DNA of 64,000 nt from Oscillibacter ruminantium GH1. GTDB taxonomy: Bacteria; Bacillota; Clostridia; Oscillospirales; Oscillospiraceae. The DNA lies in assembly GCF_000307265.1 (NCBI RefSeq), contig NZ_DF158897.1:591411-655410 (forward strand). The letters run 5' to 3'. Position 1 is the stretch's first letter. Each line of letters opens with the position of its first letter. Shown in pieces: positions 1-64,000 of this stretch. Position numbers and translations under genes: made by a program. The notes beneath the pieces are model-generated. The model searched no databases, was not told the origin of the DNA, and was given only the letters and a program-made list of their open reading frames with translations.

Positions 1-499
1 GGTCGAATATGGTAACTAGGCATGTGCACTTGATATACTGTTTAACCATCAACTTAATATCTGCTTTTATTACACTCATTTTAAAGAAGTTTTTTTCTTT
101 TATACCCAAATAAATTGACTCTCCAATGATATAGATATAAGCAATCGAAAATATAATTATCATGATGATTACAGTTGCTGTTACGTTATTACCTGCATAA
201 TAAATCCGTGCTGGAATTAAGAAAACAGTTAACATTAATAACTTGCTATCTCCAGCAGCCCAGATATGTAGAGCATAAAATGCAATGGATATAGCCATCA
301 TTACAGCAAGATTCAAGGCAAAAGCTATAACATAAACTTTGGCAAATATCGTGTAATATATGAGATTTCCTATCAGTCCTAACATAGCTGTAACAAAAAG
401 CACTTTGTTTTGTATTAATCCATGCCTAATGTCTGTAACTGTGACAAAAATACAAGTGTAAATTAATAACGTTATAAGAAAAGCTTCATTGATGACCAT
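1..499 (-). CDS. A24 prepilin peptidase-like membrane protein (3' end outside window)
   Basis: About 166 residues are visible and the gene continues past base 1. It is almost entirely hydrophobic, with roughly five to six membrane segments. Two motifs match the paired catalytic aspartates of A24 (CpaA/TadV-type) prepilin peptidases: DIRHGLIQN (Asp23) and AAGDSKLL (Asp84). Known A24 enzymes cleave class III signal peptides of pilins or pseudopilins at the inner face of the membrane. The start is ATG at 499, one base after the TAG of the HxsD-like gene, so the two are probably translationally coupled. No pilin-like gene is visible, so the substrate is unknown; it may lie to the left. Family assignment rests on the two motifs and topology. 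Confidence 0.65.
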   Translation of the reverse strand, partial: MVINEAFLITLLIYTCIFVTVTDIRHGLIQNKVLFVTAMLGLIGNLIYYTIFAKVYVIAFALNLAVMMAISIAFYALHIWAAGDSKLLMLTVFLIPARIYYAGNNVTATVIIMIIIFSIAYIYIIGESIYLGIKEKNFFKMSVIKADIKLMVKQYIKCTCLVTIFD

Positions 500-500
500 A

Positions 501-857
501 CTATTTATCATACTTATCAAACCAATTAAATAAGATGTCCTCTGACTTTATAGTTTCATCGTCAATAAACCCTGTGTCAGAATCATCAACAATGGTAGAA
601 GCAAGGGCTCTACCGATTATTAACTCTCTAATATTTTTTGTTTGTTGCATTACACCATACCTTGCAGTTTGTGTAATAACCTCGTTTATAAATTCTTTTT
701 CTACGTTATTTTCTACATTATCCTCTTTTGCCCCAATATCTATGTAATAATATTTTTCATCAGTATCTAATGACATATAGTACTTTTCTGTGAAAAAATA
801 TGATGCCTTTACGATGGCTTCTTTTGGATATATTTCTTTTGTAAGTTTAATTCGCAC
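501..857 (-). CDS. HxsD-like protein (His-Xaa-Ser peptide system component)
   Basis: This 118-residue protein starts at GTG with a GGGAG site upstream. It resembles HxsD in length and layout: an N-terminal KASYFFTEKYY segment (18-27) followed by a central FINEV..QTAR block (56-66) and a helix with T..IRELIIGRAL (73-85). HxsD proteins accompany radical SAM maturases in His-Xaa-Ser peptide (RiPP) systems, where their exact role is not settled. Here the gene sits 72 bp after the AlbA_2 gene and 1 base before an A24 peptidase-like gene. No radical SAM gene is in view; it could be to the left of base 1. The match is by pattern recognition, so a distant unrelated family remains possible. Confidence 0.55.
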   Translation of the reverse strand: MRIKLTKEIYPKEAIVKASYFFTEKYYMSLDTDEKYYYIDIGAKEDNVENNVEKEFINEVITQTARYGVMQQTKNIRELIIGRALASTIVDDSDTGFIDDETIKSEDILFNWFDKYDK

Positions 858-929
858 AATTTTTCTCCCATCCTCATTTACGGTTAAGCCGGTTTATTTT
901 TACTGTCTATTATCTACTACTCCAATTTC

Positions 930-2489
930 CTAAAATATAATTGGGTCTATATCATACTTAGTTAAAACCTGTATTCTTCTTTCTACCTCTTCTCCTTCTG
1001 GAGGGGCAGCAAAGGTTCCCTTTACCTTCTTGGTAGTACCATCTGAATATTTCATAATAAATTCCCAATTATACTCACTACGAACTTTTACTGTATAATC
1101 GGTTTTCCACTCTGTTGTAATAGGTTCAAGGAAATTCAAAAAACCCCTAATCCAATACTTATCAACTTTATACTTGAATACTTGCTCTGACTTTTTATCA
1201 CTCTTGTTGAATAGCGAATGCCTAACTGTTCCATTTTCATGTATATCTATCTGTTCTTTAGCTACATTTTCTCTGCCTAAAATCGTCGCGGAGCTACTAG
1301 TGACCTTAACAGATATAATCCTTTTTACCTCAATACCTTGCCGCCTTCTACGATAATCAAATAGAAATCTATTGAAAGCAAATCCCGTAATGAGTTTATT
1401 GGTAACGTCCTTTATTTCTAACTTGTTATTTGAACTGATAGGGTAGCTCCTCAATTTCGCATCATCTATATATTGGTTAACTATTTCAGGGTTACACTCT
1501 ATAGTCTGATGGAAATTCTCTTGGTCTGTTTTATTATCAAAATAAAGCACTACTTCATCAAATCTATATCTTGCCATCCTTTCTTCTTGATTTTCTTCAT
1601 CATACAGAAACTGTTGTATGGCAAAATCTATGCTATCTTTTAACATATACCTATAATCAAATAACGTTTGTGTCTTGTAAACCGAGTCATGTATAAATCC
1701 CCATTCTGGGGCAGGTGTACTATACTTACCACTGTCCAATGTCACTATTTCAAATTGTTTTAAGACTGTTTCTCTGCACATTATTTTCAACGTAGCAAAA
1801 CTGGTACTCTCATTACATTGATTATAAGAATAGAAAGGTCTATTGTCATGTCGCCTATCATCATCGTCCCATTCTTTAACCAGCTTGAAGTCAGGATTAT
1901 ATATGTTATAGTACGTGTCCTCAACTTGTTCCCACTCAATCTTATTCTTCAGCCTGTTGACAATTTGCTGCAAAGGGGGATTCAAAAGGCCAAGTCTTTT
2001 CTTCCAAAGCAATTCAATTTGACCCATAGGGCTATTCTCAGTGATTGGAGTGTTTCTATCGCCAGTTCTAGAATAGATATAACCGAATTGAAGCTCATTA
2101 CTTCTCTTAGGTGTAGACTTTAAGTAATATGGAACATCAAAAGAATTATGTATTGTTAAAACATCGACCTCTTTACCAGTTATTTTAATTGTTTCTAAAG
2201 AGATGCTTGGGGTCAAATCCCCTGCAAAGACTGTGCTATGTAATAGTGTTAAGATATTTTCCTGATTCTTTCGATTAGGGCTATCATCAGAAAGTCCTAT
2301 AATCTCGCCATTATCTGCAACACCTATAATGATATAACAGTCTTCATTATGAACTGTGTTTGCAAAACAGAGAATATCATGCAGCAATTTACCGTTATTA
2401 CTATGCCATTCCTGCTTATAGTCCCAATAGTCACCTTCGGATTTTTTCTCAATAAGTCTGCAAATCTTATAATAAGTATCTCTGTTTAT
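930..2489 (-). CDS. AlbA_2 (Schlafen-type) domain protein, apparent ATA start
   Basis: If translation starts at 2489, the product has about 519 residues. The N-terminal AlbA_2 (Schlafen) domain shows KSEGDYWDYKQEW (16-28), CFANT (41-45) and IIIGVADNGEIIG (53-65). No ATG, GTG or TTG lies between the in-frame TAA at 2492-2490 and the TTG at 2387, yet that TTG would cut the domain in two. An AGGGGG ribosome site (2503-2498) sits 8 bases before an ATA codon, which is the best start candidate. The remaining 450 residues I do not recognise. AlbA_2 proteins include nucleic-acid-binding regulators and tRNA/RNA-cutting Schlafen relatives. The gene follows the helicase by 30 bp, suggesting one operon. 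A mutated start (ATG to ATA) is the alternative. Confidence 0.7.
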   Translation of the reverse strand: MNRDTYYKICRLIEKKSEGDYWDYKQEWHSNNGKLLHDILCFANTVHNEDCYIIIGVADNGEIIGLSDDSPNRKNQENILTLLHSTVFAGDLTPSISLETIKITGKEVDVLTIHNSFDVPYYLKSTPKRSNELQFGYIYSRTGDRNTPITENSPMGQIELLWKKRLGLLNPPLQQIVNRLKNKIEWEQVEDTYYNIYNPDFKLVKEWDDDDRRHDNRPFYSYNQCNESTSFATLKIMCRETVLKQFEIVTLDSGKYSTPAPEWGFIHDSVYKTQTLFDYRYMLKDSIDFAIQQFLYDEENQEERMARYRFDEVVLYFDNKTDQENFHQTIECNPEIVNQYIDDAKLRSYPISSNNKLEIKDVTNKLITGFAFNRFLFDYRRRRQGIEVKRIISVKVTSSSATILGRENVAKEQIDIHENGTVRHSLFNKSDKKSEQVFKYKVDKYWIRGFLNFLEPITTEWKTDYTVKVRSEYNWEFIMKYSDGTTKKVKGTFAAPPEGEEVERRIQVLTKYDIDPIIF

Positions 2490-2519
2490 TTAAAACACCC
2501 CCTAATTGAGAAACGTTTT

Positions 2520-5234
2520 TTATTCAATCTTTAAAGTATTCTTACAACTTGGAAAATTGGTGCATCCATAGAAAGGACCATATGGTCCTTTTCTTTTCGT
2601 CATATACCCTCCACACACTGGACACACTATTTGGTCATTCAGAATCTTAATATCACTTAAAGTACAATCACAAGCAGGAAAGTTGCTGCAACCTAAGAAA
2701 CTGTTTCCTGCAGTCTCATTTGTTCGTACCACTAAATGTCCCTTTTTGCATTTAGGGCAATTAGGATTATCAGTTACCGTCTGTTGTTCTGATAGTGTTT
2801 CATACTTAATTCCAAAATCTTTTATCAATTCTTCTACGAAAACAGATTTTTTCTCGTCTGGTGCAAGGAGGTATGTTGTATTTTTGGTTCTGGTTAATGC
2901 AACATAAAATAATCTTCGCTCTTCTGCAAAAGCAAATGTATCCAAATCAGTAAGCACCAAAGATAATATAGGGTCATCTGATATTTTGTTTGGAAAACCA
3001 ACAAGTTTATTCTCCAAATTGATTATTATGACATTATCTGCTTCCAATCCCTTAGACCTATGCGCAGTCAAATAAGTTATCTTCAGCTCTGGATATGCCA
3101 AATATTTAATCACCTTTTGACTTTTTGTTTTCTTAAGTTCAAACTCCTGACTCTCCTCAAGGAAGTCTATATCGAAGTTGTTCCTACCCAAAATGGTTAA
3201 CTCGGCATCCTCTCCAAAATTATACACAATTTCATCAATGGCCTTCATTATTGCAGGGCATAAGTCCTTATTGTACCCTATGACCCTTATTGGATTGCTA
3301 TGGTGCTTATCTGATTTCAAATCCTTTTTAAGTTGCTTTGGATTCTTCATAACAAGTTTACCTGCTATGTTTATCAATTCTTGAGAGTTTCTATAAGTCT
3401 TTTCAATCTTCAACAGTTCATAATAGCCGACAGCCTGTCCAAAGTTGGTAAATAGGTCAATATCACTTCCAGCAAATCTATATATCGATTGCCAATCATC
3501 TCCCACACAAACTAGCTTGGCATCGGTCCTTTTCTTTATCTCTCTAATTAAATTAAACCTGCTCAATGAGATGTCTTGGTACTCGTCAATAATAATATAC
3601 TTATAGCTGAACTCACCTTTTCCGTCTTTTACGACTTCTGTTGCTAGATTTATCATATCATTAAAATCTATTCTTTCAGATTGCTGTAACTTTTCCTGAT
3701 ATAGCTTATAAATCGGTTCTACAATATCTAAAAAAATTAAGCTCCTATCTCTAAGAAACAAGTTGTTAATACCAATGACTTGCTTATGTAAGCTATCAAA
3801 AGCCTGCAAACTATAGCCATTTGATTTATAAAGGTTTATAAAAGAACTTATTAGTTTCTTAAATTCAGTCAGATATTTGTTTTTCTTTTGAAAAAATATT
3901 TGTTTATATATTTCAAAGAAATCTACTTCCTTAAATTCCACATTGACTGCTTTTAGCTTTTCTTCGAGTTCTGATAACAGCCTGCCCTCCCGATTGTAGT
4001 AAGAGTAAGTTTCAATGAGAGTAGTGTTATTTTGCTTATGAAACCCTTGTTTCCACCTCATATCATCAATATATTTCTCTTCTTCAATTTTTGATAACCA
4101 GGGGGTTTTATTATCTTTTGTAATTCCAAAATGCTCTATGTAAATATCAAAATCAGGTAAGTAGAAATCTGGTCTGTAGCTTTTTCTGTATTTGTCTGGT
4201 GATTCATATGGATATTTGGCCTCATATTCATAATTAATACCATTAAGAAATAGAAAATTAGCTATAATTACTTCTTCCAGGCTTTTTACAGTTTCACCAT
4301 GCAATGTCTGCCGATTAACTTTGAGTGAATCAGCAAGACTTTCAACTTCTTCTTTATTATTTTCTAGCTTACCTTTTATAGTTTCAAAATCTACCGTTCG
4401 GTAATAATCATAACAATCACCTAAGCTATCAAACTCTTCCCAATCTTTAGGTATGTTTAGGTAGTACCCAAAGAAGTTAATAATGTTTTGAATTTGCTTT
4501 TTATCGCCCATTAAATGTTCACTAAAATACTTATCAATTAACTGTGAAAGAAAATCATCTTCAACTACATCATACCTTTTGCCTCTGTTTTTTGTTATTA
4601 TTTCAAGACCCAGCTTGTGGAATGTCTTAGATTCTACCTGAATTTTTAGCTTCTTAGTGATTCTTTGGTTCATCTCTTCAGCTGCTTTGGCTGTGAATGA
4701 TATTAGCAGTATTTCTTGAGGTAAGACCCCTTTAACATCCACTAAATACTTAACTTTGCCTGAAATTGTTAGGGTCTTACCACTTCCAGCCCCAGCTAAA
4801 ACCAAGTTGTTTACTTCATCTACAACGACAGCTCGACGTTGCTGCTCATCTAATGACTTACCATCTATGTTGTCTAATAAAGCTTTGTTTTTGTCCAATT
4901 CGTTTTCAATGTAGAGCTCATTCCATTTCTTCACATAGCTTGATAAACTCAAGAATGTTTCTTTGAATTCGTCTAATCTCGAAAGCTTTAATTTTGTACG
5001 TGGTGACGTGCTAAAAAAGTCAAAGGTTTCTTTATATGTCTTTAAAAGCTCTTCTTCCGCTGGCTTTGTAAAATAATCCTTTTTCAATATGTCAATCTTA
5101 TTAAAAAAACTTTCTATTCGCTCTAATTCTAAAATAACAACAGGGTCTTTCTTTAGCTGATAAATTTTATAATAATAAATACAACCGCCAATGATGACCG
5201 AAGAAATGAGTAAAACAATAACAATGTCGGGCAT
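2520..5234 (-). CDS. Helicase IV (HelD)-like SF1 helicase with nuclease-like insert and zinc ribbons
   Basis: This 904-residue protein has an N-terminal membrane-like helix (4-22), Walker A AGAGSGKT (147-154), Walker B IIIDEYQD (547-554), motif III VGDDWQSIYRFAGSD (577-591) and motif VI FYVALTRTK (776-784), which together identify a UvrD/Rep superfamily 1 helicase close to helicase IV. Between the early motifs, RPDFYLPDFDIYIEHFG (354-370) has the D...E spacing of a PD-(D/E)XK nuclease-like fold. The C-terminus carries two topoisomerase-type four-Cys zinc ribbons (from C826 and C871). ATG at 5234 follows AAAGG. It sits between a small repressor and the AlbA_2 gene, which suggests a DNA-metabolism or defence role for the island; that role is inference. 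Confidence 0.88.
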   Translation of the reverse strand: MPDIVIVLLISSVIIGGCIYYYKIYQLKKDPVVILELERIESFFNKIDILKKDYFTKPAEEELLKTYKETFDFFSTSPRTKLKLSRLDEFKETFLSLSSYVKKWNELYIENELDKNKALLDNIDGKSLDEQQRRAVVVDEVNNLVLAGAGSGKTLTISGKVKYLVDVKGVLPQEILLISFTAKAAEEMNQRITKKLKIQVESKTFHKLGLEIITKNRGKRYDVVEDDFLSQLIDKYFSEHLMGDKKQIQNIINFFGYYLNIPKDWEEFDSLGDCYDYYRTVDFETIKGKLENNKEEVESLADSLKVNRQTLHGETVKSLEEVIIANFLFLNGINYEYEAKYPYESPDKYRKSYRPDFYLPDFDIYIEHFGITKDNKTPWLSKIEEEKYIDDMRWKQGFHKQNNTTLIETYSYYNREGRLLSELEEKLKAVNVEFKEVDFFEIYKQIFFQKKNKYLTEFKKLISSFINLYKSNGYSLQAFDSLHKQVIGINNLFLRDRSLIFLDIVEPIYKLYQEKLQQSERIDFNDMINLATEVVKDGKGEFSYKYIIIDEYQDISLSRFNLIREIKKRTDAKLVCVGDDWQSIYRFAGSDIDLFTNFGQAVGYYELLKIEKTYRNSQELINIAGKLVMKNPKQLKKDLKSDKHHSNPIRVIGYNKDLCPAIMKAIDEIVYNFGEDAELTILGRNNFDIDFLEESQEFELKKTKSQKVIKYLAYPELKITYLTAHRSKGLEADNVIIINLENKLVGFPNKISDDPILSLVLTDLDTFAFAEERRLFYVALTRTKNTTYLLAPDEKKSVFVEELIKDFGIKYETLSEQQTVTDNPNCPKCKKGHLVVRTNETAGNSFLGCSNFPACDCTLSDIKILNDQIVCPVCGGYMTKRKGPYGPFYGCTNFPSCKNTLKIE

Positions 5235-5284
5235 GGTCTCAACCTTTCTATATTAAAAAGTTCCTTATCACTCGAATTCATAAA

Positions 5285-5491
5285 TCACTTGATTTCAACT
5301 ATTTGTTCAACAGAAACTCCTAAGTGTATACATAGCTTTTCTATTGTTTTTAAAGAAACTGATTCATTTTCTTCTTTTTTAGCATTTAATTTAGACATAG
5401 TGTTCGGGGATATACCCAATTTCTTTGCCAACTGTGTCACTTCGATATTTCTGTCTGCTACCAATATTCTAAATGGCCTATATGAAATCAC
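5285..5491 (-). CDS. Small Cro/CI-type HTH regulator
   Basis: This 68-residue protein is essentially one Xre-family helix-turn-helix, with QLAKKLGISPNTMSKL as the DNA-reading part and VSLKTIEKLCIHLGVSVEQI as the usual closing helices (HTH_26/YozG-like). Translation starts at GTG 5491 after a GGGGG site. It is the first gene of the minus-strand series and lies 50 bp before the helicase gene, so it probably controls its own promoter and the genes behind it. AT-rich inverted TATAG/CTATA elements around 5580-5625 are plausible operators. Such small regulators are common in mobile elements. Confidence 0.85.
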   Translation of the reverse strand: MISYRPFRILVADRNIEVTQLAKKLGISPNTMSKLNAKKEENESVSLKTIEKLCIHLGVSVEQIVEIK

Positions 5492-5543
5492 TTGAGTACC
5501 CCCTTTGTTTCTTACAACTAAATCTTGACATCAATTTCTATAA

Positions 5544-5572
5544 TTATATACCTTTCTCCAAAATATTACAAT
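5544..5572 (-). promoter_or_regulatory. Promoter of the repressor-helicase-AlbA_2 series
   Basis: On the minus strand a -35 TTGTAA (5572-5567) is followed by a 17-base spacer and a perfect -10 TATAAT (5549-5544), about 55 bp before the repressor start. The spacing is ideal for the housekeeping sigma factor. AT-rich inverted repeats just upstream may bind the repressor. Confidence 0.7.
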
Positions 5573-5641
5573 TATTATATTCTAAATATAGAAATTTATA
5601 GTTAAAATATATAATTTTATAGCATTGTGTTATAAAAAAGC

Positions 5642-5680
5642 AAAGAAGGAAGGTATCCTTACAGATAACCTTCCTTCTTT
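5642..5680 (-). terminator. Rho-independent terminator
   Basis: A perfect long stem (AAAGAAGGAAGGTTATC paired with its complement, 6-base loop) followed on the minus strand by TTTGCTTTTTTAT. It ends the transcript of the unknown gene whose stop is at 5691. Confidence 0.85.
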
Positions 5681-5690
5681 AAGTTTCGAT

Positions 5691-6290
5691 TTATAGCAAA
5701 GGTTCTATTACCTTAGCTAAGTATAGCTCCATTGGATTCAAAACATCTTTATTCATTAACTCTAAAGTTCTAAACCACATATCCAAAATATACAGTCTGC
5801 TCGCTACTATGTTATGCGCCACTTTTATGCTTTTAATAGATTTTCTCTTATTATGCTTAATAATAATAATGTTTCTATCGCCTTTTGACCTATCAAGAGG
5901 TCTAAAGTCCATAGCATTGACAAGGCATAGGTCGTGGAGGGTCACTTTATACCCACGATAATAAACACCATCTAACTCTACATAAATCCTATCTTCTTTA
6001 ATTTTGGTGTATCCAATTTTGACTTTACCCTTTTCTGTGGGTATAAGACGTTGTTTCCCGTTAATCACATCTGACTCACGATGAATGGTTGTTGTATGCA
6101 CAACAACTGGTTTCGCCATGAGAATATAATTGTGGAAAGTCCTTTCACCTTGATTTTTTACCAAATCAAAAGCGCCCTGATAAAACTCAACAAACTCTTC
6201 ATTAGTAGTAATAAATGTTCTATACTTTGGTGTAATTGGATAAAAGTTCGGATTTCTGCAAACCACCATAAAAAATTGCTGTTTGCTCAT
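5691..6290 (-). CDS. Protein of unknown function
   Basis: I do not recognise this 199-residue protein. The ATG at 6290 has a GAGG site 7 bases upstream and is preferred over the upstream TTG that would extend it by 14 residues. The product is basic and soluble, without membrane segments or a signal peptide. Central features are repeated Ile/Lys-rich strands (NIIIIKHNKRKSIKSIK) and a C-terminal helical part. It follows the gene at 6361-6882 by 70 bp on the same strand and is closed by a strong terminator, so the two probably form one transcript and may work together. Confidence 0.7.
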   Translation of the reverse strand: MSKQQFFMVVCRNPNFYPITPKYRTFITTNEEFVEFYQGAFDLVKNQGERTFHNYILMAKPVVVHTTTIHRESDVINGKQRLIPTEKGKVKIGYTKIKEDRIYVELDGVYYRGYKVTLHDLCLVNAMDFRPLDRSKGDRNIIIIKHNKRKSIKSIKVAHNIVASRLYILDMWFRTLELMNKDVLNPMELYLAKVIEPLL

Positions 6291-6360
6291 CACTGGGCCT
6301 CGTTTCAATAACCTGGCGTTAGTAAACAACAATTCGTTATCTCTTTAAAGCCCGAAATAT

Positions 6361-6882
6361 CTATAATTTTTGCAAAGTAATAATATTTATATTATTGTAT
6401 TTGCTGCGAATATTTTCAACATGTTTTACCTTTGGATTTTTTGCATAGTAGACTACATATCGAAAAGCCGCTAACGTATTAGAATTAACTTTTGAAGTAT
6501 CTAACAGTAGCTTTCTGTTGCTATCTGGTGACGTTGATGCAAAGCACTCGCAAATGATGCTTTCATCTTCTGAAATAACATCATAACCAGATTCTGTACC
6601 AAAATTAACTATAAAACTGTGAGAGGGATGTTTTGTTAAAAGAATTTCTACTGCTGCAAGGCACGTAAGATAGGTAAAAGTCTGATTTACTTGCTCAATA
6701 AAGTTTGTGCTATGATTAAATAAAGGGTCAAACCCACATTCTTCAAATTTAATCTTTTTTAGAAAGTCTATACCATCACCAGCTTGCAATAGCTCTCCCA
6801 GCTTAGAATTAGTCGTTTCAACAATCTGTTGCCGAAGAGAATCTATTTGCTCTTGGTTTCTAAATTCAATCTGTTTCTTCAC
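6361..6882 (-). CDS. Protein of unknown function, possible PD-(D/E)XK nuclease-like fold
   Basis: This 173-residue protein starts at GTG 6882 with an AAAGGATG site. I do not recognise a named family. The middle of the protein has FGTESGYDVISED followed by IICECFAST, that is, an acidic residue in one strand and an E-x-F pattern in the next, which resembles the active-site region of PD-(D/E)XK nucleases, although the conserved lysine is replaced by other residues. The N-terminal half is helical (QIDSLRQQIVE). It is the first gene of a two-gene unit with the unknown gene at 5691-6290. The nuclease link is a weak structural guess. Confidence 0.6.
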   Translation of the reverse strand: MKKQIEFRNQEQIDSLRQQIVETTNSKLGELLQAGDGIDFLKKIKFEECGFDPLFNHSTNFIEQVNQTFTYLTCLAAVEILLTKHPSHSFIVNFGTESGYDVISEDESIICECFASTSPDSNRKLLLDTSKVNSNTLAAFRYVVYYAKNPKVKHVENIRSKYNNINIITLQKL

Positions 6883-6965
6883 AAGTCACATCCTTTCTTG
6901 TAGAGTATCAAAAAACAAAATACATATAACGGACCAAATGGGTAGTTTTGGACTTCGTGTTATAC

Positions 6966-7433
6966 TTATTTGGCGGGGTGCTTTTCCATGATAAAGTTTG
7001 TAAGTTCTACACCATTACGAATGGCCTTGTTTTCACGGACAACATGATAACCGTGCTTTTCAAAAAACGGTTTGGCAGTAATAGAAGCGTGTGTAGTAAA
7101 AACGAAAACATCATGTGTAGCAGCCTGTCTCTCAAGTTTAGTTATAATCGCTGTGGCAATGCCCTTGTCTTGATAATCTTTGTGAATAAATAGCCTGTCA
7201 AGATAACCACTATCATCCATATCACCAAATCCCACAACCACGTTGTTTTCTTCTGCAACAAGTGTGTTGTGTTCTAAAAAAGATTTGTCCCAAGCATGCA
7301 TATCTATATTACCTGTTGCCCAAGCATCCAGTTGTTGCCTTGTATAATCTTTGGCATTAATTTCATGGACTGTGTTATAAAATAGTTTTGCAATCTCCAC
7401 ACAGTCTTCAGATTTGTATTTTCTTATATCCAT
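6966..7433 (-). CDS. GNAT family N-acetyltransferase
   Basis: The 155-residue product starts at ATG 7433 behind GGAGGAAGAGCTT and has the usual GNAT length. The acetyl-CoA-binding region is visible as LFIHKDYQDKGIATAIITKLE (about 90-110), a Q/R-x-x-G-x-A-like loop, preceded by VVGFGDMDDSGYLD and followed by FFEKHGYHVV. The N-terminus (MDIRKYKSEDCVEIAKLFY) resembles YafP-like acetyltransferases. The substrate cannot be inferred. It has AT-rich codon use like its neighbours and seems monocistronic. Confidence 0.85.
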   Translation of the reverse strand: MDIRKYKSEDCVEIAKLFYNTVHEINAKDYTRQQLDAWATGNIDMHAWDKSFLEHNTLVAEENNVVVGFGDMDDSGYLDRLFIHKDYQDKGIATAIITKLERQAATHDVFVFTTHASITAKPFFEKHGYHVVRENKAIRNGVELTNFIMEKHPAK

Positions 7434-8083
7434 AAGCTCTTCCTCCAAAAATATAAATAATCCCCTGTACACTATAACATAACATTACTCAACTTTTTAA
7501 TATACAGAAAATACCTTATCATTATCCTTACTGTTACCTTGTCTAAAACACATTGCCTACTAACATGTATCTAGTCATTTGAGGTGCAAATGAAATCAAT
7601 GTTTCCAGGTTCAAATTTGCATAAGAATTCGTCAAAAAAAGTCTGTATTTTTTTCAAATTTCAGATTTTTGGTTCTTTGTCCTTCTTGATTAGAGAGTAC
7701 CACACATTTAGCTGTTTAACATGCCATTCCGAAAAACCTTGATATATCAAGGTTTTTTGCCATTTTGCAAGCATGAATTTTGCTAATCCGTGACTCAGAT
7801 TTTCTAGCTATGTTGTGTTGCTACCTCATGGTTCTGTTTTGCCTTGTATTTATGCGATTTTAATGATTTCTTATACGTAAGAAGAGTGCCATATATAGAC
7901 ACCCCCTTATAGTAAAAATCTGAAATTCAAAATTTTTTTCTTCAGATTACTGTATCATACCTTAAACAAATTTTGAAGCAGTGTAGGAAGATTGTTGTAA
8001 AGTTGTAATAATTATAACTTACCCATTCCTCATTATTATACTATTCACTCTATACACACCTTTATAGATTATTTATACAAAAC
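7434..8083. other. 650-bp AT-rich gap with repeated motifs and palindrome
   Basis: No convincing gene is present. The stretch holds a motif with core TTTCAGATTTTT in direct orientation at 7648-7670 and its inverted copy at 7914-7939, plus a perfect 26-bp palindrome at 7732-7757. A third copy of the motif lies at 9976-9996 near the island end. The region is otherwise low in coding character and may hold decayed genes or recombination sites. Confidence 0.6.
7732..7757. terminator. Perfect palindrome, bidirectional terminator-like
   Basis: A perfect 26-bp palindrome (core CCTTGATATATCAAGG flanked by AAAAA and TTTTT) would form a terminator hairpin on either strand. A related but imperfect version sits at 10050-10066 beside the island junction. 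Confidence 0.6.
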
Positions 8084-8284
8084 TTATTTCTTAAAAATCG
8101 AATTCATTTTCTTTTTCGTATTCTCTTGTCTATTCTCTGTTTCATTCTCATTACACGAGATAGTTATTATACTACCCTCTTTTGCATTTTCAGGTATAAG
8201 GGTCTTCAGCATATTTACCATTGTACCATCTTCTAACTCGACAACAGCATATTCACCCTCAAACCTATCAATTATCACCTTCAT
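8084..8284 (-). CDS. DUF3006 domain protein
   Basis: This 66-residue protein begins at ATG 8284 behind AAAGGAG. The first 45 residues (MKVIIDRFEGEYAVVELEDG, then a LIPENAKEGSIITI segment) match the small beta-rich DUF3006 family, followed by a charged Asn/Lys/Glu tail. DUF3006 genes commonly follow ComEC-like metallo-hydrolase genes; here the gene indeed follows, by 15 bp, a remnant that looks like the end of such a protein (8300-8554). The function of the family is unknown. Confidence 0.8.
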   Translation of the reverse strand: MKVIIDRFEGEYAVVELEDGTMVNMLKTLIPENAKEGSIITISCNENETENRQENTKKKMNSIFKK

Positions 8285-8299
8285 ATTTCTCAATCTCCT

Positions 8300-8554
8300 T
8301 TACTTAGGCGGATTACACCTTGAACAAGGTGTTAAACCCATACTTTGTGCTTCGGATACAGTTGTTTCTATACTACTCTTTAAATAAGGACAATCAGCAT
8401 TGTGATACTTTGTCCCTGTCTTTGTCCTATAAACTACAGCAGTATTATCAGTTGTAGTAGATTCTGTTTTTACATTGTTTTCTTCAACAACAGTAGGTGT
8501 AGGTGGGGCATTTGCTTGTATAAAACAACTGACTTCTTTAATCTCACTGCACCA
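8300..8554 (-). pseudogene. Remnant of a ComEC/metallo-hydrolase-like protein C-terminus
   Basis: An 84-codon open stretch with no usable start (TGA at 8557-8555) encodes a Thr/Asn-rich linker and a C-terminal domain with TKTGTKYHNADCPYLKSS and LTPCSRCNPP. This Cys-His metal-ligand module is typical of the ends of secreted ComEC-like hydrolases and nucleases in Firmicutes. The rest of the gene is missing upstream, where the HNH remnant begins, so I read it as the tail of a gene cut by a deletion or insertion. The following DUF3006 gene retains its normal position. Confidence 0.65.
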
Positions 8555-8575
8555 TCAACCCCAATCAAAACTATT

Positions 8576-9470
8576 TTAGTACAATATAGTCTCCACGTCC
8601 AAATCAAATATCTCACCAATTTGTTCACATAACCAGTTAAATCTATCTTGTACTGATTCCTCATTCCACTGTTTTTTATAAGTACTTGCCATGTAATCAT
8701 TCACAATTTTTTGAGAAATTTGGTATACAGTTACTTGCCCCTGCTTGGTTACTGTCTTTTTACCGTTCTTATCTAACCCTTGATAAATAAAGATTTTCTC
8801 ATTGAAAGGGAAGTTCTGTGCTGCCTTATTCTTTGTACCACTCAACAAAGTCAAATTACCTAAAGTGTTTAGATACTGACCACCCTTAGGGAACATTTTC
8901 AACCATTTACTATTCTCTGCAGGTGTTTGTGGGTATACATGCTCAACATTCAGAGACTTGTAATCAAGAGAGATAAAGGAAACCTCATCTTCATCTGTCT
9001 GATAATACTCAATTACAGCAAGGACAGCTTTTAACCAACCTTCATAGTAAACCTCACCCTTCAGCTTACTTAAAACCTGTTGTTTTGTATTCATAGCATT
9101 TAACTTATCTTCCATTATAGCTTTTAAGCTATCAACAGAATCTTTGTTTTTAATGCCAATAAGGATATTGAAAAGAGTTTGTTTTAAACTATTTAACGTA
9201 ACCCCTGCTATGTAATTCAAGAAGAAGAAATTCCTTAAAGCTAACTGCAATTCTTCTTTATCGAGGTATTTTACGTGTTCTGCTGCTATTAACATAGTTG
9301 CCCAATACGAACCCCAAGGTAAATAAGGTAGGTATTTTTGCATCTCCTATATAATCTGCAAAAATATCCCTTATCAGATAGTCCAATGTGGTTGTAATCA
9401 AAGATGCTTGGTCATTTCTCACGTCACTTGTAAAAGCCCAATTATTACACAAGAATCGTAAAATCAAACT
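8576..9470 (-). pseudogene. GmrSD-like (DUF262/DUF1524) restriction protein remnant, HNH end
   Basis: The 255-codon frame ending at 8576 contains SLNVEHVYPQTPAENSKW and LGNLTLLSGTKNKAAQNFPF, the DUF1524 HNH-type signature at the C-terminus of GmrSD modification-dependent restriction enzymes. The N-terminal DUF262 part is absent. Just upstream, related sequence continues in a different frame (9350-9470, with VRNDQASLITTTLDYLIRDIF), indicating a frameshift near 9315-9345, and then ends. The TAG directly before ATG 9343 and lack of a proper ribosome site argue against a real start there. It is a decayed defence gene. Confidence 0.7.
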
Positions 9471-9848
9471 GGATTCTTGGGATATTGTGAGTTTACTTAT
9501 AAGTTTAGAAACAAACTACCTGATTACTTTGCACCTGAAACTTACACTGAAAAAATCAGACATGGTAAAGTCATAAAACAAGAATCATCACCTATACATC
9601 CTTTCGATGACTCTAATTTATCAGAAGCTGAACGATATGACTTGCTTGATAAAACTACTAAGAGTCAATGGCCAACAGGTCAATCAAAATATATTTTGAA
9701 CAGTAATGCTTTTTATACTCAAACAGGGGAGTTAGGTTATGTTTCTGAATTAGGTTTTGAGAACATATCAATTATGCAACAAATCAAGGACTATGCTCAG
9801 AAATTGTATGACGAGTTCTTACAAGTAAAGGAACGAAACAATTATTGA
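9462..9848 (+). pseudogene. C-terminal fragment of an unknown gene
   Basis: This plus-strand frame opens after a TAA at 9459-9461, has no ribosome site or ATG, and runs 128 codons to TGA 9848. The encoded segment (LPDYFAPETYTEKIRHGKVI, later LGYVSELGFENISIMQQI) reads like the C-terminus of a real protein, and it is followed by a good plus-strand terminator, both of which support a once-functional gene. I do not recognise the family. Its 5' part is missing at the point where it meets the opposite-strand GmrSD remnant. Confidence 0.5.
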
Positions 9849-9886
9849 GAAAAGAGATTAAGGATTTATCCTTAATCTCTTTTCTC
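9847..9886 (+). terminator. Rho-independent terminator
   Basis: An 18-bp stem with a 4-base TTTA loop (GAGAAAAGAGATTAAGGA and complement) ends in TCTTTTCTC, right at the stop of the plus-strand fragment. Confidence 0.75.
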
Positions 9887-10049
9887 TCAGTCAACTAACA
9901 TTTTATAAGTTTAAGTATCATCAGATACAACATCCTATTTTTACATATTTATGCGCTATAAAAAACATTGTAAATTTTTCAAATCTCAGATTTTTTGTGT
10001 TATACTATCTTTTGACAGGTCAATTTAAAGTTTTCACAACAGGCAAAAA

Positions 10050-10105
10050 CCCCTTGAAATCAAAGGATTCCTAAACCATGAGCAAGCTAAACAACATAAG
10101 CAGAT
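10050..10105. mobile_element. Right junction of the island with comM
   Basis: Host codons of comM are read on the minus strand through the conserved HNLLM motif, ending about 10,095-10,105. Past this point the sequence turns AT-rich and the frame runs LFSLLMV to a stop at 10,071. A hairpin (10050-10066) lies just inside the island. The point of insertion precedes the Walker A codons. The left junction and any integrase are outside the window, so element size is at least 10 kb. Confidence 0.75.
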
Positions 10106-10739
10106 TGTGTCCGCCTGCCGCGGCGATCTCCAGCGCCCGCTTTACGTTTTCCTGTCCCATCACGTCCCGCAGGTCCGGTAAATCCTCTGCTTTCTCCTCC
10201 GGGGACCAGCTTTGGGCGGGGGAGAGGGGCAGTTCGCCCCGGAGATGGGCCACCAGCGCGCCCACGTCCGCCACGCCGTAAACCGCCAGGCCCCCGGCGA
10301 GCGTGGCCTCGGCGGCGTTTTCCGCCGGGACGAACAGGGTAGCGATCCCCGCCTCCTTTGCCGCCAGCGCCATGGGCAGCACGCCGGAGACGCCCCGAAC
10401 CGCCCCGGTGAGGGACAACTCCCCCAAAAATGCCGCATCCGCCGGAATCTTCTTCAATTCCTCCGCGGCGGCCAGAATTCCAATGAAAATGGGCAGGTCA
10501 TAAACCGTTCCTGCCTTTTTCTGATTGGCGGGGGCAAGGTTCACCGTAATGCGGCTGACGGGAAATTTTACCCCGCAGTTTTTCACCGCCGCCCGGACTC
10601 GCTCCCGGGCTTCCCGCACGGCGGCGTCGGGCAGTCCCACGATGTCAAAAGCGGGCAGTCCGCCGGAGAGAAAACACTCCGCGCCCACCTCGTAACCCGC
10701 AATGCCGTTCAGACCCAGAGAACGGACGGATACCACCAT
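10071..10739 (-). pseudogene. comM: comM (yifB) 5' fragment, disrupted by island insertion
   Basis: The 222-residue frame begins like every ComM/YifB Mg-chelatase-like AAA+ protein (MVVSVRSLGLNGIAGYEV), with GLPDAAVREARERVRAA and VNLAPANQKKAGTVYDLP, and ends at GGHNLLM, directly before where GPPGSGKS (Walker A) is expected. The intact family has about 500 residues. The last seven codons are island sequence. ComM is a branch-migration helicase that extends strand exchange in natural transformation, so this copy cannot work unless the island excises. GGAGGTGGGCTC precedes the ATG at 10739. Confidence 0.9.
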
Positions 10740-11001
10740 GAGCCCACCTCCTTAACGATTGACAGTATAGCGGCAAAACGCCTGAGAAATCGGCTTTTCT
10801 CATACCCGGTGTGCCAAAAAGGGTAGTCCGACAAGTGCAAAAAAAGCAGACAGTTCAAACCTGCCGGAAGAAGCGGAGTTATTTTACCACAGAATGACGG
10901 AGATTGGAACCCTCCCGGAAAAAAAGTGCTTAAAAAAGTGAAGTTCTTTTGGGGTTTCCGCAGAAAAATGGAGATTTGCGCAAAAAATAACAAAGTCAAT
11001 A

Positions 11002-11030
11002 TTTACAGGGCAAAACCACAGTGCTATAAT
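11002..11030 (+). promoter_or_regulatory. Promoter of nifJ
   Basis: -35 TTTACA (11002-11007), 17-base spacer, extended -10 TGC-TATAAT (11025-11030). The leader of about 85 bases ends in a small hairpin (TGCCGC/GCGGCA, 11081-11100) right before TTAGGAGGT. Confidence 0.8.
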
Positions 11031-11120
11031 GGTTCTGCACGAATATTCGTTCGGGAAAGCGGATTCGTGGTTTTGTTAAAATGCCGCAGTCAGATGCGGC
11101 AACTATTAGGAGGTAAGTTT

Positions 11121-14100
11121 ATGGCAAGAAAGTTTAAGTCCATGGACGGTAACAACGCCGCTGCATACGTCAGCTATGCGTATACCGAAGTGGCGGGAAT
11201 CTATCCGATTACCCCGTCCTCCCCCATGGCAGACCTGGTGGACCAGTGGTCCGCCGCCGGCCAGAAGAACATCTTTGGCACCAAAGTTAAGGTGTGCGAG
11301 ATGCAGTCCGAGGCGGGCGCCTCCGGCACCGTCCACGGTTCTTTGACCGCCGGCGCCCTGACCACCACTTACACCGCTTCTCAGGGCCTGCTGCTGATGA
11401 TCCCCAACATGTATAAGATGGCCGGCGAGCTGCTGCCCGCCGTGTTCCATGTCTCCGCTCGTACGGTGTCTACCCATGCGCTGAACATTTTCGGCGATCA
11501 CTCTGACGTGATGGCCTGCCGCGCCAGCGGCTTTGCGCTGCTGTGCGAAGGCAACGTGCAGGAGGTCATGGACCTCTCTCCCGTGGCCCATCTGGCCGCC
11601 ATCGAGGGCCGCGTTCCCTTCGTGAACTTCTTTGACGGTTTCCGTACCTCTCACGAGATTCAGAAGGTCGCCGTGTGGGACTACGAGGATCTGAAGGAAA
11701 TGTGCGATATGGACGCTGTGACCGCGTTCCGCAAGCACGCGCTGAATCCTGAGCGCCCCAACATGCGCGGCTCTCACGAAAACGGCGATGTTTTCTTCCA
11801 GCACCGCGAAGCTTGCAACCAGTATTATGATGCTCTGCCCGCTGTGGTGGAGAAGTACATGGGCAAGATCAATGAGAAGCTGGGCACCGATTATCAGCTG
11901 TTCAACTACTATGGCGCAGCCGACGCCGACCGCGTCATCATTGCCATGGGTTCTGTGTGCGACGTGACCGAAGAGGTCATTGACTACATGAATGCACACG
12001 GCGAAAAGGTCGGCCTGCTGAAGGTCCGTCTGTATCGCCCCTTCGCTCCCGAGAAGATGCTGGCCGCTATCCCCGCCACGGCCAAGAAGATCGCTGTTCT
12101 GGACCGGACCAAGGAGCCCGGCTCTCAGGGCGAGCCTCTGTATCTGGATGTTGTCACCGCATTCGCAAACGCCGGCCGTCAGGCCACCATTATCGGCGGC
12201 CGTTATGGTCTGGGCAGCAAGGATACCCCGCCCCGGAGCATTTTTGCCGTGTATGACGAGTTGGCCAAGGCGGAACCCCGCCGTCAGTTCACCATCGGCA
12301 TCGTGGACGACGTTACCAACCTGTCCCTGCCTGAGCCCAAGTCTCCCTCTACCGCTGCGGCGGGCACCATCGAGTGCAAGTTCTGGGGTCTGGGCGGCGA
12401 CGGTACCGTCGGCGCAAACAAGAACTCCATTAAGATCATCGGCGACCATACCGACAAGTACATTCAGGCGTACTTCCAGTATGACTCCAAGAAGACCGGC
12501 GGCGTGACCATCAGCCATCTGCGCTTCGGTGACAAGGCGATCCGTAGCCCCTATTACATCAACAAGGCCGACTTCGTGGCCTGCCACGTTCCCGCTTACA
12601 TCTCCAAGGGCTTCCCCATCGTCCGCGATGTGAAGCCGGGTGGCACCTTCCTCATCAACTGTCAGTGGGACGATGCGGAGCTGAGCGAGAAGCTGGACGC
12701 CGTTTCCAAGCGCTATATCGCTGAGAACGACATTCAGGTTTACACCATCGACGCCATCGACTTGGCTCGGAAGATCGGCATGGGCAAGCGCACCAACACC
12801 ATTTTGCAGTCCGCCTTTTTCTCTCTGGCCAAGGTTCTGCCGGGCAGCGAGGCTGTGGGCTACATGAAGGATGCCGCCACCCATTCCTACCTGAAGAAGG
12901 GTCAGGACGTGGTGGATATGAACCACAAGGCCATCGACATGGGCGCCACCGCTTATAAAAAGTTCAATGTGCCCGCCGACTGGAAGGACGCGAAGGACGC
13001 CGTGGAGCCCAAGAAGGCCGTCGGTGCTCCCGCTCTTGTCAAGCAGGTGGAAGACATTTTGTGGCCCGTGGGCAAGATGGACGGCGACAGCCTGCCCGTT
13101 TCCGCATTCATGCCTCATGTGGACGGCCAGTTCGAGCTGGGCGCAGCCGCTTATGAAAAGCGCGGCGTGGCTGTCAGCGTTCCCACTTGGGACGCAACCA
13201 AGTGCATCCAGTGCAACCAGTGCGCTTATGTCTGCCCCCACGCCACCATCCGTCCCTACGCGCTGACCGAGGAGGAGGCCAAGGCCGCTCCCGCCGATGC
13301 GAAGATCGTGGACGTGAAGGCCGGCAAGGGCAAGGGCGTTTACAAGTTCACCATGGCCATCTCTCCGCTGGACTGCATGGGCTGCGGTGTGTGCGTGGGC
13401 CAGTGTCCCGTGGATGCTCTGGCCATGGTTTCTCAGGAGCAGGAAGCTCCCCAGCAGGCTGTCTTCGATTATTGTGTCTCCAAGGTTTCCGAGAAGAAGG
13501 ATATGCAGGACAACACCGTCAAGGGCAGCCAGTTCAAGCAGCCCCTGCTGGAGTTCTCCGGCTCCTGCGCCGGCTGCGCCGAAACCAGCTATGGCCGTCT
13601 CGTCACCCAGCTGTTCGGCGACCATATGTATATCGCCAACGCCACCGGCTGCTCCTCCATCTGGGGTGGTCCCGCCGCTACTTCTCCTTATTGCGTGAAC
13701 AAGGAAGGCCGCGGTCCCGCATGGTCCAACTCTCTGTTCGAGGATAACGCAGAGTTTGGTCTGGGTATGTTCCTGGGCCAGAACGCCATCCGCACCAGCC
13801 TGATCGAGAAGCTGGAAGTTGCCGCCAAGGTTGAAGCGAACCCCGCCGAGACCCGCGCCGCTATCCAGAAGTATTTGGATACCGTTGACAATGCCGAGGC
13901 CAATGCCGAGGCGGTCAAGGCTCTGATTCCCCAGTTGGAGAAGGGTGCTGCCGCCGGCTGCGCCGACTGCAAGGAAATCCTCGCCAACAAGGAATATCTG
14001 GCTAAGAAGTCCATGTGGATCTTCGGCGGCGACGGCTGGGCCTATGATATCGGCTTTGGCGGCGTGGATCACGTCCTTGCCTCCGGCAACGATGTGAACA

Positions 14101-14654
14101 TCTTCGTCTTCGATACCGAGGTCTATTCCAACACCGGCGGACAGGCGTCCAAGGCTTCCAACATCGGTCAGGTCGCTCAGTTCGCAGCTGCCGGTAAGGA
14201 AGTCAAGCAGAAGTCTCTGGCTGAGATTGCCATGAGCTATGGCTACATCTATGTGGCTCAGGTCGCCATGGGCGCCAACCCCGCTCAGACTTTGAAGGCG
14301 ATTCAGGAGGCCGAGGCATATCCCGGTCCGTCCCTGATCATCGGCTATTCCCCCTGCGAGATGCACAGCATCAAGGGCGGCATGATGAACGCTCAGAAGG
14401 AAATGAAGAAGGCTGTGGACTGCGGTTACTGGAACCTGTTCCGGTTTAACCCCGCCGCCGAGGGCGCAAAGTTCATTCTGGACTCCAAGGAGCCTGCCGG
14501 CGGTTATCAGGAATTCCTGATGAACGAGGCTCGCTATTCCCGTCTGACCCGCGAGTTCCCCGAGCGCGCCAACACCCTGTTCGCCAAGAGCGAAGAGGCT
14601 GCCAAGGAGCGTTTCGAGAAGCTGGTCAAGCTGAAGGCTATGTACGCCGACTGA
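11121..14654 (+). CDS. nifJ: Pyruvate:ferredoxin (flavodoxin) oxidoreductase
   Basis: This 1177-residue one-piece PFOR oxidises pyruvate with CoA to acetyl-CoA and CO2 and reduces ferredoxin, a central step of clostridial fermentation in the cytoplasm. The N-terminal domain has the conserved YPITPSSPMAD, followed by the CoA/domain II-III regions. Two 4Fe-4S sites appear as CIQCNQCAYVCP (about 694) and CMGCGVCVGQCP (about 752), and the TPP domain starts with CAGCAETSYGRL (about 816) and has GGDGWAYDIGFGG. ATG 11121 follows AGGAGGT, giving full family length. Strong promoter, own terminator, highly biased codons: a monocistronic, highly expressed gene. Confidence 0.98.
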   Translation: MARKFKSMDGNNAAAYVSYAYTEVAGIYPITPSSPMADLVDQWSAAGQKNIFGTKVKVCEMQSEAGASGTVHGSLTAGALTTTYTASQGLLLMIPNMYKMAGELLPAVFHVSARTVSTHALNIFGDHSDVMACRASGFALLCEGNVQEVMDLSPVAHLAAIEGRVPFVNFFDGFRTSHEIQKVAVWDYEDLKEMCDMDAVTAFRKHALNPERPNMRGSHENGDVFFQHREACNQYYDALPAVVEKYMGKINEKLGTDYQLFNYYGAADADRVIIAMGSVCDVTEEVIDYMNAHGEKVGLLKVRLYRPFAPEKMLAAIPATAKKIAVLDRTKEPGSQGEPLYLDVVTAFANAGRQATIIGGRYGLGSKDTPPRSIFAVYDELAKAEPRRQFTIGIVDDVTNLSLPEPKSPSTAAAGTIECKFWGLGGDGTVGANKNSIKIIGDHTDKYIQAYFQYDSKKTGGVTISHLRFGDKAIRSPYYINKADFVACHVPAYISKGFPIVRDVKPGGTFLINCQWDDAELSEKLDAVSKRYIAENDIQVYTIDAIDLARKIGMGKRTNTILQSAFFSLAKVLPGSEAVGYMKDAATHSYLKKGQDVVDMNHKAIDMGATAYKKFNVPADWKDAKDAVEPKKAVGAPALVKQVEDILWPVGKMDGDSLPVSAFMPHVDGQFELGAAAYEKRGVAVSVPTWDATKCIQCNQCAYVCPHATIRPYALTEEEAKAAPADAKIVDVKAGKGKGVYKFTMAISPLDCMGCGVCVGQCPVDALAMVSQEQEAPQQAVFDYCVSKVSEKKDMQDNTVKGSQFKQPLLEFSGSCAGCAETSYGRLVTQLFGDHMYIANATGCSSIWGGPAATSPYCVNKEGRGPAWSNSLFEDNAEFGLGMFLGQNAIRTSLIEKLEVAAKVEANPAETRAAIQKYLDTVDNAEANAEAVKALIPQLEKGAAAGCADCKEILANKEYLAKKSMWIFGGDGWAYDIGFGGVDHVLASGNDVNIFVFDTEVYSNTGGQASKASNIGQVAQFAAAGKEVKQKSLAEIAMSYGYIYVAQVAMGANPAQTLKAIQEAEAYPGPSLIIGYSPCEMHSIKGGMMNAQKEMKKAVDCGYWNLFRFNPAAEGAKFILDSKEPAGGYQEFLMNEARYSRLTREFPERANTLFAKSEEAAKERFEKLVKLKAMYAD

Positions 14655-14685
14655 TTGAAAAGCGGCAATCCGAAAACCTGATGAA

Positions 14686-14718
14686 AAGTCCCGGGCGCTT
14701 TGCGCCCGGGACTTTTTT
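14686..14718 (+). terminator. nifJ terminator
   Basis: GTCCCGGGCGC/GCGCCCGGGAC stem with TTT loop followed by TTTTTT, 34 bp after the nifJ stop. Confidence 0.95.
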
Positions 14719-14895
14719 GTGTGCTTTCCGGCAGAGAGCAACAGTGGTCAAGAGAAAAAGAAAATAGATCAATGGAGAAGGGCAGAGAGCGCTACTCTGC
14801 AAAGTGGTATAGAGAGACGATTAGGCAGAGAGACAGAGCTGCGAAAGAAAACCTGCGCGGAGACAAGGCGGCCAGCCTGCATATCAGCGGTGACT

Positions 14896-14942
14896 TTAAA
14901 AAATCAGTGTCGGCATCTATTTTTAGATGCCAGCACTGATTT
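14896..14942 (-). terminator. Terminator of the MMPL operon
   Basis: A 19-bp stem with one internal mismatch (AAATCAGTG..GGCATCTA and complement) and TTTT loop, with six T on the minus-strand side, ends the transcript from 19.9 kb. Confidence 0.75.
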
Positions 14943-15056
14943 GCGGTTTCGGGCCGCTTGGGCGGTTTCTTTTGCATGATGCGTTAAATGTGGTTGCCCC
15001 GATCTTTCCTCCCGGCGTTTCCGAGGGAAAGGGTCGGATGCCGACGCATGACGCGT

Positions 15057-17477
15057 TTAATGCGTCTGAGCCGGTTCCTTTTCTGGCGCTTCCTCAGCGT
15101 CGGGAGAAGGGGCCTCTTCCGGGGCGGCGGGCTTTTTACCCTTGCGGTGGAAAAGTGCCTTTTTAGGTCTATCTGCGTGCTTTTCCTTTTTAAAAGCCTT
15201 TTTGCCGCTTGCGGGTTCCTCTGTTTTTTGAGAGATCATCTCCGTTTGGGAATCTAACAGCGGTACTTTTTCGTCGGAAGTAGTTCCCTGAGCCGCCGAA
15301 AAGGTTTCGTCATCGGCCGGAGGGAGGGAGATGGAATCGTTTTTCTTCCCGGTGGGAAGTTTTTCTGCGGCAGAGGACAGCGCCTTTGCAATGCGAGAGG
15401 GCTTCACCGGCGGCGTGACCCGCCAATACCGGCTGGTCTTGTTGAACACCGGCTCACACACGCTGAGAATGGAGGGCATGATGAAAATGCTCATTGCGGC
15501 GGAAATCAGTGCGCCACGGGCCAGCATGACGCAGATCGTACCGATCAGGTCGATGCTGGAAACGAAGGAAACGCCCAGCGTTGCGCAGAAGAGCACCAGA
15601 GAGCTGGTGATAATGGAGGGGTCGGAGGAGGTAGCGGCAATGTGGATGGCCTCGTCCCGGCTCTTTCCGGCCCGCAGTTCCTCCTGAAAACGTGTCGTCA
15701 TTAAAATTGCGTAGTCCACCGTAGCGCCCAACTGAACACAGCCGATGATGGTGGGTGCGATGAATGGGATTTCGGTGCCGGTGAAATAGGGAACGCCCTG
15801 ATTGATAAAGATCGCCAATTCGATGGAGGACACCAGCACTACCGGAACAGAGATGGACTGGAACACGATGGCGACAATCAAGAAAATCGCAGCCACAGAG
15901 ATGTAGTTGGTTACGTTGAAGTCCACGGCGGAAGTTTCAATCAGGTCGTTGGTCATGGCGGCCTCGCCGGTGACCAGAGCTTGAGGGTCATACTGCTTGA
16001 TAATGCTTCGCATCTGCTCCAACTGCTGGGCGACCTCGGTAGATGCGGTGGCATACTTGGAGTTTACCATCATCATCTGCCAGCCGTCCTGCTTCAGCAT
16101 GGTGCGGACATCCTCCGGTACAAAGAACTCCGGGATACCCGCGCCCAGCATGGAGTGATAGGACAGAACCGAGGTGATGCCGGGCAGATTTTTAAGTGCG
16201 GTCTCCATGTCGCTCATATCTGTGGCGGAGACATCGTCCCGCAGGACCACAAAGTGAGACGTGGCCATGTCGAAGTCATCTTTCATCTTTTCGTTGGCGA
16301 CGATAGAGGGCAGATCCTGCGGCAGGGACTCATCCAGCTTATAGTAGATGCCCGCGTGGTTTTGCGCATAGATGGCGGGCACGAACAGCAGCAGCGCCAA
16401 AACCACATAGCGCCAACGATGCTTGAGAATGCGGACGTTGATTTTGTCAAAGCTTGGAATCAGCGTCCGGTGCTTATGCTTGTCGATTTGTTTGTCAAAA
16501 AGCAGCACCAGAGAGGGGAGAACCAGAATCACGGTGGCAATGCCCAGCACAACGCCCTTTGCCATGACGATGCCGATGTCCCGGCCCAGCGTCAGGCGCA
16601 TGAAGCACAGGGCCAAAAAGCCCGCGATAGTAGTCAGGCTGCTGCCGGAGAGGGAGCTGAATGCCGCCACGATGGCGCTTGCCATGGCGTCCCGTTTGTC
16701 CTCGTGATTTTCACGTTCCTCCTCATAGCGCCGGTAGAGGAAGATCGAATAGTCCATAGTCACGCCCAGCTGCAAAACGGCGGCAATGGCCTTGGTCAAA
16801 TAGGATATCTCACCTAAAAAGATATTGGAACCGAAGTTGTAAATGATGGCAAGTCCAATGCTGGCGAGAAAGATAAAGGGCAGCACCGTGGACTCCAGCG
16901 TCACAGACATGGCCACCAGCGCCAAAATCACAGCCAGCCCCACAAAGAGGGGCAGCTCGCTGTCCATCAGGTCGCGGGTATCCTTGATGACCACCGAGAA
17001 GCCCGCCAGAAAACACTTGTCGTTGCAGACAGAGCGCACCTGATCAATGGCTTCCATCGTCTCGTCGGACGCGCCGGGGTGGTCGTACTGAATGACCATC
17101 ATGGTGGCGTCTCCAGCGTAAAACATCTCTCGCAAGTCGGCGGGAATAAAGTCGGTGGGGATTTGGATGCCCACCAGACTGCTCACCCAAATAGCGTTGC
17201 TGACGCCGGGAATCTCCTGAATGTCCTGAATCAGCTGGCTGCTGTAACCTGCGGGCATTCCCTCTACGATCAGCATACTGGTGGCGGCCATCTGGAACGG
17301 CTCCTCCAGCAGCTTCTCGCCTTGGGAGGACTCTGCGTCCTGCGGCAGATACGAAAGAATATCATAGTTGATGCGAGTGGCAATAAAGCCCATCCCCGCC
17401 GGGATCAGAAGCAAAACGGCAATCAGCGCGATCAGCTTGGGCTTGCGGGTTAGGCCGTGCGCAACTTTTTGAATCAC
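15057..17477 (-). CDS. MMPL/RND-type membrane exporter
   Basis: The 806-residue protein has the duplicated RND layout: a membrane helix near the N-terminus, a large external loop, then a six-helix block (about 170-345), repeated in the second half (second external loop 380-520, helices 525-680). FLYRRYEEERENHEDKRDAM and YAILMTTRFQEELRAGKSRDEA are the matching cytoplasmic turns seen in MMPL/YdfJ-like proteins. The last 110 residues are a charged Lys/Pro/Glu tail. GTG 17477 follows AAGGAAGGTG. It lies 36 bp after the secreted partner gene; both are probably controlled by the divergent TetR gene. The cargo is unknown, perhaps lipids or toxic compounds. Confidence 0.88.
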   Translation of the reverse strand: MIQKVAHGLTRKPKLIALIAVLLLIPAGMGFIATRINYDILSYLPQDAESSQGEKLLEEPFQMAATSMLIVEGMPAGYSSQLIQDIQEIPGVSNAIWVSSLVGIQIPTDFIPADLREMFYAGDATMMVIQYDHPGASDETMEAIDQVRSVCNDKCFLAGFSVVIKDTRDLMDSELPLFVGLAVILALVAMSVTLESTVLPFIFLASIGLAIIYNFGSNIFLGEISYLTKAIAAVLQLGVTMDYSIFLYRRYEEERENHEDKRDAMASAIVAAFSSLSGSSLTTIAGFLALCFMRLTLGRDIGIVMAKGVVLGIATVILVLPSLVLLFDKQIDKHKHRTLIPSFDKINVRILKHRWRYVVLALLLFVPAIYAQNHAGIYYKLDESLPQDLPSIVANEKMKDDFDMATSHFVVLRDDVSATDMSDMETALKNLPGITSVLSYHSMLGAGIPEFFVPEDVRTMLKQDGWQMMMVNSKYATASTEVAQQLEQMRSIIKQYDPQALVTGEAAMTNDLIETSAVDFNVTNYISVAAIFLIVAIVFQSISVPVVLVSSIELAIFINQGVPYFTGTEIPFIAPTIIGCVQLGATVDYAILMTTRFQEELRAGKSRDEAIHIAATSSDPSIITSSLVLFCATLGVSFVSSIDLIGTICVMLARGALISAAMSIFIMPSILSVCEPVFNKTSRYWRVTPPVKPSRIAKALSSAAEKLPTGKKNDSISLPPADDETFSAAQGTTSDEKVPLLDSQTEMISQKTEEPASGKKAFKKEKHADRPKKALFHRKGKKPAAPEEAPSPDAEEAPEKEPAQTH

Positions 17478-17512
17478 AGGGAGTCACCTTCCTTTTCCAT
17501 ATCGGCGCTCCC

Positions 17513-19876
17513 TCAGTGGAAGATTCCGGTGATGGCGGACCACAGATCCTTGAACATCTGCCCAACCCGGCTCCAGAAAGTGCCCTTGTCCGCAGCTACC
17601 GCCGCTGTTTCGGTGTCCTCCTCGTCGGGGACCTTGATCTCCTGAGAACGAATCAGGACCTGAACGCTTTGAGGCGTGGGGTTTTGCAAGGAGGTCAGAG
17701 ACACCGGGCTGGCTGTGGAGTCCATGTTCAGCAAATTGTCCACGTCGCCGGTGTGCTCATGCCAAGTGTCGGTAATGATGCTGTCCAGATTTGATTTTGT
17801 GTCCTTAATGTCCTTGCTGGTGGCAAGGGCGGCGGCAGTCCGGCGCAAAGCGGAGGCCAGTCCTTCCAGCGTCTGCTTGGTTCCGGCATCCAGCTGCACA
17901 CCGGAGGTCTTTGCCAGATTCTCCGTGTCGGTAATCAGCTTTTCGGCGTTTCGGATGGAGCCGGCGGCAGTGACACTCAAATCCTCCAGCGTTTTCAACG
18001 TCTCTTGCAGCTTTGGCTCATAGGCATCCACCGCATTATGCAGATTTTGTACGTCGTCCAGCAGCTGAGATGCTTTTTTGGTTACTTTTTGGCTAACTCC
18101 GGCAATACCGGATACGTCCCCCATGACATTGGCAAGACTGCCCATCTCATCGCACACCCGGGCCAGTCCGCCCGCAAGGTTGGCTGTGGAGGTCGCCACA
18201 CTGCTCATGCTGTCACCCGCGGAGCTGACCGTGTCGTTCAGTCCGCCCATAGCTGCCAAAATCAGCTCCAGCGCGGCCTTGTCGCCGCGGGTGTAAACCT
18301 CCCACAAATTGTTCATCAGCGCGGCTTTTTCCGCATTTCCTGTCACCACGGTGCAAAACTGCTGAAACGTCTTGGGAGAAGTGTTGTCATAGGCTGTGCA
18401 CAGTGGGTTCAGTTTGTCGTAGGCAGCCAGCAGCTTGCCGGAGGAATCGATACTGTAAATCAGGTCGCGATTGCCTGAGGCGCAAGCATTTGCCATACCG
18501 GTGGCCTGTGTGTCTGGATAGCCCTGATTGACAAAAAAGCCCTTGTAAAAAACAGTTCTATTTCCGCCCGCCGCGGTGAGTCCATCATATGTATTGTGCA
18601 GACTTACCACTGTGTTCAGCGTATCCTGATTCAGCCCACTCTGAGAGGAACCCTGTCCGCCGGAGGAATCGGTGTTGATATCCAAAAGCGCGGTTTGCAG
18701 ACTTTTCAGGCTTCCTTGCAGTAAGCGCAACCGCCACATGACTTCCTGCGCATTGTCGGCGTTGTGTTCCAAGTTTTTCAGATCATTTTCAAGATCCGCC
18801 AGTTCCGTTTTCATGGAAACCGCCGTATTTACCAGCGTTTTTAGGGTTGCCTTGGAGTTTGTCAGCGTTTGGCTGGCGGCCTGAACCTGCTCCGCCATCG
18901 GATCAAGGAGAGCGGCGATGTTCTCAAAATCCATTTTGGAGGTGTCGATGCCGTCATAGATCGTGCCCTTTCCGGCGGAGATGATGCCCCGGGCCTTGTT
19001 CAACTGGTCAAGACCGCTGGCGCTGGCATAGAGACTGCCGGTCATGTTGCTTAGAGCGTCCAGCGTGGTGTCCAGACTCTTGTTCAGCTTTTCGTAATCA
19101 TCTTCCAGCTCATCCTTCCGGCTGCTTAGATCAGCGATCTGATCCAGCTGGGCCAATGTGGCCGGAACCATTAAAAATGTCATGCCGCCAAAGGAGAAGT
19201 CCTCCGCGCCCACCTCAATGGTGAAGTGCTGTTCCTCGCCCGGCAGGGCCAGAAATAGAACCATCCGCAGATTGCCCACCAGCTGAACCTGTGCGCCATC
19301 CGCCTTCAGGGAGAGAATGTCGTCCTGATTAAACAGGGCCATGGCCTCCAGCGTATAGTTGTTTTTTGCATAGTCACTGGCGGCTTCATTTGGAACGATA
19401 TCCAGATTAATGTCCACCACGCCGGTTTTTCCCGCCAAATCCTCTGCCTTTGTGGGAACGCCGTTGAGCAAATAGGACATGGAGATTGTCCACGGCAAAG
19501 CGGTGAAGGGAGCCGTGGTCTTTCCCTCAAAATAGAAGTGAGACGGTGTATTGCTTTCGTCAAATTGGAAGGTGGTGACGCCGTCGCGGCTGGTGGGAAG
19601 GGTGCCGTCGGTCAGGTTCACAACCTCGTCATAGACACCATAATCCGTGAGCGTCGTGACGCCGTTGAGTGCGTAGCTTTTCACCACGCTGCCCTCCGTC
19701 AGGTTGCCATAGTAGTCCAGTGTGGCATAATACGCCTCGTCATAAGTAGGGGTTACGCCGTTGCCAATCGGCTCCGCCGCCCAGACGGGAACGACGGACA
19801 TCGGCACTGCTGCCGCCAACAGCAGCGCAAATGCGCGGGTAATCCGGGAGGCGCGGAAGCGGGGTTTCTGAACCAT
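17513..19876 (-). CDS. Secreted coiled-coil protein paired with MMPL exporter
   Basis: The 787-residue protein starts at ATG 19876 behind GAGAGGAG and has a signal peptide (hydrophobic AFALLLAAAVPMSVVPVWA, cut near AEP). The N-terminal third is beta-rich; about 260-700 is rich in Leu/Ala/Asp heptads predicted to form long coiled coils, like the extracellular part of YhgE/Pip-type and RND-accessory proteins. The C-terminus is amphipathic (FWSRVGQMFKDLWSAITGIF). Firmicutes often pair such a protein with an MMPL transporter, so it probably acts as the exported or periplasm-equivalent partner. No enzyme motif is visible. Confidence 0.75.
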   Translation of the reverse strand: MVQKPRFRASRITRAFALLLAAAVPMSVVPVWAAEPIGNGVTPTYDEAYYATLDYYGNLTEGSVVKSYALNGVTTLTDYGVYDEVVNLTDGTLPTSRDGVTTFQFDESNTPSHFYFEGKTTAPFTALPWTISMSYLLNGVPTKAEDLAGKTGVVDINLDIVPNEAASDYAKNNYTLEAMALFNQDDILSLKADGAQVQLVGNLRMVLFLALPGEEQHFTIEVGAEDFSFGGMTFLMVPATLAQLDQIADLSSRKDELEDDYEKLNKSLDTTLDALSNMTGSLYASASGLDQLNKARGIISAGKGTIYDGIDTSKMDFENIAALLDPMAEQVQAASQTLTNSKATLKTLVNTAVSMKTELADLENDLKNLEHNADNAQEVMWRLRLLQGSLKSLQTALLDINTDSSGGQGSSQSGLNQDTLNTVVSLHNTYDGLTAAGGNRTVFYKGFFVNQGYPDTQATGMANACASGNRDLIYSIDSSGKLLAAYDKLNPLCTAYDNTSPKTFQQFCTVVTGNAEKAALMNNLWEVYTRGDKAALELILAAMGGLNDTVSSAGDSMSSVATSTANLAGGLARVCDEMGSLANVMGDVSGIAGVSQKVTKKASQLLDDVQNLHNAVDAYEPKLQETLKTLEDLSVTAAGSIRNAEKLITDTENLAKTSGVQLDAGTKQTLEGLASALRRTAAALATSKDIKDTKSNLDSIITDTWHEHTGDVDNLLNMDSTASPVSLTSLQNPTPQSVQVLIRSQEIKVPDEEDTETAAVAADKGTFWSRVGQMFKDLWSAITGIFH

Positions 19877-20190
19877 GAAAATGCTCCTCTCAATTATAGA
19901 CAATTGTTCGCTAATGTATGAATGTCAATTTATTACTAGAGAGGATTATAGTCTGCGCGGTGGAAAAATGCAAGAGTGTTTCTGAAAAATAATCAACAAA
20001 AATTGATTAATAAAATTTTGTTGATTTCTGAACACAACCGGGATATAATACCCAAAGAACGGCTATAAAGGTATTTGACCGATGCACAGGTTGCTAAGGC
20101 AGTCTGAAATGCACTGCGGCGCGTCAACTTTTGTGCAAAAGTATTTGCGGTCGGATTGCGGGATTTAGCTGGAGTGAAAGGGGCAAGAAA
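19877..20190. promoter_or_regulatory. Divergent control region of export operon and tetR
   Basis: The 314-bp gap holds back-to-back promoters: minus-strand TTGCAT-17-TATAAT (19973-19945) and plus-strand TTGATT-17-TATAAT (20021-20049). Between them lies the inverted repeat described separately. Both transcripts can thus be blocked by one TetR dimer. Confidence 0.7.
19991..20026. promoter_or_regulatory. Inverted repeat, probable TetR-type operator
   Basis: The arms AATCAACAAAA and TTTTGTTGATT are exact complements separated by about 14 AT-rich bases. The right arm overlaps the -35 of the regulator promoter, the place expected for autoregulation. Confidence 0.6.
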
Positions 20191-20814
20191 ATGACCGAAA
20201 AGCTGGAGGACCGGCGATCACGGCGTTCGCAAAAGCTGCTGAAGCAGGGATTGCTGGAGCTCATGCGGGAAAAAAAGTTTTCCGCGATTTCTGTTCGGGA
20301 TGTGACGGAGCGGGCAGACATGAACCGGGGGACATTCTACCTCCATTATCCGGATACCACCGCACTGCTTCAAAGTGTGGAAGCGGACATGCTGGCAGAG
20401 GCGCAGATGCTGATCGATGCGCATATGGCAGAGTTTGAAATGGACGGCTCCCTGCGGCCGGTGTTCAAACCGATTCTGGACTACATCGTGGAGCACCGCC
20501 CGGAGTTTGAGGCACTGTTTGCCAACAATTCCACCAGTAATTTTACGGACAGTCTACAGGAGTTGATACACCGGAACGGTGTCAGTCTGGTGCAGGCGAA
20601 GTTCCACGGGGTATCTCCTACCCGAATGGATTATTTGATCAGTTTTGTTGGGTACGGGTTGATCGGTCTGATTAAAACATGGTTTGATCAGGATATGGTT
20701 TTACCCCGGGAGGAGTTGGTTCAACAGGCGGACCGATTGGTGAACGGTGCGGCGAAAGAAGCGCTTTTTGCCGCGGACGAAAAAAGGACGACGTCTGAAA
20801 ACGCCGCTTTATAG
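20191..20814 (+). CDS. TetR/AcrR family regulator
   Basis: This 207-residue protein has the TetR HTH at the N-terminus: FSAISVRDVTERADMNRGTF followed by YLHYPDTTALL, and a helical ligand/dimer domain behind it (TetR_C_7-like). ATG 20191 follows a GAAAGGGGC site. It is transcribed away from the MMPL export operon and shares its control region, so it is very likely the operon's repressor and responds to an exported compound or membrane stress. Confidence 0.92.
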   Translation: MTEKLEDRRSRRSQKLLKQGLLELMREKKFSAISVRDVTERADMNRGTFYLHYPDTTALLQSVEADMLAEAQMLIDAHMAEFEMDGSLRPVFKPILDYIVEHRPEFEALFANNSTSNFTDSLQELIHRNGVSLVQAKFHGVSPTRMDYLISFVGYGLIGLIKTWFDQDMVLPREELVQQADRLVNGAAKEALFAADEKRTTSENAAL

Positions 20815-20815
20815 G

Positions 20816-20849
20816 AAAAGGGGGGACGGCATGAACGTCTCCCTTTTTT
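20816..20849 (+). terminator. tetR terminator
   Basis: AAAGGGGGGACG/CGTCTCCCTTTTTT stem-loop immediately after the regulator stop. Confidence 0.85.
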
Positions 20850-21058
20850 GCAGTTAAATTTCAAATTTTTGTGGCAAGGCGGCGATTATCTGAAAATCTG
20901 CGGTTGGGGAGCGCAAAAACCTTGATTTTTTCTTTTTGCATAAAATGTGCGCCTCGGCACAGACTATCTGCGGCGAAAGCCAAAGGATTGCCGATTTTAC
21001 CGACAAACCGATCAAACCGGCAGTCCTTCAAAACTCTTTTCATTAGGAGGCCTTTTTT

Positions 21059-21250
21059 ATGACGAAGGATTGCACCAATGGCGGCTGCGAATGCACCCCC
21101 AATACCAGCGTGAAATGCACGGTCAATAACTGCGCCCATCACTGTCAGGACAATCAGTTCTGCGGACTGAACACCATCACCGTGGGCACTCACGAGGCGA
21201 ATCCCACCGAGTGCAAGTGCACCGACTGCGAGAGCTTCAAGCTGAAGTAA
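21059..21250 (+). CDS. DUF1540 cysteine-rich small protein
   Basis: A 63-residue protein with nine cysteines, containing CTVNNCAHHCQDNQFCGL and a closing CKCTDCESFKLK, the DUF1540 pattern found in many Clostridia and Bacilli, sometimes in spores. The cysteine set suggests metal binding. ATG 21059 has an ideal AGGAGG eight bases upstream. It stands alone between two terminators. The function is not known. Confidence 0.88.
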   Translation: MTKDCTNGGCECTPNTSVKCTVNNCAHHCQDNQFCGLNTITVGTHEANPTECKCTDCESFKLK

Positions 21251-21359
21251 GGTAACCCTCCTCCGAACACGATCCAAAATCCTGCGGTCCAACCGCGAAA
21301 TTCCCGGAGGCATTGTCTCCGGGAATACATATAATTTCTGAGGGACAGGAGGAATCGGA

Positions 21360-21710
21360 ATGAATGAAAAGTGGCAGGCGCGAATTGCCGGGGCGGGCGC
21401 GGGACTGGCAAACGGGTTGTTCGGCGGCGGCGGAGGCATGGTGTTTATTCCGGTGATGAGCCGGTCCAAGTTGAGACAGCAAAAGCTGTATGCCACCTGC
21501 GTGGGTGTAATTTTTCCCATCTGCGCGGTATCGGCGGCCATTTATTTCTGGAGAGCGGAGTTGTCAATCCAAACGGCGCTGCCTTATTTACTGGGAGGCT
21601 TGGCCGGGGGGCTTGTGGGCGGAAAGCTGTATGGAAAAGTGTCCGCCAAGTGGCTGAAATGGATTTTCGCCGCATTTCTCTTTTATGGGGGAGTGAAGTA
21701 CCTATTGTGA
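21360..21710 (+). CDS. TSUP (TauE/SafE) permease, N-terminal half as separate gene
   Basis: The 116-residue product has four membrane segments and the glycine-rich GLANGLFGGGGGMVFIPVM signature of TSUP sulfite/sulfonate exporters, which are normally about 250 residues in one chain. The next gene overlaps it (GTGA) and supplies a second, related four-helix half. Together they would make one full-length transporter as a heterodimer. Substrate is unknown; sulfur oxyanions are the usual cargo. Confidence 0.85.
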   Translation: MNEKWQARIAGAGAGLANGLFGGGGGMVFIPVMSRSKLRQQKLYATCVGVIFPICAVSAAIYFWRAELSIQTALPYLLGGLAGGLVGGKLYGKVSAKWLKWIFAAFLFYGGVKYLL

Positions 21711-22111
21711 ATTGGTTGCTGCCGTTTCTCTGCGGACTGGGTACCAGCATCCTCTCTGCTTGGGGCGTGGGGGGAGGAACGCTGCTGTTGTTGGTAATGA
21801 CGCTGTTTCTCGGCGTGGATCAGCGAACGGCGCAGGGGATTAACCTGTTGTTTTTTTTACCCACCGCAGCCGCGGCGCTGGTATTTCACTGGAAAAACGG
21901 TTTTTTGGACAAGCCCACATTGAAAAGTGCAGTTCCCTGGGCGCTGATTTTTGCGTTGGCGGGGGCATGGGTTGCCACAGCGGTGGACGTGGAGCTTTTG
22001 CGCAAACCCTTTGGCATCTATCTGCTGGCATCCGGCATTATGATGCTGTGGCCGAAAAAGAAAAAACCGGATTCGGCCTCATCTGACGAAGATTCCAAGC
22101 CGGACGAATAA
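21707..22111 (+). CDS. TSUP (TauE/SafE) permease, second half as separate gene
   Basis: Start GTG 21707 overlaps the TGA of the first half by four bases, so translation is coupled. The 134-residue product has four helices with a matching LSAWGVGGGTLLLLVMTLFL signature and AQGINLLFFLPTAAAA, then a charged C-terminal tail (SASSDEDSKPDE). The two halves resemble each other, reflecting the internal repeat of TSUP proteins. The GTG start and length agree with a dedicated second gene, not a recent frameshift. Confidence 0.85.
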   Translation: MNWLLPFLCGLGTSILSAWGVGGGTLLLLVMTLFLGVDQRTAQGINLLFFLPTAAAALVFHWKNGFLDKPTLKSAVPWALIFALAGAWVATAVDVELLRKPFGIYLLASGIMMLWPKKKKPDSASSDEDSKPDE

Positions 22112-22269
22112 TACCAGCCTGAAAAAAGTTGCAAAAAAAACAAATGGCTTTGCCATGCGTGCCGCGCCATAGAACGGCTGCTGTTGAAACCACGCTGTCT
22201 GATATTGCTGGTGTGGCTAAGGCTTGCGTATCATCCTTATCAAAAACAAGTTTACCCGTTAAGACAGTA

Positions 22270-22301
22270 AAAATCCCCGCTCTTTTTTGAGCGGGGATTC
22301 T
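22270..22301. terminator. Bidirectional terminator
   Basis: AATCCCCGCTC/GAGCGGGGATT stem with a T6 loop lies between convergent TSUP and tail-like genes. Confidence 0.75.
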
Positions 22302-22313
22302 TGCATTCGTATT

Positions 22314-22496
22314 TTATTGTGTAGAAGTCTCGCTGTCAGGCTTTGTTCCTGATGCCGCCTCGCCGCCAGCGGTGGCCGTCTCGTCGGCTGCGCTCTGCCC
22401 GCCGTCCTGCGGGACGGCGAAATAATCATCAGGAACTTCGCGGCTCTCCAGCGTCTGAGTGCCGTTTGCTAAAATGTTCAATACGGTAATGGTCAT
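22314..22496 (-). CDS. Small protein of unknown function, coupled to tail-like gene
   Basis: A 60-residue acidic protein: a short ordered start (MTITVLNILANGTQTLESRE) and a disordered Ala/Gly/Thr/Ser/Glu tail. Its ATG overlaps the TGA of the tail-like gene (ATGA), so the two are translationally coupled. I do not recognise it; similar small genes follow tail-fibre-type genes in phages and domesticated particles. Confidence 0.65.
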   Translation of the reverse strand: MTITVLNILANGTQTLESREVPDDYFAVPQDGGQSAADETATAGGEAASGTKPDSETSTQ

Positions 22497-23203
22497 GCTC
22501 TCACCCCCAGAATATCAATTTTGCAGCCTGCCGCCAGACCATACTGGCTGATAAAATTCATAGTGGTGAAGCTGCTGCGCAGCTGGTCGGTGTTGCAACT
22601 GGTCAGAGTGTTAAAGAAATATTGATATCCATTTAAGATGTTCATGCCGTTCCACAGGGCGCTAATGCCCCGGTTACCGCGTGGAATTTGACAGGAAAAC
22701 GACACGCCGACGCGGTCAACCAGCAGCGTTATCAGCGCTGTTCCCGCGGTTCCGCCGGAGGTATACACGCTGCCGGAATTGTTGTTCAGCCGCACCGGAA
22801 TATACTGATAATTGTAGTTGACACCGGCGGGAGGCGCTGTAAGCGTCAGGCGCATGTAGATCAGAATATCGCCATAGTTTTCCCAGTCAATTCCCGCAAG
22901 ACTCAAATCAATTTGATTTGCGTCCACGGAGGTCGTGACGCTGCGCAGCAGCACCAGCGGACAAGCGTCCCGCGCCGCCTGCACCGCCGCCGTGCGCGCG
23001 GCAATTTCTGCATCGTCTGCCGCTGTGCGCGCGGCAACTTCTGCGGCGTCCGCTGCTGCCCGCGCCGCCGCCTCTGCTGCCACCGCATCTGCGCTGGCTT
23101 TCAGAGCCGCGTCCACTTTGCTGTTGTCGCCGTTAAAATCCGCCATGAGGATGCGATCGGTTTTCTCCCATTGGTTTAATTGATAATTTGTTGTTTGCTG
23201 CAA
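22493..23203 (-). CDS. Phage tail-like structural protein, orphan
   Basis: The 236-residue protein begins MQQTTNYQLNQWEKTDRILM and MADFNGDNSKVDAAL, an opening frequent in tail/base-plate-type proteins of Clostridia prophages. Residues 35-78 form an Ala-rich coiled coil with repeated AARTAAD units, and the C-terminal half is a beta-rich, receptor-binding-like domain. No capsid, tail-tube or lysis genes are nearby, so this is an orphan or domesticated gene. The strand's leader is the unassigned gap at 23,204-23,567. Confidence 0.6.
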   Translation of the reverse strand: MQQTTNYQLNQWEKTDRILMADFNGDNSKVDAALKASADAVAAEAAARAAADAAEVAARTAADDAEIAARTAAVQAARDACPLVLLRSVTTSVDANQIDLSLAGIDWENYGDILIYMRLTLTAPPAGVNYNYQYIPVRLNNNSGSVYTSGGTAGTALITLLVDRVGVSFSCQIPRGNRGISALWNGMNILNGYQYFFNTLTSCNTDQLRSSFTTMNFISQYGLAAGCKIDILGVRA

Positions 23204-23567
23204 AAGAGATCCCTCTTTTCATTTTATTTTGTTTTGTGTCTTGCCGTAAATGACGGCAGGCGCGGGTTTGACTGCCGCAGGCTGAAATGTGACGCTATCC
23301 TTACCTGAATTTTGATGGAAAGATGTACGGAAGCATACACCTCCAAAATTTTTTTGCTGGTTGTGTGAGGGAAGAGGCCGTAGAAACACGTACCGTCACG
23401 ATGGGGTTGGCCTCTGCATGTAGGCAAAGTCCACAGAAGGGGGACAGTCGAAAAAAACAGCCCGCAAAGTTTGTGGAAAACCCATATGTGCTTTTTGCTT
23501 TTTTATGCTATAATGTAGAAGAACAGTCTAAAAAGTGGAAAATGAAAGAAAAAACAGGGGGCGGAAT
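23204..23567. other. Gap between divergent tail-like and reductase genes
   Basis: No gene is evident. A GAGGCC...GGCCTC pairing at about 23,373-23,416 could fold in RNA. An extended -10 (TGC-TATAAT, about 23,508-23,516) with poor -35 faces the reductase gene. Confidence 0.5.
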
Positions 23568-24161
23568 ATGAAAATCTGCATTTTGCAGGGGAGCCCGCGG
23601 GAAAACGGAAATACCGCCGCTGTGCTGAAGCCATTTACGCGGCGGATGGAGGAACGGGGACATACCTGCGAAACGATTCGATTGCACGGCAAGGTGCTGA
23701 ACCCGTGTCTGGCCTGTCGGGCGTGCCAAAAGGACTGGACGATTTTTGGCTGTGTGCAGAAAGATGATATGCAGGAGATTTTTGACGCCGTCCGCGCCGC
23801 AGATCTTTTGGTTCTGGCAACGCCCATCTACGCTTGGTACTGCACCCCGCCCATGAAGTCGGCTTTGGATCGGCTGGTGTACGGCATGAACAAGTATTAC
23901 GGCGAAGAAAAAGGGCCGTCGCTGTGGGCGGGAAAGCCGCTGGCACTGGTGACGACCTGCGGCTATCCGCCGGAAAAGGGGGCCGACCTGTGGGAGACAG
24001 GAATGCGCCGCTATTGCAGGCACTCTCAGCTTGAATATCTGGGGATGCTGGCGGAGCGGCATTTGGGTTATGATACGGTGTTTATGGATCAGGATAAGGA
24101 AGTCCGGGCTGTTGCGTTTGCTGACGAGCTTTGCGATCAAATCGAAAAGAATTCTCGATAA
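23568..24161 (+). CDS. Flavodoxin-fold NAD(P)H-dependent oxidoreductase
   Basis: The 197-residue protein has the FMN phosphate loop GSPRENGNTAAVL (8-20) and the iron-sulfur-flavoprotein/FMN reductase signature ATPIYAWYCTPPMKSALDR (about 84-102). A CLACRACQKD motif (about 44-53) may bind a cluster or form redox thiols as in ISF-type flavoproteins. ATG 23568 follows AGGGGGCGG. It precedes the rubrerythrin-rubredoxin pair, so a role in reductive oxidant detoxification is plausible. Confidence 0.88.
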   Translation: MKICILQGSPRENGNTAAVLKPFTRRMEERGHTCETIRLHGKVLNPCLACRACQKDWTIFGCVQKDDMQEIFDAVRAADLLVLATPIYAWYCTPPMKSALDRLVYGMNKYYGEEKGPSLWAGKPLALVTTCGYPPEKGADLWETGMRRYCRHSQLEYLGMLAERHLGYDTVFMDQDKEVRAVAFADELCDQIEKNSR

Positions 24162-24177
24162 GTTGCATATGCAACTT
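24160..24177. promoter_or_regulatory. Perfect 18-bp palindrome upstream of rubrerythrin
   Basis: AAGTTGCATATGCAACTT is fully self-complementary, overlaps the stop of the reductase gene and touches the -35 (24176-24181) of the next promoter. It is a likely operator for an unidentified dimeric regulator. Confidence 0.6.
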
Positions 24178-24203
24178 GCAGCATGCGCGTATTCGTATAT
24201 ACT
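24176..24203 (+). promoter_or_regulatory. Promoter of rubrerythrin-rubredoxin pair
   Basis: -35 TTGCAG, 16-base spacer, -10 TATACT; the start codon lies 69 bases further on. The palindrome overlaps its -35. Confidence 0.6.
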
Positions 24204-24271
24204 CATATCATAAACAAAAGGCAACACAATCTAATTCGGATTGAAAATAAAATTAACAGGAGGAAATAATT

Positions 24272-24841
24272 ATGAAAAAGTGGGTTTGCTCTGTTTGCGG
24301 TTATGTTTGGGAAGGCGAAAATCCCCCTGAGAAGTGTCCTCAGTGCGGCGTCCCCGGCTCCAAGTTTACCGAGCAGAAGGGTGAGATGCTCTGGGCTGCC
24401 GAGCATGTGATCGGCGTTGGCAAGTCCTTCGGTGCGGATGTTCCCGAGGATGTGCAGAAGGAGATCATTGACGGGCTGCGTGCAAACTTCTCCGGCGAGT
24501 GCACCGAGGTTGGCATGTATCTGGCCATGTCCCGCGCCGCTTATCGCGAGGGCTATCCCGAGATCGGTGATTACTGGCACAAGGCCGGCCTTGAAGAGGC
24601 GGAGCACGCCGCCAAGTTCGCGGAGCTTCTGGGCGAGGTTGTGAGCGATTCCTCCAAGAAGAATCTGGAGGCACGTGTCGAGGCCGAAAATGGCGCCACC
24701 ATGGGCAAGTTTGAGCTGGCGAAGCTGGCCAAGAAGTATAATCTGGACGCCATCCACGACACCGTTCACGAGATGGCCCGCGACGAGGCCCGCCACGGCA
24801 AGGCCTTCGCCGGTCTGCTGGCCCGTTATTTCGGTAAGTAA
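24272..24841 (+). CDS. Reverse rubrerythrin (N-terminal rubredoxin domain)
   Basis: This 189-residue protein places the rubredoxin domain first ([21 protein letters not shown]) and the di-iron four-helix domain second, with ligand motifs [20 protein letters not shown] and DEARHGKAF. This order defines reverse rubrerythrins, which reduce hydrogen peroxide and oxygen with electrons from NADH through rubredoxin-type partners in anaerobes. ATG 24272 follows AGGAGG. A rubredoxin gene follows by 13 bp, the probable electron donor, and a palindrome sits at the promoter. Confidence 0.95.
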
Positions 24842-24854
24842 GAGAGGAGCGCGT

Positions 24855-25016
24855 ATGAAAAAGTACGTCTGTGATCTTTGCGGCTGGGAATACGATGAGG
24901 CCGTTGGCGATTCCGAGCATGGGATTGCCCCCGGTACCAAGTGGGAAGATCTTCCCGCAGACTTTGAGTGTCCCTTGTGCGGCGCGAAGAAGGACCAATT
25001 CTCCGTTCAGGAATAA
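24855..25016 (+). CDS. Rubredoxin
   Basis: The 53-residue protein carries both rubredoxin knuckles, CDLCGWEYD (6-14) and CPLCGAKKD (39-47), around [15 protein letters not shown]; length is standard. It binds one iron with four cysteines and passes electrons in the cytoplasm. ATG 24855 follows GAGAGGAG and the gene is in an operon with reverse rubrerythrin, its likely partner. Confidence 0.96.
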
Positions 25017-25024
25017 TGGTTAGA

Positions 25025-25068
25025 ACATGCGGCTTGCGAGAAATCGCAAGCCGCATGTCTGTCTTTTT
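25025..25068 (+). terminator. Terminator of rubrerythrin-rubredoxin operon
   Basis: A 15-bp perfect stem (ACATGCGGCTTGCGA) with GAAA tetraloop, followed by CTGTCTTTTT. Confidence 0.9.
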
Positions 25069-25217
25069 ATAAATTTTTAATAGACGCGCGGATAGGCGCG
25101 TGGATATGCGGCCGTGAAAAAGCGAAGGATTTTCCATGGTATTTCCGTTGAATGTGCGCTTGCGCCGAGGGACGGAACATGATAGAATTCTTCAGAATGG
25201 AAGCAAGGGGGATTTTT

Positions 25218-25874
25218 ATGTATCACGTTATCTTATTTGATCTGGACGGAACGCTGACGGATTCCAAGGAGGGCATTTTGAACTGCCTGCGTTATGCGTT
25301 TCAAAAGTTGGGACAGCCCGTGCCGGATGAGGCGACGCTGTTAAAGTTTATCGGTCCTCCATTGCAGGATACCTTTATGGAATTGGGGGGCCTTTCGAAA
25401 GAACAGGCGATGGCGGGTGTTGAGGCGTTCCGGGAACGCTATGAGCCGATTGGAAAATTGGAGAACGCGGCCGCGCCGGGACTGCCGGAGCTGTGCGCCC
25501 GGCTCAAAGAGGCGGGGTATACGCTGGCGCTGTCTTCTTCTAAACCGGAGCATCTTTGTCTGGACATCTGCGAGCGTTTTGGCTACGCGCCCTCCCTGAC
25601 GGCCATTGTGGGAAGTCCGCTTCATGGCGATCACACAAAAGCCGACGTGATCCGCGATACGCTTGGCCGCCTCGGGCTGACCGACGCGGATAAGCCTTCC
25701 ATCTTGATGGTGGGCGACCGCAAATATGACGTGCTGGGCGCGAAAGAGTGCGGCATCGACTGCGTTGGCGTGGAGTTCTTTGGCTATGCATCCCCCGGCG
25801 AACTGTGGGATGCCGGTGCGGTGGCGGTGGTGCAGACCGCAGTGGAACTGGAGAGCTACATACGCAGTCATTGA
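25218..25874 (+). CDS. HAD hydrolase, phosphoglycolate phosphatase-like
   Basis: The 218-residue protein shows all HAD motifs: nucleophile FDLDGTLTD (6-14), LSSSKP (motif II), the lysine region HTKADVIRDTL and the acidic MVGDRKYDVLGA. The N-terminal cap (GPPLQDTFMELGG) fits the Gph/YsbA (5'-nucleotidase or phosphoglycolate phosphatase) subgroup. ATG 25218 follows AGGGGG; the upstream ATG codons lack a ribosome site. Monocistronic with its own terminator. The real substrate is unclear, as in most of this subfamily. Confidence 0.9.
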   Translation: MYHVILFDLDGTLTDSKEGILNCLRYAFQKLGQPVPDEATLLKFIGPPLQDTFMELGGLSKEQAMAGVEAFRERYEPIGKLENAAAPGLPELCARLKEAGYTLALSSSKPEHLCLDICERFGYAPSLTAIVGSPLHGDHTKADVIRDTLGRLGLTDADKPSILMVGDRKYDVLGAKECGIDCVGVEFFGYASPGELWDAGAVAVVQTAVELESYIRSH

Positions 25875-26222
25875 GTAATTCCGGCACGGAAGTGCGGAAT
25901 ACGGTCCAAACTTAATTTTTCAGGCGCGGCAGGCCGTTATTGGCCCGCCGCGCCTGTTTTTTAAGAAACTGCCGCGTTTTTTGCAAAGCTGCCTTAAAAT
26001 GGAGTCTTGTTTAATTGCCATTAAATTGGGTAAAATGTTAACAATTTCTTAATTTTGTAATTATTTGTTACTTTTTAACACCTTTGTCTTTACAATTGAA
26101 CTTCCTATCACGTATAATAAAACCGAATGTTTTCCGCGCCTATGGAAATTCTTTTGCGCCGCAGCGCGGCGAAAGCGGCAGAAACGCGCTCCTTGCGCTG
26201 TATTCTATAAGGAGAATCACAT
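25875..26222. other. HAD terminator and peptide-binding gene control region
   Basis: The gap holds a strong terminator (CAGGCGCGGC/GCCGCGCCTG, 25921-25962, then T6) and a local AT-rich stretch leading to the promoter at 26089. No gene is visible. Confidence 0.75.
26089..26118 (+). promoter_or_regulatory. Promoter of peptide-binding lipoprotein gene
   Basis: -35 TTTACA (26089-26094), 18-base spacer, -10 TATAAT (26113-26118), in an AT-rich patch unlike the surrounding GC-rich DNA. Confidence 0.7.
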
Positions 26223-27890
26223 ATGAAACGAATCAAGCGATGGACGGCGCTGGCGCTGTCCGCAGCGCTGAGCGCCGGGGTGCTGGCCGGATGCGGCCAG
26301 ACGGAGACGGTATCGGTTCTGCCGGTGTGTGCCGGGAGCGATGTTACCACCTTTGACCCCGCCTATCTCTCCACAAATGCGGACAATACCGTGGCCGGCA
26401 GCCTGTATGAGGGCCTGATGCGTCTGACTTGCAGTACCAGCGGCGATACCACCGTGGTGGAAGGCATGGCCAAATCCGTGGATATGGATGAGAACTTTGA
26501 CGGCACTGTGACGTATACCTTTCACCTGCGCAACGCCCGTTGGTCAGATGGGCAGGAGGTCACGGCGGATGATTTCGTATATGCGTGGCAGCGTCTGGTC
26601 AATCCGCTGACTTATTCACCCAATGCAGCACTGCTCTCGTCGGTGAAGGGGTACAGCGCGGTCCGCGCCGGAGGTGAGCCTGATCAGCTTGCAGTCACCG
26701 CAAAGAACGATTCCACACTGGAAGTGGTTCTCACCGGCAAATATGATTGGTTTTTGACCGAGGTCTGCACATCTCCCGCCACCAGCCCCCTGCGGCAGGA
26801 TGTGGTGCAGTCTTTAAAAGAAAATGCGCAGGCTGCGGAGCGGTCTGCCGGGGAAAACGCCCAGCCCTTGAAATGGTGGTATGATCCCACGCAGCTAGTG
26901 ACCAACGGGGCTTATCTGGTGTCCGACTATCAGCCCGGCGAGGCAATGGACTTGGCCCGAAGCGATTCTTACCATGGCCGGGTAGGGAACGACGGCCTTC
27001 GCTTCCTTTTTGCGGACAGCGTGGAAGATGCGTGGGCCTTGTACGACGCGGGAACGGTGGATTTTACCTATGCGCTGCCTCAGGCCCAGATGGAGATGCT
27101 GGTTTCCGAAGGGCAGACGCTCACACCGCAGCTTTCCACCTATACGGTTTTGTTCAATGGGGAGCAGCAGCCCTTTGACGACCCCGCGGTCCGGCGGGCG
27201 CTGACTCTGGCGGTGGACCGGCAGGCGCTGGCGGCCTTGGCGGGCGGCACTGCGCAGGCGGCCGAGGGACTGGTGCCCTATGGCGTTCCCGGAGACGGGG
27301 AGCAGGACTTTCGCACTACCGGCGGCGATCTTCTGTATTCATCGGCAGAGGATTATCAGAATAACTGTGCGCAGGCAAAGGGTCTGCTGGCCGAGAGCAA
27401 CTATGACGACCGCTACCAGCTGGAGTATTTGTACGTGGACGAAGGCCCGGCGGCGGAAATTGCCAAAGCGCTGACAGGGCAGTGGAAAACCGTGCTGGGC
27501 GTGCGGGTTCAGACGCGGGCAGTGACGGAGAAGGAGATGTCCACTGCGCTGAAAACCGGAGATTATGCTTTGGCAGGTGTCTGCAAAACCGCGCTGATGA
27601 ATGATGCGGAGGCGTTTCTCTGCCCGTTTACCAGCAAATCCTCCGAGAACGTGGTGGGATATGCAAACGGTGCGTACGATACCCTTCTAAACATTATCGA
27701 CAGCGCGTCGGATCCGGTGGCGCGGCTGGCCTGTCTCCACGACGCGGAGGCGCTTTTATTGCAGGATGCCGCGGTCTGCCCCCTCTATACGAACAGCACG
27801 GCTTGGAAGCTGCGGGAGGGCTGGTCCGGTCTGTGCCGCGACGCACGGGGCTGGTTCAGCTTTACAGGCGTGTGCGCAGTCTCGGGATAA
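26223..27890 (+). CDS. OppA-type peptide-binding lipoprotein of an ABC importer (orphan)
   Basis: The 555-residue protein has a lipoprotein signal ending in LAGC (Cys23), then the SBP_bac_5 fold: VTTFDPAYLSTNADNTVAGS, the conserved YTFHLRNARWSDGQEVTADD and DDPAVRRALTLAVDRQALA. Such proteins sit on the outer face of the membrane and hand oligopeptides to an OppBCDF permease. No permease or ATPase gene is nearby, so it must use a complex encoded elsewhere or act as a sensor. ATG 26223 follows AAGGAG. Confidence 0.92.
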   Translation: MKRIKRWTALALSAALSAGVLAGCGQTETVSVLPVCAGSDVTTFDPAYLSTNADNTVAGSLYEGLMRLTCSTSGDTTVVEGMAKSVDMDENFDGTVTYTFHLRNARWSDGQEVTADDFVYAWQRLVNPLTYSPNAALLSSVKGYSAVRAGGEPDQLAVTAKNDSTLEVVLTGKYDWFLTEVCTSPATSPLRQDVVQSLKENAQAAERSAGENAQPLKWWYDPTQLVTNGAYLVSDYQPGEAMDLARSDSYHGRVGNDGLRFLFADSVEDAWALYDAGTVDFTYALPQAQMEMLVSEGQTLTPQLSTYTVLFNGEQQPFDDPAVRRALTLAVDRQALAALAGGTAQAAEGLVPYGVPGDGEQDFRTTGGDLLYSSAEDYQNNCAQAKGLLAESNYDDRYQLEYLYVDEGPAAEIAKALTGQWKTVLGVRVQTRAVTEKEMSTALKTGDYALAGVCKTALMNDAEAFLCPFTSKSSENVVGYANGAYDTLLNIIDSASDPVARLACLHDAEALLLQDAAVCPLYTNSTAWKLREGWSGLCRDARGWFSFTGVCAVSG

Positions 27891-27897
27891 GATGGAA

Positions 27898-27929
27898 AAT
27901 ACCCGCCGTATTTAGCGGCGGGTATTTTT
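27898..27929 (+). terminator. Terminator after peptide-binding gene
   Basis: TACCCGCCG/CGGCGGGTA stem and T5 run directly after the stop codon. Confidence 0.9.
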
Positions 27930-28049
27930 GTCGGTTTTTTCAGACTTTTCTGCTGTTTGACTCTCGTTTTGTGTGTTTCGACAAAAGCGTTTCACCCTCT
28001 GTTTTTTTTCATGCCCAGATGCTATACTGTGCAAAAAGGAGGTGATGGC

Positions 28050-29156
28050 ATGGACTCTGTTATTACGTATCGCCGCTACCTGCATCGCATTCCGGAGCTT
28101 GACAACGACCTGCCGAAGACCACGGCCTTTGTGCAAAGTAAACTGGAACCTCTGCGCTGTCAGATTTCCAATCCGATCTGCGGCAGTGTCTGTGCTTTTT
28201 TTGACGCGGGAAAGCCGGAGACAGTGGCTTTCCGAGCCGATATGGACGCATTGCCGGAAACAGAGGAGACGGGTCTGCCTTTCACCTCGGAACATCCGGG
28301 AAGGATGCACGCCTGTGGCCACGACGGACATACCGCCATGGCACTGACTCTTGCGGAATATGTCAGCCAACATCTGGAGGAACTGCCAAGAAACGTACTG
28401 TTTTTGTTCCAGCCGGCGGAAGAGACTACCGGCGGGGCTGGGCGGCTCTGCGAATCGGGAATTCTGGAGCGGCGCCGGGTCCGCCGCATCTTCGGCGTAC
28501 ACCTGTGGCCCGGCCTTTCGGAGGGAGCGGTCTGGGCAAAGCCCGGCCCGCAGATGGCCCGTGCCAGTCAGGTGACCATCCATGTCACCGGTAAGAGCGT
28601 CCATATTTCCAAGGCGGCTGAGGGGCGGGACGCGCTGCTGGCCGCGGTGGAGCTGGTGCAGCAGGCTATGGCGATGGAGCGGGAAGCGCTGCCGCGGGAA
28701 GAGCCTCGTGTTTTGCGGTTTGGCCAAATGACTTCGGGAGACGCCCGAAACGTGGTCAGCGGGCACACGGAGCTGCTGGGTTGTCTGCGCTCGTTCTCCG
28801 ACACATCCTTTGCCTTGCTGCGCAAGCGGCTGGGGGAGGTTTGCGACCGGGTGGAGCGCACCACCGGCTGCGATGTAAAACTCCACCTCAGCGAAGGGTA
28901 TCCGCCCGTTTGGAACCACGAGGGACTGTTTGCGGAGGTCTGTTCCGGACTGGGCGAGGGAGTTGTTTCTCTGCTTTCACAGCCCGCGCTGGCGGCGGAG
29001 GATTTCTCCTTTTATCAGCAGTACGTTCCGGGCGTGTTTTTCTTTCTGGGTGTGGGAGATACCCCTCAGCTCCACGCCAACACCTTTGCCTTTGACGACG
29101 AACAGGTTCTTCCAATGGGCGTGGAGTTTTTGAAAAAGCTGCTCTATCTGCCGTGA
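28050..29156 (+). CDS. M20 family amidohydrolase (first copy)
   Basis: The 368-residue enzyme belongs to the M20D/IAA-amino-acid hydrolase group: AFRADMDALPETEE, metal-binding ACGHDGHTAMAL, QPAEETTGGAGRL with the catalytic Glu pair, and the dimer/lid domain followed by AEDFSFYQQYVPGVFFFLG. It likely removes acyl groups from N-acyl amino acids or short dipeptides using two divalent metals. ATG 28050 is placed by AAAGGAGGTG. It is alone between terminators. A second, longer paralogue lies at 51,229. Confidence 0.9.
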   Translation: MDSVITYRRYLHRIPELDNDLPKTTAFVQSKLEPLRCQISNPICGSVCAFFDAGKPETVAFRADMDALPETEETGLPFTSEHPGRMHACGHDGHTAMALTLAEYVSQHLEELPRNVLFLFQPAEETTGGAGRLCESGILERRRVRRIFGVHLWPGLSEGAVWAKPGPQMARASQVTIHVTGKSVHISKAAEGRDALLAAVELVQQAMAMEREALPREEPRVLRFGQMTSGDARNVVSGHTELLGCLRSFSDTSFALLRKRLGEVCDRVERTTGCDVKLHLSEGYPPVWNHEGLFAEVCSGLGEGVVSLLSQPALAAEDFSFYQQYVPGVFFFLGVGDTPQLHANTFAFDDEQVLPMGVEFLKKLLYLP

Positions 29157-29230
29157 TTTGGGGCTGGTGCGCGGCGATTCTGCGCGAAGCCGACGTCCAA
29201 AAAAATGGCTTTCGGCGGCATTTTACGCTA

Positions 29231-29275
29231 AAAAGGATTCAGAATTGGCTTTTGCCAGTTCTGAATCCTTTTTTG
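29231..29275. terminator. Bidirectional terminator between M20 gene and ribF
   Basis: An 18-bp stem with one G-U pair (AAAGGATTCAGAATTGGC), followed by T6 on the plus strand and T-rich on the minus strand. It serves the convergent M20 gene and the long minus-strand cluster. Confidence 0.85.
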
Positions 29276-29327
29276 TTGGGTGATGGCGATCCTCGTCCTG
29301 CACGGCGGCTTTGAAAGGAGAGATACG

Positions 29328-30224
29328 TTACCGCTCCGCGAACAGCGCTTTCACGGCTTCCGCGTCAGCGGCAATCTGATTTTTCAGCCCCTCCAGCGAG
29401 TCAAACCGAATCTCGTCCCGCAGGTGCTGATGAAATTCCAACCGCACGGTCTGCCCGTACAGATCCCCGTCAAAGTCCAGTAAAAACGTCTCCACGGTGA
29501 TGTCGTTTCCGTTGTGGACGGTGGGGCGGGTCCCCACGTTGGTGACGCCGCAGACCTCTCTGCCGTCCGGCAGGCAGGCCTTTGTGGCGTAGACCCCGCG
29601 GCAGGGAATCAGCACATGGGGCGGCACGGTGAAGTTGATCGTGGGAATGCCGATGGTCCGGCCGATGCGCCGCCCATGCTTAACCACTTGGGACAGCAGG
29701 TGGGGATGCCCCAGAAATTCCGCCGCCCGCTCCATCTGCCCCAGTTCCACAAGGCGGCGGATGTAGGTGGAGCTGACGGTAATTCCCGCATGCTCTACCT
29801 TCGGAATAATGTCGCAGCCCACTCCAAGTTCCCGGCATTTTTCCTGCAAAAGCCCCGGGGAGCCTTGATTCTTGTGACCGAAATGATGGTCGTGTCCCGC
29901 CACCAGATGAACGGCGTGATACCGCTTGATTAAAATTTCCGTTACAAACGCATCCCAAGGGGTGGTCATCATCTCGTGGTCAAAGGGAACCATGAGAACA
30001 TCGTCGATGCCAAACAGCCGGTGGATCAGTTCCCGCCGATCCTCCGGTGAGTTAATCAGAGGACAGGGAATTCCGGTGACTACCTCTTTGGGGACCCGGT
30101 CAAAGGTGAATACCGCCGGGACGCAGCCGCGCCGCGCGGCCTCTTCCACCGTTCGGCGGAGGAGAGCGGCGTGTCCGAGATGAACGCCGTCAAAAAAGCC
30201 CAGCGCGATCACACGTTCTTTCAT
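29328..30224 (-). CDS. ribF: Bifunctional riboflavin kinase / FAD synthetase
   Basis: The 298-residue protein has the nucleotidyltransferase (FAD synthetase) domain with GFFDGVHLGH (9-18) and AGHDHHFGH, then SSTYIR, and the C-terminal flavokinase domain with GRTIGIPTINF and the RPTVHNG turn. It phosphorylates riboflavin to FMN and adenylates FMN to FAD. It lies 3 bp after truB, the common Firmicutes order, and is the last gene of the nusA-infB cluster. Confidence 0.97.
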   Translation of the reverse strand: MKERVIALGFFDGVHLGHAALLRRTVEEAARRGCVPAVFTFDRVPKEVVTGIPCPLINSPEDRRELIHRLFGIDDVLMVPFDHEMMTTPWDAFVTEILIKRYHAVHLVAGHDHHFGHKNQGSPGLLQEKCRELGVGCDIIPKVEHAGITVSSTYIRRLVELGQMERAAEFLGHPHLLSQVVKHGRRIGRTIGIPTINFTVPPHVLIPCRGVYATKACLPDGREVCGVTNVGTRPTVHNGNDITVETFLLDFDGDLYGQTVRLEFHQHLRDEIRFDSLEGLKNQIAADAEAVKALFAER

Positions 30225-30227
30225 ATG

Positions 30228-31094
30228 TTACGCTCCAAAAAAGTTTTTGATGGACGTCAACACGCCGTCCTTTGCTATGGAGAGGCAGAGAAACTCTCCA
30301 TCCCGCCCGTATATGCGGTAGGTTCCGTCGGCGCAGTCGGGGGCGGACACGGGGTTTCCGTTCCGGCAGCGCCGCTCCTGCCGCTCGGCGGCAATCGTAT
30401 AGGCAGGGAAGTCCTCAAAAAACCGATCTGTGGGCAGCAGCAGCGCTTCGCCCTGCGCCTGCACGTCGTCAAGACTCACCGCCTGAGAGAGCGTGAAACC
30501 CGCCGCCATGGTTCGCCGCAGAGACGCCATGCACCCGCCGCAGCCTAAGGCTGCGCCGATGTCGTGGCAGAGTGTGCGGATGTAGGTTCCCTTGGAGCAG
30601 ACGCATCGCAGCGTAAAATCCGCAGGGCCGGTCTGTTCCAAAATCTCTAACTCATAGATGGTGAGGCGGCGGGGCTTGCGCTCCACTTCGCGGCCCTTTC
30701 GGGCAATGTCGCAGAGTTTTTTTCCGTTGATTTTAATGGCGGAGTACATGGGCGGAACCTGCTGGATGTCTCCCGTGAACTGGGGCAGCACCGCCGACAG
30801 AGCCTCTTTGGAGACATTCACCTCGTGGGTTTCCAAAGTGGTTCCTGTCACGTCCTGCGTGTCGGTCACCAGTCCCAGCCGAAGCCCCGCCACATACTCT
30901 TTTTTCCCGCTCTCCGCAAATTCCACCGCGCGGGTGGCCTGTCCCACAAAAACGGGCAATACACCGGTGGCCATGGGGTCCAACGTCCCGCTGTGGCCCA
31001 CCCGCTTTTCCCGCAGAATGCCGCGAATCTTCGCGCACACGTCCATCGAAGTCCAGTCCGTCGGTTTGTCAATGATAATAATTCCGTTGGGCAT
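30228..31094 (-). CDS. truB: tRNA pseudouridine-55 synthase
   Basis: This 288-residue enzyme makes pseudouridine 55 in the T loop of tRNAs. It has IIIDKPTDWTSMDV and the catalytic GHSGTLDPMATGVLP (Asp39), plus KEYVAGLRLGLVTDTQD and the C-terminal PUA-like region. ATG 31094 is preceded by GGGAGG; the longer frame to 31151 lacks a ribosome site. It is 93 bp from nrnA and almost joins ribF. Confidence 0.97.
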   Translation of the reverse strand: MPNGIIIIDKPTDWTSMDVCAKIRGILREKRVGHSGTLDPMATGVLPVFVGQATRAVEFAESGKKEYVAGLRLGLVTDTQDVTGTTLETHEVNVSKEALSAVLPQFTGDIQQVPPMYSAIKINGKKLCDIARKGREVERKPRRLTIYELEILEQTGPADFTLRCVCSKGTYIRTLCHDIGAALGCGGCMASLRRTMAAGFTLSQAVSLDDVQAQGEALLLPTDRFFEDFPAYTIAAERQERRCRNGNPVSAPDCADGTYRIYGRDGEFLCLSIAKDGVLTSIKNFFGA

Positions 31095-31187
31095 ACAGCG
31101 CCCTCCCTGATTGAGAAAGGACGGACAAGCGGCGCTGAAGGCACGCTTCATCGGTTCTCTCCCGGATTTGAAGGCGGGGACGCTCCG

Positions 31188-32150
31188 TCAGTCGGAAAAC
31201 GGTCCCGCAATTTTTTCAACGGCTGCCAAAATGCGCCGTTTCGCTTCAACGAGAGGGGCTTCCACGGTGCAGCCCGCCGCCGCCGCGTGTCCGCCGCCGC
31301 CAAGCTCCGCGCATACGGCGCTGGCATTGACCCGCGAGCCGGTGCGGACGGAAAATTTCCAAACGTCCGGTTTCAGCTCCCGCATGGTAATGGCGCAGTC
31401 GCAGCCCTCAATCTGCCCGCCCAGAGCGCTCAGATCTTCGGCGTCGCCCTCGTCGGCCCCCACCCGCTCCATCAGGGAGATGGGGACTTTTAAAACAACC
31501 ACGCGTTCATGATCGTAAAACTCCATATTGGCCATCATGTCGCCCTCCAGAGCCATGCGCTTGCGGCTCTTGGTGCGGAAAAAAACCTTGTTGACCGCGC
31601 GATAGTCGATGCCGGTGTCCAGCAGAGCCGCCGCCACAGCGTGGGTGTTGGCGGAGGTGTTGCTGTATTGGAAACAGCCCGTGTCGGTGGAGATCGCCAC
31701 ATACAGCGGCAGAGCCATCTCCGCCGTGACAGGTCCCAGCTCCCGCAAAATATCGTAAATCAGTTCGCCGCAGGCGGCAGCTTCGGGACGGACGATGTTA
31801 TCCTTGCCAAACCGCTCAAAGGAGGGGTGGTGGTCAATGGCAAGGTCAATCTTGCTACGATAGCGCTGCGCGTTTTCCGGCAGCAGACCCAAAGATGCAA
31901 TATCCGTGGACACGATCTTGGCCGGTACAAAGTCCTCGGGCGCTTCAAGGGACTGAAAATAAGGCGCGGTGGTCCGGGTTTGGCCGGAATTGTGCAGCAG
32001 ATATGCCCGCTTTCCCAGCGCACGCAGACCCAGACACAGCGCTGCGGCGCAGCCTACTGTGTCCCCATCGGGACGCACATGCGTTAAAATCAGCACGTCG
32101 TCAAACCGCTGCAAAAGTGCAGCGGTTTCCGCCACGGTCAGGTCGGTCAT
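31188..32150 (-). CDS. nrnA: DHH/DHHA1 oligoribonuclease / pAp phosphatase
   Basis: The 320-residue protein has the DHH phosphoesterase core with THVRPDGDTVGCA, the DHH motif IDHHPSF and the DHHA1 GGGGHAAAAGC C-terminus. NrnA degrades nano-RNAs and dephosphorylates pAp. Its ATG overlaps the rbfA stop (ATGA), so translation is coupled. Placement between rbfA and truB is typical. Confidence 0.95.
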   Translation of the reverse strand: MTDLTVAETAALLQRFDDVLILTHVRPDGDTVGCAAALCLGLRALGKRAYLLHNSGQTRTTAPYFQSLEAPEDFVPAKIVSTDIASLGLLPENAQRYRSKIDLAIDHHPSFERFGKDNIVRPEAAACGELIYDILRELGPVTAEMALPLYVAISTDTGCFQYSNTSANTHAVAAALLDTGIDYRAVNKVFFRTKSRKRMALEGDMMANMEFYDHERVVVLKVPISLMERVGADEGDAEDLSALGGQIEGCDCAITMRELKPDVWKFSVRTGSRVNASAVCAELGGGGHAAAAGCTVEAPLVEAKRRILAAVEKIAGPFSD

Positions 32151-32527
32151 TCGTCTTCCTCCTGCCCGCCCCGCTGGGCGTCCTTGCGCTCCACATCCCG
32201 AAGCAACTCCAAAATATGAGCGCCGTGTTCAATGGAATCATCCGCCACAAACTGCAATTCCGGGGTATAGCGCAGGCGCAAAGACGAACCCAGCTCCCGC
32301 CGCAGGAATCCGGCGGCGGATTTCAAGCCCTTAAGCACGTCCTTTTCCTGCGCCTTGTCCAAAACGCTGATAAACACCTGCGCATACCGCAGATCCGGCG
32401 TGGTGTTCACGCGGGTGACGGAAACCATGCCGGTGCCGCTGACGCGGGGGTCCTTCAAACTGCGGATCTGGGCCGCCAGCTCCCGCTGGATTTCCTCGTT
32501 GATTCTTCCAATGCGATTGCTTGCCAT
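32147..32527 (-). CDS. rbfA: Ribosome-binding factor A
   Basis: The 126-residue KH-type protein binds the 30S subunit and aids maturation of the 16S rRNA 5' end. RIGRINEEIQRELAAQI, DPRVSGTGMVSVTRVNTTPD and LRRELGSSLRLRYTPEL are the standard family blocks. ATG 32527 follows AAAGGAG; the upstream in-frame start has no ribosome site. Acidic tail GGQEEDE. Coupled to nrnA by ATGA. Confidence 0.96.
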   Translation of the reverse strand: MASNRIGRINEEIQRELAAQIRSLKDPRVSGTGMVSVTRVNTTPDLRYAQVFISVLDKAQEKDVLKGLKSAAGFLRRELGSSLRLRYTPELQFVADDSIEHGAHILELLRDVERKDAQRGGQEEDE

Positions 32528-32579
32528 AGTACGCTCCTTTCGGGACAGATCGCCCCATAGGTCATGAGAAAGCAATGAA

Positions 32580-32609
32580 CAACGGGGCGGGCGAAAAGCC
32601 CGCCCCGTT
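32580..32609. other. Strong hairpin between infB and rbfA
   Basis: AACGGGGCGGGC/GCCCGCCCCGTT with a short loop. It lacks a T run on the operon strand, so it may be a processing or partial attenuation site rather than a full terminator. Confidence 0.55.
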
Positions 32610-32664
32610 GTCAGTCTGCGGTAAAACCGCAGAAAATATGCCTGTGTTCTGTGGGGCGGCTTGC

Positions 32665-35112
32665 TCAGCGGGGGAGTTCCTCCATGGTAAAGCCCTCGAT
32701 GATGTCGCCCTCTTTGAGGTCGTTAAATTTCTCCACGGTCAAGCCGCACTCGTAATTGGTGGTGACTTCCTTGACGGAGTCCTTGAACCTCTGCAAAGAG
32801 GCCAGTTTGCCCTCGTGGATCACGATGCCGTCCCGAACCACGCGCACGTCGCAGTCCCGGGTCAGCTTGCCGTCCTGCACATAGCAGCCCGCCACGGTTC
32901 CGATGGACGAAACCTTGTAGGTCTGGCGAATTTCCGCGTGACCAAGCACAACTTCCTTGAACTTGGGGGCCAGCATGCCCTTCATGGCGGATTCAATCTC
33001 GTCAATGCAGTCGTAAATGACGCGGTACATCCGCATATCCACGTTCTGCCGCACCGCGCCATCCCGGGCGGAAGCGTCCGGACGGACGTTGAAGCCCACG
33101 ATGATTGCCCCGGTGGAGGCGGACAGCATGACGTCGGATTCGTTGATCGCGCCCACGCCGCCATGGATGACCCGGACATTGACTTCTTCGTTGCTGAGCT
33201 TTTCCAAAGAGGCGCGAACGGCCTCGACGCTGCCCTGCACGTCGGCTTTGACGATCAAAGCCAGCTCCTTGCGCTCACCGGCCTGAATCTGGTCGAACAG
33301 ATTCTCCAGAGAAACCTTCTGAACCGGCGCGGCGGATTTTATCTTTTCCTCAGCCTTGCGCTGCTCCACCAGCTCTCTGGCCATGCGCTCGTCAGCCACC
33401 ACATTGAAGGTGCAGCCCGCGGCGGGAGCCTCGGAAAGGCCCGCGATCTCCACGGGGACGGAAGGACCGGCCTCTTCCAGACGCTTGCCCTTGGAGCTGG
33501 TCATGGTCCGCACGCGGCCCACGCCGGTGCCGGCGATGATGGTGTCGCCCTGCTTCAAGGTGCCGTTTTGCACCAAAAGCGTTGCAATGGGGCCGCGGCC
33601 CTTATCCAGTCTTGCCTCAATGACCGTACCGGAGGCGGCGCGGTTGGGGTTGGCCTTCAGCTCTGCCATTTCGGCGGTGAGAAGCACCATTTCCAGCAGC
33701 TTGTCGATGCCCATGTGCTTCTTGGCGGAGATGGGGCAGCAGATGGTGTCGCCGCCCCAGTCCTCGGTCACAAGGCCGTATTCCGTCAGCTGCTGTTTGA
33801 CCTTTTCGGGGTTGGCGCTGGGTTTGTCGATCTTGTTGATGGCCACCACAATGGGAATGTTGGCGGCCTTGGCGTGGTTGATGGATTCCACGGTCTGAGG
33901 CATAATGCCGTCGTCCGCCGCCACCACGAGGATGGCAATATCCGTAATCATGGCGCCGCGGGCACGCATAGAGGTAAATGCCTCGTGGCCCGGGGTATCC
34001 AGGAAGGTGATGGGCTTGCCGTCCAGCTGGACCTGATACGCGCCGATGTGCTGGGTGATGCCGCCGGCTTCGCCCTCGGCAACAGAGGTGTCGCGGATAG
34101 CGTCCAGCAGGGAGGTCTTGCCGTGGTCCACGTGGCCCATAACAACCACCACGGGAGCGCGGGGGGCCAGATCCTCCTCCGTGTCCGCGTGGGCGTCAAT
34201 CAGTTGCTCCTCGATGGTGACGGTGACCTCGTGCTCCACCTTGCAGTTGAACTCCAGAGCCACCAGCGCGGCGGTGTCATAGTCGATGATCTGGGGCAGG
34301 GAGGCCATGATGCCGCTCTTCATCAGCACCTTGACCACTTCTGCGCCGGTCTTCTTCATGCGGGAAGCCAGCTCACCCACGCTGATCTCGTCAGGAATAG
34401 AGACTTTCAGCGGGGCCTTTTTGGCAATCTCCAGCTGGAGACGGCGCATTTTATCCTGCTCGTCCTGCCGCCGCTTGTTGGAGAAGGTCATGCCGGGGCC
34501 GGGACGGCGGTTGTTGTTGGGGCGGAACTTCTGCTTGTTTCCGGCGGGGGCCTGCATCCGGCGCGCCTTTTCGGGGGCCATCTGCTCCAGCTTTTCGTCG
34601 TACTTCGCCAGATTCACGTCGCCGCCCTTGCGGGTGTCAACCACTTTCTTCTGAGGGACGCGGGTGCTGGGCTGGGCCAACACGGGCTTTGTCTGTCCGC
34701 CGGAGGACTGCTGAGGCCGCTGCTGGGAGTGACCGGCCGGGGCGGCGGGAGATGCCTGAGGTGCCGCCTGAGGGGCGGAAACGCCTGCCTGATGGGACTG
34801 CTGCGCCGTCGGCGCGGCAGGAGAAGCCGCCGGAGCGGCCGCCTTCTGGGGCTGCGGGGCGGGCGCGGCAGACTGCTCTGCCTTCTTCGGCTCCTGATAG
34901 GTGTCGGCAAAAATCTCCTGCATGCTGGACACCGGGTGAGTCTGGGTCAGGGATTCAAACACCAGTGACAATTCCTCATCGTTCAGTGCCTGCATATTAC
35001 TTTTGGGAGCCTCACCGTATTTCCCCAAAATGTCAATCACGTCCTTGTTGGGCAGACCAAAATCTTTAGCCAGCTCCCGGACTCTGTATTTATTCGTTGT
35101 ACTCGTACTCAA
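32665..35112 (-). CDS. infB: Translation initiation factor IF-2
   Basis: The 815-residue GTPase brings initiator tRNA to the ribosome. N-terminal IF2_N ([12 protein letters not shown]) is followed by a Pro/Ala/Gln-rich linker, then the G domain with [20 protein letters not shown] and NKIDKP, and the C-terminal tRNA-binding domains ending [16 protein letters not shown] place the start at TTG 35112, because GGAGGTGG lies seven bases before it and would be inside the coding region if the ATG at 35127 were used. It is separated from ylxQ by 195 bp with no clear gene. Confidence 0.95.
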
Positions 35113-35307
35113 TAAAGCCACCTCCATCGTTCGCTTGCGAGGGGGGACGCCGTCTCCTCTCTGCGGCCCGTGCCGCCAGTTTCGGCGGGAGGGTCAGGGC
35201 GCTCTTTTGCGGGGATTCCGCTAAAAAAGCAATTTATCTCTCGCCGCCGCGCGGCGAAGCAAAGGGAGCGTCGCCCTCTGCCGAACCCCCGAAACGGGGG
35301 AGTGTTT

Positions 35308-36705
35308 TCAATTGCCCTTCTTGGGAAAAGAGCCTTTCCCGTGGGTCACGGGATGGCTGTGGCCAAAGGGCTTGGGGCCTCTGCCGCCGCCACCGGGCTT
35401 GCCATAGGGCTTGCGGTCGCCGAACTCACCGGGCTTGCCGTAGGGCTTGCGGTCGCCGAACTCACCGGGCTTGCCATAGGGCTTCCGGTCACCGGGTGTA
35501 CCGGGCTTGCCGTAGGGCTTGCGGTCGCCGAACTCACCGGGCTTGCCATAGGGCTTCCGGTCACCGGGTGTACCGGGCTTTCCGTAAGGCTTCCGGTCAC
35601 CGGGTGCACCGGGCTTGCCGTAGGGCTTGCGGTCGCCGGATGCACCGGGTTTGCCATAGGGCTTGCGGTCACCGAATTCTCCGGGCTTGCCGTAGGGCTT
35701 GCGGTCGCCGGATGCACCGGGTTTGCCATAGGGCTTGCGGTCACCGAATTCTCCGGGCTTGCCATAGGGTTTGCGGTCGCCGGATGCACCGGGCTTGTCG
35801 TAGGGCTTGCGGTCGCCGAATTCTCCGGGTTTGCCGTAGGGCTTCCGGTCGCCGAACTCACCGGGCTTGCCGTAGGGTTTGCGGTCGCCGAATGCACCGG
35901 GCTTGCCATAGGGCTTGCGGTCGCCGAATTCTCCGGGCTTGCCATAGGGCTTGCGACTATCGGATGCACAGGGCTTGCCGTAAGGCTTGCGGTCGCCGAA
36001 TGCACCGGGCTTGCCATAGGGCTTGCGGTCGCCGAATTCTCCGGGCTTGCCGTAGGGCTTTCGGTCCCCGGATGCACCGGGCTTGCCATAAGGCTTTCGG
36101 TCGCCGAACTCACCGGGCTTGCCGTAAGGCTTTCGGTCCCCGGATGCATTGGGCTTACCGTAGGGTTTTTGGCTAAACTCCTTGCCGGCCGGCGGTTTTC
36201 CACCGCCTCGCGCCTGACGCAGGGATTTGGCGGGAGGTGTGGGCTTCGGCGGCTCCTCCGCCGCTTTACTCTCGCCGGGTTTCCGCTTTTTGCCGCGGCG
36301 GAGGTTCTTTTCGTGAAGGGCTTCCTCCGTTTTTCGCAGCGCGGCCCGCTGGGCCTTAACCGCAAGCCGGTCCGCCGTGTCGCCGTAGGTTTCCGCATTC
36401 TCGTCCGCCAGACGGCGGGCGATGGAGGCGGCAAAGCCAACATCGGTCACAGCCAAAAGCGCACAATCGCCCCGGCCAACGGCCCGGCCAAGTTCCTCTT
36501 TTGTAAAGGGAACCTGCATTTGCAGACACTGGCCCATCTCCGAAAAGTGGGCGGCCCGTCGGGCGGTGTTTTCCGCCGCGTCACAGGCCAGCAGCAGCAG
36601 CCGCACGTCCCGCGCTCTGGCGGCGGATTCCACCGACTCCTCGCCAACTTCAAGCATTCCGGCCCGTTTACACAGGCCCAGCGTGGACAGGATTTCCTTG
36701 CTCAC
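35308..36705 (-). CDS. ylxQ: YlxQ (L7Ae-family) protein with 22-unit repeat tail
   Basis: Residues 1-95 are the L7Ae/YlxQ RNA-binding domain (LGLCKRAGMLEVGEESV, LLLLACDAAENT), which normally makes up the whole ~100-residue protein. Here it continues through a basic linker into about 22 tandem copies of a 12-residue unit KPYGKPGEFGDR (variants GAS, GAF, GAP, GTP, NAS) from about residue 180 to 443, and ends GKGSFPKKGN. The tail is strongly positive and disordered. GTG 36705 overlaps the ylxR stop (GTGA). Function of the tail is unknown; RNA or ribosome contacts are likely. Confidence 0.9.
   Translation of the reverse strand: MSKEILSTLGLCKRAGMLEVGEESVESAARARDVRLLLLACDAAENTARRAAHFSEMGQCLQMQVPFTKEELGRAVGRGDCALLAVTDVGFAASIARRLADENAETYGDTADRLAVKAQRAALRKTEEALHEKNLRRGKKRKPGESKAAEEPPKPTPPAKSLRQARGGGKPPAGKEFSQKPYGKPNASGDRKPYGKPGEFGDRKPYGKPGASGDRKPYGKPGEFGDRKPYGKPGAFGDRKPYGKPCASDSRKPYGKPGEFGDRKPYGKPGAFGDRKPYGKPGEFGDRKPYGKPGEFGDRKPYDKPGASGDRKPYGKPGEFGDRKPYGKPGASGDRKPYGKPGEFGDRKPYGKPGASGDRKPYGKPGAPGDRKPYGKPGTPGDRKPYGKPGEFGDRKPYGKPGTPGDRKPYGKPGEFGDRKPYGKPGEFGDRKPYGKPGGGGRGPKPFGHSHPVTHGKGSFPKKGN
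35377..36168 (-). repeat. 36-bp tandem repeat array within ylxQ
   Basis: Twenty-two in-frame copies of 36 bp encode KPYGKPxxxGDR. Copies differ mainly in the four variable residues and in third bases, and GEF and GAS-type units alternate. As 36 is divisible by three and the unit has no stop in several frames, long false frames are open on both strands here. Confidence 0.97.
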
Positions 36706-36974
36706 TGGCTGCCTCCCAACTGACGCTCCATGGCGTCGTATACCTCCGGGGGGATTTGGGTCTCAAAGGCCCGCTCCAACGCCCGAGATTTGCGGGCTTT
36801 GCGCAGGCACTCCACGTCCGGACACACATACGCGCCCCGACCGGGCTTGCGGCCCTTGTCGTCCAGAGAAACTTCACCCTCCGGGGATTTAACAATCCGA
36901 ATCAGCGCCTTTTTCTCTTTCATCTCCCGGCAGCCAACACACTGCCGCTGCGGAATTTTTTTCACCTTCGGCAT
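36702..36974 (-). CDS. ylxR: YlxR family RNA-binding protein
   Basis: The 90-residue protein has the defining QRQCVGCREMKEKKALIRIV and GRGAYVCPDVECLRKARK with four cysteines that may bind zinc. YlxR (RnpM) proteins bind structured RNA, including RNase P RNA, and always lie between nusA and infB. Coupled to ylxQ by GTGA and 24 bp after nusA. Confidence 0.95.
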   Translation of the reverse strand: MPKVKKIPQRQCVGCREMKEKKALIRIVKSPEGEVSLDDKGRKPGRGAYVCPDVECLRKARKSRALERAFETQIPPEVYDAMERQLGGSQ

Positions 36975-36998
36975 GGCGTTTCCCCCGTTCTTCCGTGG

Positions 36999-38171
36999 TT
37001 ATTCCGCGTCGGGTGCGGGCGTTTCGTCTGCGGCGGCGGATTCCTCCACTGCGGGCGCGCTCGCTTCCGCGGCTTCTTCGTGATAGCTCTCGGGCTTGAT
37101 GTCAATCTTATAGCCGGTCAGGCGGGCTGCCAGACGGGCGTTCTGCCCCTCTTTGCCGATGGCAAGGCTCAGCTGATCGTCCGGCACCAGCACACGGCAG
37201 GCCTTGCCCTCGTCCGCCATCCAAACATCCACCACGTCGGCGGGAGCCAGTGCCGCGGCAATGAACGCGGCCGGGTCTTCGCTGAACTTTACAATGTCGA
37301 TCTTCTCGCCCCGCAGCTCCGCCACAATGTTTTCCACCCGCTGGCCCTTGGGGCCGACGCAGGCGCCGATGGGGTCCACATTTTCGTCGTTGGACCAGAC
37401 GGCCATCTTTGTACGGCTGCCGGCTTCCCGGGCAATGGACTTGACTTCCACCGTGCCGTCGTAAATTTCGGGGACTTCCAACTCGAATAACCGCTTGACA
37501 AGGCCCGGATGGGTCCGGGAGATCAGCACCTGAGGTCCGCGGGTGGATCGGCGGACCTCCACCACGTACACCTTGACGTGCATCCCTTCCACCAGCTCTT
37601 CGCCGGGGACCTGTTCGCCCGCCATCAGCAGTGCCTCGGTGGATTCGGTACCGGTGCCGATGCGCAGGGAGACGTTGCCGTTCCGCGTGTCGATTCGGGT
37701 GACCACGCCGGTAAGAATCTCATGCTGCTTGGAGTTAAACTCCTCATAAACCATGCCGCGCTCGGCTTCGCGCAGACCCTGAATGATGACCTGCTTGCCG
37801 TTGCCCGCGGCGATGCGGCCAAAGTCCGTGTTGTTCACGGGGACGTTAATTACGTCGCCGATTTCATACTTGGCGGAAATCTTTTTGGCCTCTTCCAAGG
37901 GCACCTCGTTGAAGGGGTCCACGTAATCCTCTTCGTCCACCACGTTTTTCTGAACGAACATCTGCAGCGTCCGGTGCTCCACATCCACGTCCACGATCAC
38001 GTTGTCCACCTGATCCTTGCAGTCCCGCTTATAGGCGGTGGTCAGCGCCTGAACGATCTTATCCAGCATAAAGGATTGGGGGATATTCCGCTCTTTTTCA
38101 ATCATTTCCAGCGCGGTAAAAATCTCACTGCAATTCATGCCGGCGGGTTCCTTCTGCTTCTTGCCTCTCAT
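36999..38171 (-). CDS. nusA: Transcription termination/antitermination factor NusA
   Basis: The 390-residue protein has the NusA N-terminal domain (MNCSEIFTALEMIEKERNI, with 11 residues before it), S1 domain (EILTGVVTRIDTRNGNVSL), and the KH pair with ACVGPKGQRVENIVAELRGE and SLAIGKEGQNARLAARLTG, plus an acidic tail. It binds RNA polymerase and controls pausing and termination. ATG 38171 is favoured by AAAGGAG eight bases upstream over the later ATG at MNCSE. Confidence 0.97.
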   Translation of the reverse strand: MRGKKQKEPAGMNCSEIFTALEMIEKERNIPQSFMLDKIVQALTTAYKRDCKDQVDNVIVDVDVEHRTLQMFVQKNVVDEEDYVDPFNEVPLEEAKKISAKYEIGDVINVPVNNTDFGRIAAGNGKQVIIQGLREAERGMVYEEFNSKQHEILTGVVTRIDTRNGNVSLRIGTGTESTEALLMAGEQVPGEELVEGMHVKVYVVEVRRSTRGPQVLISRTHPGLVKRLFELEVPEIYDGTVEVKSIAREAGSRTKMAVWSNDENVDPIGACVGPKGQRVENIVAELRGEKIDIVKFSEDPAAFIAAALAPADVVDVWMADEGKACRVLVPDDQLSLAIGKEGQNARLAARLTGYKIDIKPESYHEEAAEASAPAVEESAAADETPAPDAE

Positions 38172-38229
38172 TGCCTGTACTCCTTTTATGATATGATACG
38201 TTTTCTTCGCCTGTTTTATTTTTCCCGGA

Positions 38230-38694
38230 TCAGGAGAACTCCACTCGCAGACGCACCAGCGCGGTGTCCGCCTTTTCAAAAATCATTTCCTGTTCGCCCA
38301 CGCGCACGGTGACGGTTCCAGTGGCCTCGTCGTATCCGGCGAGGATACCGGCGAACTCCTTTCGTCCGTCACGATTGCGATACAGCTTCACGGTAACGGG
38401 ACTGCCCATGAATTTTGCAAAATCGCCGGGGCGCTTCAGCGCCCGCTCCGCGCCCGCGGAGCCGACCTCCAGCGTATAGCTGCCCTCAATGGGATCCGCC
38501 TCGTCTAAAAGATCCGACAGCGCTCTTGAAATGGCCTCGCAGTCCAGAATGTCCACGCCGCCGTCTTTGTCCAGCAGCACCCGCAGATACCAAGCGCCCG
38601 CTTCTTTCACGTATTCCACGTCCCAGAGGGCGCAGCCCCGCTCCGCAATGATGGGGGCCGCCAGATCTGCGGTCAGTTCCGTAATCTTTTTCAA
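38230..38694 (-). CDS. rimP: Ribosome maturation factor RimP
   Basis: The 154-residue factor acts in early 30S assembly. It shows the family blocks GCALWDVEYVKEAGAWYLRV, ISRALSDLLDEADPI and YTLEVGSAGAERALKRPGDF. Start is TTG 38694, 7 bases after GGGAGG. It opens the rimP-nusA-infB cluster; a weak TTGCTT...TACTGT promoter-like pair lies near 38,835-38,865. Confidence 0.95.
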   Translation of the reverse strand: MKKITELTADLAAPIIAERGCALWDVEYVKEAGAWYLRVLLDKDGGVDILDCEAISRALSDLLDEADPIEGSYTLEVGSAGAERALKRPGDFAKFMGSPVTVKLYRNRDGRKEFAGILAGYDEATGTVTVRVGEQEMIFEKADTALVRLRVEFS

Positions 38695-38904
38695 GGAAAT
38701 GCCTCCCTTTCACGCCGTTCAGGCCAAAAAACTTCCATTTTTTTCAAATTGTGGCCTTTGGAAAAAGGCCAACAAAAAGAGCGGACACTAGGCCCACTCC
38801 ACAAAACCACCAATACTACCTTGATAACAGTATCACGATTTTTCCCGAAAAGCAAGTATTTTCTGTGAAATTTCAAAGAAAATCTGAGCGGAAAATGACA
38901 AAAA

Positions 38905-38927
38905 CCGGAGCGCATGGCGCGCTCCGG
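38905..38927 (-). terminator. Terminator of the sigma/anti-sigma operon
   Basis: CCGGAGCGC/GCGCTCCGG stem with T5 on the minus strand, 18 bp after the anti-sigma stop. Confidence 0.85.
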
Positions 38928-38944
38928 TCCTGTTTGATAAAAAA

Positions 38945-39913
38945 TTATTTCAGATAGCCGGGGACAGCAATGTCCGAGATGGCGTTCGTGGGAATGGTGA
39001 ACTCAACCACGCCCATATACATGGGTGCCACGTCGCCCTCGTTAAATACAATGGTGAGCTGCCCGTTCTCGTTCACGTAGAACGCTGTGTTCGGGTCAAG
39101 GGCGGTGAAGTTCCAATCGGTCACCTCATCATCCAGCCAATAATATACGTTCTCGTCCGCGTCCATCTGCGTGCGCATCTGGGCTTGGATGTTTTTGGTC
39201 AGCACGTCCAGATAGCCGCTGCCCGACTGGAACAGATCGCCCAAGGTCAAAATCTTCCCCGTGGCCTTGTCCACGTTGTAGATTTTCACAGACTCGTTTC
39301 CGCTGGCCATGACCACGCTCTTGTTGAACCGCAGGGCGAACAGGGCGGCGTTGTCTGTGGCCACGGTGTAGTCCAGATTCAGTTCATAGTGATTCGTCTC
39401 CGCCGTGGGTGCGTCGGGATCGTTTGCGTATTCTTCACTCGAAGCGGCGTCTTTTTCATACTCGGCAATGATGGTGTCGGTGTATGCCTGAATGGCGTCG
39501 TTCAGCTCTCCGCCATTTTCCACCTCGGGGACGTTGATGGTGGCGGAGACGGTGTCTCCCCGCTGATCTTCATAGGTGCGGAATGTGACCACCTTGGTAA
39601 TCAGGCCCAGCAGGGGAACCTGTTCCATGGCGTGAGCTACGCCTGCGCCGGAATTGGCCAGAACCACAACTGTCAGCATGGCGGCGGCGCAGGTGCCGAA
39701 CACTTTTCTCAGATACCGGTGTTTCTTCGCAGGATGCGATTCCCGGGCCTGTGTGCTTTGCGTGTTCTGCGCGTTTTCTGCGTTTTCGGCATTCTTTGCC
39801 TGGGCGATGGACGAGCGGACACGGAATTCCAGACCCTCCGGGATGGGAATCGACTCGTATTCCCGCTTCAGCGTCTCCAGTTCCTTCGTCTCGTTTAAAT
39901 TGTTTTCATTCAT
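38945..39913 (-). CDS. RsiV-like anti-sigma factor (DUF3298)
   Basis: The 322-residue protein has a short cytosolic start that would hold the sigma factor, a low-complexity Asn/Ala/Gln stretch (AENAENAQNTQSTQ, 42-55), a membrane helix (CAAAMLTVVVLANSGAGVA), and an outer DUF4163/DUF3298 region (HYELNLDYTVATDNAALFALRF onward). This is the layout of RsiV, which releases SigV when its outer domain detects lysozyme. Its ATG overlaps the sigma gene (ATGA). The ligand here is unproven. Confidence 0.88.
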   Translation of the reverse strand: MNENNLNETKELETLKREYESIPIPEGLEFRVRSSIAQAKNAENAENAQNTQSTQARESHPAKKHRYLRKVFGTCAAAMLTVVVLANSGAGVAHAMEQVPLLGLITKVVTFRTYEDQRGDTVSATINVPEVENGGELNDAIQAYTDTIIAEYEKDAASSEEYANDPDAPTAETNHYELNLDYTVATDNAALFALRFNKSVVMASGNESVKIYNVDKATGKILTLGDLFQSGSGYLDVLTKNIQAQMRTQMDADENVYYWLDDEVTDWNFTALDPNTAFYVNENGQLTIVFNEGDVAPMYMGVVEFTIPTNAISDIAVPGYLK

Positions 39914-40398
39914 GACGCGGATGCTCCTTCCGTCAGTTGGATTTTCAACTTTTTAAGGCTTCGGTACAGGATGGTTTTGACCGTGTTCAAATTGTCACCG
40001 GTGACATCGGCAATATCCTGTAATTTCAGATCCTCGAAAAACCGGAGGACGATCACGGTCCGTTCTTTTTCGTCCAGCACATCCAGCGCCCGGAGTGTGT
40101 CCAGATCCCGGTATACGTCCTCGCGCCCCTCCTCGGGCGGGGCCTCGGACACGGTTTCCCGGGACCGCCTGCGCAGGAAATCCAGCGCAGTATTGACCAC
40201 AATGCGACACAGCCAGCTTTTCAGTGCGGGTTTACTTCGCAGTTCGCCGGAAGAGGAGATTGCCTTGCAGACGCTCTCCTGCACAATGTCCATGGCGTCG
40301 TCCGGGTTCTTGACATAGGTGTAGGCCAGCCGATACATGGACGTGTAGGACTCCATAATCTGAGCTTCCACCTGTTTTCGCTGATTTTCGGGGATCAT
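39910..40398 (-). CDS. ECF-type RNA polymerase sigma factor (SigV-like)
   Basis: The 162-residue factor has region 2 (YRLAYTYVKNPDDAMDIVQE) and region 4 (FFEDLKLQDIADVTGDNLNT) typical of ECF sigma-70 proteins. ATG 40398 follows AGGAGG. Together with the coupled RsiV-like anti-sigma gene it forms a cell-envelope stress unit. The target promoter cannot be read from this window. Confidence 0.93.
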   Translation of the reverse strand: MIPENQRKQVEAQIMESYTSMYRLAYTYVKNPDDAMDIVQESVCKAISSSGELRSKPALKSWLCRIVVNTALDFLRRRSRETVSEAPPEEGREDVYRDLDTLRALDVLDEKERTVIVLRFFEDLKLQDIADVTGDNLNTVKTILYRSLKKLKIQLTEGASAS

Positions 40399-40595
40399 CA
40401 AAAGCCTCCTTTCAAGAGCGGCGGGGCAGTCCCGCGTACGTCGGTCCACCCGCGTGCCCTTCGTCTGTAAGACGGCGGAGCAGGGCGGGAAAGTTTGGGG
40501 CATGAAAAATTATTTAAGGAAGCATCGCGCAAGTGCGCTTTTTTTACCACAAAATTTTCCCACAAACCGTCTGCAACCAATCGCGCGGGATTGCC

Positions 40596-41414
40596 TCAGA
40601 CTTTCTTTCGCAGCCGTTCCACAACGCAGGCCAGCAGAAATAAAATCAGATCCGCCGCCACCACGGTGGCGCCCACAGGTGTGGACCGCGCGAAGGAGAA
40701 GATCAGTCCCGCGCAGAAGCAGAGAACGGCGGTGACGCCCGCGCAGAGCACCACGCCCCGAAAGCTGCGGAACAGACGCATGGCGGTCAGCGCCGGAAAA
40801 ATGACCAGAGACGAGATCAGCATGGCTCCCATCATCCGCATTCCCAGCACGATGGTCAGCGCCGTCAGGATGGAGAGGAGAGTATTGTACAGTTCCACCC
40901 GCATCCCGGTGGCCCGGGCGAAATTTTCATCAAAGGTAATGGCAAACAGCTTGTGGTAAAAGAGAACAAACAAAACCAGCACCGCGGCGGACACCACCGC
41001 AGAGAGCACCACGTCCGTCTCCGTCATGGCCAGCACGCTGCCAAACATATAGTTGTCCACGTCCGTGGTCATGCCGGTGGTCAGGGAGATTACCAGAATG
41101 CCGATGGCCAGAGCCGACGCGCTGACCACCGCGATGGCCGCGTCGCTGCCGAGGCGGCTGCCGGAGTTTGCCAGCCGCAAGAGAAAAAACGCCGCCAGAA
41201 TCACCACGGGAATTGAAAAGTACAGCGGCGTGACGCCCAGTGCCACCGCCACTGCCAGCGCCCCGAAGGACACATGGCTCAGGCCGTCGCCGATCATGGA
41301 ATAGCGCTTTAAAACCAGCGACACTCCCAAAAGCGCCGCGCACAGGCTCACAAGAATGCCCACCACCAATGCCCGCTGCATAAACGGCCAGGAGAACATT
41401 TGCACAAGATTCAT
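40596..41414 (-). CDS. znuB: Zinc/manganese ABC transporter permease
   Basis: The 272-residue integral membrane protein has about seven to eight helices and the ABC-3 family segments YSMIGDGLSHVSFGALA and TGMRVELYNTLLSILTA. It forms the channel of a high-affinity metal importer with the ATPase gene, whose stop overlaps its start (TGATG). No metal-binding lipoprotein (znuA) is visible nearby. Regulation through the upstream Zur-type protein points to zinc. Confidence 0.92.
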   Translation of the reverse strand: MNLVQMFSWPFMQRALVVGILVSLCAALLGVSLVLKRYSMIGDGLSHVSFGALAVAVALGVTPLYFSIPVVILAAFFLLRLANSGSRLGSDAAIAVVSASALAIGILVISLTTGMTTDVDNYMFGSVLAMTETDVVLSAVVSAAVLVLFVLFYHKLFAITFDENFARATGMRVELYNTLLSILTALTIVLGMRMMGAMLISSLVIFPALTAMRLFRSFRGVVLCAGVTAVLCFCAGLIFSFARSTPVGATVVAADLILFLLACVVERLRKKV

Positions 41415-42127
41415 CACTGCTCCTCCTTCCGGAACCGGCGACCCTCCGGCGACTGGAGGTATTCTTCCACCTTGCCGTAAAACCAACTCGTTTTGCCGAT
41501 GTGCAGCACCGTTTGCGCGTTTTCCAGCGCGGAGCGCAGGTCGTGAGTCACCATGACCACCGCCATGCCCTCTTTTTCGTTGAGATAGCGCAGCGTCTTA
41601 TAAAGGTCCTGCGCGGCGGCGGGGTCCAGCCCCGTGACCGGCTCGTCCAGAATCAGCAGCCGGCTGGCGGCGCACAGCGCCCGGGCCAGCAGCGTTCGCT
41701 GCTGCTGCCCGCCGGAGAGGTCCCGATAGCACCGATCCTTTAATTCAAGGATGCCCAGCTTGCCGATGGCTTGCAGCGCGGCGGTCTTCTGGGCTGCCGT
41801 ATAAAAAAAGCGAAACCCTTTTTGATTCAAAAAGCCGGACAGCACCACCTCATATACCGTGGCGGGGAAATCCTTCTGGGCCTGTGTCTGCTGCGGAAGA
41901 TATCCAATCGCGCCGTTTTTCAGCTCCGCCGCCCGGTCAATGCTGCCCGCCATGGGAGAGAGAAGGCCCAAAAGCCCCTTCATCAGCGTGGACTTTCCCG
42001 ACCCGTTGTCGCCCACCACACAGAGATAATCTCCGGCGGACACGCTGAGATTCAAGCCCGTCAGCACCGCCCGGCCCTCATAGCCCAAGGCGGCGTCCCG
42101 ACAGACAATCAGTTCATTGCTCTCCAT
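41414..42127 (-). CDS. znuC: Zinc ABC transporter ATP-binding protein
   Basis: The 237-residue ATPase shows Walker A GDNGSGKSTLM, the Q loop YLPQQ, the LSGGQQQR signature and Walker B LLILDEPVTGLD, with the final switch His (VTHD). It powers uptake through the adjacent permease and overlaps both neighbours (14 bases with zur, TGATG with znuB), a compact three-gene operon. Confidence 0.94.
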   Translation of the reverse strand: MESNELIVCRDAALGYEGRAVLTGLNLSVSAGDYLCVVGDNGSGKSTLMKGLLGLLSPMAGSIDRAAELKNGAIGYLPQQTQAQKDFPATVYEVVLSGFLNQKGFRFFYTAAQKTAALQAIGKLGILELKDRCYRDLSGGQQQRTLLARALCAASRLLILDEPVTGLDPAAAQDLYKTLRYLNEKEGMAVVMVTHDLRSALENAQTVLHIGKTSWFYGKVEEYLQSPEGRRFRKEEQ

Positions 42128-42536
42128 CTTTTCGCTCCTTTTTCGCGCAGGCTTCGCACAGTCCGGAAAACAGGGTCCGCCGGTGGTCCACCGTAAAATG
42201 ATGCTCTTGCAGCAGATGCTCGTATAGGGGCTGCAGCTGCGTGCAGTCCAGATGAAGGATGCGCCCGCAGGACTCGCATTTTAAAAGAAGGCAGTCTTGT
42301 TTCCTATCCCCCTCCGGGTGGCTGCAATACTGAAAGTAGGCCCCCTCCTCGGTATTCACCTTGTGAACCTGACCCGCTGCCTCCAGCTTTTCCATCTGGC
42401 GATACACGGTGGCAAGGCCCACGGGCTGCCCGCTCTGACGCAGTTCCGCCGCCAAATCCGCCGCGGACATCGGCATGTCCCGCCGCTGCTTCAGGCAGTT
42501 TAAAATCGCCTGCTGCTGTTTTGTGGAATAGGCCAT
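42114..42536 (-). CDS. zur: Fur family regulator, probably Zur
   Basis: The 140-residue protein has the winged-helix part (MSAADLAAELRQSGQPVGLA then TVYRQMEKLEAAG) and metal-binding region with CESCGRILHLDC and CEACAKK, the two CxxC pairs of a structural zinc site. As first gene of a zinc uptake operon with a palindrome at its own promoter, it most likely represses the operon when zinc is plentiful. ATG 42536 follows GGAGGG; the TTG before it is less likely. Confidence 0.9.
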   Translation of the reverse strand: MAYSTKQQQAILNCLKQRRDMPMSAADLAAELRQSGQPVGLATVYRQMEKLEAAGQVHKVNTEEGAYFQYCSHPEGDRKQDCLLLKCESCGRILHLDCTQLQPLYEHLLQEHHFTVDHRRTLFSGLCEACAKKERKDGEQ

Positions 42537-42556
42537 CAACCGTCCCTCCTGTAAAA

Positions 42557-42573
42557 ATGAAAATCATTTTCAT
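42557..42573. promoter_or_regulatory. Fur/Zur-box palindrome
   Basis: ATGAAAATCATTTTCAT is a perfect 17-bp palindrome immediately downstream of the -10 of the zur operon. Its form is close to Fur-family boxes and fits autoregulation. Confidence 0.8.
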
Positions 42574-42600
42574 ATTATAGACACTGACGAAAAAAGTCAA
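42574..42600 (-). promoter_or_regulatory. Promoter of zur-znuC-znuB
   Basis: Minus-strand TTGACT (42600-42595) and TATAAT (42579-42574) with a short 15-base spacer. The palindrome lies over the expected transcription start. Confidence 0.65.
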
Positions 42601-42743
42601 GGGATTTGTTTTGCTGTTGCAAACAGCGGCGCAAAAGTGTATGGTAAGGGCAGGACGGTGAAATGCCGTTTTGAAATTACGCAAATAATACGCAACATGC
42701 GCGCCTGCCGCTGCGGGCTGCGCGGCGAACGTATGGAGGGTTT

Positions 42744-43661
42744 ATGAAAGTTACTCTTGTCATCATGGCGGCGGGACTTGGCTCCCGATATGGCGGCAGC
42801 AAACAGGTGGACGGCATTGGTCCCAACAATGAGATTTTAATGGAGTATTCCATTTATGACGCTTTGCGGGCGGGCTTTAACAAGGTAGTCTTCATCATCA
42901 AGCCGGAGATGGAGGAGCTGATGGAGCGTATCTGCGGGAACTATCTCCGCAAGCGCACCGCGCTGGATGGAACGCCGGTAGAGGTGGCTTACGCCTTTCA
43001 GGATTTTTCCTCCGTGCCGGATTTTTATCACATTCCCGTGGAGCGGACAAAGCCTTTTGGAACGGTTCACGCCTTGCTCTGCGCGGCGCAGGCGGTCCAT
43101 GAGCCGTTTTGTGTCATCAATGCCGACGATTACTATGGGATCGACGCCTACCGCACCATTTACCAAGAGTTGACGGCTCTGCCCGAAAGCGGACGGGGAA
43201 CCATGGTGGGATATCTCTTGAAGAATACCGCCAGCCTGCACGGAACAGTGTCCCGGGGTGTTTGCGCCGTGGCGGACGGAAAGCTCCAGTCTGTGCGGGA
43301 GGCGCTGAAGATTCAGCTTTATCCGGACGGCACGCTGAAAGATCTGGCAGAAGACCGCACCCTCTCTCCGGATACGGTGGTGTCCATGAACTTCTGGGGG
43401 TTCACGCCCAGCATTTTTCCGGCACTGAACGCCTATTTTGAAAATTTTCTCCGCACCGAGGCGGGGGAGAACGTCAAGGCGGAGTGCCTGCTTCCGGTGA
43501 TGGTGGGGCATGAACTGGATACCGGGCGGATGGAGGTATCGGTCCTCCACTCTGCGGACCGCTGGTTCGGCATGACCTATCATGAGGACCGGGACCGGGT
43601 GGCGGAGGAACTGAAAAAGCTCCACGACTCCGGCGCCTATCCCATCACACTGAAAGGCTGA
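42744..43661 (+). CDS. Nucleotidyltransferase (sugar-1-phosphate NTP transferase-like)
   Basis: The 305-residue protein has the nucleotide-binding MAAGLGSRYGGSKQVDGIGP, a variant of the usual GxGTRLxPxT, then CVINADDYYG with the metal-binding Asp and PFGTVHALLCAA. It belongs to NDP-sugar pyrophosphorylase-like proteins whose exact substrate is unknown. Start ATG 42744 is preceded by GGAGGG. It stands alone between terminators, not near other sugar genes. Confidence 0.85.
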   Translation: MKVTLVIMAAGLGSRYGGSKQVDGIGPNNEILMEYSIYDALRAGFNKVVFIIKPEMEELMERICGNYLRKRTALDGTPVEVAYAFQDFSSVPDFYHIPVERTKPFGTVHALLCAAQAVHEPFCVINADDYYGIDAYRTIYQELTALPESGRGTMVGYLLKNTASLHGTVSRGVCAVADGKLQSVREALKIQLYPDGTLKDLAEDRTLSPDTVVSMNFWGFTPSIFPALNAYFENFLRTEAGENVKAECLLPVMVGHELDTGRMEVSVLHSADRWFGMTYHEDRDRVAEELKKLHDSGAYPITLKG

Positions 43662-43696
43662 GCTGGGCTTTCTGACTGCTGAGATGATTGAATAAA

Positions 43697-43728
43697 AGCC
43701 GTCCCGCTCCAATTGGAGCGGGACGGCT
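43697..43728 (+). terminator. Terminator of nucleotidyltransferase gene
   Basis: AGCCGTCCCGCTCC with AATT loop and its full complement; the following CTTGCTTGC is only moderately T-rich. Confidence 0.65.
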
Positions 43729-43832
43729 CTTGCTTGCTGAAAGCAATTCCGCTTTCCGGGCGTTGAACCGAAGAGAAAAACGGTGTATAGTGGACAAAAC
43801 GGACGACGGAGCAGTCCGGCAGGAGGTGGGGC

Positions 43833-45440
43833 ATGAGCGAGAAAAACGGGCAAAATGCGTTGGAGCGGAAACTGTACCGCTCCTTTCTTCTGCTGTCCGC
43901 ACTAGTGATCCTGCTGTCCCTGGGGCTGTCGCTTTACTTGGACCTGACCCGCCAAAGAAATCAGGTGGACGCGTCCATCAGCGGCTCGGCGGCCTATGTC
44001 AGTGAACTTCCAAGCGTGATCGCCATGCTGAAGGCGGGGTATCCGTCTCCCAACGCCACCCGGAGTATGGACGCTCTGTGCGACAGCATCGCGGACATCA
44101 GCTCGGCGGTGATCTGCGACAAGAGCGGGCTGCGCTTTTATCACACAGACCGTCAGAAAACCGGAGAGTCCTATGTGGACGGGGAGGAACGTCCCATTTT
44201 AGAGGGGGCGGAACCTTATATTACCACCGGGTACAGCACCATGGGGATGCAGCGCCGGGCGTTTCACGCCGTTCGCGGAGAGGACGGGGCAATCATCGGC
44301 TTTGTGATGGTGTCTGTGTTCAGCGGCGTCCTCACCGCACGGCTGAGAAATATATTGGTGCTTCATCTGGCCATTATGGCAGTGATGCTGCTGGTGAGCT
44401 TTTTCCTGACCCACGCGATTTTGCGTTTCCTGCGCCGGACGCTGATGGGCTTTCGCCCGGAGGAACTGCTCAGCCGCTATCTCCGGCAGGACGAGGTGCT
44501 GGGCGCTGTGGCAGAGGGGCTGGTAGCGTCCGACGCGGCGGGGAAGGTGCTCTTTGCCAATCCGGCGGCTCAGGCAATTTTTGGGGAAAATACCCCGCTG
44601 GTGGGGCGGTCTGTCGGGGAGTTGTTTCCCGATTCCCGGCAGGAGGAGGTGCTGCGCACCGGCAAGGCGGAGGAGCGCCGCTCTTGGATTGTGGACGGAC
44701 ACTCGGTGCTGGCGGGCCAGATTCCCATTCGGGAGCGGGAAAATGACGCGCCTCAGGGAGTCTTGACCATTCTCTATGACCGGACGGAGATGCTGCACAT
44801 GTCCGACGAGCTGTTTGGCGCGCGGAGCATGATCGACGCACTGCGCTCCTATAATCACGAATTTTCCAATAAGCTCCATGTGATTTTGGGCTATTTGGAA
44901 ACGGGGAAAACGCAGGAGGCCATCCGGTTTATCGTCAACAGCAACCTGATCTCCGGACAGCTGATCTGCCAGACCGCGGAAGCGCTGCGGGTATCCGAGC
45001 TGTGCGCGCTGATGATCGGGAAAATGCTCCACGCGGCGGAGCGGGGGATTTTGCTGACGCTGGGGGAAAACAGCGTGTGTATCGAGCAGGACCTGCTGAT
45101 CCCCGTGGAGGATATGGTGACCGTGATGGGCAACCTTTTGGAAAACGCCATCGAGGAGCTTTCCTCCGGCGAGCATCCTGTCCGGGAGATTGAGTTTGAA
45201 TTGTACTGCCGTCCGGACTGCAATCTGCTGGTGTGCAGCGACACCGGGGGCGGCATTTCGCCGCAGGTGCGCCAGCACATGTTTGAAAAAGGCGTTTCCA
45301 CCAAGGGCGCGTACCGGGGGACGGGACTCAACGCCGTGCAGACCGTGGTACGCCGGTACGGCGGAAAAATTGACGTGGAAACAGAACCGGGGGAGGGCAC
45401 CAGCTTTACCGTGACCTTTACCAGAGAGGAGGCGGAGTGA
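43833..45440 (+). CDS. Sensor histidine kinase, CitA/DcuS family
   Basis: The 535-residue kinase has two membrane helices (about 17-38 and 172-195) flanking an outer sensor domain, a cytosolic PAS domain (FANPAAQAIFGENTPLVGRS), and the SpoOB-type phosphoacceptor region YNHEFSNKLHVILGYLE (His342). The HATPase part has NLLENAIEELSSG and TGGGISPQVRQHMFEKG. Members sense dicarboxylates or citrate. The regulator gene overlaps (TGATG) and a glutamate symporter gene follows, so an acidic amino acid or carboxylate signal is plausible. Confidence 0.92.
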   Translation: MSEKNGQNALERKLYRSFLLLSALVILLSLGLSLYLDLTRQRNQVDASISGSAAYVSELPSVIAMLKAGYPSPNATRSMDALCDSIADISSAVICDKSGLRFYHTDRQKTGESYVDGEERPILEGAEPYITTGYSTMGMQRRAFHAVRGEDGAIIGFVMVSVFSGVLTARLRNILVLHLAIMAVMLLVSFFLTHAILRFLRRTLMGFRPEELLSRYLRQDEVLGAVAEGLVASDAAGKVLFANPAAQAIFGENTPLVGRSVGELFPDSRQEEVLRTGKAEERRSWIVDGHSVLAGQIPIRERENDAPQGVLTILYDRTEMLHMSDELFGARSMIDALRSYNHEFSNKLHVILGYLETGKTQEAIRFIVNSNLISGQLICQTAEALRVSELCALMIGKMLHAAERGILLTLGENSVCIEQDLLIPVEDMVTVMGNLLENAIEELSSGEHPVREIEFELYCRPDCNLLVCSDTGGGISPQVRQHMFEKGVSTKGAYRGTGLNAVQTVVRRYGGKIDVETEPGEGTSFTVTFTREEAE

Positions 45441-46117
45441 TGGTTTCCGTCATGATTATTGAGGACGATCCCATGGTGGCGGCCATTAACCGCCAGTATG
45501 TGGAGAACACGCCGGGCTTTGCTGTGGAGGCGGTGTTCCCCAGCGGCGTGGGCGCGTTGGAATATTTGAAAGGGCACGATGTGCCGTTGATTATTTTGGA
45601 CTTTTACACCCCTATGATGAACGGCATGGAATTTGTGGACCGGCTCCACGGCATGGGCAAAGCTCCGGCGATCATCATGGTCACCTCCGCCAGCGACGCG
45701 CAGACTATCCGGCAGATGTTTTTGCGGGGTGTGGTGGACTATTTGGTGAAACCCTTCGAGTATAAACGATTTCAGGAGGCGTTGGAACGGTTTCGCCAGA
45801 GTCGGGAGCAATGGGAGATTCAGGAGACGGCGCTGGATCAGGCGGCCATCGACCGCATGACGGTTGGCACAGGCCAGCCTGCCGTATCAGAGCCGCTGGC
45901 CAAGGGACTGAACGCCGCCACTATGCAGATGATTCGGGAATTTTTACAGGCTCATCGGGGCGAGGGCCACACCAGCGAGGAGGTGGCGGAGCAGGTGTGT
46001 CTGTCCCGTATCACGGTGCGGCGGTATATGAACTATTTGACCGAGATCCGGGAGATCAGCAGCCGCATTGATTATCAGACCGGCGGCAGGCCCTCCATTC
46101 AATACTACCTTGAGTAA
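45440..46117 (+). CDS. Response regulator, CitB/DcuR family
   Basis: The 225-residue protein has a receiver domain (MIIEDDPMVAAI, phosphorylated Asp54 in IILDFYTP, Lys in VDYLVKPFEY) and a C-terminal HTH (TSEEVAEQVCLSRITVRRY). It pairs with the kinase, whose TGA overlaps the ATG (TGATG), with GGAGG seven bases upstream. The GltS-type gene after the 190-bp gap is a likely target. Confidence 0.93.
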   Translation: MVSVMIIEDDPMVAAINRQYVENTPGFAVEAVFPSGVGALEYLKGHDVPLIILDFYTPMMNGMEFVDRLHGMGKAPAIIMVTSASDAQTIRQMFLRGVVDYLVKPFEYKRFQEALERFRQSREQWEIQETALDQAAIDRMTVGTGQPAVSEPLAKGLNAATMQMIREFLQAHRGEGHTSEEVAEQVCLSRITVRRYMNYLTEIREISSRIDYQTGGRPSIQYYLE

Positions 46118-46310
46118 AATAAACAAAAAAAGAAGTCGAAAGCTGTACGAAAAGGCAAAAATGTCGAAAATTTTACCTACTAAACGTTTACGATAGTTAC
46201 TAAAAATTGAAATTTCTTCTCTCCCCTTTATATACTGAGAGCGTGTTAGGGTTATGCTAAGGAAGGTTCCGGAGAAAAAGGGGCCGACAGTTAGGAAGGG
46301 AAGAATATCT
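46118..46310. promoter_or_regulatory. Upstream region of gltS with repeated AT-rich sites
   Basis: The gap contains TTTACCTACTAAACG and TTTACGATAGTTACTAA in tandem about 15 bp apart (46,170-46,205). The spacing is suggestive of binding sites for the adjacent CitB-type regulator. TATACT near 46,230 may be the -10. No gene present. Confidence 0.45.
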
Positions 46311-47561
46311 ATGGAAAACATTTTAGGTTATTTTGGGACCTATACTCCCGCCGCAGACGGAGCCATCGCTTCGTTCAAGTTTGAGTACCTCTCTGCATTG
46401 GGCTTTGCCGCCTTTGTGATTTTCTTAGGCCGGGCCATTGTAAGGCACTCCAAGCTCTTGCAGAAGTATGCGATCCCCGCGCCGGTAGTTTCCGGCCTGA
46501 TTTTTTCGCTGGTCGTCTCCTTCATCAAAATGTCCGGTGCGATGGCATTTTCCTTCGACGTGACGGTGATGAAAGACCTGTGCCAGAATCTGTTCTTCCT
46601 GTGCGTGGGCTTCGGCTTCAGCTGGAAGATGATCAAGCACGCCGGCGGCAAGCTGTGCGTTCTGATTGCCGTGGGCGCCTGTCTGCTAATTACGCTGCAG
46701 GATTTGCTGGGTGTTGCCATCGGCAATCTGGTGGGTCTGCACCCGCTGCTGGCGCTTCAGTGTTCCTCCTCCGCTATGAGCGGCGGCGTGGGCACTGCCT
46801 CCGCCTTTGGCCCTATTTTTGAGAATATGGGTGCGCCGGAGGCCACCACCATCGGCGTTGCCGCCGGTACGCTGGGCAACATCATGGGCTCTTTAATTGG
46901 CGGCCCTGTGGCCGCGTTCCTCATCAGCCGTCACGGACTGAAAGCCGACCCCAACGACAAGCCGGAAGCAGTGATGTCCGGTGAAGCAACCCGTCTGGAT
47001 AACGGCCGCATGATCTCTATGTTTGCAATGTGCTTGCTGCTGGCTGCGCTGGGAATGCCCATCTACATGCTGCTGGACAGCATTCCCATGATCGAGATGC
47101 CCAAGTTCATCGGCTGCCTGTTTGCCGGCGCGATTGCCCGCAACGTGATGGAAGCCTTCCACATCAAGTTCTACACCCCGGAAGTGGACGCCATTGAGCA
47201 TATGTTCCTGGAGCTGTATCTGGCGCTGGTGCTGATGACCATTGATATCACTAAGCTGGCGCCTGTGGCGGGCCAGATGGGCGTGATCCTGATTGGTCAG
47301 GCGATTTTGATGGCCCTGTTCGGCATCTTTGTCTCTTACAACATGTTTGGCCGGGACTACGGTGCAGCGGTTATGGCCGCCGGCAACTGCGGTTGGGGCT
47401 GCGGCTCCGGACCCAACGCCGTGGCCAACGAAAAAGCGGTTATGGACCAGTATGGTTGGCACAATATTGCTTGGGTGCTGTATCCCTCTTTTGCAGTTAT
47501 CATTGACGATATCTACAATCCCATTTTCCTCTCTCTGTTTGGCAGTTTCTTGGTGCGCTGA
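46311..47561 (+). CDS. gltS: GltS-type sodium/glutamate symporter
   Basis: The 416-residue transporter has ten or more helices in two inverted halves, with SSSAMSGGVGTASAFGPIFE and the matching second-half segment AAGNCGWGCGSGPNAVANEK as ion/substrate loops. It is close to GltS, which imports glutamate with sodium. ATG 46311 follows AGGAAGGG. Position after a CitA/CitB-type system suggests signal-dependent expression. Related carboxylate carriers cannot be excluded. Confidence 0.88.
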   Translation: MENILGYFGTYTPAADGAIASFKFEYLSALGFAAFVIFLGRAIVRHSKLLQKYAIPAPVVSGLIFSLVVSFIKMSGAMAFSFDVTVMKDLCQNLFFLCVGFGFSWKMIKHAGGKLCVLIAVGACLLITLQDLLGVAIGNLVGLHPLLALQCSSSAMSGGVGTASAFGPIFENMGAPEATTIGVAAGTLGNIMGSLIGGPVAAFLISRHGLKADPNDKPEAVMSGEATRLDNGRMISMFAMCLLLAALGMPIYMLLDSIPMIEMPKFIGCLFAGAIARNVMEAFHIKFYTPEVDAIEHMFLELYLALVLMTIDITKLAPVAGQMGVILIGQAILMALFGIFVSYNMFGRDYGAAVMAAGNCGWGCGSGPNAVANEKAVMDQYGWHNIAWVLYPSFAVIIDDIYNPIFLSLFGSFLVR

Positions 47562-47582
47562 GAAAAACAACAATGATTGATA

Positions 47583-47620
47583 AGCAGAGCGGGCGTCCCA
47601 CAGGGGACGCCCGCTCTGCT
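47583..47620. terminator. gltS terminator
   Basis: A perfect 17-bp stem (AGCAGAGCGGGCGTCCC) with ACAG loop after the gltS stop; the T run is weak, and it may serve in both directions. Confidence 0.7.
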
Positions 47621-47653
47621 TATAAAAGCATGGAAAAATATCGAAGACCGTGC

Positions 47654-47864
47654 TATAATTAAGTACGAAGCAAATCTGATATGCGCATCTGTCCGCTTTG
47701 CAGGCGGGCTGCTTCATCAAAATATCGCACAGTGACTCCAATTCGTGCGTGTGTCCGCAAAGCGGGCGCACGTTTATTTGGGTTTTGTTGCGGATGTCCG
47801 TATGCGGTTCGCACTTGTGCGGGGTTACCTTAAAAAAGAAAACCATGAAAGGGATGGTGAGAGG
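47654..47864 (+). promoter_or_regulatory. Promoter and 200-base structured leader of TAXI gene
   Basis: An extended -10 (TGC-TATAAT, 47651-47659) starts a leader of about 200 bases. It contains an 11-bp hairpin with G-U pairs (CGTGTGTCCGC AAA GCGGGCGCACG) near 47,747-47,772 followed by T-rich sequence, and an earlier TCCGC...GCGGG segment that could compete. No known riboswitch motif recognised. Confidence 0.45.
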
Positions 47865-48863
47865 ATGGGAAAGAATGTTGGTCGTCTGCGGCGCCGAATT
47901 TTTGCGGGCCTTTTGGCGGCAATCTGTTTGCTGCCGGGCTGCGGCCTGAAAGGACGGCAGGGAACTCCGAAGGAGATTCGGGTTCTGACCATCGGCACCG
48001 CCGACAGCGGCGGCACCATGTACCCAGTGGGCCGGGCGGTGGCGGAAGTGCTGGATCAATACACGCCATCCCTGAAAATCAATACCAGCGCGTCCAGCGG
48101 CTCCTTTACCAATGTGGAAAGCCTGCGGGACGGACAGATCGACATGGGTTTGGTCAGCGGCGACGTGGCGTGGCGCGCTTGGCACGGCAAGGACGAATTT
48201 GAAGACAGCCCCATGCCCAGCCTGCGGGTGATTGGCGCGCTGTATGTGAGCCTGTCCAACTGGATGGTTCCGGAGTCCCTTGATATTGAGTATGTCCATG
48301 ACCTTTTGGGAATGCGGGTGGCCGTTGGTCCGGAAGATTCCGCCACAGAGGTTTCCGCGCGGGCCGCGCTTTCCGCCGTGGGGCTGAGTGTTGACAACAC
48401 CGTGCTTGAAAATCAAGGGCTTGGCTCCGGCGGAGAAGCGCTGCTGAACGGAGAGTTGGACGCGCTCTATGGGTTTGCCGGAATACCGGTCAAGGGCCTG
48501 AGCGATTTGGCAGAGCAAACGCCCTGCCGCCTTCTGCGGTTCACGGAGGAGGAACTGGACGCCATTTTGCAGGGAAACACCCAGTATATCCGGGGCGTGA
48601 TTCCCGCCGGAACTTACCCCGGGCAGACGGAGGATATTGAAACCTTTGGCGTGAAGTGCCTGCTGTGCGTAAACGCGGACATGGACGACGATTTGGCGGG
48701 GACCATTGCCCGGATTCTCTGGGAGTCTGCCGACGGGCTGAAGGAACGGCACGCCGCCCTCTCCGCCATAAGCGAGGACGGATTCCTATACCGCAATCTT
48801 CCGGTGCCCCTCCATCCCGGAGCGGCGCAGTTCTATCGCGATCAGGGGCTTTTGCAGGGGTAA
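47865..48863 (+). CDS. TAXI family TRAP transporter binding lipoprotein (orphan)
   Basis: The 332-residue protein has a lipoprotein signal ending LLPGC (Cys26) and then the TAXI/NMT1-like fold: LTIGTADSGGTMYPVGRAVA, STSASSGSFTNVESLRDGQ-like and LNGELDALYGFAG. TAXI proteins bind organic acids such as glutamate or succinate for a TRAP permease. No permease gene is adjacent. ATG 47865 follows GTGAGAGG; the long upstream frame has no ribosome site. Confidence 0.9.
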   Translation: MGKNVGRLRRRIFAGLLAAICLLPGCGLKGRQGTPKEIRVLTIGTADSGGTMYPVGRAVAEVLDQYTPSLKINTSASSGSFTNVESLRDGQIDMGLVSGDVAWRAWHGKDEFEDSPMPSLRVIGALYVSLSNWMVPESLDIEYVHDLLGMRVAVGPEDSATEVSARAALSAVGLSVDNTVLENQGLGSGGEALLNGELDALYGFAGIPVKGLSDLAEQTPCRLLRFTEEELDAILQGNTQYIRGVIPAGTYPGQTEDIETFGVKCLLCVNADMDDDLAGTIARILWESADGLKERHAALSAISEDGFLYRNLPVPLHPGAAQFYRDQGLLQG

Positions 48864-48967
48864 CGCCGCCGTTTTTTCCATGGTTGCCGCCGATGCGCGA
48901 AAAGGTTCGCCTTTGTGCGATTTTGCCGGATGAATTCTGCGCCTGCATCAAAAATTTGTGAAAACTA

Positions 48968-48996
48968 TTGTGAACCGGCCGGACAAGCGCTATAAT
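48968..48996 (+). promoter_or_regulatory. Promoter of secreted 5'-nucleotidase gene
   Basis: TTGTGA, 17-base spacer, TATAAT (48991-48996); the start codon is 42 bases downstream. Confidence 0.75.
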
Positions 48997-49038
48997 GGAG
49001 CCATCTCCCGTTGGGAATATCTTGAAGGAGGCTGAAAG

Positions 49039-51048
49039 ATGAAAAGGAAAAAACTCTCAGCATTGCTCCTGGCTCTGGTCATGGCGGTCAGTCTGGCTGT
49101 TCCTGCTTTGGCGGCGGACACCACTCAGACGGTCACCATCCTCCAGACCAGCGACCTGCACGGCATGATTAACCCCTATGACTACGCATCCAACAAGGAA
49201 AGCAAGACCAGCATGGCCCACGCGGCGGCGATCATTGCGGCGGAGCGGAAGACGGACCCAAATCTGCTCCTGATCGACACCGGCGACTCCACACAGGCCA
49301 ACTACATTCAGGAATTTAAGGACGAAGTGCCCGAACCCATGATCGACGCCCTGAACTATCTGAAATATGATGCTTGGACTCTGGGCAACCACGAGTTTAA
49401 CTTCGGCTTCAACTACGTAACGAAGGAAATCAAGGAATTCAACGGCGTCACTCTGGCGGGCAACATCTATCAGAAAAACGGCTCCCGCTGGCTGGACGCT
49501 TACAAAATTTTTGACGTGAACGGCGTGAAGGTGGCCGTGTTCGGTATCGACGCGCCCCACATTCCCATCTGGGAAAAATCCGACCCCACCCACTATAACA
49601 ACATGACCTTTACCACGCCCATGGAGGAGACTGGCAAGATCCTCAAGGAACTGGAAGGCAAGGCGGATGTGATTATCGGTTCCATCCACTATGGTCTGGA
49701 CGGCGAATACGGCACCGAGGGTATCCGTCAGGTAGCCGAGAAATACGGCGATCAGATTGACGCGCTGTTTATCGGTCATGCTCACTCCAAGGTGAACGAA
49801 ACCATCAACGGCGTGCCCGTGCTGGAGCCCGGCTCCAACGCCCAATATGTTTCCAAGGTCACCTTCTCTCTGGAGAAAAAGGACGGCAAGTGGGACGTGG
49901 CCAAGACCGACGCCGGTCTGATCGACTGCTCCACCGTCACTCCGGATGCGGCTTTCCTGACAAAATTCAAGTCTCTGGATCAAAAGAGCAAGGCTTTGGC
50001 TGCCAAGCAGGTGGGTGAGGTCGGTGAGACGTTCCTAAACCCCGTGGAAGTTCTTCCCGGCATTCCCAGCGCCATTTTGGAGGACAACGCCGTTCTCGAT
50101 CTCATCAACAAGGTGCAGATGGAAGAGGTGGGCGCGGATGTGTCTCTGGCCGCCCTGTTTGATTCCACCTCCAATCTGGAAAAGGGTCCCTTCCTGAATC
50201 GGGACAGCGTGAAAATCTACAAGTATGACAACACGCTGTACGGCGTGAAGGTCACCGGCAAGCAGCTCAAGGCCATCATGGAGCTGCAGGCGGGCAACTT
50301 CTTCAACCAGTACAAGGCGGGGGATGTGACCATCAGCTTCAACCCCGACATCCGGATGTACAACTACGACGAGTTTGCCGGTGTGAACTATGAGATCAAC
50401 ATCTCCAAGCCCGCCGGTTCCCGCATCCAGAACGTCACCTATCAGGGCAAGCCCCTCAGCGACACCCAGACGCTGGTGCTGGCGCTGAACAACTACCGCT
50501 ATGGCGGCCTTGTCACCGCGGGACTTTTGAACGAGTCCGACGTGGTGTACGAGGGCGGCGCGGTTCGCGATATGATTACCAATTATGTGGCGGCGATGAA
50601 GACGCCCCTGATGCCCGAGTGCGACCACAACTGGAAGATCGTGGGCGCGGATCTCAACGATCCCCAGAAGGACTTGATCTATGAGAAGGTCCGTTCCGGC
50701 GAGATCACCGTCCCCACCTCTGAGGATGGACGCACACCCAACATCGCCTCACTGAACGGTCCCGAGCTGCGGACTGCGGGCAAGCTGCCCGCGCTGACCG
50801 GCGGAGAGACAGCCACCACCCCAACGACTCCGGCCAAGCCCACCGTGCCTGTCACGCCCACAACACCCAGCACCCCCGTGGCCGGCGGTTCCTATACCGT
50901 GAAGTCGGGTGACTGCCTGTGGAGCATCTCTCAGGAGTTCTACGGTACCGGCACCAAGTGGACCGTGATCTATCGGGCCAACACCGCGATCATCAAGAAT
51001 GCCAACGACATTCAGGTTGGTCAGGTTCTGACGATTCCCGCGGCCTAA
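49039..51048 (+). CDS. Secreted 5'-nucleotidase/metallophosphatase with LysM domain
   Basis: The 669-residue protein has a signal peptide (ALLLALVMAVSLAVPALA), a UshA-type metallophosphatase domain with TSDLHG, IDTGDS, GNHEFNFGF and GHAHSKVNE ligands (about 35-265), the 5_nucleotid_C domain with NRDSVKIY and FNPDIRMYNY (about 330-520), a Thr/Pro linker (about 590-620), and a C-terminal LysM (SYTVKSGDCLWSISQEFYG). It probably hydrolyses nucleotides outside the cell and stays bound to peptidoglycan through LysM. Confidence 0.95.
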   Translation: MKRKKLSALLLALVMAVSLAVPALAADTTQTVTILQTSDLHGMINPYDYASNKESKTSMAHAAAIIAAERKTDPNLLLIDTGDSTQANYIQEFKDEVPEPMIDALNYLKYDAWTLGNHEFNFGFNYVTKEIKEFNGVTLAGNIYQKNGSRWLDAYKIFDVNGVKVAVFGIDAPHIPIWEKSDPTHYNNMTFTTPMEETGKILKELEGKADVIIGSIHYGLDGEYGTEGIRQVAEKYGDQIDALFIGHAHSKVNETINGVPVLEPGSNAQYVSKVTFSLEKKDGKWDVAKTDAGLIDCSTVTPDAAFLTKFKSLDQKSKALAAKQVGEVGETFLNPVEVLPGIPSAILEDNAVLDLINKVQMEEVGADVSLAALFDSTSNLEKGPFLNRDSVKIYKYDNTLYGVKVTGKQLKAIMELQAGNFFNQYKAGDVTISFNPDIRMYNYDEFAGVNYEINISKPAGSRIQNVTYQGKPLSDTQTLVLALNNYRYGGLVTAGLLNESDVVYEGGAVRDMITNYVAAMKTPLMPECDHNWKIVGADLNDPQKDLIYEKVRSGEITVPTSEDGRTPNIASLNGPELRTAGKLPALTGGETATTPTTPAKPTVPVTPTTPSTPVAGGSYTVKSGDCLWSISQEFYGTGTKWTVIYRANTAIIKNANDIQVGQVLTIPAA

Positions 51049-51067
51049 CCCTACTGTGCATTGAAAA

Positions 51068-51103
51068 CGAGAGACGCCCTTCGAGGGCGTCTCTCGTCTT
51101 TTT
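51068..51103 (+). terminator. Terminator of 5'-nucleotidase gene
   Basis: ACGAGAGACGCCC with TTCG tetraloop and complement, followed by CTTTTT. Confidence 0.92.
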
Positions 51104-51228
51104 GGCGTCGCTCTTGCCCCAACCTGAAAAAAAGCGTATGATAAATCTATAAAATTGCGCGATTTTCAAAAACCGCGCCAAAATGGAAGCCGTCCGTACA
51201 CTGCGGGCGGAAAGCAGGATGGGGGCGT

Positions 51229-52416
51229 ATGAAGATGGAGCTGCTGGATACGCAGGCGGCGGGGTTGTACGGGGAAATGCTGGCCTTTAAAGAGGATCTG
51301 CACCGTCACCCGGAGAGCAGTTTTCAGGAACGGCGGACGACCGAGCTGCTGAAGGAAAAGCTGGCCGCACTGGGCCTTTGCCCGGTGGACATGGGGATGG
51401 ACACCGGCGTGGTGGCGGTTTTGGAAGGGGAGAGGCATGGCAAGACTGCCGCTTTGCGGGCGGACATCGACGCCATCGCCCAAACGGAGAACCAGAACCA
51501 CGTTGTCCGCTCAGAAACGGCGGGGTTGATGCACGGCTGCGGCCACGACTTTCATACCGCCTGTCTCTATGGCGCGGCAAAGCTGCTTTCTGCCCGAAAA
51601 GAGACGCTTTCCGGCAGGGTGGCATTTTTGTTTCAGCCCGCCGAGGAGGAGACGCAGGGCGCGCGCACGCTGCTGGACCACGGGCTTTGGGAGCGAATGG
51701 GCGGAAAGCCGGACTGCATCTTCGGTCTGCACAATCGTCCGGAGCTGCCGGCGGGACAGATTGCCGTACGGAATGGGCCGATTATGGCGGGAAAGATCAA
51801 TTTTCGCGTGATACTGCGGGGAAGACCGGGCCACGGGGGATCGCCCCACAAATGCGTGGACCCGGTGGTGGCTGGGGCGGCACTGATTGACGGGGTGCAG
51901 ACCATTGTCAGCCGCAGCACCGACCCGCAGGACGCGCTGGTATGTGCGGTGTACTCGGTTCACACAGATGCGCCGGACTTTTTCGTTCCGTCCTCTCTCT
52001 CCGTAACGGGCAGCATCCGCTATCTCCGGGACGCGGCGGGCCAGCGGGCGGCGCAGCGGCTGCGGGATCTGGCGGCGGGGGTGGCCGCGGCTTACGAATG
52101 TCAGGCGGAGACGCAGCTGCTTCCGCAGGTTCCGGTGACGCGGAACGCCGCCTCTTTGGCAGAGATCGCGGAATGCGCCGCAGCGGAGACTGCGGGCGCT
52201 GAAAACGTGGCCTGTCCGCCGCCGGACATGGGCAGCGAGGATTTTGCGGTGTACGGGCAGGAGGTTCCCGCCTTTTTCTACTGGCTGGGCAGTGGATTTC
52301 CGGGGCGGGAAAACGCCCCGTGGCACAGCCCGGATTTCTGCACCAACGACGCGGCACTGCCTTTGGGCGCGGCGCTGCTGGCGCGGTCGGCACTGCTGGC
52401 GCTGGAGCGCCTTTGA
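51229..52416 (+). CDS. M20 family amidohydrolase (second copy)
   Basis: The 395-residue protein is in the same M20D group as the enzyme at 28,050 but diverged: RADIDAIAQTENQ, MHGCGHDFHTACL, FQPAEEETQGARTL and the closing PPDMGSEDFAVYGQEVPAFF. It likely hydrolyses N-acyl amino acids or amino acid conjugates with two metal ions. It precedes the patatin-like gene by 17 bp and probably shares its transcript. Confidence 0.92.
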   Translation: MKMELLDTQAAGLYGEMLAFKEDLHRHPESSFQERRTTELLKEKLAALGLCPVDMGMDTGVVAVLEGERHGKTAALRADIDAIAQTENQNHVVRSETAGLMHGCGHDFHTACLYGAAKLLSARKETLSGRVAFLFQPAEEETQGARTLLDHGLWERMGGKPDCIFGLHNRPELPAGQIAVRNGPIMAGKINFRVILRGRPGHGGSPHKCVDPVVAGAALIDGVQTIVSRSTDPQDALVCAVYSVHTDAPDFFVPSSLSVTGSIRYLRDAAGQRAAQRLRDLAAGVAAAYECQAETQLLPQVPVTRNAASLAEIAECAAAETAGAENVACPPPDMGSEDFAVYGQEVPAFFYWLGSGFPGRENAPWHSPDFCTNDAALPLGAALLARSALLALERL

Positions 52417-52433
52417 ACGTTTGAGGTGAAGAG

Positions 52434-53282
52434 ATGAAATCAGGAATTGTTTTAGAAGGCGGGGCACTCCGCACCATTTTTTCTACCGGTGTATGCGACG
52501 CGCTGCTGGACGCGGGACTGCTGCCGGACTATTTTATCGGCGTATCCGCCGGGGCGGCTTACGGCGTGAGCTATCTTTCGCGGCAGAAGTGGCGGAATCT
52601 GAACATCGTCTGCCATTACGCCAATGACCGGCGGTACATGGGCGTTGGAAATCTGCTGGACCGCAAAAACCGGTCTTATTTTGGGCTGAAGTTTGCCTAT
52701 GAGGATATCCCAAACCAGTATATCCCCTTTGACTACAAGGCGTTTGCCGCTTATCCCGGCGAAGCGGAGGCGGTTTTGACAAATTTAAATACCGGAAAAG
52801 CGGATTATCTCCCCATTCCTCGGCAGGACGAGCATTTCACGGTTTTACAGGCCACCTGCGCCATGCCGCTGCTGTTCCCCATCTTCCATATTAACGATCA
52901 GCCCTATTTGGACGGCGGCTGCGCCGACCCGATCCCGTGGCAGCGGGCGCTGGAGCAGGGCTGTGAGCATTTGTTGGTGGTGCTGACGCGGGAGCGTTCT
53001 TACGTCCGGGGCGCGGAGAAAACCGACCGGCTTATCCAGCGGCACTACCGGAACTATCCGAATTTTCTGGATACCATGCGCCGCCGGGCGGACGATTACA
53101 ACGAAAACAGGGAACGGCTGTTCCAGCTGGAACGGGAGGGCCGGGTGATGGTGATTGCACCGGAATCCACGAAGGGTTATTCCCGAACGGAAAAGGATTT
53201 GGAGAAGATCCGAGCCCTGTGGCAGGACGGATACTTTCAGGGGCGTACCGCCGCGCCGAAACTGACGGAGCTTTGGAAGTAA
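52434..53282 (+). CDS. Patatin-like phospholipase
   Basis: The 282-residue protein has the oxyanion loop LEGGALRTIFSTGV, the nucleophile elbow GVSAGA (Ser38) and DGG with the second catalytic residue Asp160, the Ser-Asp dyad of patatin acyl hydrolases (YjjU-like). No membrane segment or signal, so it acts in the cytoplasm on lipid or acyl substrates. It starts at ATG 52434 behind GAGGTGAAG, right after the M20 gene. Confidence 0.92.
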   Translation: MKSGIVLEGGALRTIFSTGVCDALLDAGLLPDYFIGVSAGAAYGVSYLSRQKWRNLNIVCHYANDRRYMGVGNLLDRKNRSYFGLKFAYEDIPNQYIPFDYKAFAAYPGEAEAVLTNLNTGKADYLPIPRQDEHFTVLQATCAMPLLFPIFHINDQPYLDGGCADPIPWQRALEQGCEHLLVVLTRERSYVRGAEKTDRLIQRHYRNYPNFLDTMRRRADDYNENRERLFQLEREGRVMVIAPESTKGYSRTEKDLEKIRALWQDGYFQGRTAAPKLTELWK

Positions 53283-53302
53283 GTGGGGACGGCGAGGGAG
53301 AT

Positions 53303-53319
53303 TTTACGTAGATTTAACA
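53303..53319 (+). promoter_or_regulatory. PhoP-box-like direct repeat
   Basis: TTTACG and TTAACA are separated by 5 bp, giving the 11-bp period of Firmicutes PhoP sites. They lie 33 bp before a TATAAT (53352-53357) in front of the phosphate transporter gene. Confidence 0.5.
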
Positions 53320-53452
53320 TTGCGGGTCTTCCTATACGGACAGTTTCCCTATATAATGTCATTGTGTAAACTTTTGCAGTCCTGTTTTTGATGCGCGGTG
53401 CGCAAAACCGGCGGATGTAAATTCCGTGTAAAATACAAAGGAGAACCATTTG

Positions 53453-55201
53453 ATGGACATTTTTTCCGTCTTTACCCTCTGCGGCGGTCTGGCCTTTTTC
53501 CTCTTTGGCATGAACACCATGTCCAAGAGTCTGGAGAAAATGGCGGGCGGCAAGCTGGAGCGCACCCTGAAGCGCATGACCTCCAACCCCATGAAGAGCC
53601 TTTTACTGGGCGCGGGCATTACCATCGCCATCCAATCTTCCTCCGCTATGACCGTGATGCTGGTGGGCCTTGTGAACTCCGGCGTGATGGAGCTGGGACA
53701 GACTATTGGCGTCATCATGGGCAGCAACATCGGCACGACCCTGACGGCGTGGATTTTGGCTCTCAGCGGAATTGAGAGTGAAAATGTCTGGGTGAATCTG
53801 CTGAAGCCGGAGAATTTTTCCCCGGTGATCGCGCTGGTCGGCATTTTGATGATTATGACATCCAAAAAGCAGAAGCGGCGGGATATTGGCCGGATTTTGA
53901 TGGGCTTTTCCATTTTGATGTACGGCATGGAGCTGATGAAAGCAGCTGTCAGCCCGCTGGCGGACTCTCCGGAATTTGCCAGTATTCTGACGGCTTTCCA
54001 GAATCCGCTGCTGGGCGTGCTGGTGGGCGCGGTGTTTACCGGCGTGATCCAGTCTTCTGCCGCATCGGTGGGCATTTTGCAGGCGCTGGCCATGACCGGC
54101 TCCATCAGCTATGGCATGGCGATCCCCATTATCATGGGCCAAAATATCGGAACCTGCGTCACCGCCATACTCAGCTCCATCGGAGTGAGCCGCAATGCCA
54201 AGCGGGTGGCGGCGGTCCATATCTCCTTTAATATCATCGGTACGGTGATCTGTCTTGTTTTGTTCTATGGCGCGGGGAGCTTCCTGCCCTTTACCTTTAT
54301 GAACGATCCGGCCAATGCGATGAGTGTGGCCCTCTGCCACACAATCTTCAACGTGCTGACCACCGCCATGCTGCTGCCCTTCTCCAAGCAGCTGGAAAAA
54401 CTGGCCTGCGTTCTGGTCAAAACCGAAACAAAGAGTGAGCAGTTTGCGTTTCTTGATCCTCTGCTGCTCCGCACCCCCGGGGCGGCCATCAACGAGTGCA
54501 TCACGATGGTAGGGAAGATGTCCGAGGTTGCGCACAAAAACTTTCTGCTTTCCATTGAACAGTTGGAGACCTATTCCACAGAGAGGGAAGCCGTGATTCT
54601 GGAGAATGAGGACAAGCTTGACACCTATGAGGACCGTCTGGGGGATTATCTGGTGCAGATTTCCCGCCACGGCCTCTCCGGCGATAACAGCCGTCAGGTG
54701 AGCCGGATGCTGCACTGTATCGGAGACTTTGAACGGATCGGCGACCACGCGCTGAACATTCAGGAATCGGCGCAGGAACTTCACGACAAGCAGCTGATGT
54801 TTTCCGACAGCGCAAAGCAGGAACTGGAAGTTTTGACGCAGGCTCTGAGCGGAATTTTAGACCGCGCGTTTGACGCTTTTGCCGCCAACGATCCGGAGGC
54901 CGCCGCCCGTGTGGAGCCGCTGGAGGAGACGATTGACCGTTTGATCGAGGAGATTCGCCTGCGGCATATTGAGCGGCTGCAAAGCGGAGTGTGCACCATC
55001 CAGCTGGGCTTTATTTTAAATGATCTGCTGACGAATTTCGAGCGCGCCTCCGATCACTGCTCTAATATCGCGGTGTGTGTGATCGAAACAAATCGCCGGG
55101 ATATCGACGCCCATGTATATCTCCACAATATCAAACAGGACAGCAACTTTGTGCAGGATCTGCAGGTGGATATGAACCGCTATACGCTTCCGAATCCCTG
55201 A
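53453..55201 (+). CDS. Na/phosphate cotransporter with PhoU-like domain
   Basis: The 582-residue protein has two repeated membrane blocks with the NptA/PNaS signatures AIQSSSAMTVMLVG (about 59-72) and VIQSSAASVGILQAL (about 200), G(S/Q)NIGT motifs after each, and a cytosolic C-terminal part (about 330-560) formed of PhoU-like helices (RMLHCIGDFERIGDHALNI). It imports phosphate with sodium and the PhoU part may regulate flux. ATG 53453 follows AAGGAG. The PhoP-like box upstream supports phosphate control. Confidence 0.92.
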   Translation: MDIFSVFTLCGGLAFFLFGMNTMSKSLEKMAGGKLERTLKRMTSNPMKSLLLGAGITIAIQSSSAMTVMLVGLVNSGVMELGQTIGVIMGSNIGTTLTAWILALSGIESENVWVNLLKPENFSPVIALVGILMIMTSKKQKRRDIGRILMGFSILMYGMELMKAAVSPLADSPEFASILTAFQNPLLGVLVGAVFTGVIQSSAASVGILQALAMTGSISYGMAIPIIMGQNIGTCVTAILSSIGVSRNAKRVAAVHISFNIIGTVICLVLFYGAGSFLPFTFMNDPANAMSVALCHTIFNVLTTAMLLPFSKQLEKLACVLVKTETKSEQFAFLDPLLLRTPGAAINECITMVGKMSEVAHKNFLLSIEQLETYSTEREAVILENEDKLDTYEDRLGDYLVQISRHGLSGDNSRQVSRMLHCIGDFERIGDHALNIQESAQELHDKQLMFSDSAKQELEVLTQALSGILDRAFDAFAANDPEAAARVEPLEETIDRLIEEIRLRHIERLQSGVCTIQLGFILNDLLTNFERASDHCSNIAVCVIETNRRDIDAHVYLHNIKQDSNFVQDLQVDMNRYTLPNP

Positions 55202-55721
55202 GGACTTTTTTGGTCTGCACCAGAGGGCGCGGCCGATTATGAAAGCAGTGTGCTTTCCTGCGGAAATAAGATGTGGGAACCCCGGGGATACCTGACAAAC
55301 AGGAATTCTCGGGGTTCTCCTTTACTTTATATATTGCTTGGATCATGCTTCTGCACGTTGCTGTGACAGCGGGGAAAGCCTTTCCGACTAGAGTAACTAC
55401 AAAGGGTGATGCAACAAAAGCGATCCAATGTTACGTTTATATTACAACCGCCGCAATCCCCTTGCTTTTCAAAATGACTTCTGCTAGAATCCAACATGAA
55501 CAAATGAGGCGGTACCTTCAGTTCCCGGAGCAGATACGGGACCGGCTAGCCACGGTATGTGCGCCGGGCAACAAAAGTCCTCCTCGGATGTTCAAAACCA
55601 AATGCCGCGGAAGCTGCCTAACGGGTACATAAACCATAGCTCTTAGATTTTTAATGTGAGAGCATTTTGGAAAACGTCTTGTGAAACAGCGGAAACGGTA
55701 AATTTTGAAGGAGGAAAATCC
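55202..55721. other. Gap with terminator, promoter and long S-layer leader
   Basis: Contains the NaPi terminator (GAACCCCGGG/CTCGGGGTTC, about 55,277-55,320), an unassigned 140-bp part, then promoter TTGCTT-17-TAGAAT (55462-55490, extended TGC) and a leader of about 220 bases before the S-layer start. No gene is evident. Confidence 0.75.
55462..55490 (+). promoter_or_regulatory. S-layer gene promoter
   Basis: TTGCTT (55462-55467), 17-base spacer, extended -10 TGC-TAGAAT (55485-55490). The leader that follows is about 225 bases long and GC-rich. Confidence 0.75.
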
Positions 55722-58490
55722 ATGAAAAAGTTCCTTTCCCTGGTTCTGGCTCTGGTTATGACCATGTCTTTGGTCACCATCGGCGCTGGCGCCACCGAGT
55801 ACAAGGATCTCACTGACAAGAAGGAGATTCAGTACGAGGAAGCTGTCGCAGTTCTCAACAAGCTCGGTATCATCACCGGCTATGAGGACGGTTCCTTTAA
55901 GCCCACCGGGGCTCTGACCCGTGGCGCTGCTGCCAAGATCATCGTTTCTCTGATGATCGGCTCCGATGCCGCTTCTTCCCTGACGGTTGCTGCCGCTCCT
56001 TACAAGGACGTGCCCGTGACCAACACCTTTGCCGCTGTTATCAGCTACTGCAAGACCGCTGGTTACATCAACGGCTACTCTGACGGTACCTTCCGTCCCA
56101 CCGCTGCCCTGACCGGCTATGCTTTTGCAAAGATGCTGCTGGGCGCTCTGGGCTACAAGGGCACTGTCGAGGGCTTCTCCGGCTCCGGCTGGACCATGAA
56201 GGTCGCTTCTGTCGGCAACACTGCTGGCCTGTACAACGACTTCAACACTCCCTTCCAGGGCAATGCCGGCATCACCCGTGAGCAGGCTTGCCAGCTGGCT
56301 CTGAACACCCTGAAGGCCACCGAGGTGGAGTATAAGGGCGACAAGGTCAACGTGACCGGCACTGGCATCAACGTTTCCATTGACGGTTCTGACCGCAAGA
56401 ACGTGGAGAACACCAGCAAGACCGATGGCAACATCCAGAAGACCAATGTTAATGCTAGTGGCAAGGATGGCCTGATGCAGTTCGCTGAGGAGCACTTCAC
56501 CGATCTGAAGCAGGTTGCTGGCACTTCTATTACCGATGACTTTGGTCGTCCCTCCAACAAGTGGAGCTACAAGAACGTCACTGTTGGTACCTATGCCAAG
56601 ACTGCTGACTTCTCCTTCACTGCCAACGGTTCCGGCGACAGCTCTCTGGATAAGCTGAAGTCTCTGGGCATCGACGGCTACAAGATTGACAAAAACACTG
56701 CCGTGATGCTGAACAATTACAACATGGCCAGCTCCGTTACGAACACTCCCAAGCCCACGGGCGCTATTGTTGTGTTCCCCGGCACTACTGAGTCTGCTCT
56801 TAAGCTGAGCTCCAGCACCACTTGGATGGATAACCTGACCAGCTTCTTTGGCAATGGCGTCAAGGTTGAAGTCTACATGGACGATGCTACTGCTGATCTG
56901 ATCAAGTCCATTGTCATTATCCGCACTGAGATGATGGAAGTCAACTCTGTCTCCAGCAAGAACGTCTCTCTGAAGGCTGCGGACGATACCGCTCCCCATC
57001 AGGCTGTCGCTACCGTGAAGGATACCGATGATGCGTTTGCCAGCCTGAAGGGTCTGAAGGCTGAGGATTACACTCTGGTCACCTATCGTCTGGACGGTGG
57101 TAACTTTGTGGTTGACTCTGTTGCTGCTCCTCAGACCGTCACTGGCGCTCTGACTGCTGTTTCCCGCAACGACAAGAGCGAAGTCAACGGCGTGACTGTT
57201 GGCGGCACCGCTTACAAGCTGGCTAAGGTTAAGGACTTCAACACCTTTAAGGATCTGACCGCTGCTAGCATCTCTGCTAGCAAGAAGGACGTCACCCTGT
57301 ATCTGGATGCTTATGGCTATGCCACCTACATCAAGGATGCTGGTTCTACCTCCAACTACATGATTATTGGCGATAGCTATCAGACTCTGGTCAACGGCAA
57401 GCTGGTTAAGACTCTGACTGGCTGGGATATGAAGGGTGTGGAAACCTCCATTAACATTGGTACGGATACTAATTCCTATACCTTTGGCTCTGTGATTAAG
57501 TACACCAACACTTCCAAGAACAATGCTGACTACGAGGTTAGTACGGTTGCTAATCCTGTTAAGCCCACCAACACTGTAAAGGGCGAGAAGGGCTTTGTGA
57601 ACGCTGCTATTGCTCCTGTTAACTCTTATGACAACCACATTTCCGACGGCACCAACACCTACTACTTTGCGTCCAACGTGAAGACCATTTTCCTGGACTT
57701 TAACGGTGGCACTACTGTGGATAGCATTTACGTGAAGGATGGTGTGGCCAACATTGCTGCGGATGAGATTTATAAAGCTGCAACTGCCACTACTCCCGAA
57801 ATCAAGAATGCTCAGCTCTATGTCAACAGCGACGGTGCTGTGGAAGCCATTGTTGTGAAGACCACTTCTTCTGATGCAATTTCCAACAACACCATGTTTG
57901 TTGAATACGCCGCTTCCTCTACTTCTGACAACGGCACCAAGAAGTACACTTACAACGTGTGGGTGGACGGCGTTGAGAATCCCGATGGCCAGATTGTGTC
58001 TACCGATAACATTGACGGTAAGACCTTTGTGACCTACACCAAGAACGCCGATGGCACTTACAAGCTGAGCGCTGTGACTGCAACGAACACCTCTACTTCT
58101 TCCTTCCGTCTGACTCTGACTAAGGAAAACATTCGCACCGACAACAAGAACCTTGTGTACAGCATCAAGAGCGCAACTACTGGCGCTCCTGCTGTTAAAG
58201 CTTTTGCCAACCTGAGCACTATCAAGGCTAATTCTTGGGGTGCCAATGATGGTGTGCTGGCTGGTACTCCTGCTGCTACCGAGCTGAACCTCGGCACTGC
58301 CAAGTGGGCTGACCTGACCGACAACGGCTTTACTTCTCTGAAGGATCTGTACAACAGCAACTTGCTGTCTGATACTGACGTTATCTACCTGACCATCGTT
58401 TTGAATAACAAGACCAACGCAGAGAACGTGCTGAAGGTTGCTCAGGTTGTTGTGAATGGCTTTGGCACCAAAGCTCCCAGCATTGGCTAA
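55722..58490 (+). CDS. S-layer protein with SLH domains
   Basis: The 922-residue protein has a signal peptide (LSLVLALVMTMSLVTIGAGA) and three SLH units at the N-terminus: LNKLGIITGYEDGSFKPTGA (48-67), YCKTAGYINGYSDGTFRPTA, and a third ending with ITREQACQLALNTL. SLH domains bind secondary cell-wall polymers. The rest is Thr/Lys/Asp/Ala-rich, beta-type repeats without a catalytic motif. Codon use is strongly biased to GCT, AAG and CTG, pointing to very high expression. ATG 55722 follows GAAGGAGG. Confidence 0.92.
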   Translation: MKKFLSLVLALVMTMSLVTIGAGATEYKDLTDKKEIQYEEAVAVLNKLGIITGYEDGSFKPTGALTRGAAAKIIVSLMIGSDAASSLTVAAAPYKDVPVTNTFAAVISYCKTAGYINGYSDGTFRPTAALTGYAFAKMLLGALGYKGTVEGFSGSGWTMKVASVGNTAGLYNDFNTPFQGNAGITREQACQLALNTLKATEVEYKGDKVNVTGTGINVSIDGSDRKNVENTSKTDGNIQKTNVNASGKDGLMQFAEEHFTDLKQVAGTSITDDFGRPSNKWSYKNVTVGTYAKTADFSFTANGSGDSSLDKLKSLGIDGYKIDKNTAVMLNNYNMASSVTNTPKPTGAIVVFPGTTESALKLSSSTTWMDNLTSFFGNGVKVEVYMDDATADLIKSIVIIRTEMMEVNSVSSKNVSLKAADDTAPHQAVATVKDTDDAFASLKGLKAEDYTLVTYRLDGGNFVVDSVAAPQTVTGALTAVSRNDKSEVNGVTVGGTAYKLAKVKDFNTFKDLTAASISASKKDVTLYLDAYGYATYIKDAGSTSNYMIIGDSYQTLVNGKLVKTLTGWDMKGVETSINIGTDTNSYTFGSVIKYTNTSKNNADYEVSTVANPVKPTNTVKGEKGFVNAAIAPVNSYDNHISDGTNTYYFASNVKTIFLDFNGGTTVDSIYVKDGVANIAADEIYKAATATTPEIKNAQLYVNSDGAVEAIVVKTTSSDAISNNTMFVEYAASSTSDNGTKKYTYNVWVDGVENPDGQIVSTDNIDGKTFVTYTKNADGTYKLSAVTATNTSTSSFRLTLTKENIRTDNKNLVYSIKSATTGAPAVKAFANLSTIKANSWGANDGVLAGTPAATELNLGTAKWADLTDNGFTSLKDLYNSNLLSDTDVIYLTIVLNNKTNAENVLKVAQVVVNGFGTKAPSIG

Positions 58491-58952
58491 AATTAGTGAC
58501 TAGCTAAAAAGTAAGCCCTAGGTTTACAACCAGAAAGGCGACCCGCTCCAAAAGGGGCAGGTCGCCTTTTTGGGTATTACCGTACAAGTCCGAAAGCTAA
58601 GATTCAAGACATGAGCGGATAGGCGCAAACCCAAATGTTATAAAAAGAGGTGACTGCCATTTTGGCAGTCACCTCTTCGTTTTCAGCGCACCGGAGGAGC
58701 AATTTTGAAGAAGAGATTGTTGCTGTCCAACACAGGGAAACGGTTCCTAAAATAGACCCGCTGTGTCGTTGCCGTGCTAATTCCAGTCATACTGCCCGCT
58801 GTATTGTTATCAATTCGCAGATATCCACGCTATAAGCTCTTGCGTTTCGTCTATGATAAATCCATTGTCCAACGCTTTTAGACAGCCCTGATCCCATCTG
58901 AAACCCCAGAAAAGCATTTGTCATGTGGTCTGGCTGAACATCTTGCGCAATC
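58491..58952. other. Gap with two terminators
   Basis: A stem of AAAGGCGACC/GGTCGCCTTT at 58534-58571 followed by T5 ends the S-layer transcript. A second perfect stem AAGAGGTGACTGCCA at 58645-58677 follows, of uncertain direction. The other 275 bases show no gene. Confidence 0.75.
58534..58571 (+). terminator. S-layer gene terminator
   Basis: A 10-bp outer stem with an inner CCGCTCC/GGGGCAG part and T5 tail, 44 bp after the stop. Confidence 0.85.
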
Positions 58953-61370
58953 TCAGGCCAGCGCTTCGTAATAGGCCTGCGCACGGCCATACAAGGCGAT
59001 GGGCTGGAGCAGATAATTGTTGTTAGCTTCTGTCAGCTGTGCCGCAATGCCTTGAGCCAGCTGGTGAAATTCCGCGCTGCCGTCGTCCTGCTTGGCTAAC
59101 AGGGTGAATGCGTACTGCCATGCGGCAGTTCGTGCGCGGTTAAAAGCTACGTGGCGGGAGAGGGAATCAAACGCACTGCTCAGTGCGTGGTTCTTGAAAA
59201 AGAATTCCGCGAGATAATCCGGATCGGTGTTGCCGGGGCGCGTGTACTCGGCGGCATACAACCCTGCCTGATTCTGAATTGCTTCGTCGTCAACTTGTCC
59301 GCTGTAATAGATATAGGCCTGTATGGAGTCATATTTGCTGAAGGGGTCGCTGTGAATCGCATTCTCCAATCGGTCAAACATGTAACCGGTTCCCACCATC
59401 ACATCGTTTTGTGCGCGGAGGTTATTGAGCAGCAAACCGGACCAGATCACACAGAGCAGAACCGCGCACCAGATAAGCGACTTGCTAAATAACTGTGTCT
59501 TTGCGCCAACTGGATGCTGTGGGGTTTTTGCCTCGGCATTTTTTTCCGCCACAGCCATACCTGCCGTCTCCACTGGTTGTTCGGAACAGTGGACATCGAC
59601 CACAGCGTAAAGGCAAAAAATGAGCGAGAGGAACGAGTGAAGGGAAAAAACCGCCTGATTAATGCCTTGCAGGGCGGCAAAGGCAAGCCCGGCGAACAGC
59701 GCGGGGGCTAGCGGAGCGCCCCGTTTTCTTCCGCCCCACGCAGTCCAGAGCGCCGCAGTTAGCACGCCAACAAATAGAACGAGGCCAATCACGCCCGCAT
59801 CCGCCAGCGTCTGCACATAATGATTGTGGACGTATCGGCTCTGATATTCAAAGCGGGCCACGGAGTACAGTTCTGCCTCCACAGCGCCCAGTCCTTCACC
59901 CACGACGGGGGATTTTTGCCAGATGCGCAGACCGTCCTGCCAAAATTCCGTCCGCTGGACAGAGTTTTCATTGGCCCAAAGTCCTTGTAGGCGGTTTGCC
60001 ATAAAACCGGGCAGAAGTTTGTAGTTCAGCTTGAGCGCTCCGCTTTCCGCCCCGGTATAGGTCACATTTTCCAGTGTGCCGCCCTGCGGGGAAGACAGGG
60101 CAAACCAGACTGCCCGGGTACCTTCGGGAACGGTGAAGACCGCGCCGTTTGCCGGACCGCTGTAAAGCGTGGTCGAGGTGTGGACGATCAGATCCGTCTC
60201 GTTTTGGCAAGTGATTGCGACTGCGGTATCCTCGCTGCCCGTGGCAGAAAGCGTGTAATCTCCGGCAGAGAGGTTCACTGCGCGATTCAGCGTCTCATTG
60301 GAAGACAACGCCGCAGGTCCGGTCAGATGGAATGCCAGAACCGCATAGCCCACGGCACAGCAGACCAGCGCCGCCAGCGCAATCAGGGGAATCACGCGGT
60401 GGGTGGAGAGAAAATCGCACACTTTGCGAGAGATCGCTTTGTCCAACACCACCAACAGGGCGGCGCCTGCAACGGTCGCCAGCAGAGGGGTCAAGGAAAA
60501 TTGGCTGGTGCCGTCAAATACAGAAACGTAGACCGCCACAACGCCCACCATGGTGAAAAGCAACGCTTCAATCATCAGCACGGCTGCCAAGACCTTCTCA
60601 CCCTTGGGAGTGGCCAAGAGGAACAGCAAAAAGGATACGCATATAAAGCCCATCGCGCCCAAGCTGAATGCCAGAACGAAACCCAGCGCGGAGATGTACA
60701 GGCAGACCACATGGAACGCCCGCTCTTTTCCGCGGCAGCTCAATGCCAGCCCCAGCGCCAGCAGCACGCCTAAGCCCGTCACGCCTGCAAAGGTGTTGGC
60801 TTCGGCGAGAATGGAGTTGATACGGGTGCCTACTTCCAGTCCGCTATTCACGCTGTAATCGTTGGTGAAGACTTCCACCATGCCGCGAAACGCTCCGGAG
60901 AACCAGCGGGTGGATACCAGATCAATGCTCAGAAACGAGAATACCGCTGCCACAGTGGAAACGGCCACCGCTGCATTCCGTCCAGCGCTTTTCCCGCGTC
61001 CGGCAGTCAGTACAATAAGCAGGAAGAATAAAAAGCCTGCCAAAATCTTTCCAAATTCCTTGAGCGAGAGCACCGGGTAAGGGCTTCGAAAGCAGGCGAT
61101 CCCCATCCATAGGACATAAAGGGTGACGAGTAAAAAGAGGACGTGAAGTCGTCCGGCCATAGGCCGCTTACGCTGTATGACCGCTGTCAGCAGAACGCCG
61201 AAGCCCAGCAGGACGCACAGCATGCTGACGGTTTCCTGCGCAGTGAAGACCACCAGCAGGAACAGTGCGGCGCAAAACACAAGGAGACTCCGGCCTGAAC
61301 AAAATTCTTCCGGCTGTACATTACCGGAGCCGAACAGGTAAAACACTGCATTTGACTTGCTTTTTTTCAT
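58953..61370 (-). CDS. O-antigen ligase-like membrane protein (Wzy_C family)
   Basis: The 805-residue protein has about 12 helices, the Wzy_C/WaaL-type external loop between about 350 and 520 with VVGEGLGAVEAELY and RYVHNHYVQTLADAGVIGL, and a C-terminal soluble helical part (630-805) rich in Tyr/Ala like TPR domains. Relatives ligate or polymerise cell-surface glycans at the outer face of the membrane. The ATG at 61370 has GGAGG eight bases upstream; a longer frame would begin inside that site. Neighbours are glycan genes. Confidence 0.88.
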   Translation of the reverse strand: MKKSKSNAVFYLFGSGNVQPEEFCSGRSLLVFCAALFLLVVFTAQETVSMLCVLLGFGVLLTAVIQRKRPMAGRLHVLFLLVTLYVLWMGIACFRSPYPVLSLKEFGKILAGFLFFLLIVLTAGRGKSAGRNAAVAVSTVAAVFSFLSIDLVSTRWFSGAFRGMVEVFTNDYSVNSGLEVGTRINSILAEANTFAGVTGLGVLLALGLALSCRGKERAFHVVCLYISALGFVLAFSLGAMGFICVSFLLFLLATPKGEKVLAAVLMIEALLFTMVGVVAVYVSVFDGTSQFSLTPLLATVAGAALLVVLDKAISRKVCDFLSTHRVIPLIALAALVCCAVGYAVLAFHLTGPAALSSNETLNRAVNLSAGDYTLSATGSEDTAVAITCQNETDLIVHTSTTLYSGPANGAVFTVPEGTRAVWFALSSPQGGTLENVTYTGAESGALKLNYKLLPGFMANRLQGLWANENSVQRTEFWQDGLRIWQKSPVVGEGLGAVEAELYSVARFEYQSRYVHNHYVQTLADAGVIGLVLFVGVLTAALWTAWGGRKRGAPLAPALFAGLAFAALQGINQAVFSLHSFLSLIFCLYAVVDVHCSEQPVETAGMAVAEKNAEAKTPQHPVGAKTQLFSKSLIWCAVLLCVIWSGLLLNNLRAQNDVMVGTGYMFDRLENAIHSDPFSKYDSIQAYIYYSGQVDDEAIQNQAGLYAAEYTRPGNTDPDYLAEFFFKNHALSSAFDSLSRHVAFNRARTAAWQYAFTLLAKQDDGSAEFHQLAQGIAAQLTEANNNYLLQPIALYGRAQAYYEALA

Positions 61371-61695
61371 CAAGTAGTCCTCCAAATATATTGATATCTA
61401 TTCGTTGTTTATCAATCGTTTCTACAATGATTTCATTATATTTGACATCGCAGGCATATTCAAGTAAAATCACGAAATTACCCTGTGGTACACAGCAAAG
61501 AAGACAGAGCGGAGGGACGAAAACGATCCCTGCGGGTAAGCGGGGGGCTGCTCTCTGTTCGCTCCTACTTCTTTAACCAAAATTCATGCGCCGAAAAGGC
61601 GTTTTTATCCGCCGCAGCGACTCATGAAGAGCCACTGCGGCGGTACTTTTCGTCATGTATGATTGTTCCACAGCCGTAGTGCAGCAGAGGTCCGC
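61371..61695. other. Gap with ligase promoter and a hairpin
   Basis: Minus-strand promoter TTGAAT-17-TATAAT (61463-61435), then about 150 bases with no gene, and a CCGCCGCAG/CTGCGGCGG hairpin at 61609-61643 that probably ends the sugar-transferase transcript. Confidence 0.7.
61435..61463 (-). promoter_or_regulatory. Promoter of O-antigen ligase-like gene
   Basis: TTGAAT (61463-61458), 17-base spacer, TATAAT (61440-61435) on the minus strand. Confidence 0.75.
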
Positions 61696-63075
61696 TTACT
61701 TCGCCAGCTTTTCCCGGTTCACGGCCTTGAATACCGTCATCAGCAAAATCCTGATATCGAACAGCGGGTTCCAGTTTTCAATGTAATACAGGTCGTGTTC
61801 AATGCGGCCTCGGATCGAAGTGTCGCCCCGAAAGCCGTTGACCTGCGCCCAGCCGGTAATGCCGGGGCGGACCTGATGCTTGACCATGTAGCGGGGAATC
61901 TCCTCCTTGAACTGGTCCACGTAGAAGGGAACCTCCGGCCGGGGGCCTACCAGCGACATGTCCCCCTTGAGAACATTGAAAAACTGGGGCAGCTCGTCAA
62001 TGGAGCATTTGCGGATGAGGGAGCCGAATTTTGTTTTCCGGTCATCTACATCGGTACTCCAGCCGGTTTGCTGGCGGGTGTTTATCCGCATGGAGCGGAA
62101 TTTGTACATGGAAAAGGGCTTCTTGTCCTTGCCTACCCGCTCCTGTTTAAAAAGAACGGGACCGGGAGAACTGAGCTTTACCCCCACGGCGGCAAACAGC
62201 ATCAGGGGAGAGGTGAGCGTAATCAGCGCCAGCGCTCCCACAATATCCATGGTCCGCTTCATAAAGGCATTTCCCAGATTATCCAGCGGAATGCGGCGCA
62301 GGTTGATGACAGGCAGGCCGTCGATGTTGTCCACCTGTGGATTGGAGGGCATATACGGCGCGTAAAAGGGGATCACAGAGGCCTTTGTCCCCGTCTTTTC
62401 GCAGGCGGCGATGATACCCGGAATTTTGTGCATATCCTCCGGCGGCAGGGCGATGATCACCTCGTCGGGGGAAAACGTTGCCAGCGCCTCTTTCATCTGG
62501 GCATAAGCTCCCAGCCACGGGAGCGCGTCCCAAGTTCCCACGTCGGATACGTACCCGTCCACCTGATACCCCAGATTCTGGTCGCTTTGAATACGGGCCA
62601 GATAGCTTTCCGCCACGCCGCCCCGGCCCGCCAGCACCACATGCTTTAGGTTGTAGCCCATGCGGCGATAGTGCCGCAGCACCAGCCGCAGCACAGCGCG
62701 TTTTCCAAGCAAAATCGTGCTGCTGATGAGGAAGAAAAACACCAGCGTCCAGCGGGACATGTTGTCCAGCCGCAAAACAAACAGGGAAGCGATAAGTATT
62801 AAAGTATCCAGTGCGTTGACAAGCAAAAAGCGGCTGGCCTCCCGGTGAAACCGGATGGTGCGATAGGATGCGTACAACCCTGCCACGGCAAAGCTCACAA
62901 GACACAGCACCACCGCTCCGCAGCCCAAAATGGCGTACCAAGAAAAGGGGATGCCCTCGATGCCGTGGAACAGATAGAACCGGACCCAATAGGCCAGCAG
63001 CATGGAGAGAAACACCAGAATGCCGTCGGAGAGGACGTGCAGTTGATTCAGCAGCCGCTGGTTCTCCTTAATCAT
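61696..63075 (-). CDS. Polyprenyl glycosylphosphotransferase (initiating sugar transferase)
   Basis: The 459-residue protein has four to five N-terminal helices, a CoA/NAD-binding-like middle domain (VVLAGRGGVAESYLARI), another helix (IVGALALITLTSPLML) and the C-terminal Bac_transf catalytic part with VLFKQERVGKDKKPFSMYKF, SLVGPRPEVPFYVDQF and RPGITGWAQVNG. It transfers a sugar-1-phosphate to undecaprenyl phosphate to start surface glycan synthesis at the inner face of the membrane. It opens a glycan locus shared with the ligase-like gene and the divergent glycosyltransferase. Confidence 0.95.
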   Translation of the reverse strand: MIKENQRLLNQLHVLSDGILVFLSMLLAYWVRFYLFHGIEGIPFSWYAILGCGAVVLCLVSFAVAGLYASYRTIRFHREASRFLLVNALDTLILIASLFVLRLDNMSRWTLVFFFLISSTILLGKRAVLRLVLRHYRRMGYNLKHVVLAGRGGVAESYLARIQSDQNLGYQVDGYVSDVGTWDALPWLGAYAQMKEALATFSPDEVIIALPPEDMHKIPGIIAACEKTGTKASVIPFYAPYMPSNPQVDNIDGLPVINLRRIPLDNLGNAFMKRTMDIVGALALITLTSPLMLFAAVGVKLSSPGPVLFKQERVGKDKKPFSMYKFRSMRINTRQQTGWSTDVDDRKTKFGSLIRKCSIDELPQFFNVLKGDMSLVGPRPEVPFYVDQFKEEIPRYMVKHQVRPGITGWAQVNGFRGDTSIRGRIEHDLYYIENWNPLFDIRILLMTVFKAVNREKLAK

Positions 63076-63123
63076 TCCAATACCTCCAAAGCTCTCATAA
63101 TTTCGTGGGTTTTTGCCTATCTG

Positions 63124-63152
63124 ATTGTACCCGGAAAGCCCCCAACTGTCAA
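63124..63152 (-). promoter_or_regulatory. Promoter of sugar transferase gene
   Basis: TTGACA (63152-63147), 17-base spacer, TACAAT (63129-63124), near consensus. Confidence 0.8.
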
Positions 63153-63179
63153 GCGAAGGCGCTTGCCAGAATGATCCGC

Positions 63180-63208
63180 TTGCAAAGGATTGGTTCTGCC
63201 CCTATAAT
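63180..63208 (+). promoter_or_regulatory. Promoter of glycosyltransferase gene
   Basis: TTGCAA (63180-63185), 17-base spacer, TATAAT (63203-63208), directed right and back-to-back with the sugar transferase promoter. Confidence 0.8.
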
Positions 63209-63227
63209 GGTGAAAAGAGGTGCTTTT

Positions 63228-64000
63228 ATGTCGAATTGCAACACCGTTTTATTTACCGCGTCTACATATTCTCATATCAAAAACTTTCACCGGCCCTATC
63301 TCCGGGCATTTCAGGACTTGGGCTGGCAGGTGCACGTAGCCTGCGGCGGCGCGCCTGCGTCCATGCCGGAGGCAGACCGGCTGATCAATCTGCCCTTTGA
63401 AAAGAAAATGACCGCTCCCGCTAACTTCCGGGCGCAGGCGCTGCTGCGCCGGGCGATGGAGGAAGAAGGGTATGCCCTCGTGTGTACCCATACGTCTCTG
63501 GCCGCGTTTTTTACCCGCCGGGCGGCCGCCGGACTTTCCAATCCGCCGCCGGTGGTCAACATGGCACACGGATATCTGTTTGACGACGGCACGCCGTTTT
63601 TAAAGCGGAAAATTTTGCTCACCGCCGAGCGGCTTACCGCCCGGTGCACGGATCTGTTGCTGACCATGAACGACTGGGATTTTCAGGCGGCCCAGCTGTA
63701 TCATCTGGGCAGGCGGGTGGAGAATATCCCCGGCATCGGGGTGGATTTCACCCGGTTTGATGCAGTGACGGGCGCAGATGGAGCCACCCTGCGCCATGAA
63801 CTGGGCCTTGCGCCGGAGAACGTTTTGCTGCTGTATGCCGCCGAGTTTTCCAAACGGAAAAATCAGGCCGTCCTGATTCAGGGGCTTGCGCGCCTGCCGG
63901 AACGGGTGCGTTTGGCATTGCCGGGACAGGGGGCCTTGTGGGAGGAGTGCCGCGCGCTTGCACGGCAGCTGGGCGTTGCGAATCGCGTCATCTTTCCCGG
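63228..64000 (+). CDS. Glycosyltransferase family 4 protein (3' end outside window)
   Basis: The visible 257 residues form the N-terminal domain and start of the C-terminal domain of a GT-B transferase: VLFTASTYSHIKNFHRPYLR, MAHGYLFDDGTPFLKRKILL, NIPGIGVDFTRFD and LLYAAEFSKRKNQAVLIQGL, matching EpsD/CapM-like enzymes that add sugars to lipid-linked glycans. ATG 63228 follows AAGAGG. It is transcribed divergently from the sugar transferase and continues beyond base 64,000, probably into a larger surface-glycan cluster. Confidence 0.92.
   Translation, partial: MSNCNTVLFTASTYSHIKNFHRPYLRAFQDLGWQVHVACGGAPASMPEADRLINLPFEKKMTAPANFRAQALLRRAMEEEGYALVCTHTSLAAFFTRRAAAGLSNPPPVVNMAHGYLFDDGTPFLKRKILLTAERLTARCTDLLLTMNDWDFQAAQLYHLGRRVENIPGIGVDFTRFDAVTGADGATLRHELGLAPENVLLLYAAEFSKRKNQAVLIQGLARLPERVRLALPGQGALWEECRALARQLGVANRVIFP

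Follow-up and report, generated by a model that had tools for sequence, protein, structure and literature searches.

Introduction

The His-Xaa-Ser (Hxs) system, which was reportedly predicted by Haft and Basu in 2011, is encoded by a cluster of genes whose expected product is a histidine-rich surface protein bearing chemical modifications. To our knowledge, the function and the processing of His-Xaa-Ser proteins have been open ever since that prediction. The closest described relative of the locus studied here is the HxsA3 branch of this system, for which NCBIfam holds the families NF038309 (HxsA3), TIGR03976 and NF038315 (HxsD and HxsD-like proteins), TIGR03977 (HxsC) and TIGR03978 (HxsB). 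Our locus shares with this branch HxsA3, the HxsB and HxsC enzymes and HxsD, and its relatives contain a second small HxsD-like frame. It differs in the presence of an A24-type gene; NCBIfam names no A24 family for the branch, and the seven classic loci on plasmids that we analysed are devoid of such a gene.

Short, non-methylating A24 enzymes (TadV/CpaA and the archaeal FlaK/PibD) have in common with the Hxs A24 protein the PF01478 domain, the D...N and GD-x-K motifs with both aspartates, and the many helices seen in the model of the Hxs protein. The latter differs from them in its length of about 345 amino acids, with a long C-terminal half, and in that no pilin, ATPase or PilC-like gene was recognised beside it at the window locus. 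The leader of Flp prepilins (PF04964) contains an acidic run ending in Gly, as does that of HxsA3 (L-W-K-D-E-E-G versus F-L-Y-E-E-E-G), whereas HxsA3 lacks Glu5-Tyr6, shows polar or basic residues before its hydrophobic segment and has an A-x-A-like site after it. A dedicated protease beside a modified precursor is in turn a feature shared with RiPP systems. In the part of a 2023 review on RiPP leader proteases available to us, the headings comprise cysteine, serine, metallo and additional families, the membrane proteases known include the M50 enzyme EpeP and AgrB, and the terms A24 and pilin have 0 occurrences (PMC10885120). A search by terms of the literature available to us found no paper joining Hxs and an A24 protease; the neighbourhood may possibly be known to NCBI curators.

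In the present study we find that an A24 gene regularly belongs to the HxsA3 branch, and that at least some systems of the HxsA4 type have it as well. A first-pass annotation of this DNA had known of no described system joining HxsD and A24. This does not hold, as HxsD is a component of the known His-Xaa-Ser system, in whose HxsA3 branch A24 is regular.

Results

The HxsD and A24 Genes Are Part of a Complete His-Xaa-Ser Operon

The window, that is the whole stretch of 64,000 nucleotides under analysis (G000:C2:591411-655410, G000 being the genome of the window), begins with the last two of the following genes, whose order below is that of the sequence from left to right:

L002:10004-11056, DUF5050 protein, next to HxsA3
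left of base 1, - strand, HxsA3, 152 aa, with H-x-S repeats (NF038309, 121.4 bits, cut-off 65)
left of base 1, between HxsB and HxsA3, - strand, MORN-repeat protein with an N-terminal hydrophobic stretch
left of base 1, - strand, HxsB (TIGR03978, 502.7 bits, cut-off 370)
left of base 1, - strand, visible part of HxsC (TIGR03977, 309.6 bits, cut-off 267.9)
2..499, - strand, N-terminal 166 aa of an A24-type (GxGD) membrane aspartyl protease (PF01478, 28.9 bits, cut-off 26.5)
501..857, - strand, HxsD, 118 aa (TIGR03976, 80.3 bits, cut-off 50)

The reading of the two genes in the window as HxsD-like and A24 prepilin peptidase-like, made in the first-pass annotation from the sequence, is borne out by these matches, and the coordinates agree with a spacing of one base between the A24 ATG and the HxsD stop codon; an alternative A24 start, TTG at 520, would lead to an overlap with HxsD. 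The window HxsD, which was aligned with 37 HxsD homologues, matches NF038315 more weakly (30 bits, under the cut-off of 41). The A24 frame runs from the ATG at 499 down to base 2 and past the window edge, the rest of the gene being located beyond base 1 inside a run of N, which adjoins the window and conceals both this remainder and the beginning of HxsC. Both catalytic aspartates are in the visible part, Asp23 in D-I-R-H-G-L-I-Q-N and Asp84 in A-A-G-D-S-K (frame P0001). In the search of the genome G000 with PF01478 the protein reaches 30.6 bits, and a profile of the long A24 type described below gives 164.8 bits despite the truncation.

Beyond the run of N, and on the same strand as the pair, come HxsC, HxsB, the MORN protein, HxsA3, a 48-aa hydrophobic peptide and the DUF5050 protein. 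The annotation had suggested reading the genes left of base 1 for a radical SAM protein and a short precursor with repeats, and both are there, in the form of HxsC and HxsB and of the 152-aa H-x-S repeat protein. The conjugation apparatus that it had considered as a possible neighbourhood speaking against its reading is not what surrounds the pair, and the profile support for HxsD, whose lack it had considered likewise, was obtained with TIGR03976. All features that mark an Hxs system in sequence, namely HxsD, the adjacent paired radical SAM enzymes HxsB and HxsC and a repeat precursor, were recognised by curated profiles. Thus, the first two genes of the window are part of a complete HxsA3-type His-Xaa-Ser operon, hxsD-A24-hxsC-hxsB-MORN-hxsA3.

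A Low-G+C Island Splits a comM-Like Gene

The mobile-island setting proposed for the pair is supported by the G+C content, 0.26-0.35 in the island versus 0.52-0.61 in the flanking stretches, and by a comM-like gene that the island splits. The N-terminal piece of this gene sits at the right island edge, and the apparent missing part (GSPGSGKSM..., recognised by eye) at the left edge, at L002:5773 on the - strand. No integrase was found among those island frames scanned with Pfam. The features assigned on the island and at its right edge are the following:

window 930-2387, AlbA_2 (Pfam)
window 2520-5234, UvrD/Rep helicase with zinc ribbons (Pfam)
window 8576-9343, GmrSD_C (Pfam)
L002:8916-9785, Mrr_cat (Pfam)
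10071..10739, - strand, comM-like gene, N-terminal part, ChlI plus start of Mg_chelatase (PF13541, 148.6 bits; PF01078 positions 1-28)

Defence-like genes are located on the island at window 930-9343 and at L002:6837-9785. The protein of window 5691-6332, for which there is no Pfam match, and that of L002:5925-6449 are alike by eye in a M-S-K-Q-Q-F... stretch, one in each island half, as if duplicated.

The A24 Protein Keeps the Active Site and Has a Long C-Terminal Half

Profile and active site both place the Hxs protein in the A24 family. Its Pfam match is modest: among six relatives tested with PF01478, those of L007, L023, L045 and L067 pass the cut-off and those of L006 (19.0 bits) and L057 (22.0) fall below it. 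NCBIfam contains no family for it (window piece and 5/5 relatives). A sequence profile of the protein reaches FlaK (3s0x) with an E value of 0.00089. The loss of Asp23 or Asp84 in homologues, which the annotation had weighed as evidence against its reading, did not occur, both residues being kept in 51 of the 51 readable rows among 52 homologues; in the alignment A6, whose rows share 16-42% identity with the first sequence, the two motifs have their D, N, G, D and K unchanged in 46/46 rows. The long C-terminal half shows conserved residues of its own, with E297 in 52/52 rows and a P-F-A-x-F motif, and the C-termini of L006 and L007 match Arc_PepC_II weakly (0.0055 and 0.016, respectively). The confident structure model of a relative (mf092f4cb08a5, L006:1152-2189; pLDDT 91.6) is that of a 345-aa membrane protein with many helices. 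With this model, Foldseek against the PDB retrieved no solved A24 structure (best E 1.1), and VIA-align gave no A24 chain among the rows listed.

The A24 Gene Accompanies HxsA3

Loci were sampled by HxsB similarity, from an alignment of 21 of 120 listed HxsB relatives; the best 80 of 583 confirmed loci on genome contigs and 8 loci on viral contigs were scanned, and thus distant HxsA3 systems lie outside the sample. The thresholds were at least 90 bits for HxsA3 (own profile), at least 150 bits for HxsC and at least 40 bits for A24. With a first A24 profile of 11 proteins, the window's own among them, a frame of about 345 aa was found beside HxsC in locus after locus. With the profile of the final count, which contains 14 of the counted sequences, A24 was present in 49/49 HxsA3 loci and in 51/51 loci with HxsC among those best 80 of 583, many of the A24-bearing loci coming from metagenome-assembled genomes without stated completeness. 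The pairing of HxsD and A24 is therefore beyond chance. The other 31 loci of the 80 have no HxsA3, and A24 was detected in four of them (L039, L048, L057 and L081) and not at the locus in the remaining 27; in L053 and L054, HxsB-like genes are present and HxsC, HxsA3 and A24 were not found. On viral contigs the single locus with HxsA3 has A24 (1/1) and the loci without HxsA3 are devoid of it (7/7), six of these seven bearing repeat precursors without the acidic-Gly motif described below. A gut contig with HxsA3 (L202) contains A24 at 296 bits.

In the HxsA3 loci the A24 gene directly precedes HxsC, and it follows HxsD in 47 of 49, which answers the co-occurrence check proposed in the first-pass annotation; in the two others (L010 and L049) HxsD is not present on the contig and the contig end truncates the A24 gene. 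The genes are arranged as D-A24-C-B, and MORN and HxsA3 either follow B or precede D; three main orders account for 23, 16 (including the viral L086) and 8 loci; in L044 the HxsA3 and MORN genes are inverted. In G144, whose locus is free of N, A3, MORN, B, C, A24 and D stand in a row. The hosts of HxsA3 loci include Bacillota, Eggerthellaceae (L040, L061) and a Spirochaetales bin (L067). Pairwise distances of A24 correlate with those of HxsB (r 0.873), HxsC (0.878) and HxsD (0.719), the value for HxsB against HxsC being 0.876 (49 loci, with L086 in and L010 and L049 out; 0/1000 permutations reached each r).

A long-type A24 profile (28 rows) was run against 398 genomes of the phylum. Some A24 match exists in 147 of these, and only two genomes score above 42 bits with the long-type profile, G144 (278.7 bits) and G000 (164.8 bits), the third best match (42 bits) covering the peptidase part alone; G000 and G144 are also the sole genomes over the HxsA3 cut-off among the 398. 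Classic plasmid loci, from Aeromonas, Paraburkholderia, Nostoc, Methylobacter, Novosphingobium, Adhaeribacter and Hymenobacter, have other leaders and no A24 (7/7); they were picked for taxonomic spread among 25 listed of 583 matching records, and the result refers to the plasmid loci themselves. Altogether, the A24 protein almost certainly belongs to HxsA3-type Hxs systems as a dedicated and functioning component.

As a separate observation, a second small HxsD-like frame (about 70 aa) is located between HxsD and A24 in 26/26 relatives examined with room for it, among them L007, L008, L009, L011-L015, L019, L021 and L023. It was profile-tested in L023, where NF038315 gives 68.6 bits. In the window there is no room between HxsD and A24 for such a frame.

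The HxsA3 Leader Resembles That of Flp Prepilins

The leader was analysed in a free alignment of 120 listed HxsA3 homologues (of 615 found) and of 51 locus rows; earlier pattern-based counts, with Gly, Ala or Ser preset at position -1, were the same. In this strain the leader comprises 22 residues. At the acidic motif HxsA3 reads D-F-L-Y-E-E-E-G, and Flp prepilins of the phylum show R-L-W-K-D-E-E-G and similar up to their Gly. The position -1 is occupied by Gly in 114 and Ala in 6 of the 120 homologues (50 and 1, respectively, of the locus rows), and -2 by Glu or Asp in 120/120 and in 50/51, with one Gly. Ala at -1 is also accepted by prepilin peptidases. Their preference at this position is Gly, according to the part of a review available to us (PMC4471445). 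The residues +1 to +6 are mostly polar, N-I-T/P/S-R-N-K, and are followed by a short hydrophobic segment; +5 is never Glu (N, S, K, G or Q in 120/120), and Gly is found at +11 in 120/120 proteins and 50/51 locus rows. The first repeat His lies at a distance of 28 residues from the motif Gly in 116 of the 120 and of 29 in 4. After the hydrophobic segment an A-x-A-like, i.e. signal-peptidase-I-like, triplet occurs within 6 residues of the first repeat in 120/120, by a permissive pattern.

A matrix built from 27 Flp leaders picked by eye has its best window at the acidic-Gly motif in 113/120 HxsA3 proteins. The background consists of 2789 frames, 39 HxsA3 frames included; 42 of them score at or above the median of HxsA3, and 122 at or above the 10th percentile. 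At an E value of 1 HxsA3 gives no Pfam match to Flp_Fap. Compared with the canonical class III signal peptide as described in the available part of the review, the HxsA3 leader does not conform (PMC4471445): it is hydrophilic, ends in Gly and with 22 residues here falls in the expected range of 6-26, but the run of about 21 hydrophobic residues straight after Gly, with Glu5, is missing, and after the hydrophobic tract, where no signal-peptidase-I site would be expected, there is an A-x-A-like triplet. Thus, of the pilin-like leader that had been sought near the pair, a Flp-prepilin-like acidic-Gly leader was found in HxsA3, and it is not of the canonical class III type. An unusual client would not be unheard of, since archaeal substrate-binding proteins bear prepilin-type processing sites, as stated in the part available of another source (PMC4371748).

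Leader and Long A24 Protease Occur Together outside HxsA3

Six HxsA4-type loci (L055, L057, L079, L080, L081 and L082) have a leader with S-E-E-G or S-E-E-A, and a long A24 match was obtained in 6/6 genomes with this leader. The scores are 250.6, 237.3, 112.6 and 110.2 bits in four of them, 52.1 bits in the genome of L055, where a C-terminal A24 piece lies at a contig end, and a weak 43.3 bits for a 404-aa frame in the genome of L079; L057 and L081 are themselves rows of the long-type profile, though both had first been noticed with earlier profiles. The A24 gene is on the HxsB contig in L057, L081, L079 and L082, up to about 13 kb away, the contigs of L079 and L082 having been identified by their equal lengths. 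In contrast, the two repeat-bearing loci without the motif (L062 and L070) gave no long A24 match in the whole genome (2/2), and classic precursors are also without the acidic-Gly motif. Altogether 29 genomes were searched, with a long-type match in 15 (including G474, the HxsA3 genome of L049), a short one only in 2 and none in 12; most of the remaining genomes show no recognisable precursor near HxsB and so count neither way. This co-occurrence of leader and protease, seen in few lineages, is the best argument for the putative cut site.

In the Delta-type and Elusimicrobia loci L147, L148, L150 and L152-L156, about four or more tandem genes with weak HxsC matches stand beside a long A24 gene. 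The first tandem gene in L147 is nearest HxsC4 (350 bits, under the cut-off of 500).

Discussion

The first-pass annotation had proposed a membrane protease removing the leader of a modified peptide. This part of its proposal stands as the best-supported reading; its suggestion of a system without any described counterpart does not. The A24 enzyme probably cuts HxsA3 after the acidic-Gly motif. In the route that we propose from the sequences, the radical SAM enzymes HxsB and HxsC, with HxsD helping, would first act in the cytoplasm and modify the H-x-S repeats of HxsA3, as expected from the known system. The short hydrophobic segment would then place HxsA3 in the membrane with the repeats outward, and A24 would cleave at the cytoplasmic face, C-terminal to the Gly or Ala of F-L-Y-E-E-E-G, releasing the 22-residue leader in the manner of TadV-type enzymes acting on Flp prepilins. 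Signal peptidase I may finally free the repeat domain outside at the A-x-A-like site before the first repeat, or the cut product may stay anchored in the membrane. The six mostly polar residues after the Gly, the lack of Glu5 and the class-I-like site point against the A24 cut. A broader reading seems to us evenly poised between being right and wrong: HxsA3 and HxsA4 systems would be the first case of radical SAM-modified peptides being matured by a GxGD aspartyl protease of the prepilin type. The precursor would either be cut on both membrane faces, on the inner one by A24 after the acidic-Gly motif and on the outer one by signal peptidase I at A-x-A, or stay anchored in the membrane as a histidine-rich subunit resembling a pilin.

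The class-I-like site within 6 residues of the first repeat in 120/120 proteins means that signal peptidase I could cut alone. It might then free the H-x-S domain by itself, the acidic-Gly motif serving HxsD or the radical SAM enzymes for docking and A24 cutting elsewhere, for instance after the almost invariant Gly at +11 or in a leftover signal peptide. RiPP leaders often bear enzyme-binding motifs, and the acidic-Gly motif also occurs in precursors of the HxsA4 type, for which A24 is sometimes not encoded nearby. However, classic Hxs systems use HxsB, HxsC and HxsD without the motif, the residue at -1 is limited to Gly and Ala, as prepilin peptidases prefer, and motif and long A24 are together in the six HxsA4-type genomes and both missing in the two others, so that we consider this account doubtful, if the most serious of the alternatives. 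It is distinctly improbable that the A24 protein serves Hxs as a factor for docking or insertion, with its protease activity left unused there. Its long C-terminal extension with conserved residues of its own, unlike short A24 enzymes, would suit such a role, whereas the invariance of D, N, G, D and K in 46/46 rows at such low identities is most simply explained by selection on catalysis.

The enzyme could also be a prepilin peptidase of the ordinary kind, working for a pilus or competence system encoded elsewhere in the genome and only travelling with Hxs. A T2SSF match exists in 35 of 50 A24-bearing genomes (a set leaving out those of L032, L049 and L050), and G000 itself contains a compact type IV pilus-like locus (L124, G000:C5:153000-172900) with a T2SSF match and, by eye, PilT-like and pseudopilin-like frames. 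The Hxs A24 protein is the only A24 match of this genome, and a side job for the pilus is thus possible in G000; in 28 of 41 genomes of its family there is no A24 match. The other 15 genomes are devoid of a T2SSF match, and in these, whose completeness is unstated, PF01478 has a single A24 match in 9, with frames that at 323-361 aa are as long as those of Hxs A24, two in 5 and none in 1 (G430). Moreover, the long type is absent from those of the 398 genomes of the phylum that have an ordinary A24 but no HxsA3, and A24 stands beside HxsC in every HxsA3 locus of the best 80 of 583. No canonical pilin motif was found in loci L006-L067 with a pattern that finds 23/30 Flp loci, and no pilin, traffic ATPase or PilC-like gene was recognised beside A24 at the window locus. 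We therefore regard pilus service as the sole function of the enzyme as very improbable.

Preferring the cut of HxsA3 by A24, we can name a likely protease for the HxsA3/HxsA4 branch, with a cut site predicted to the single residue. If true, prepilin-type aspartyl proteases join the enzymes that mature modified peptides, and our finding suggests that the clientele of bacterial prepilin peptidases is wider than pilins.

A DUF5050 protein is located, as in the present locus, near eight other HxsA3 loci (L014, L023, L024, L025, L033, L036, L043 and L126), and by this recurrence it may be a part of the Hxs system.
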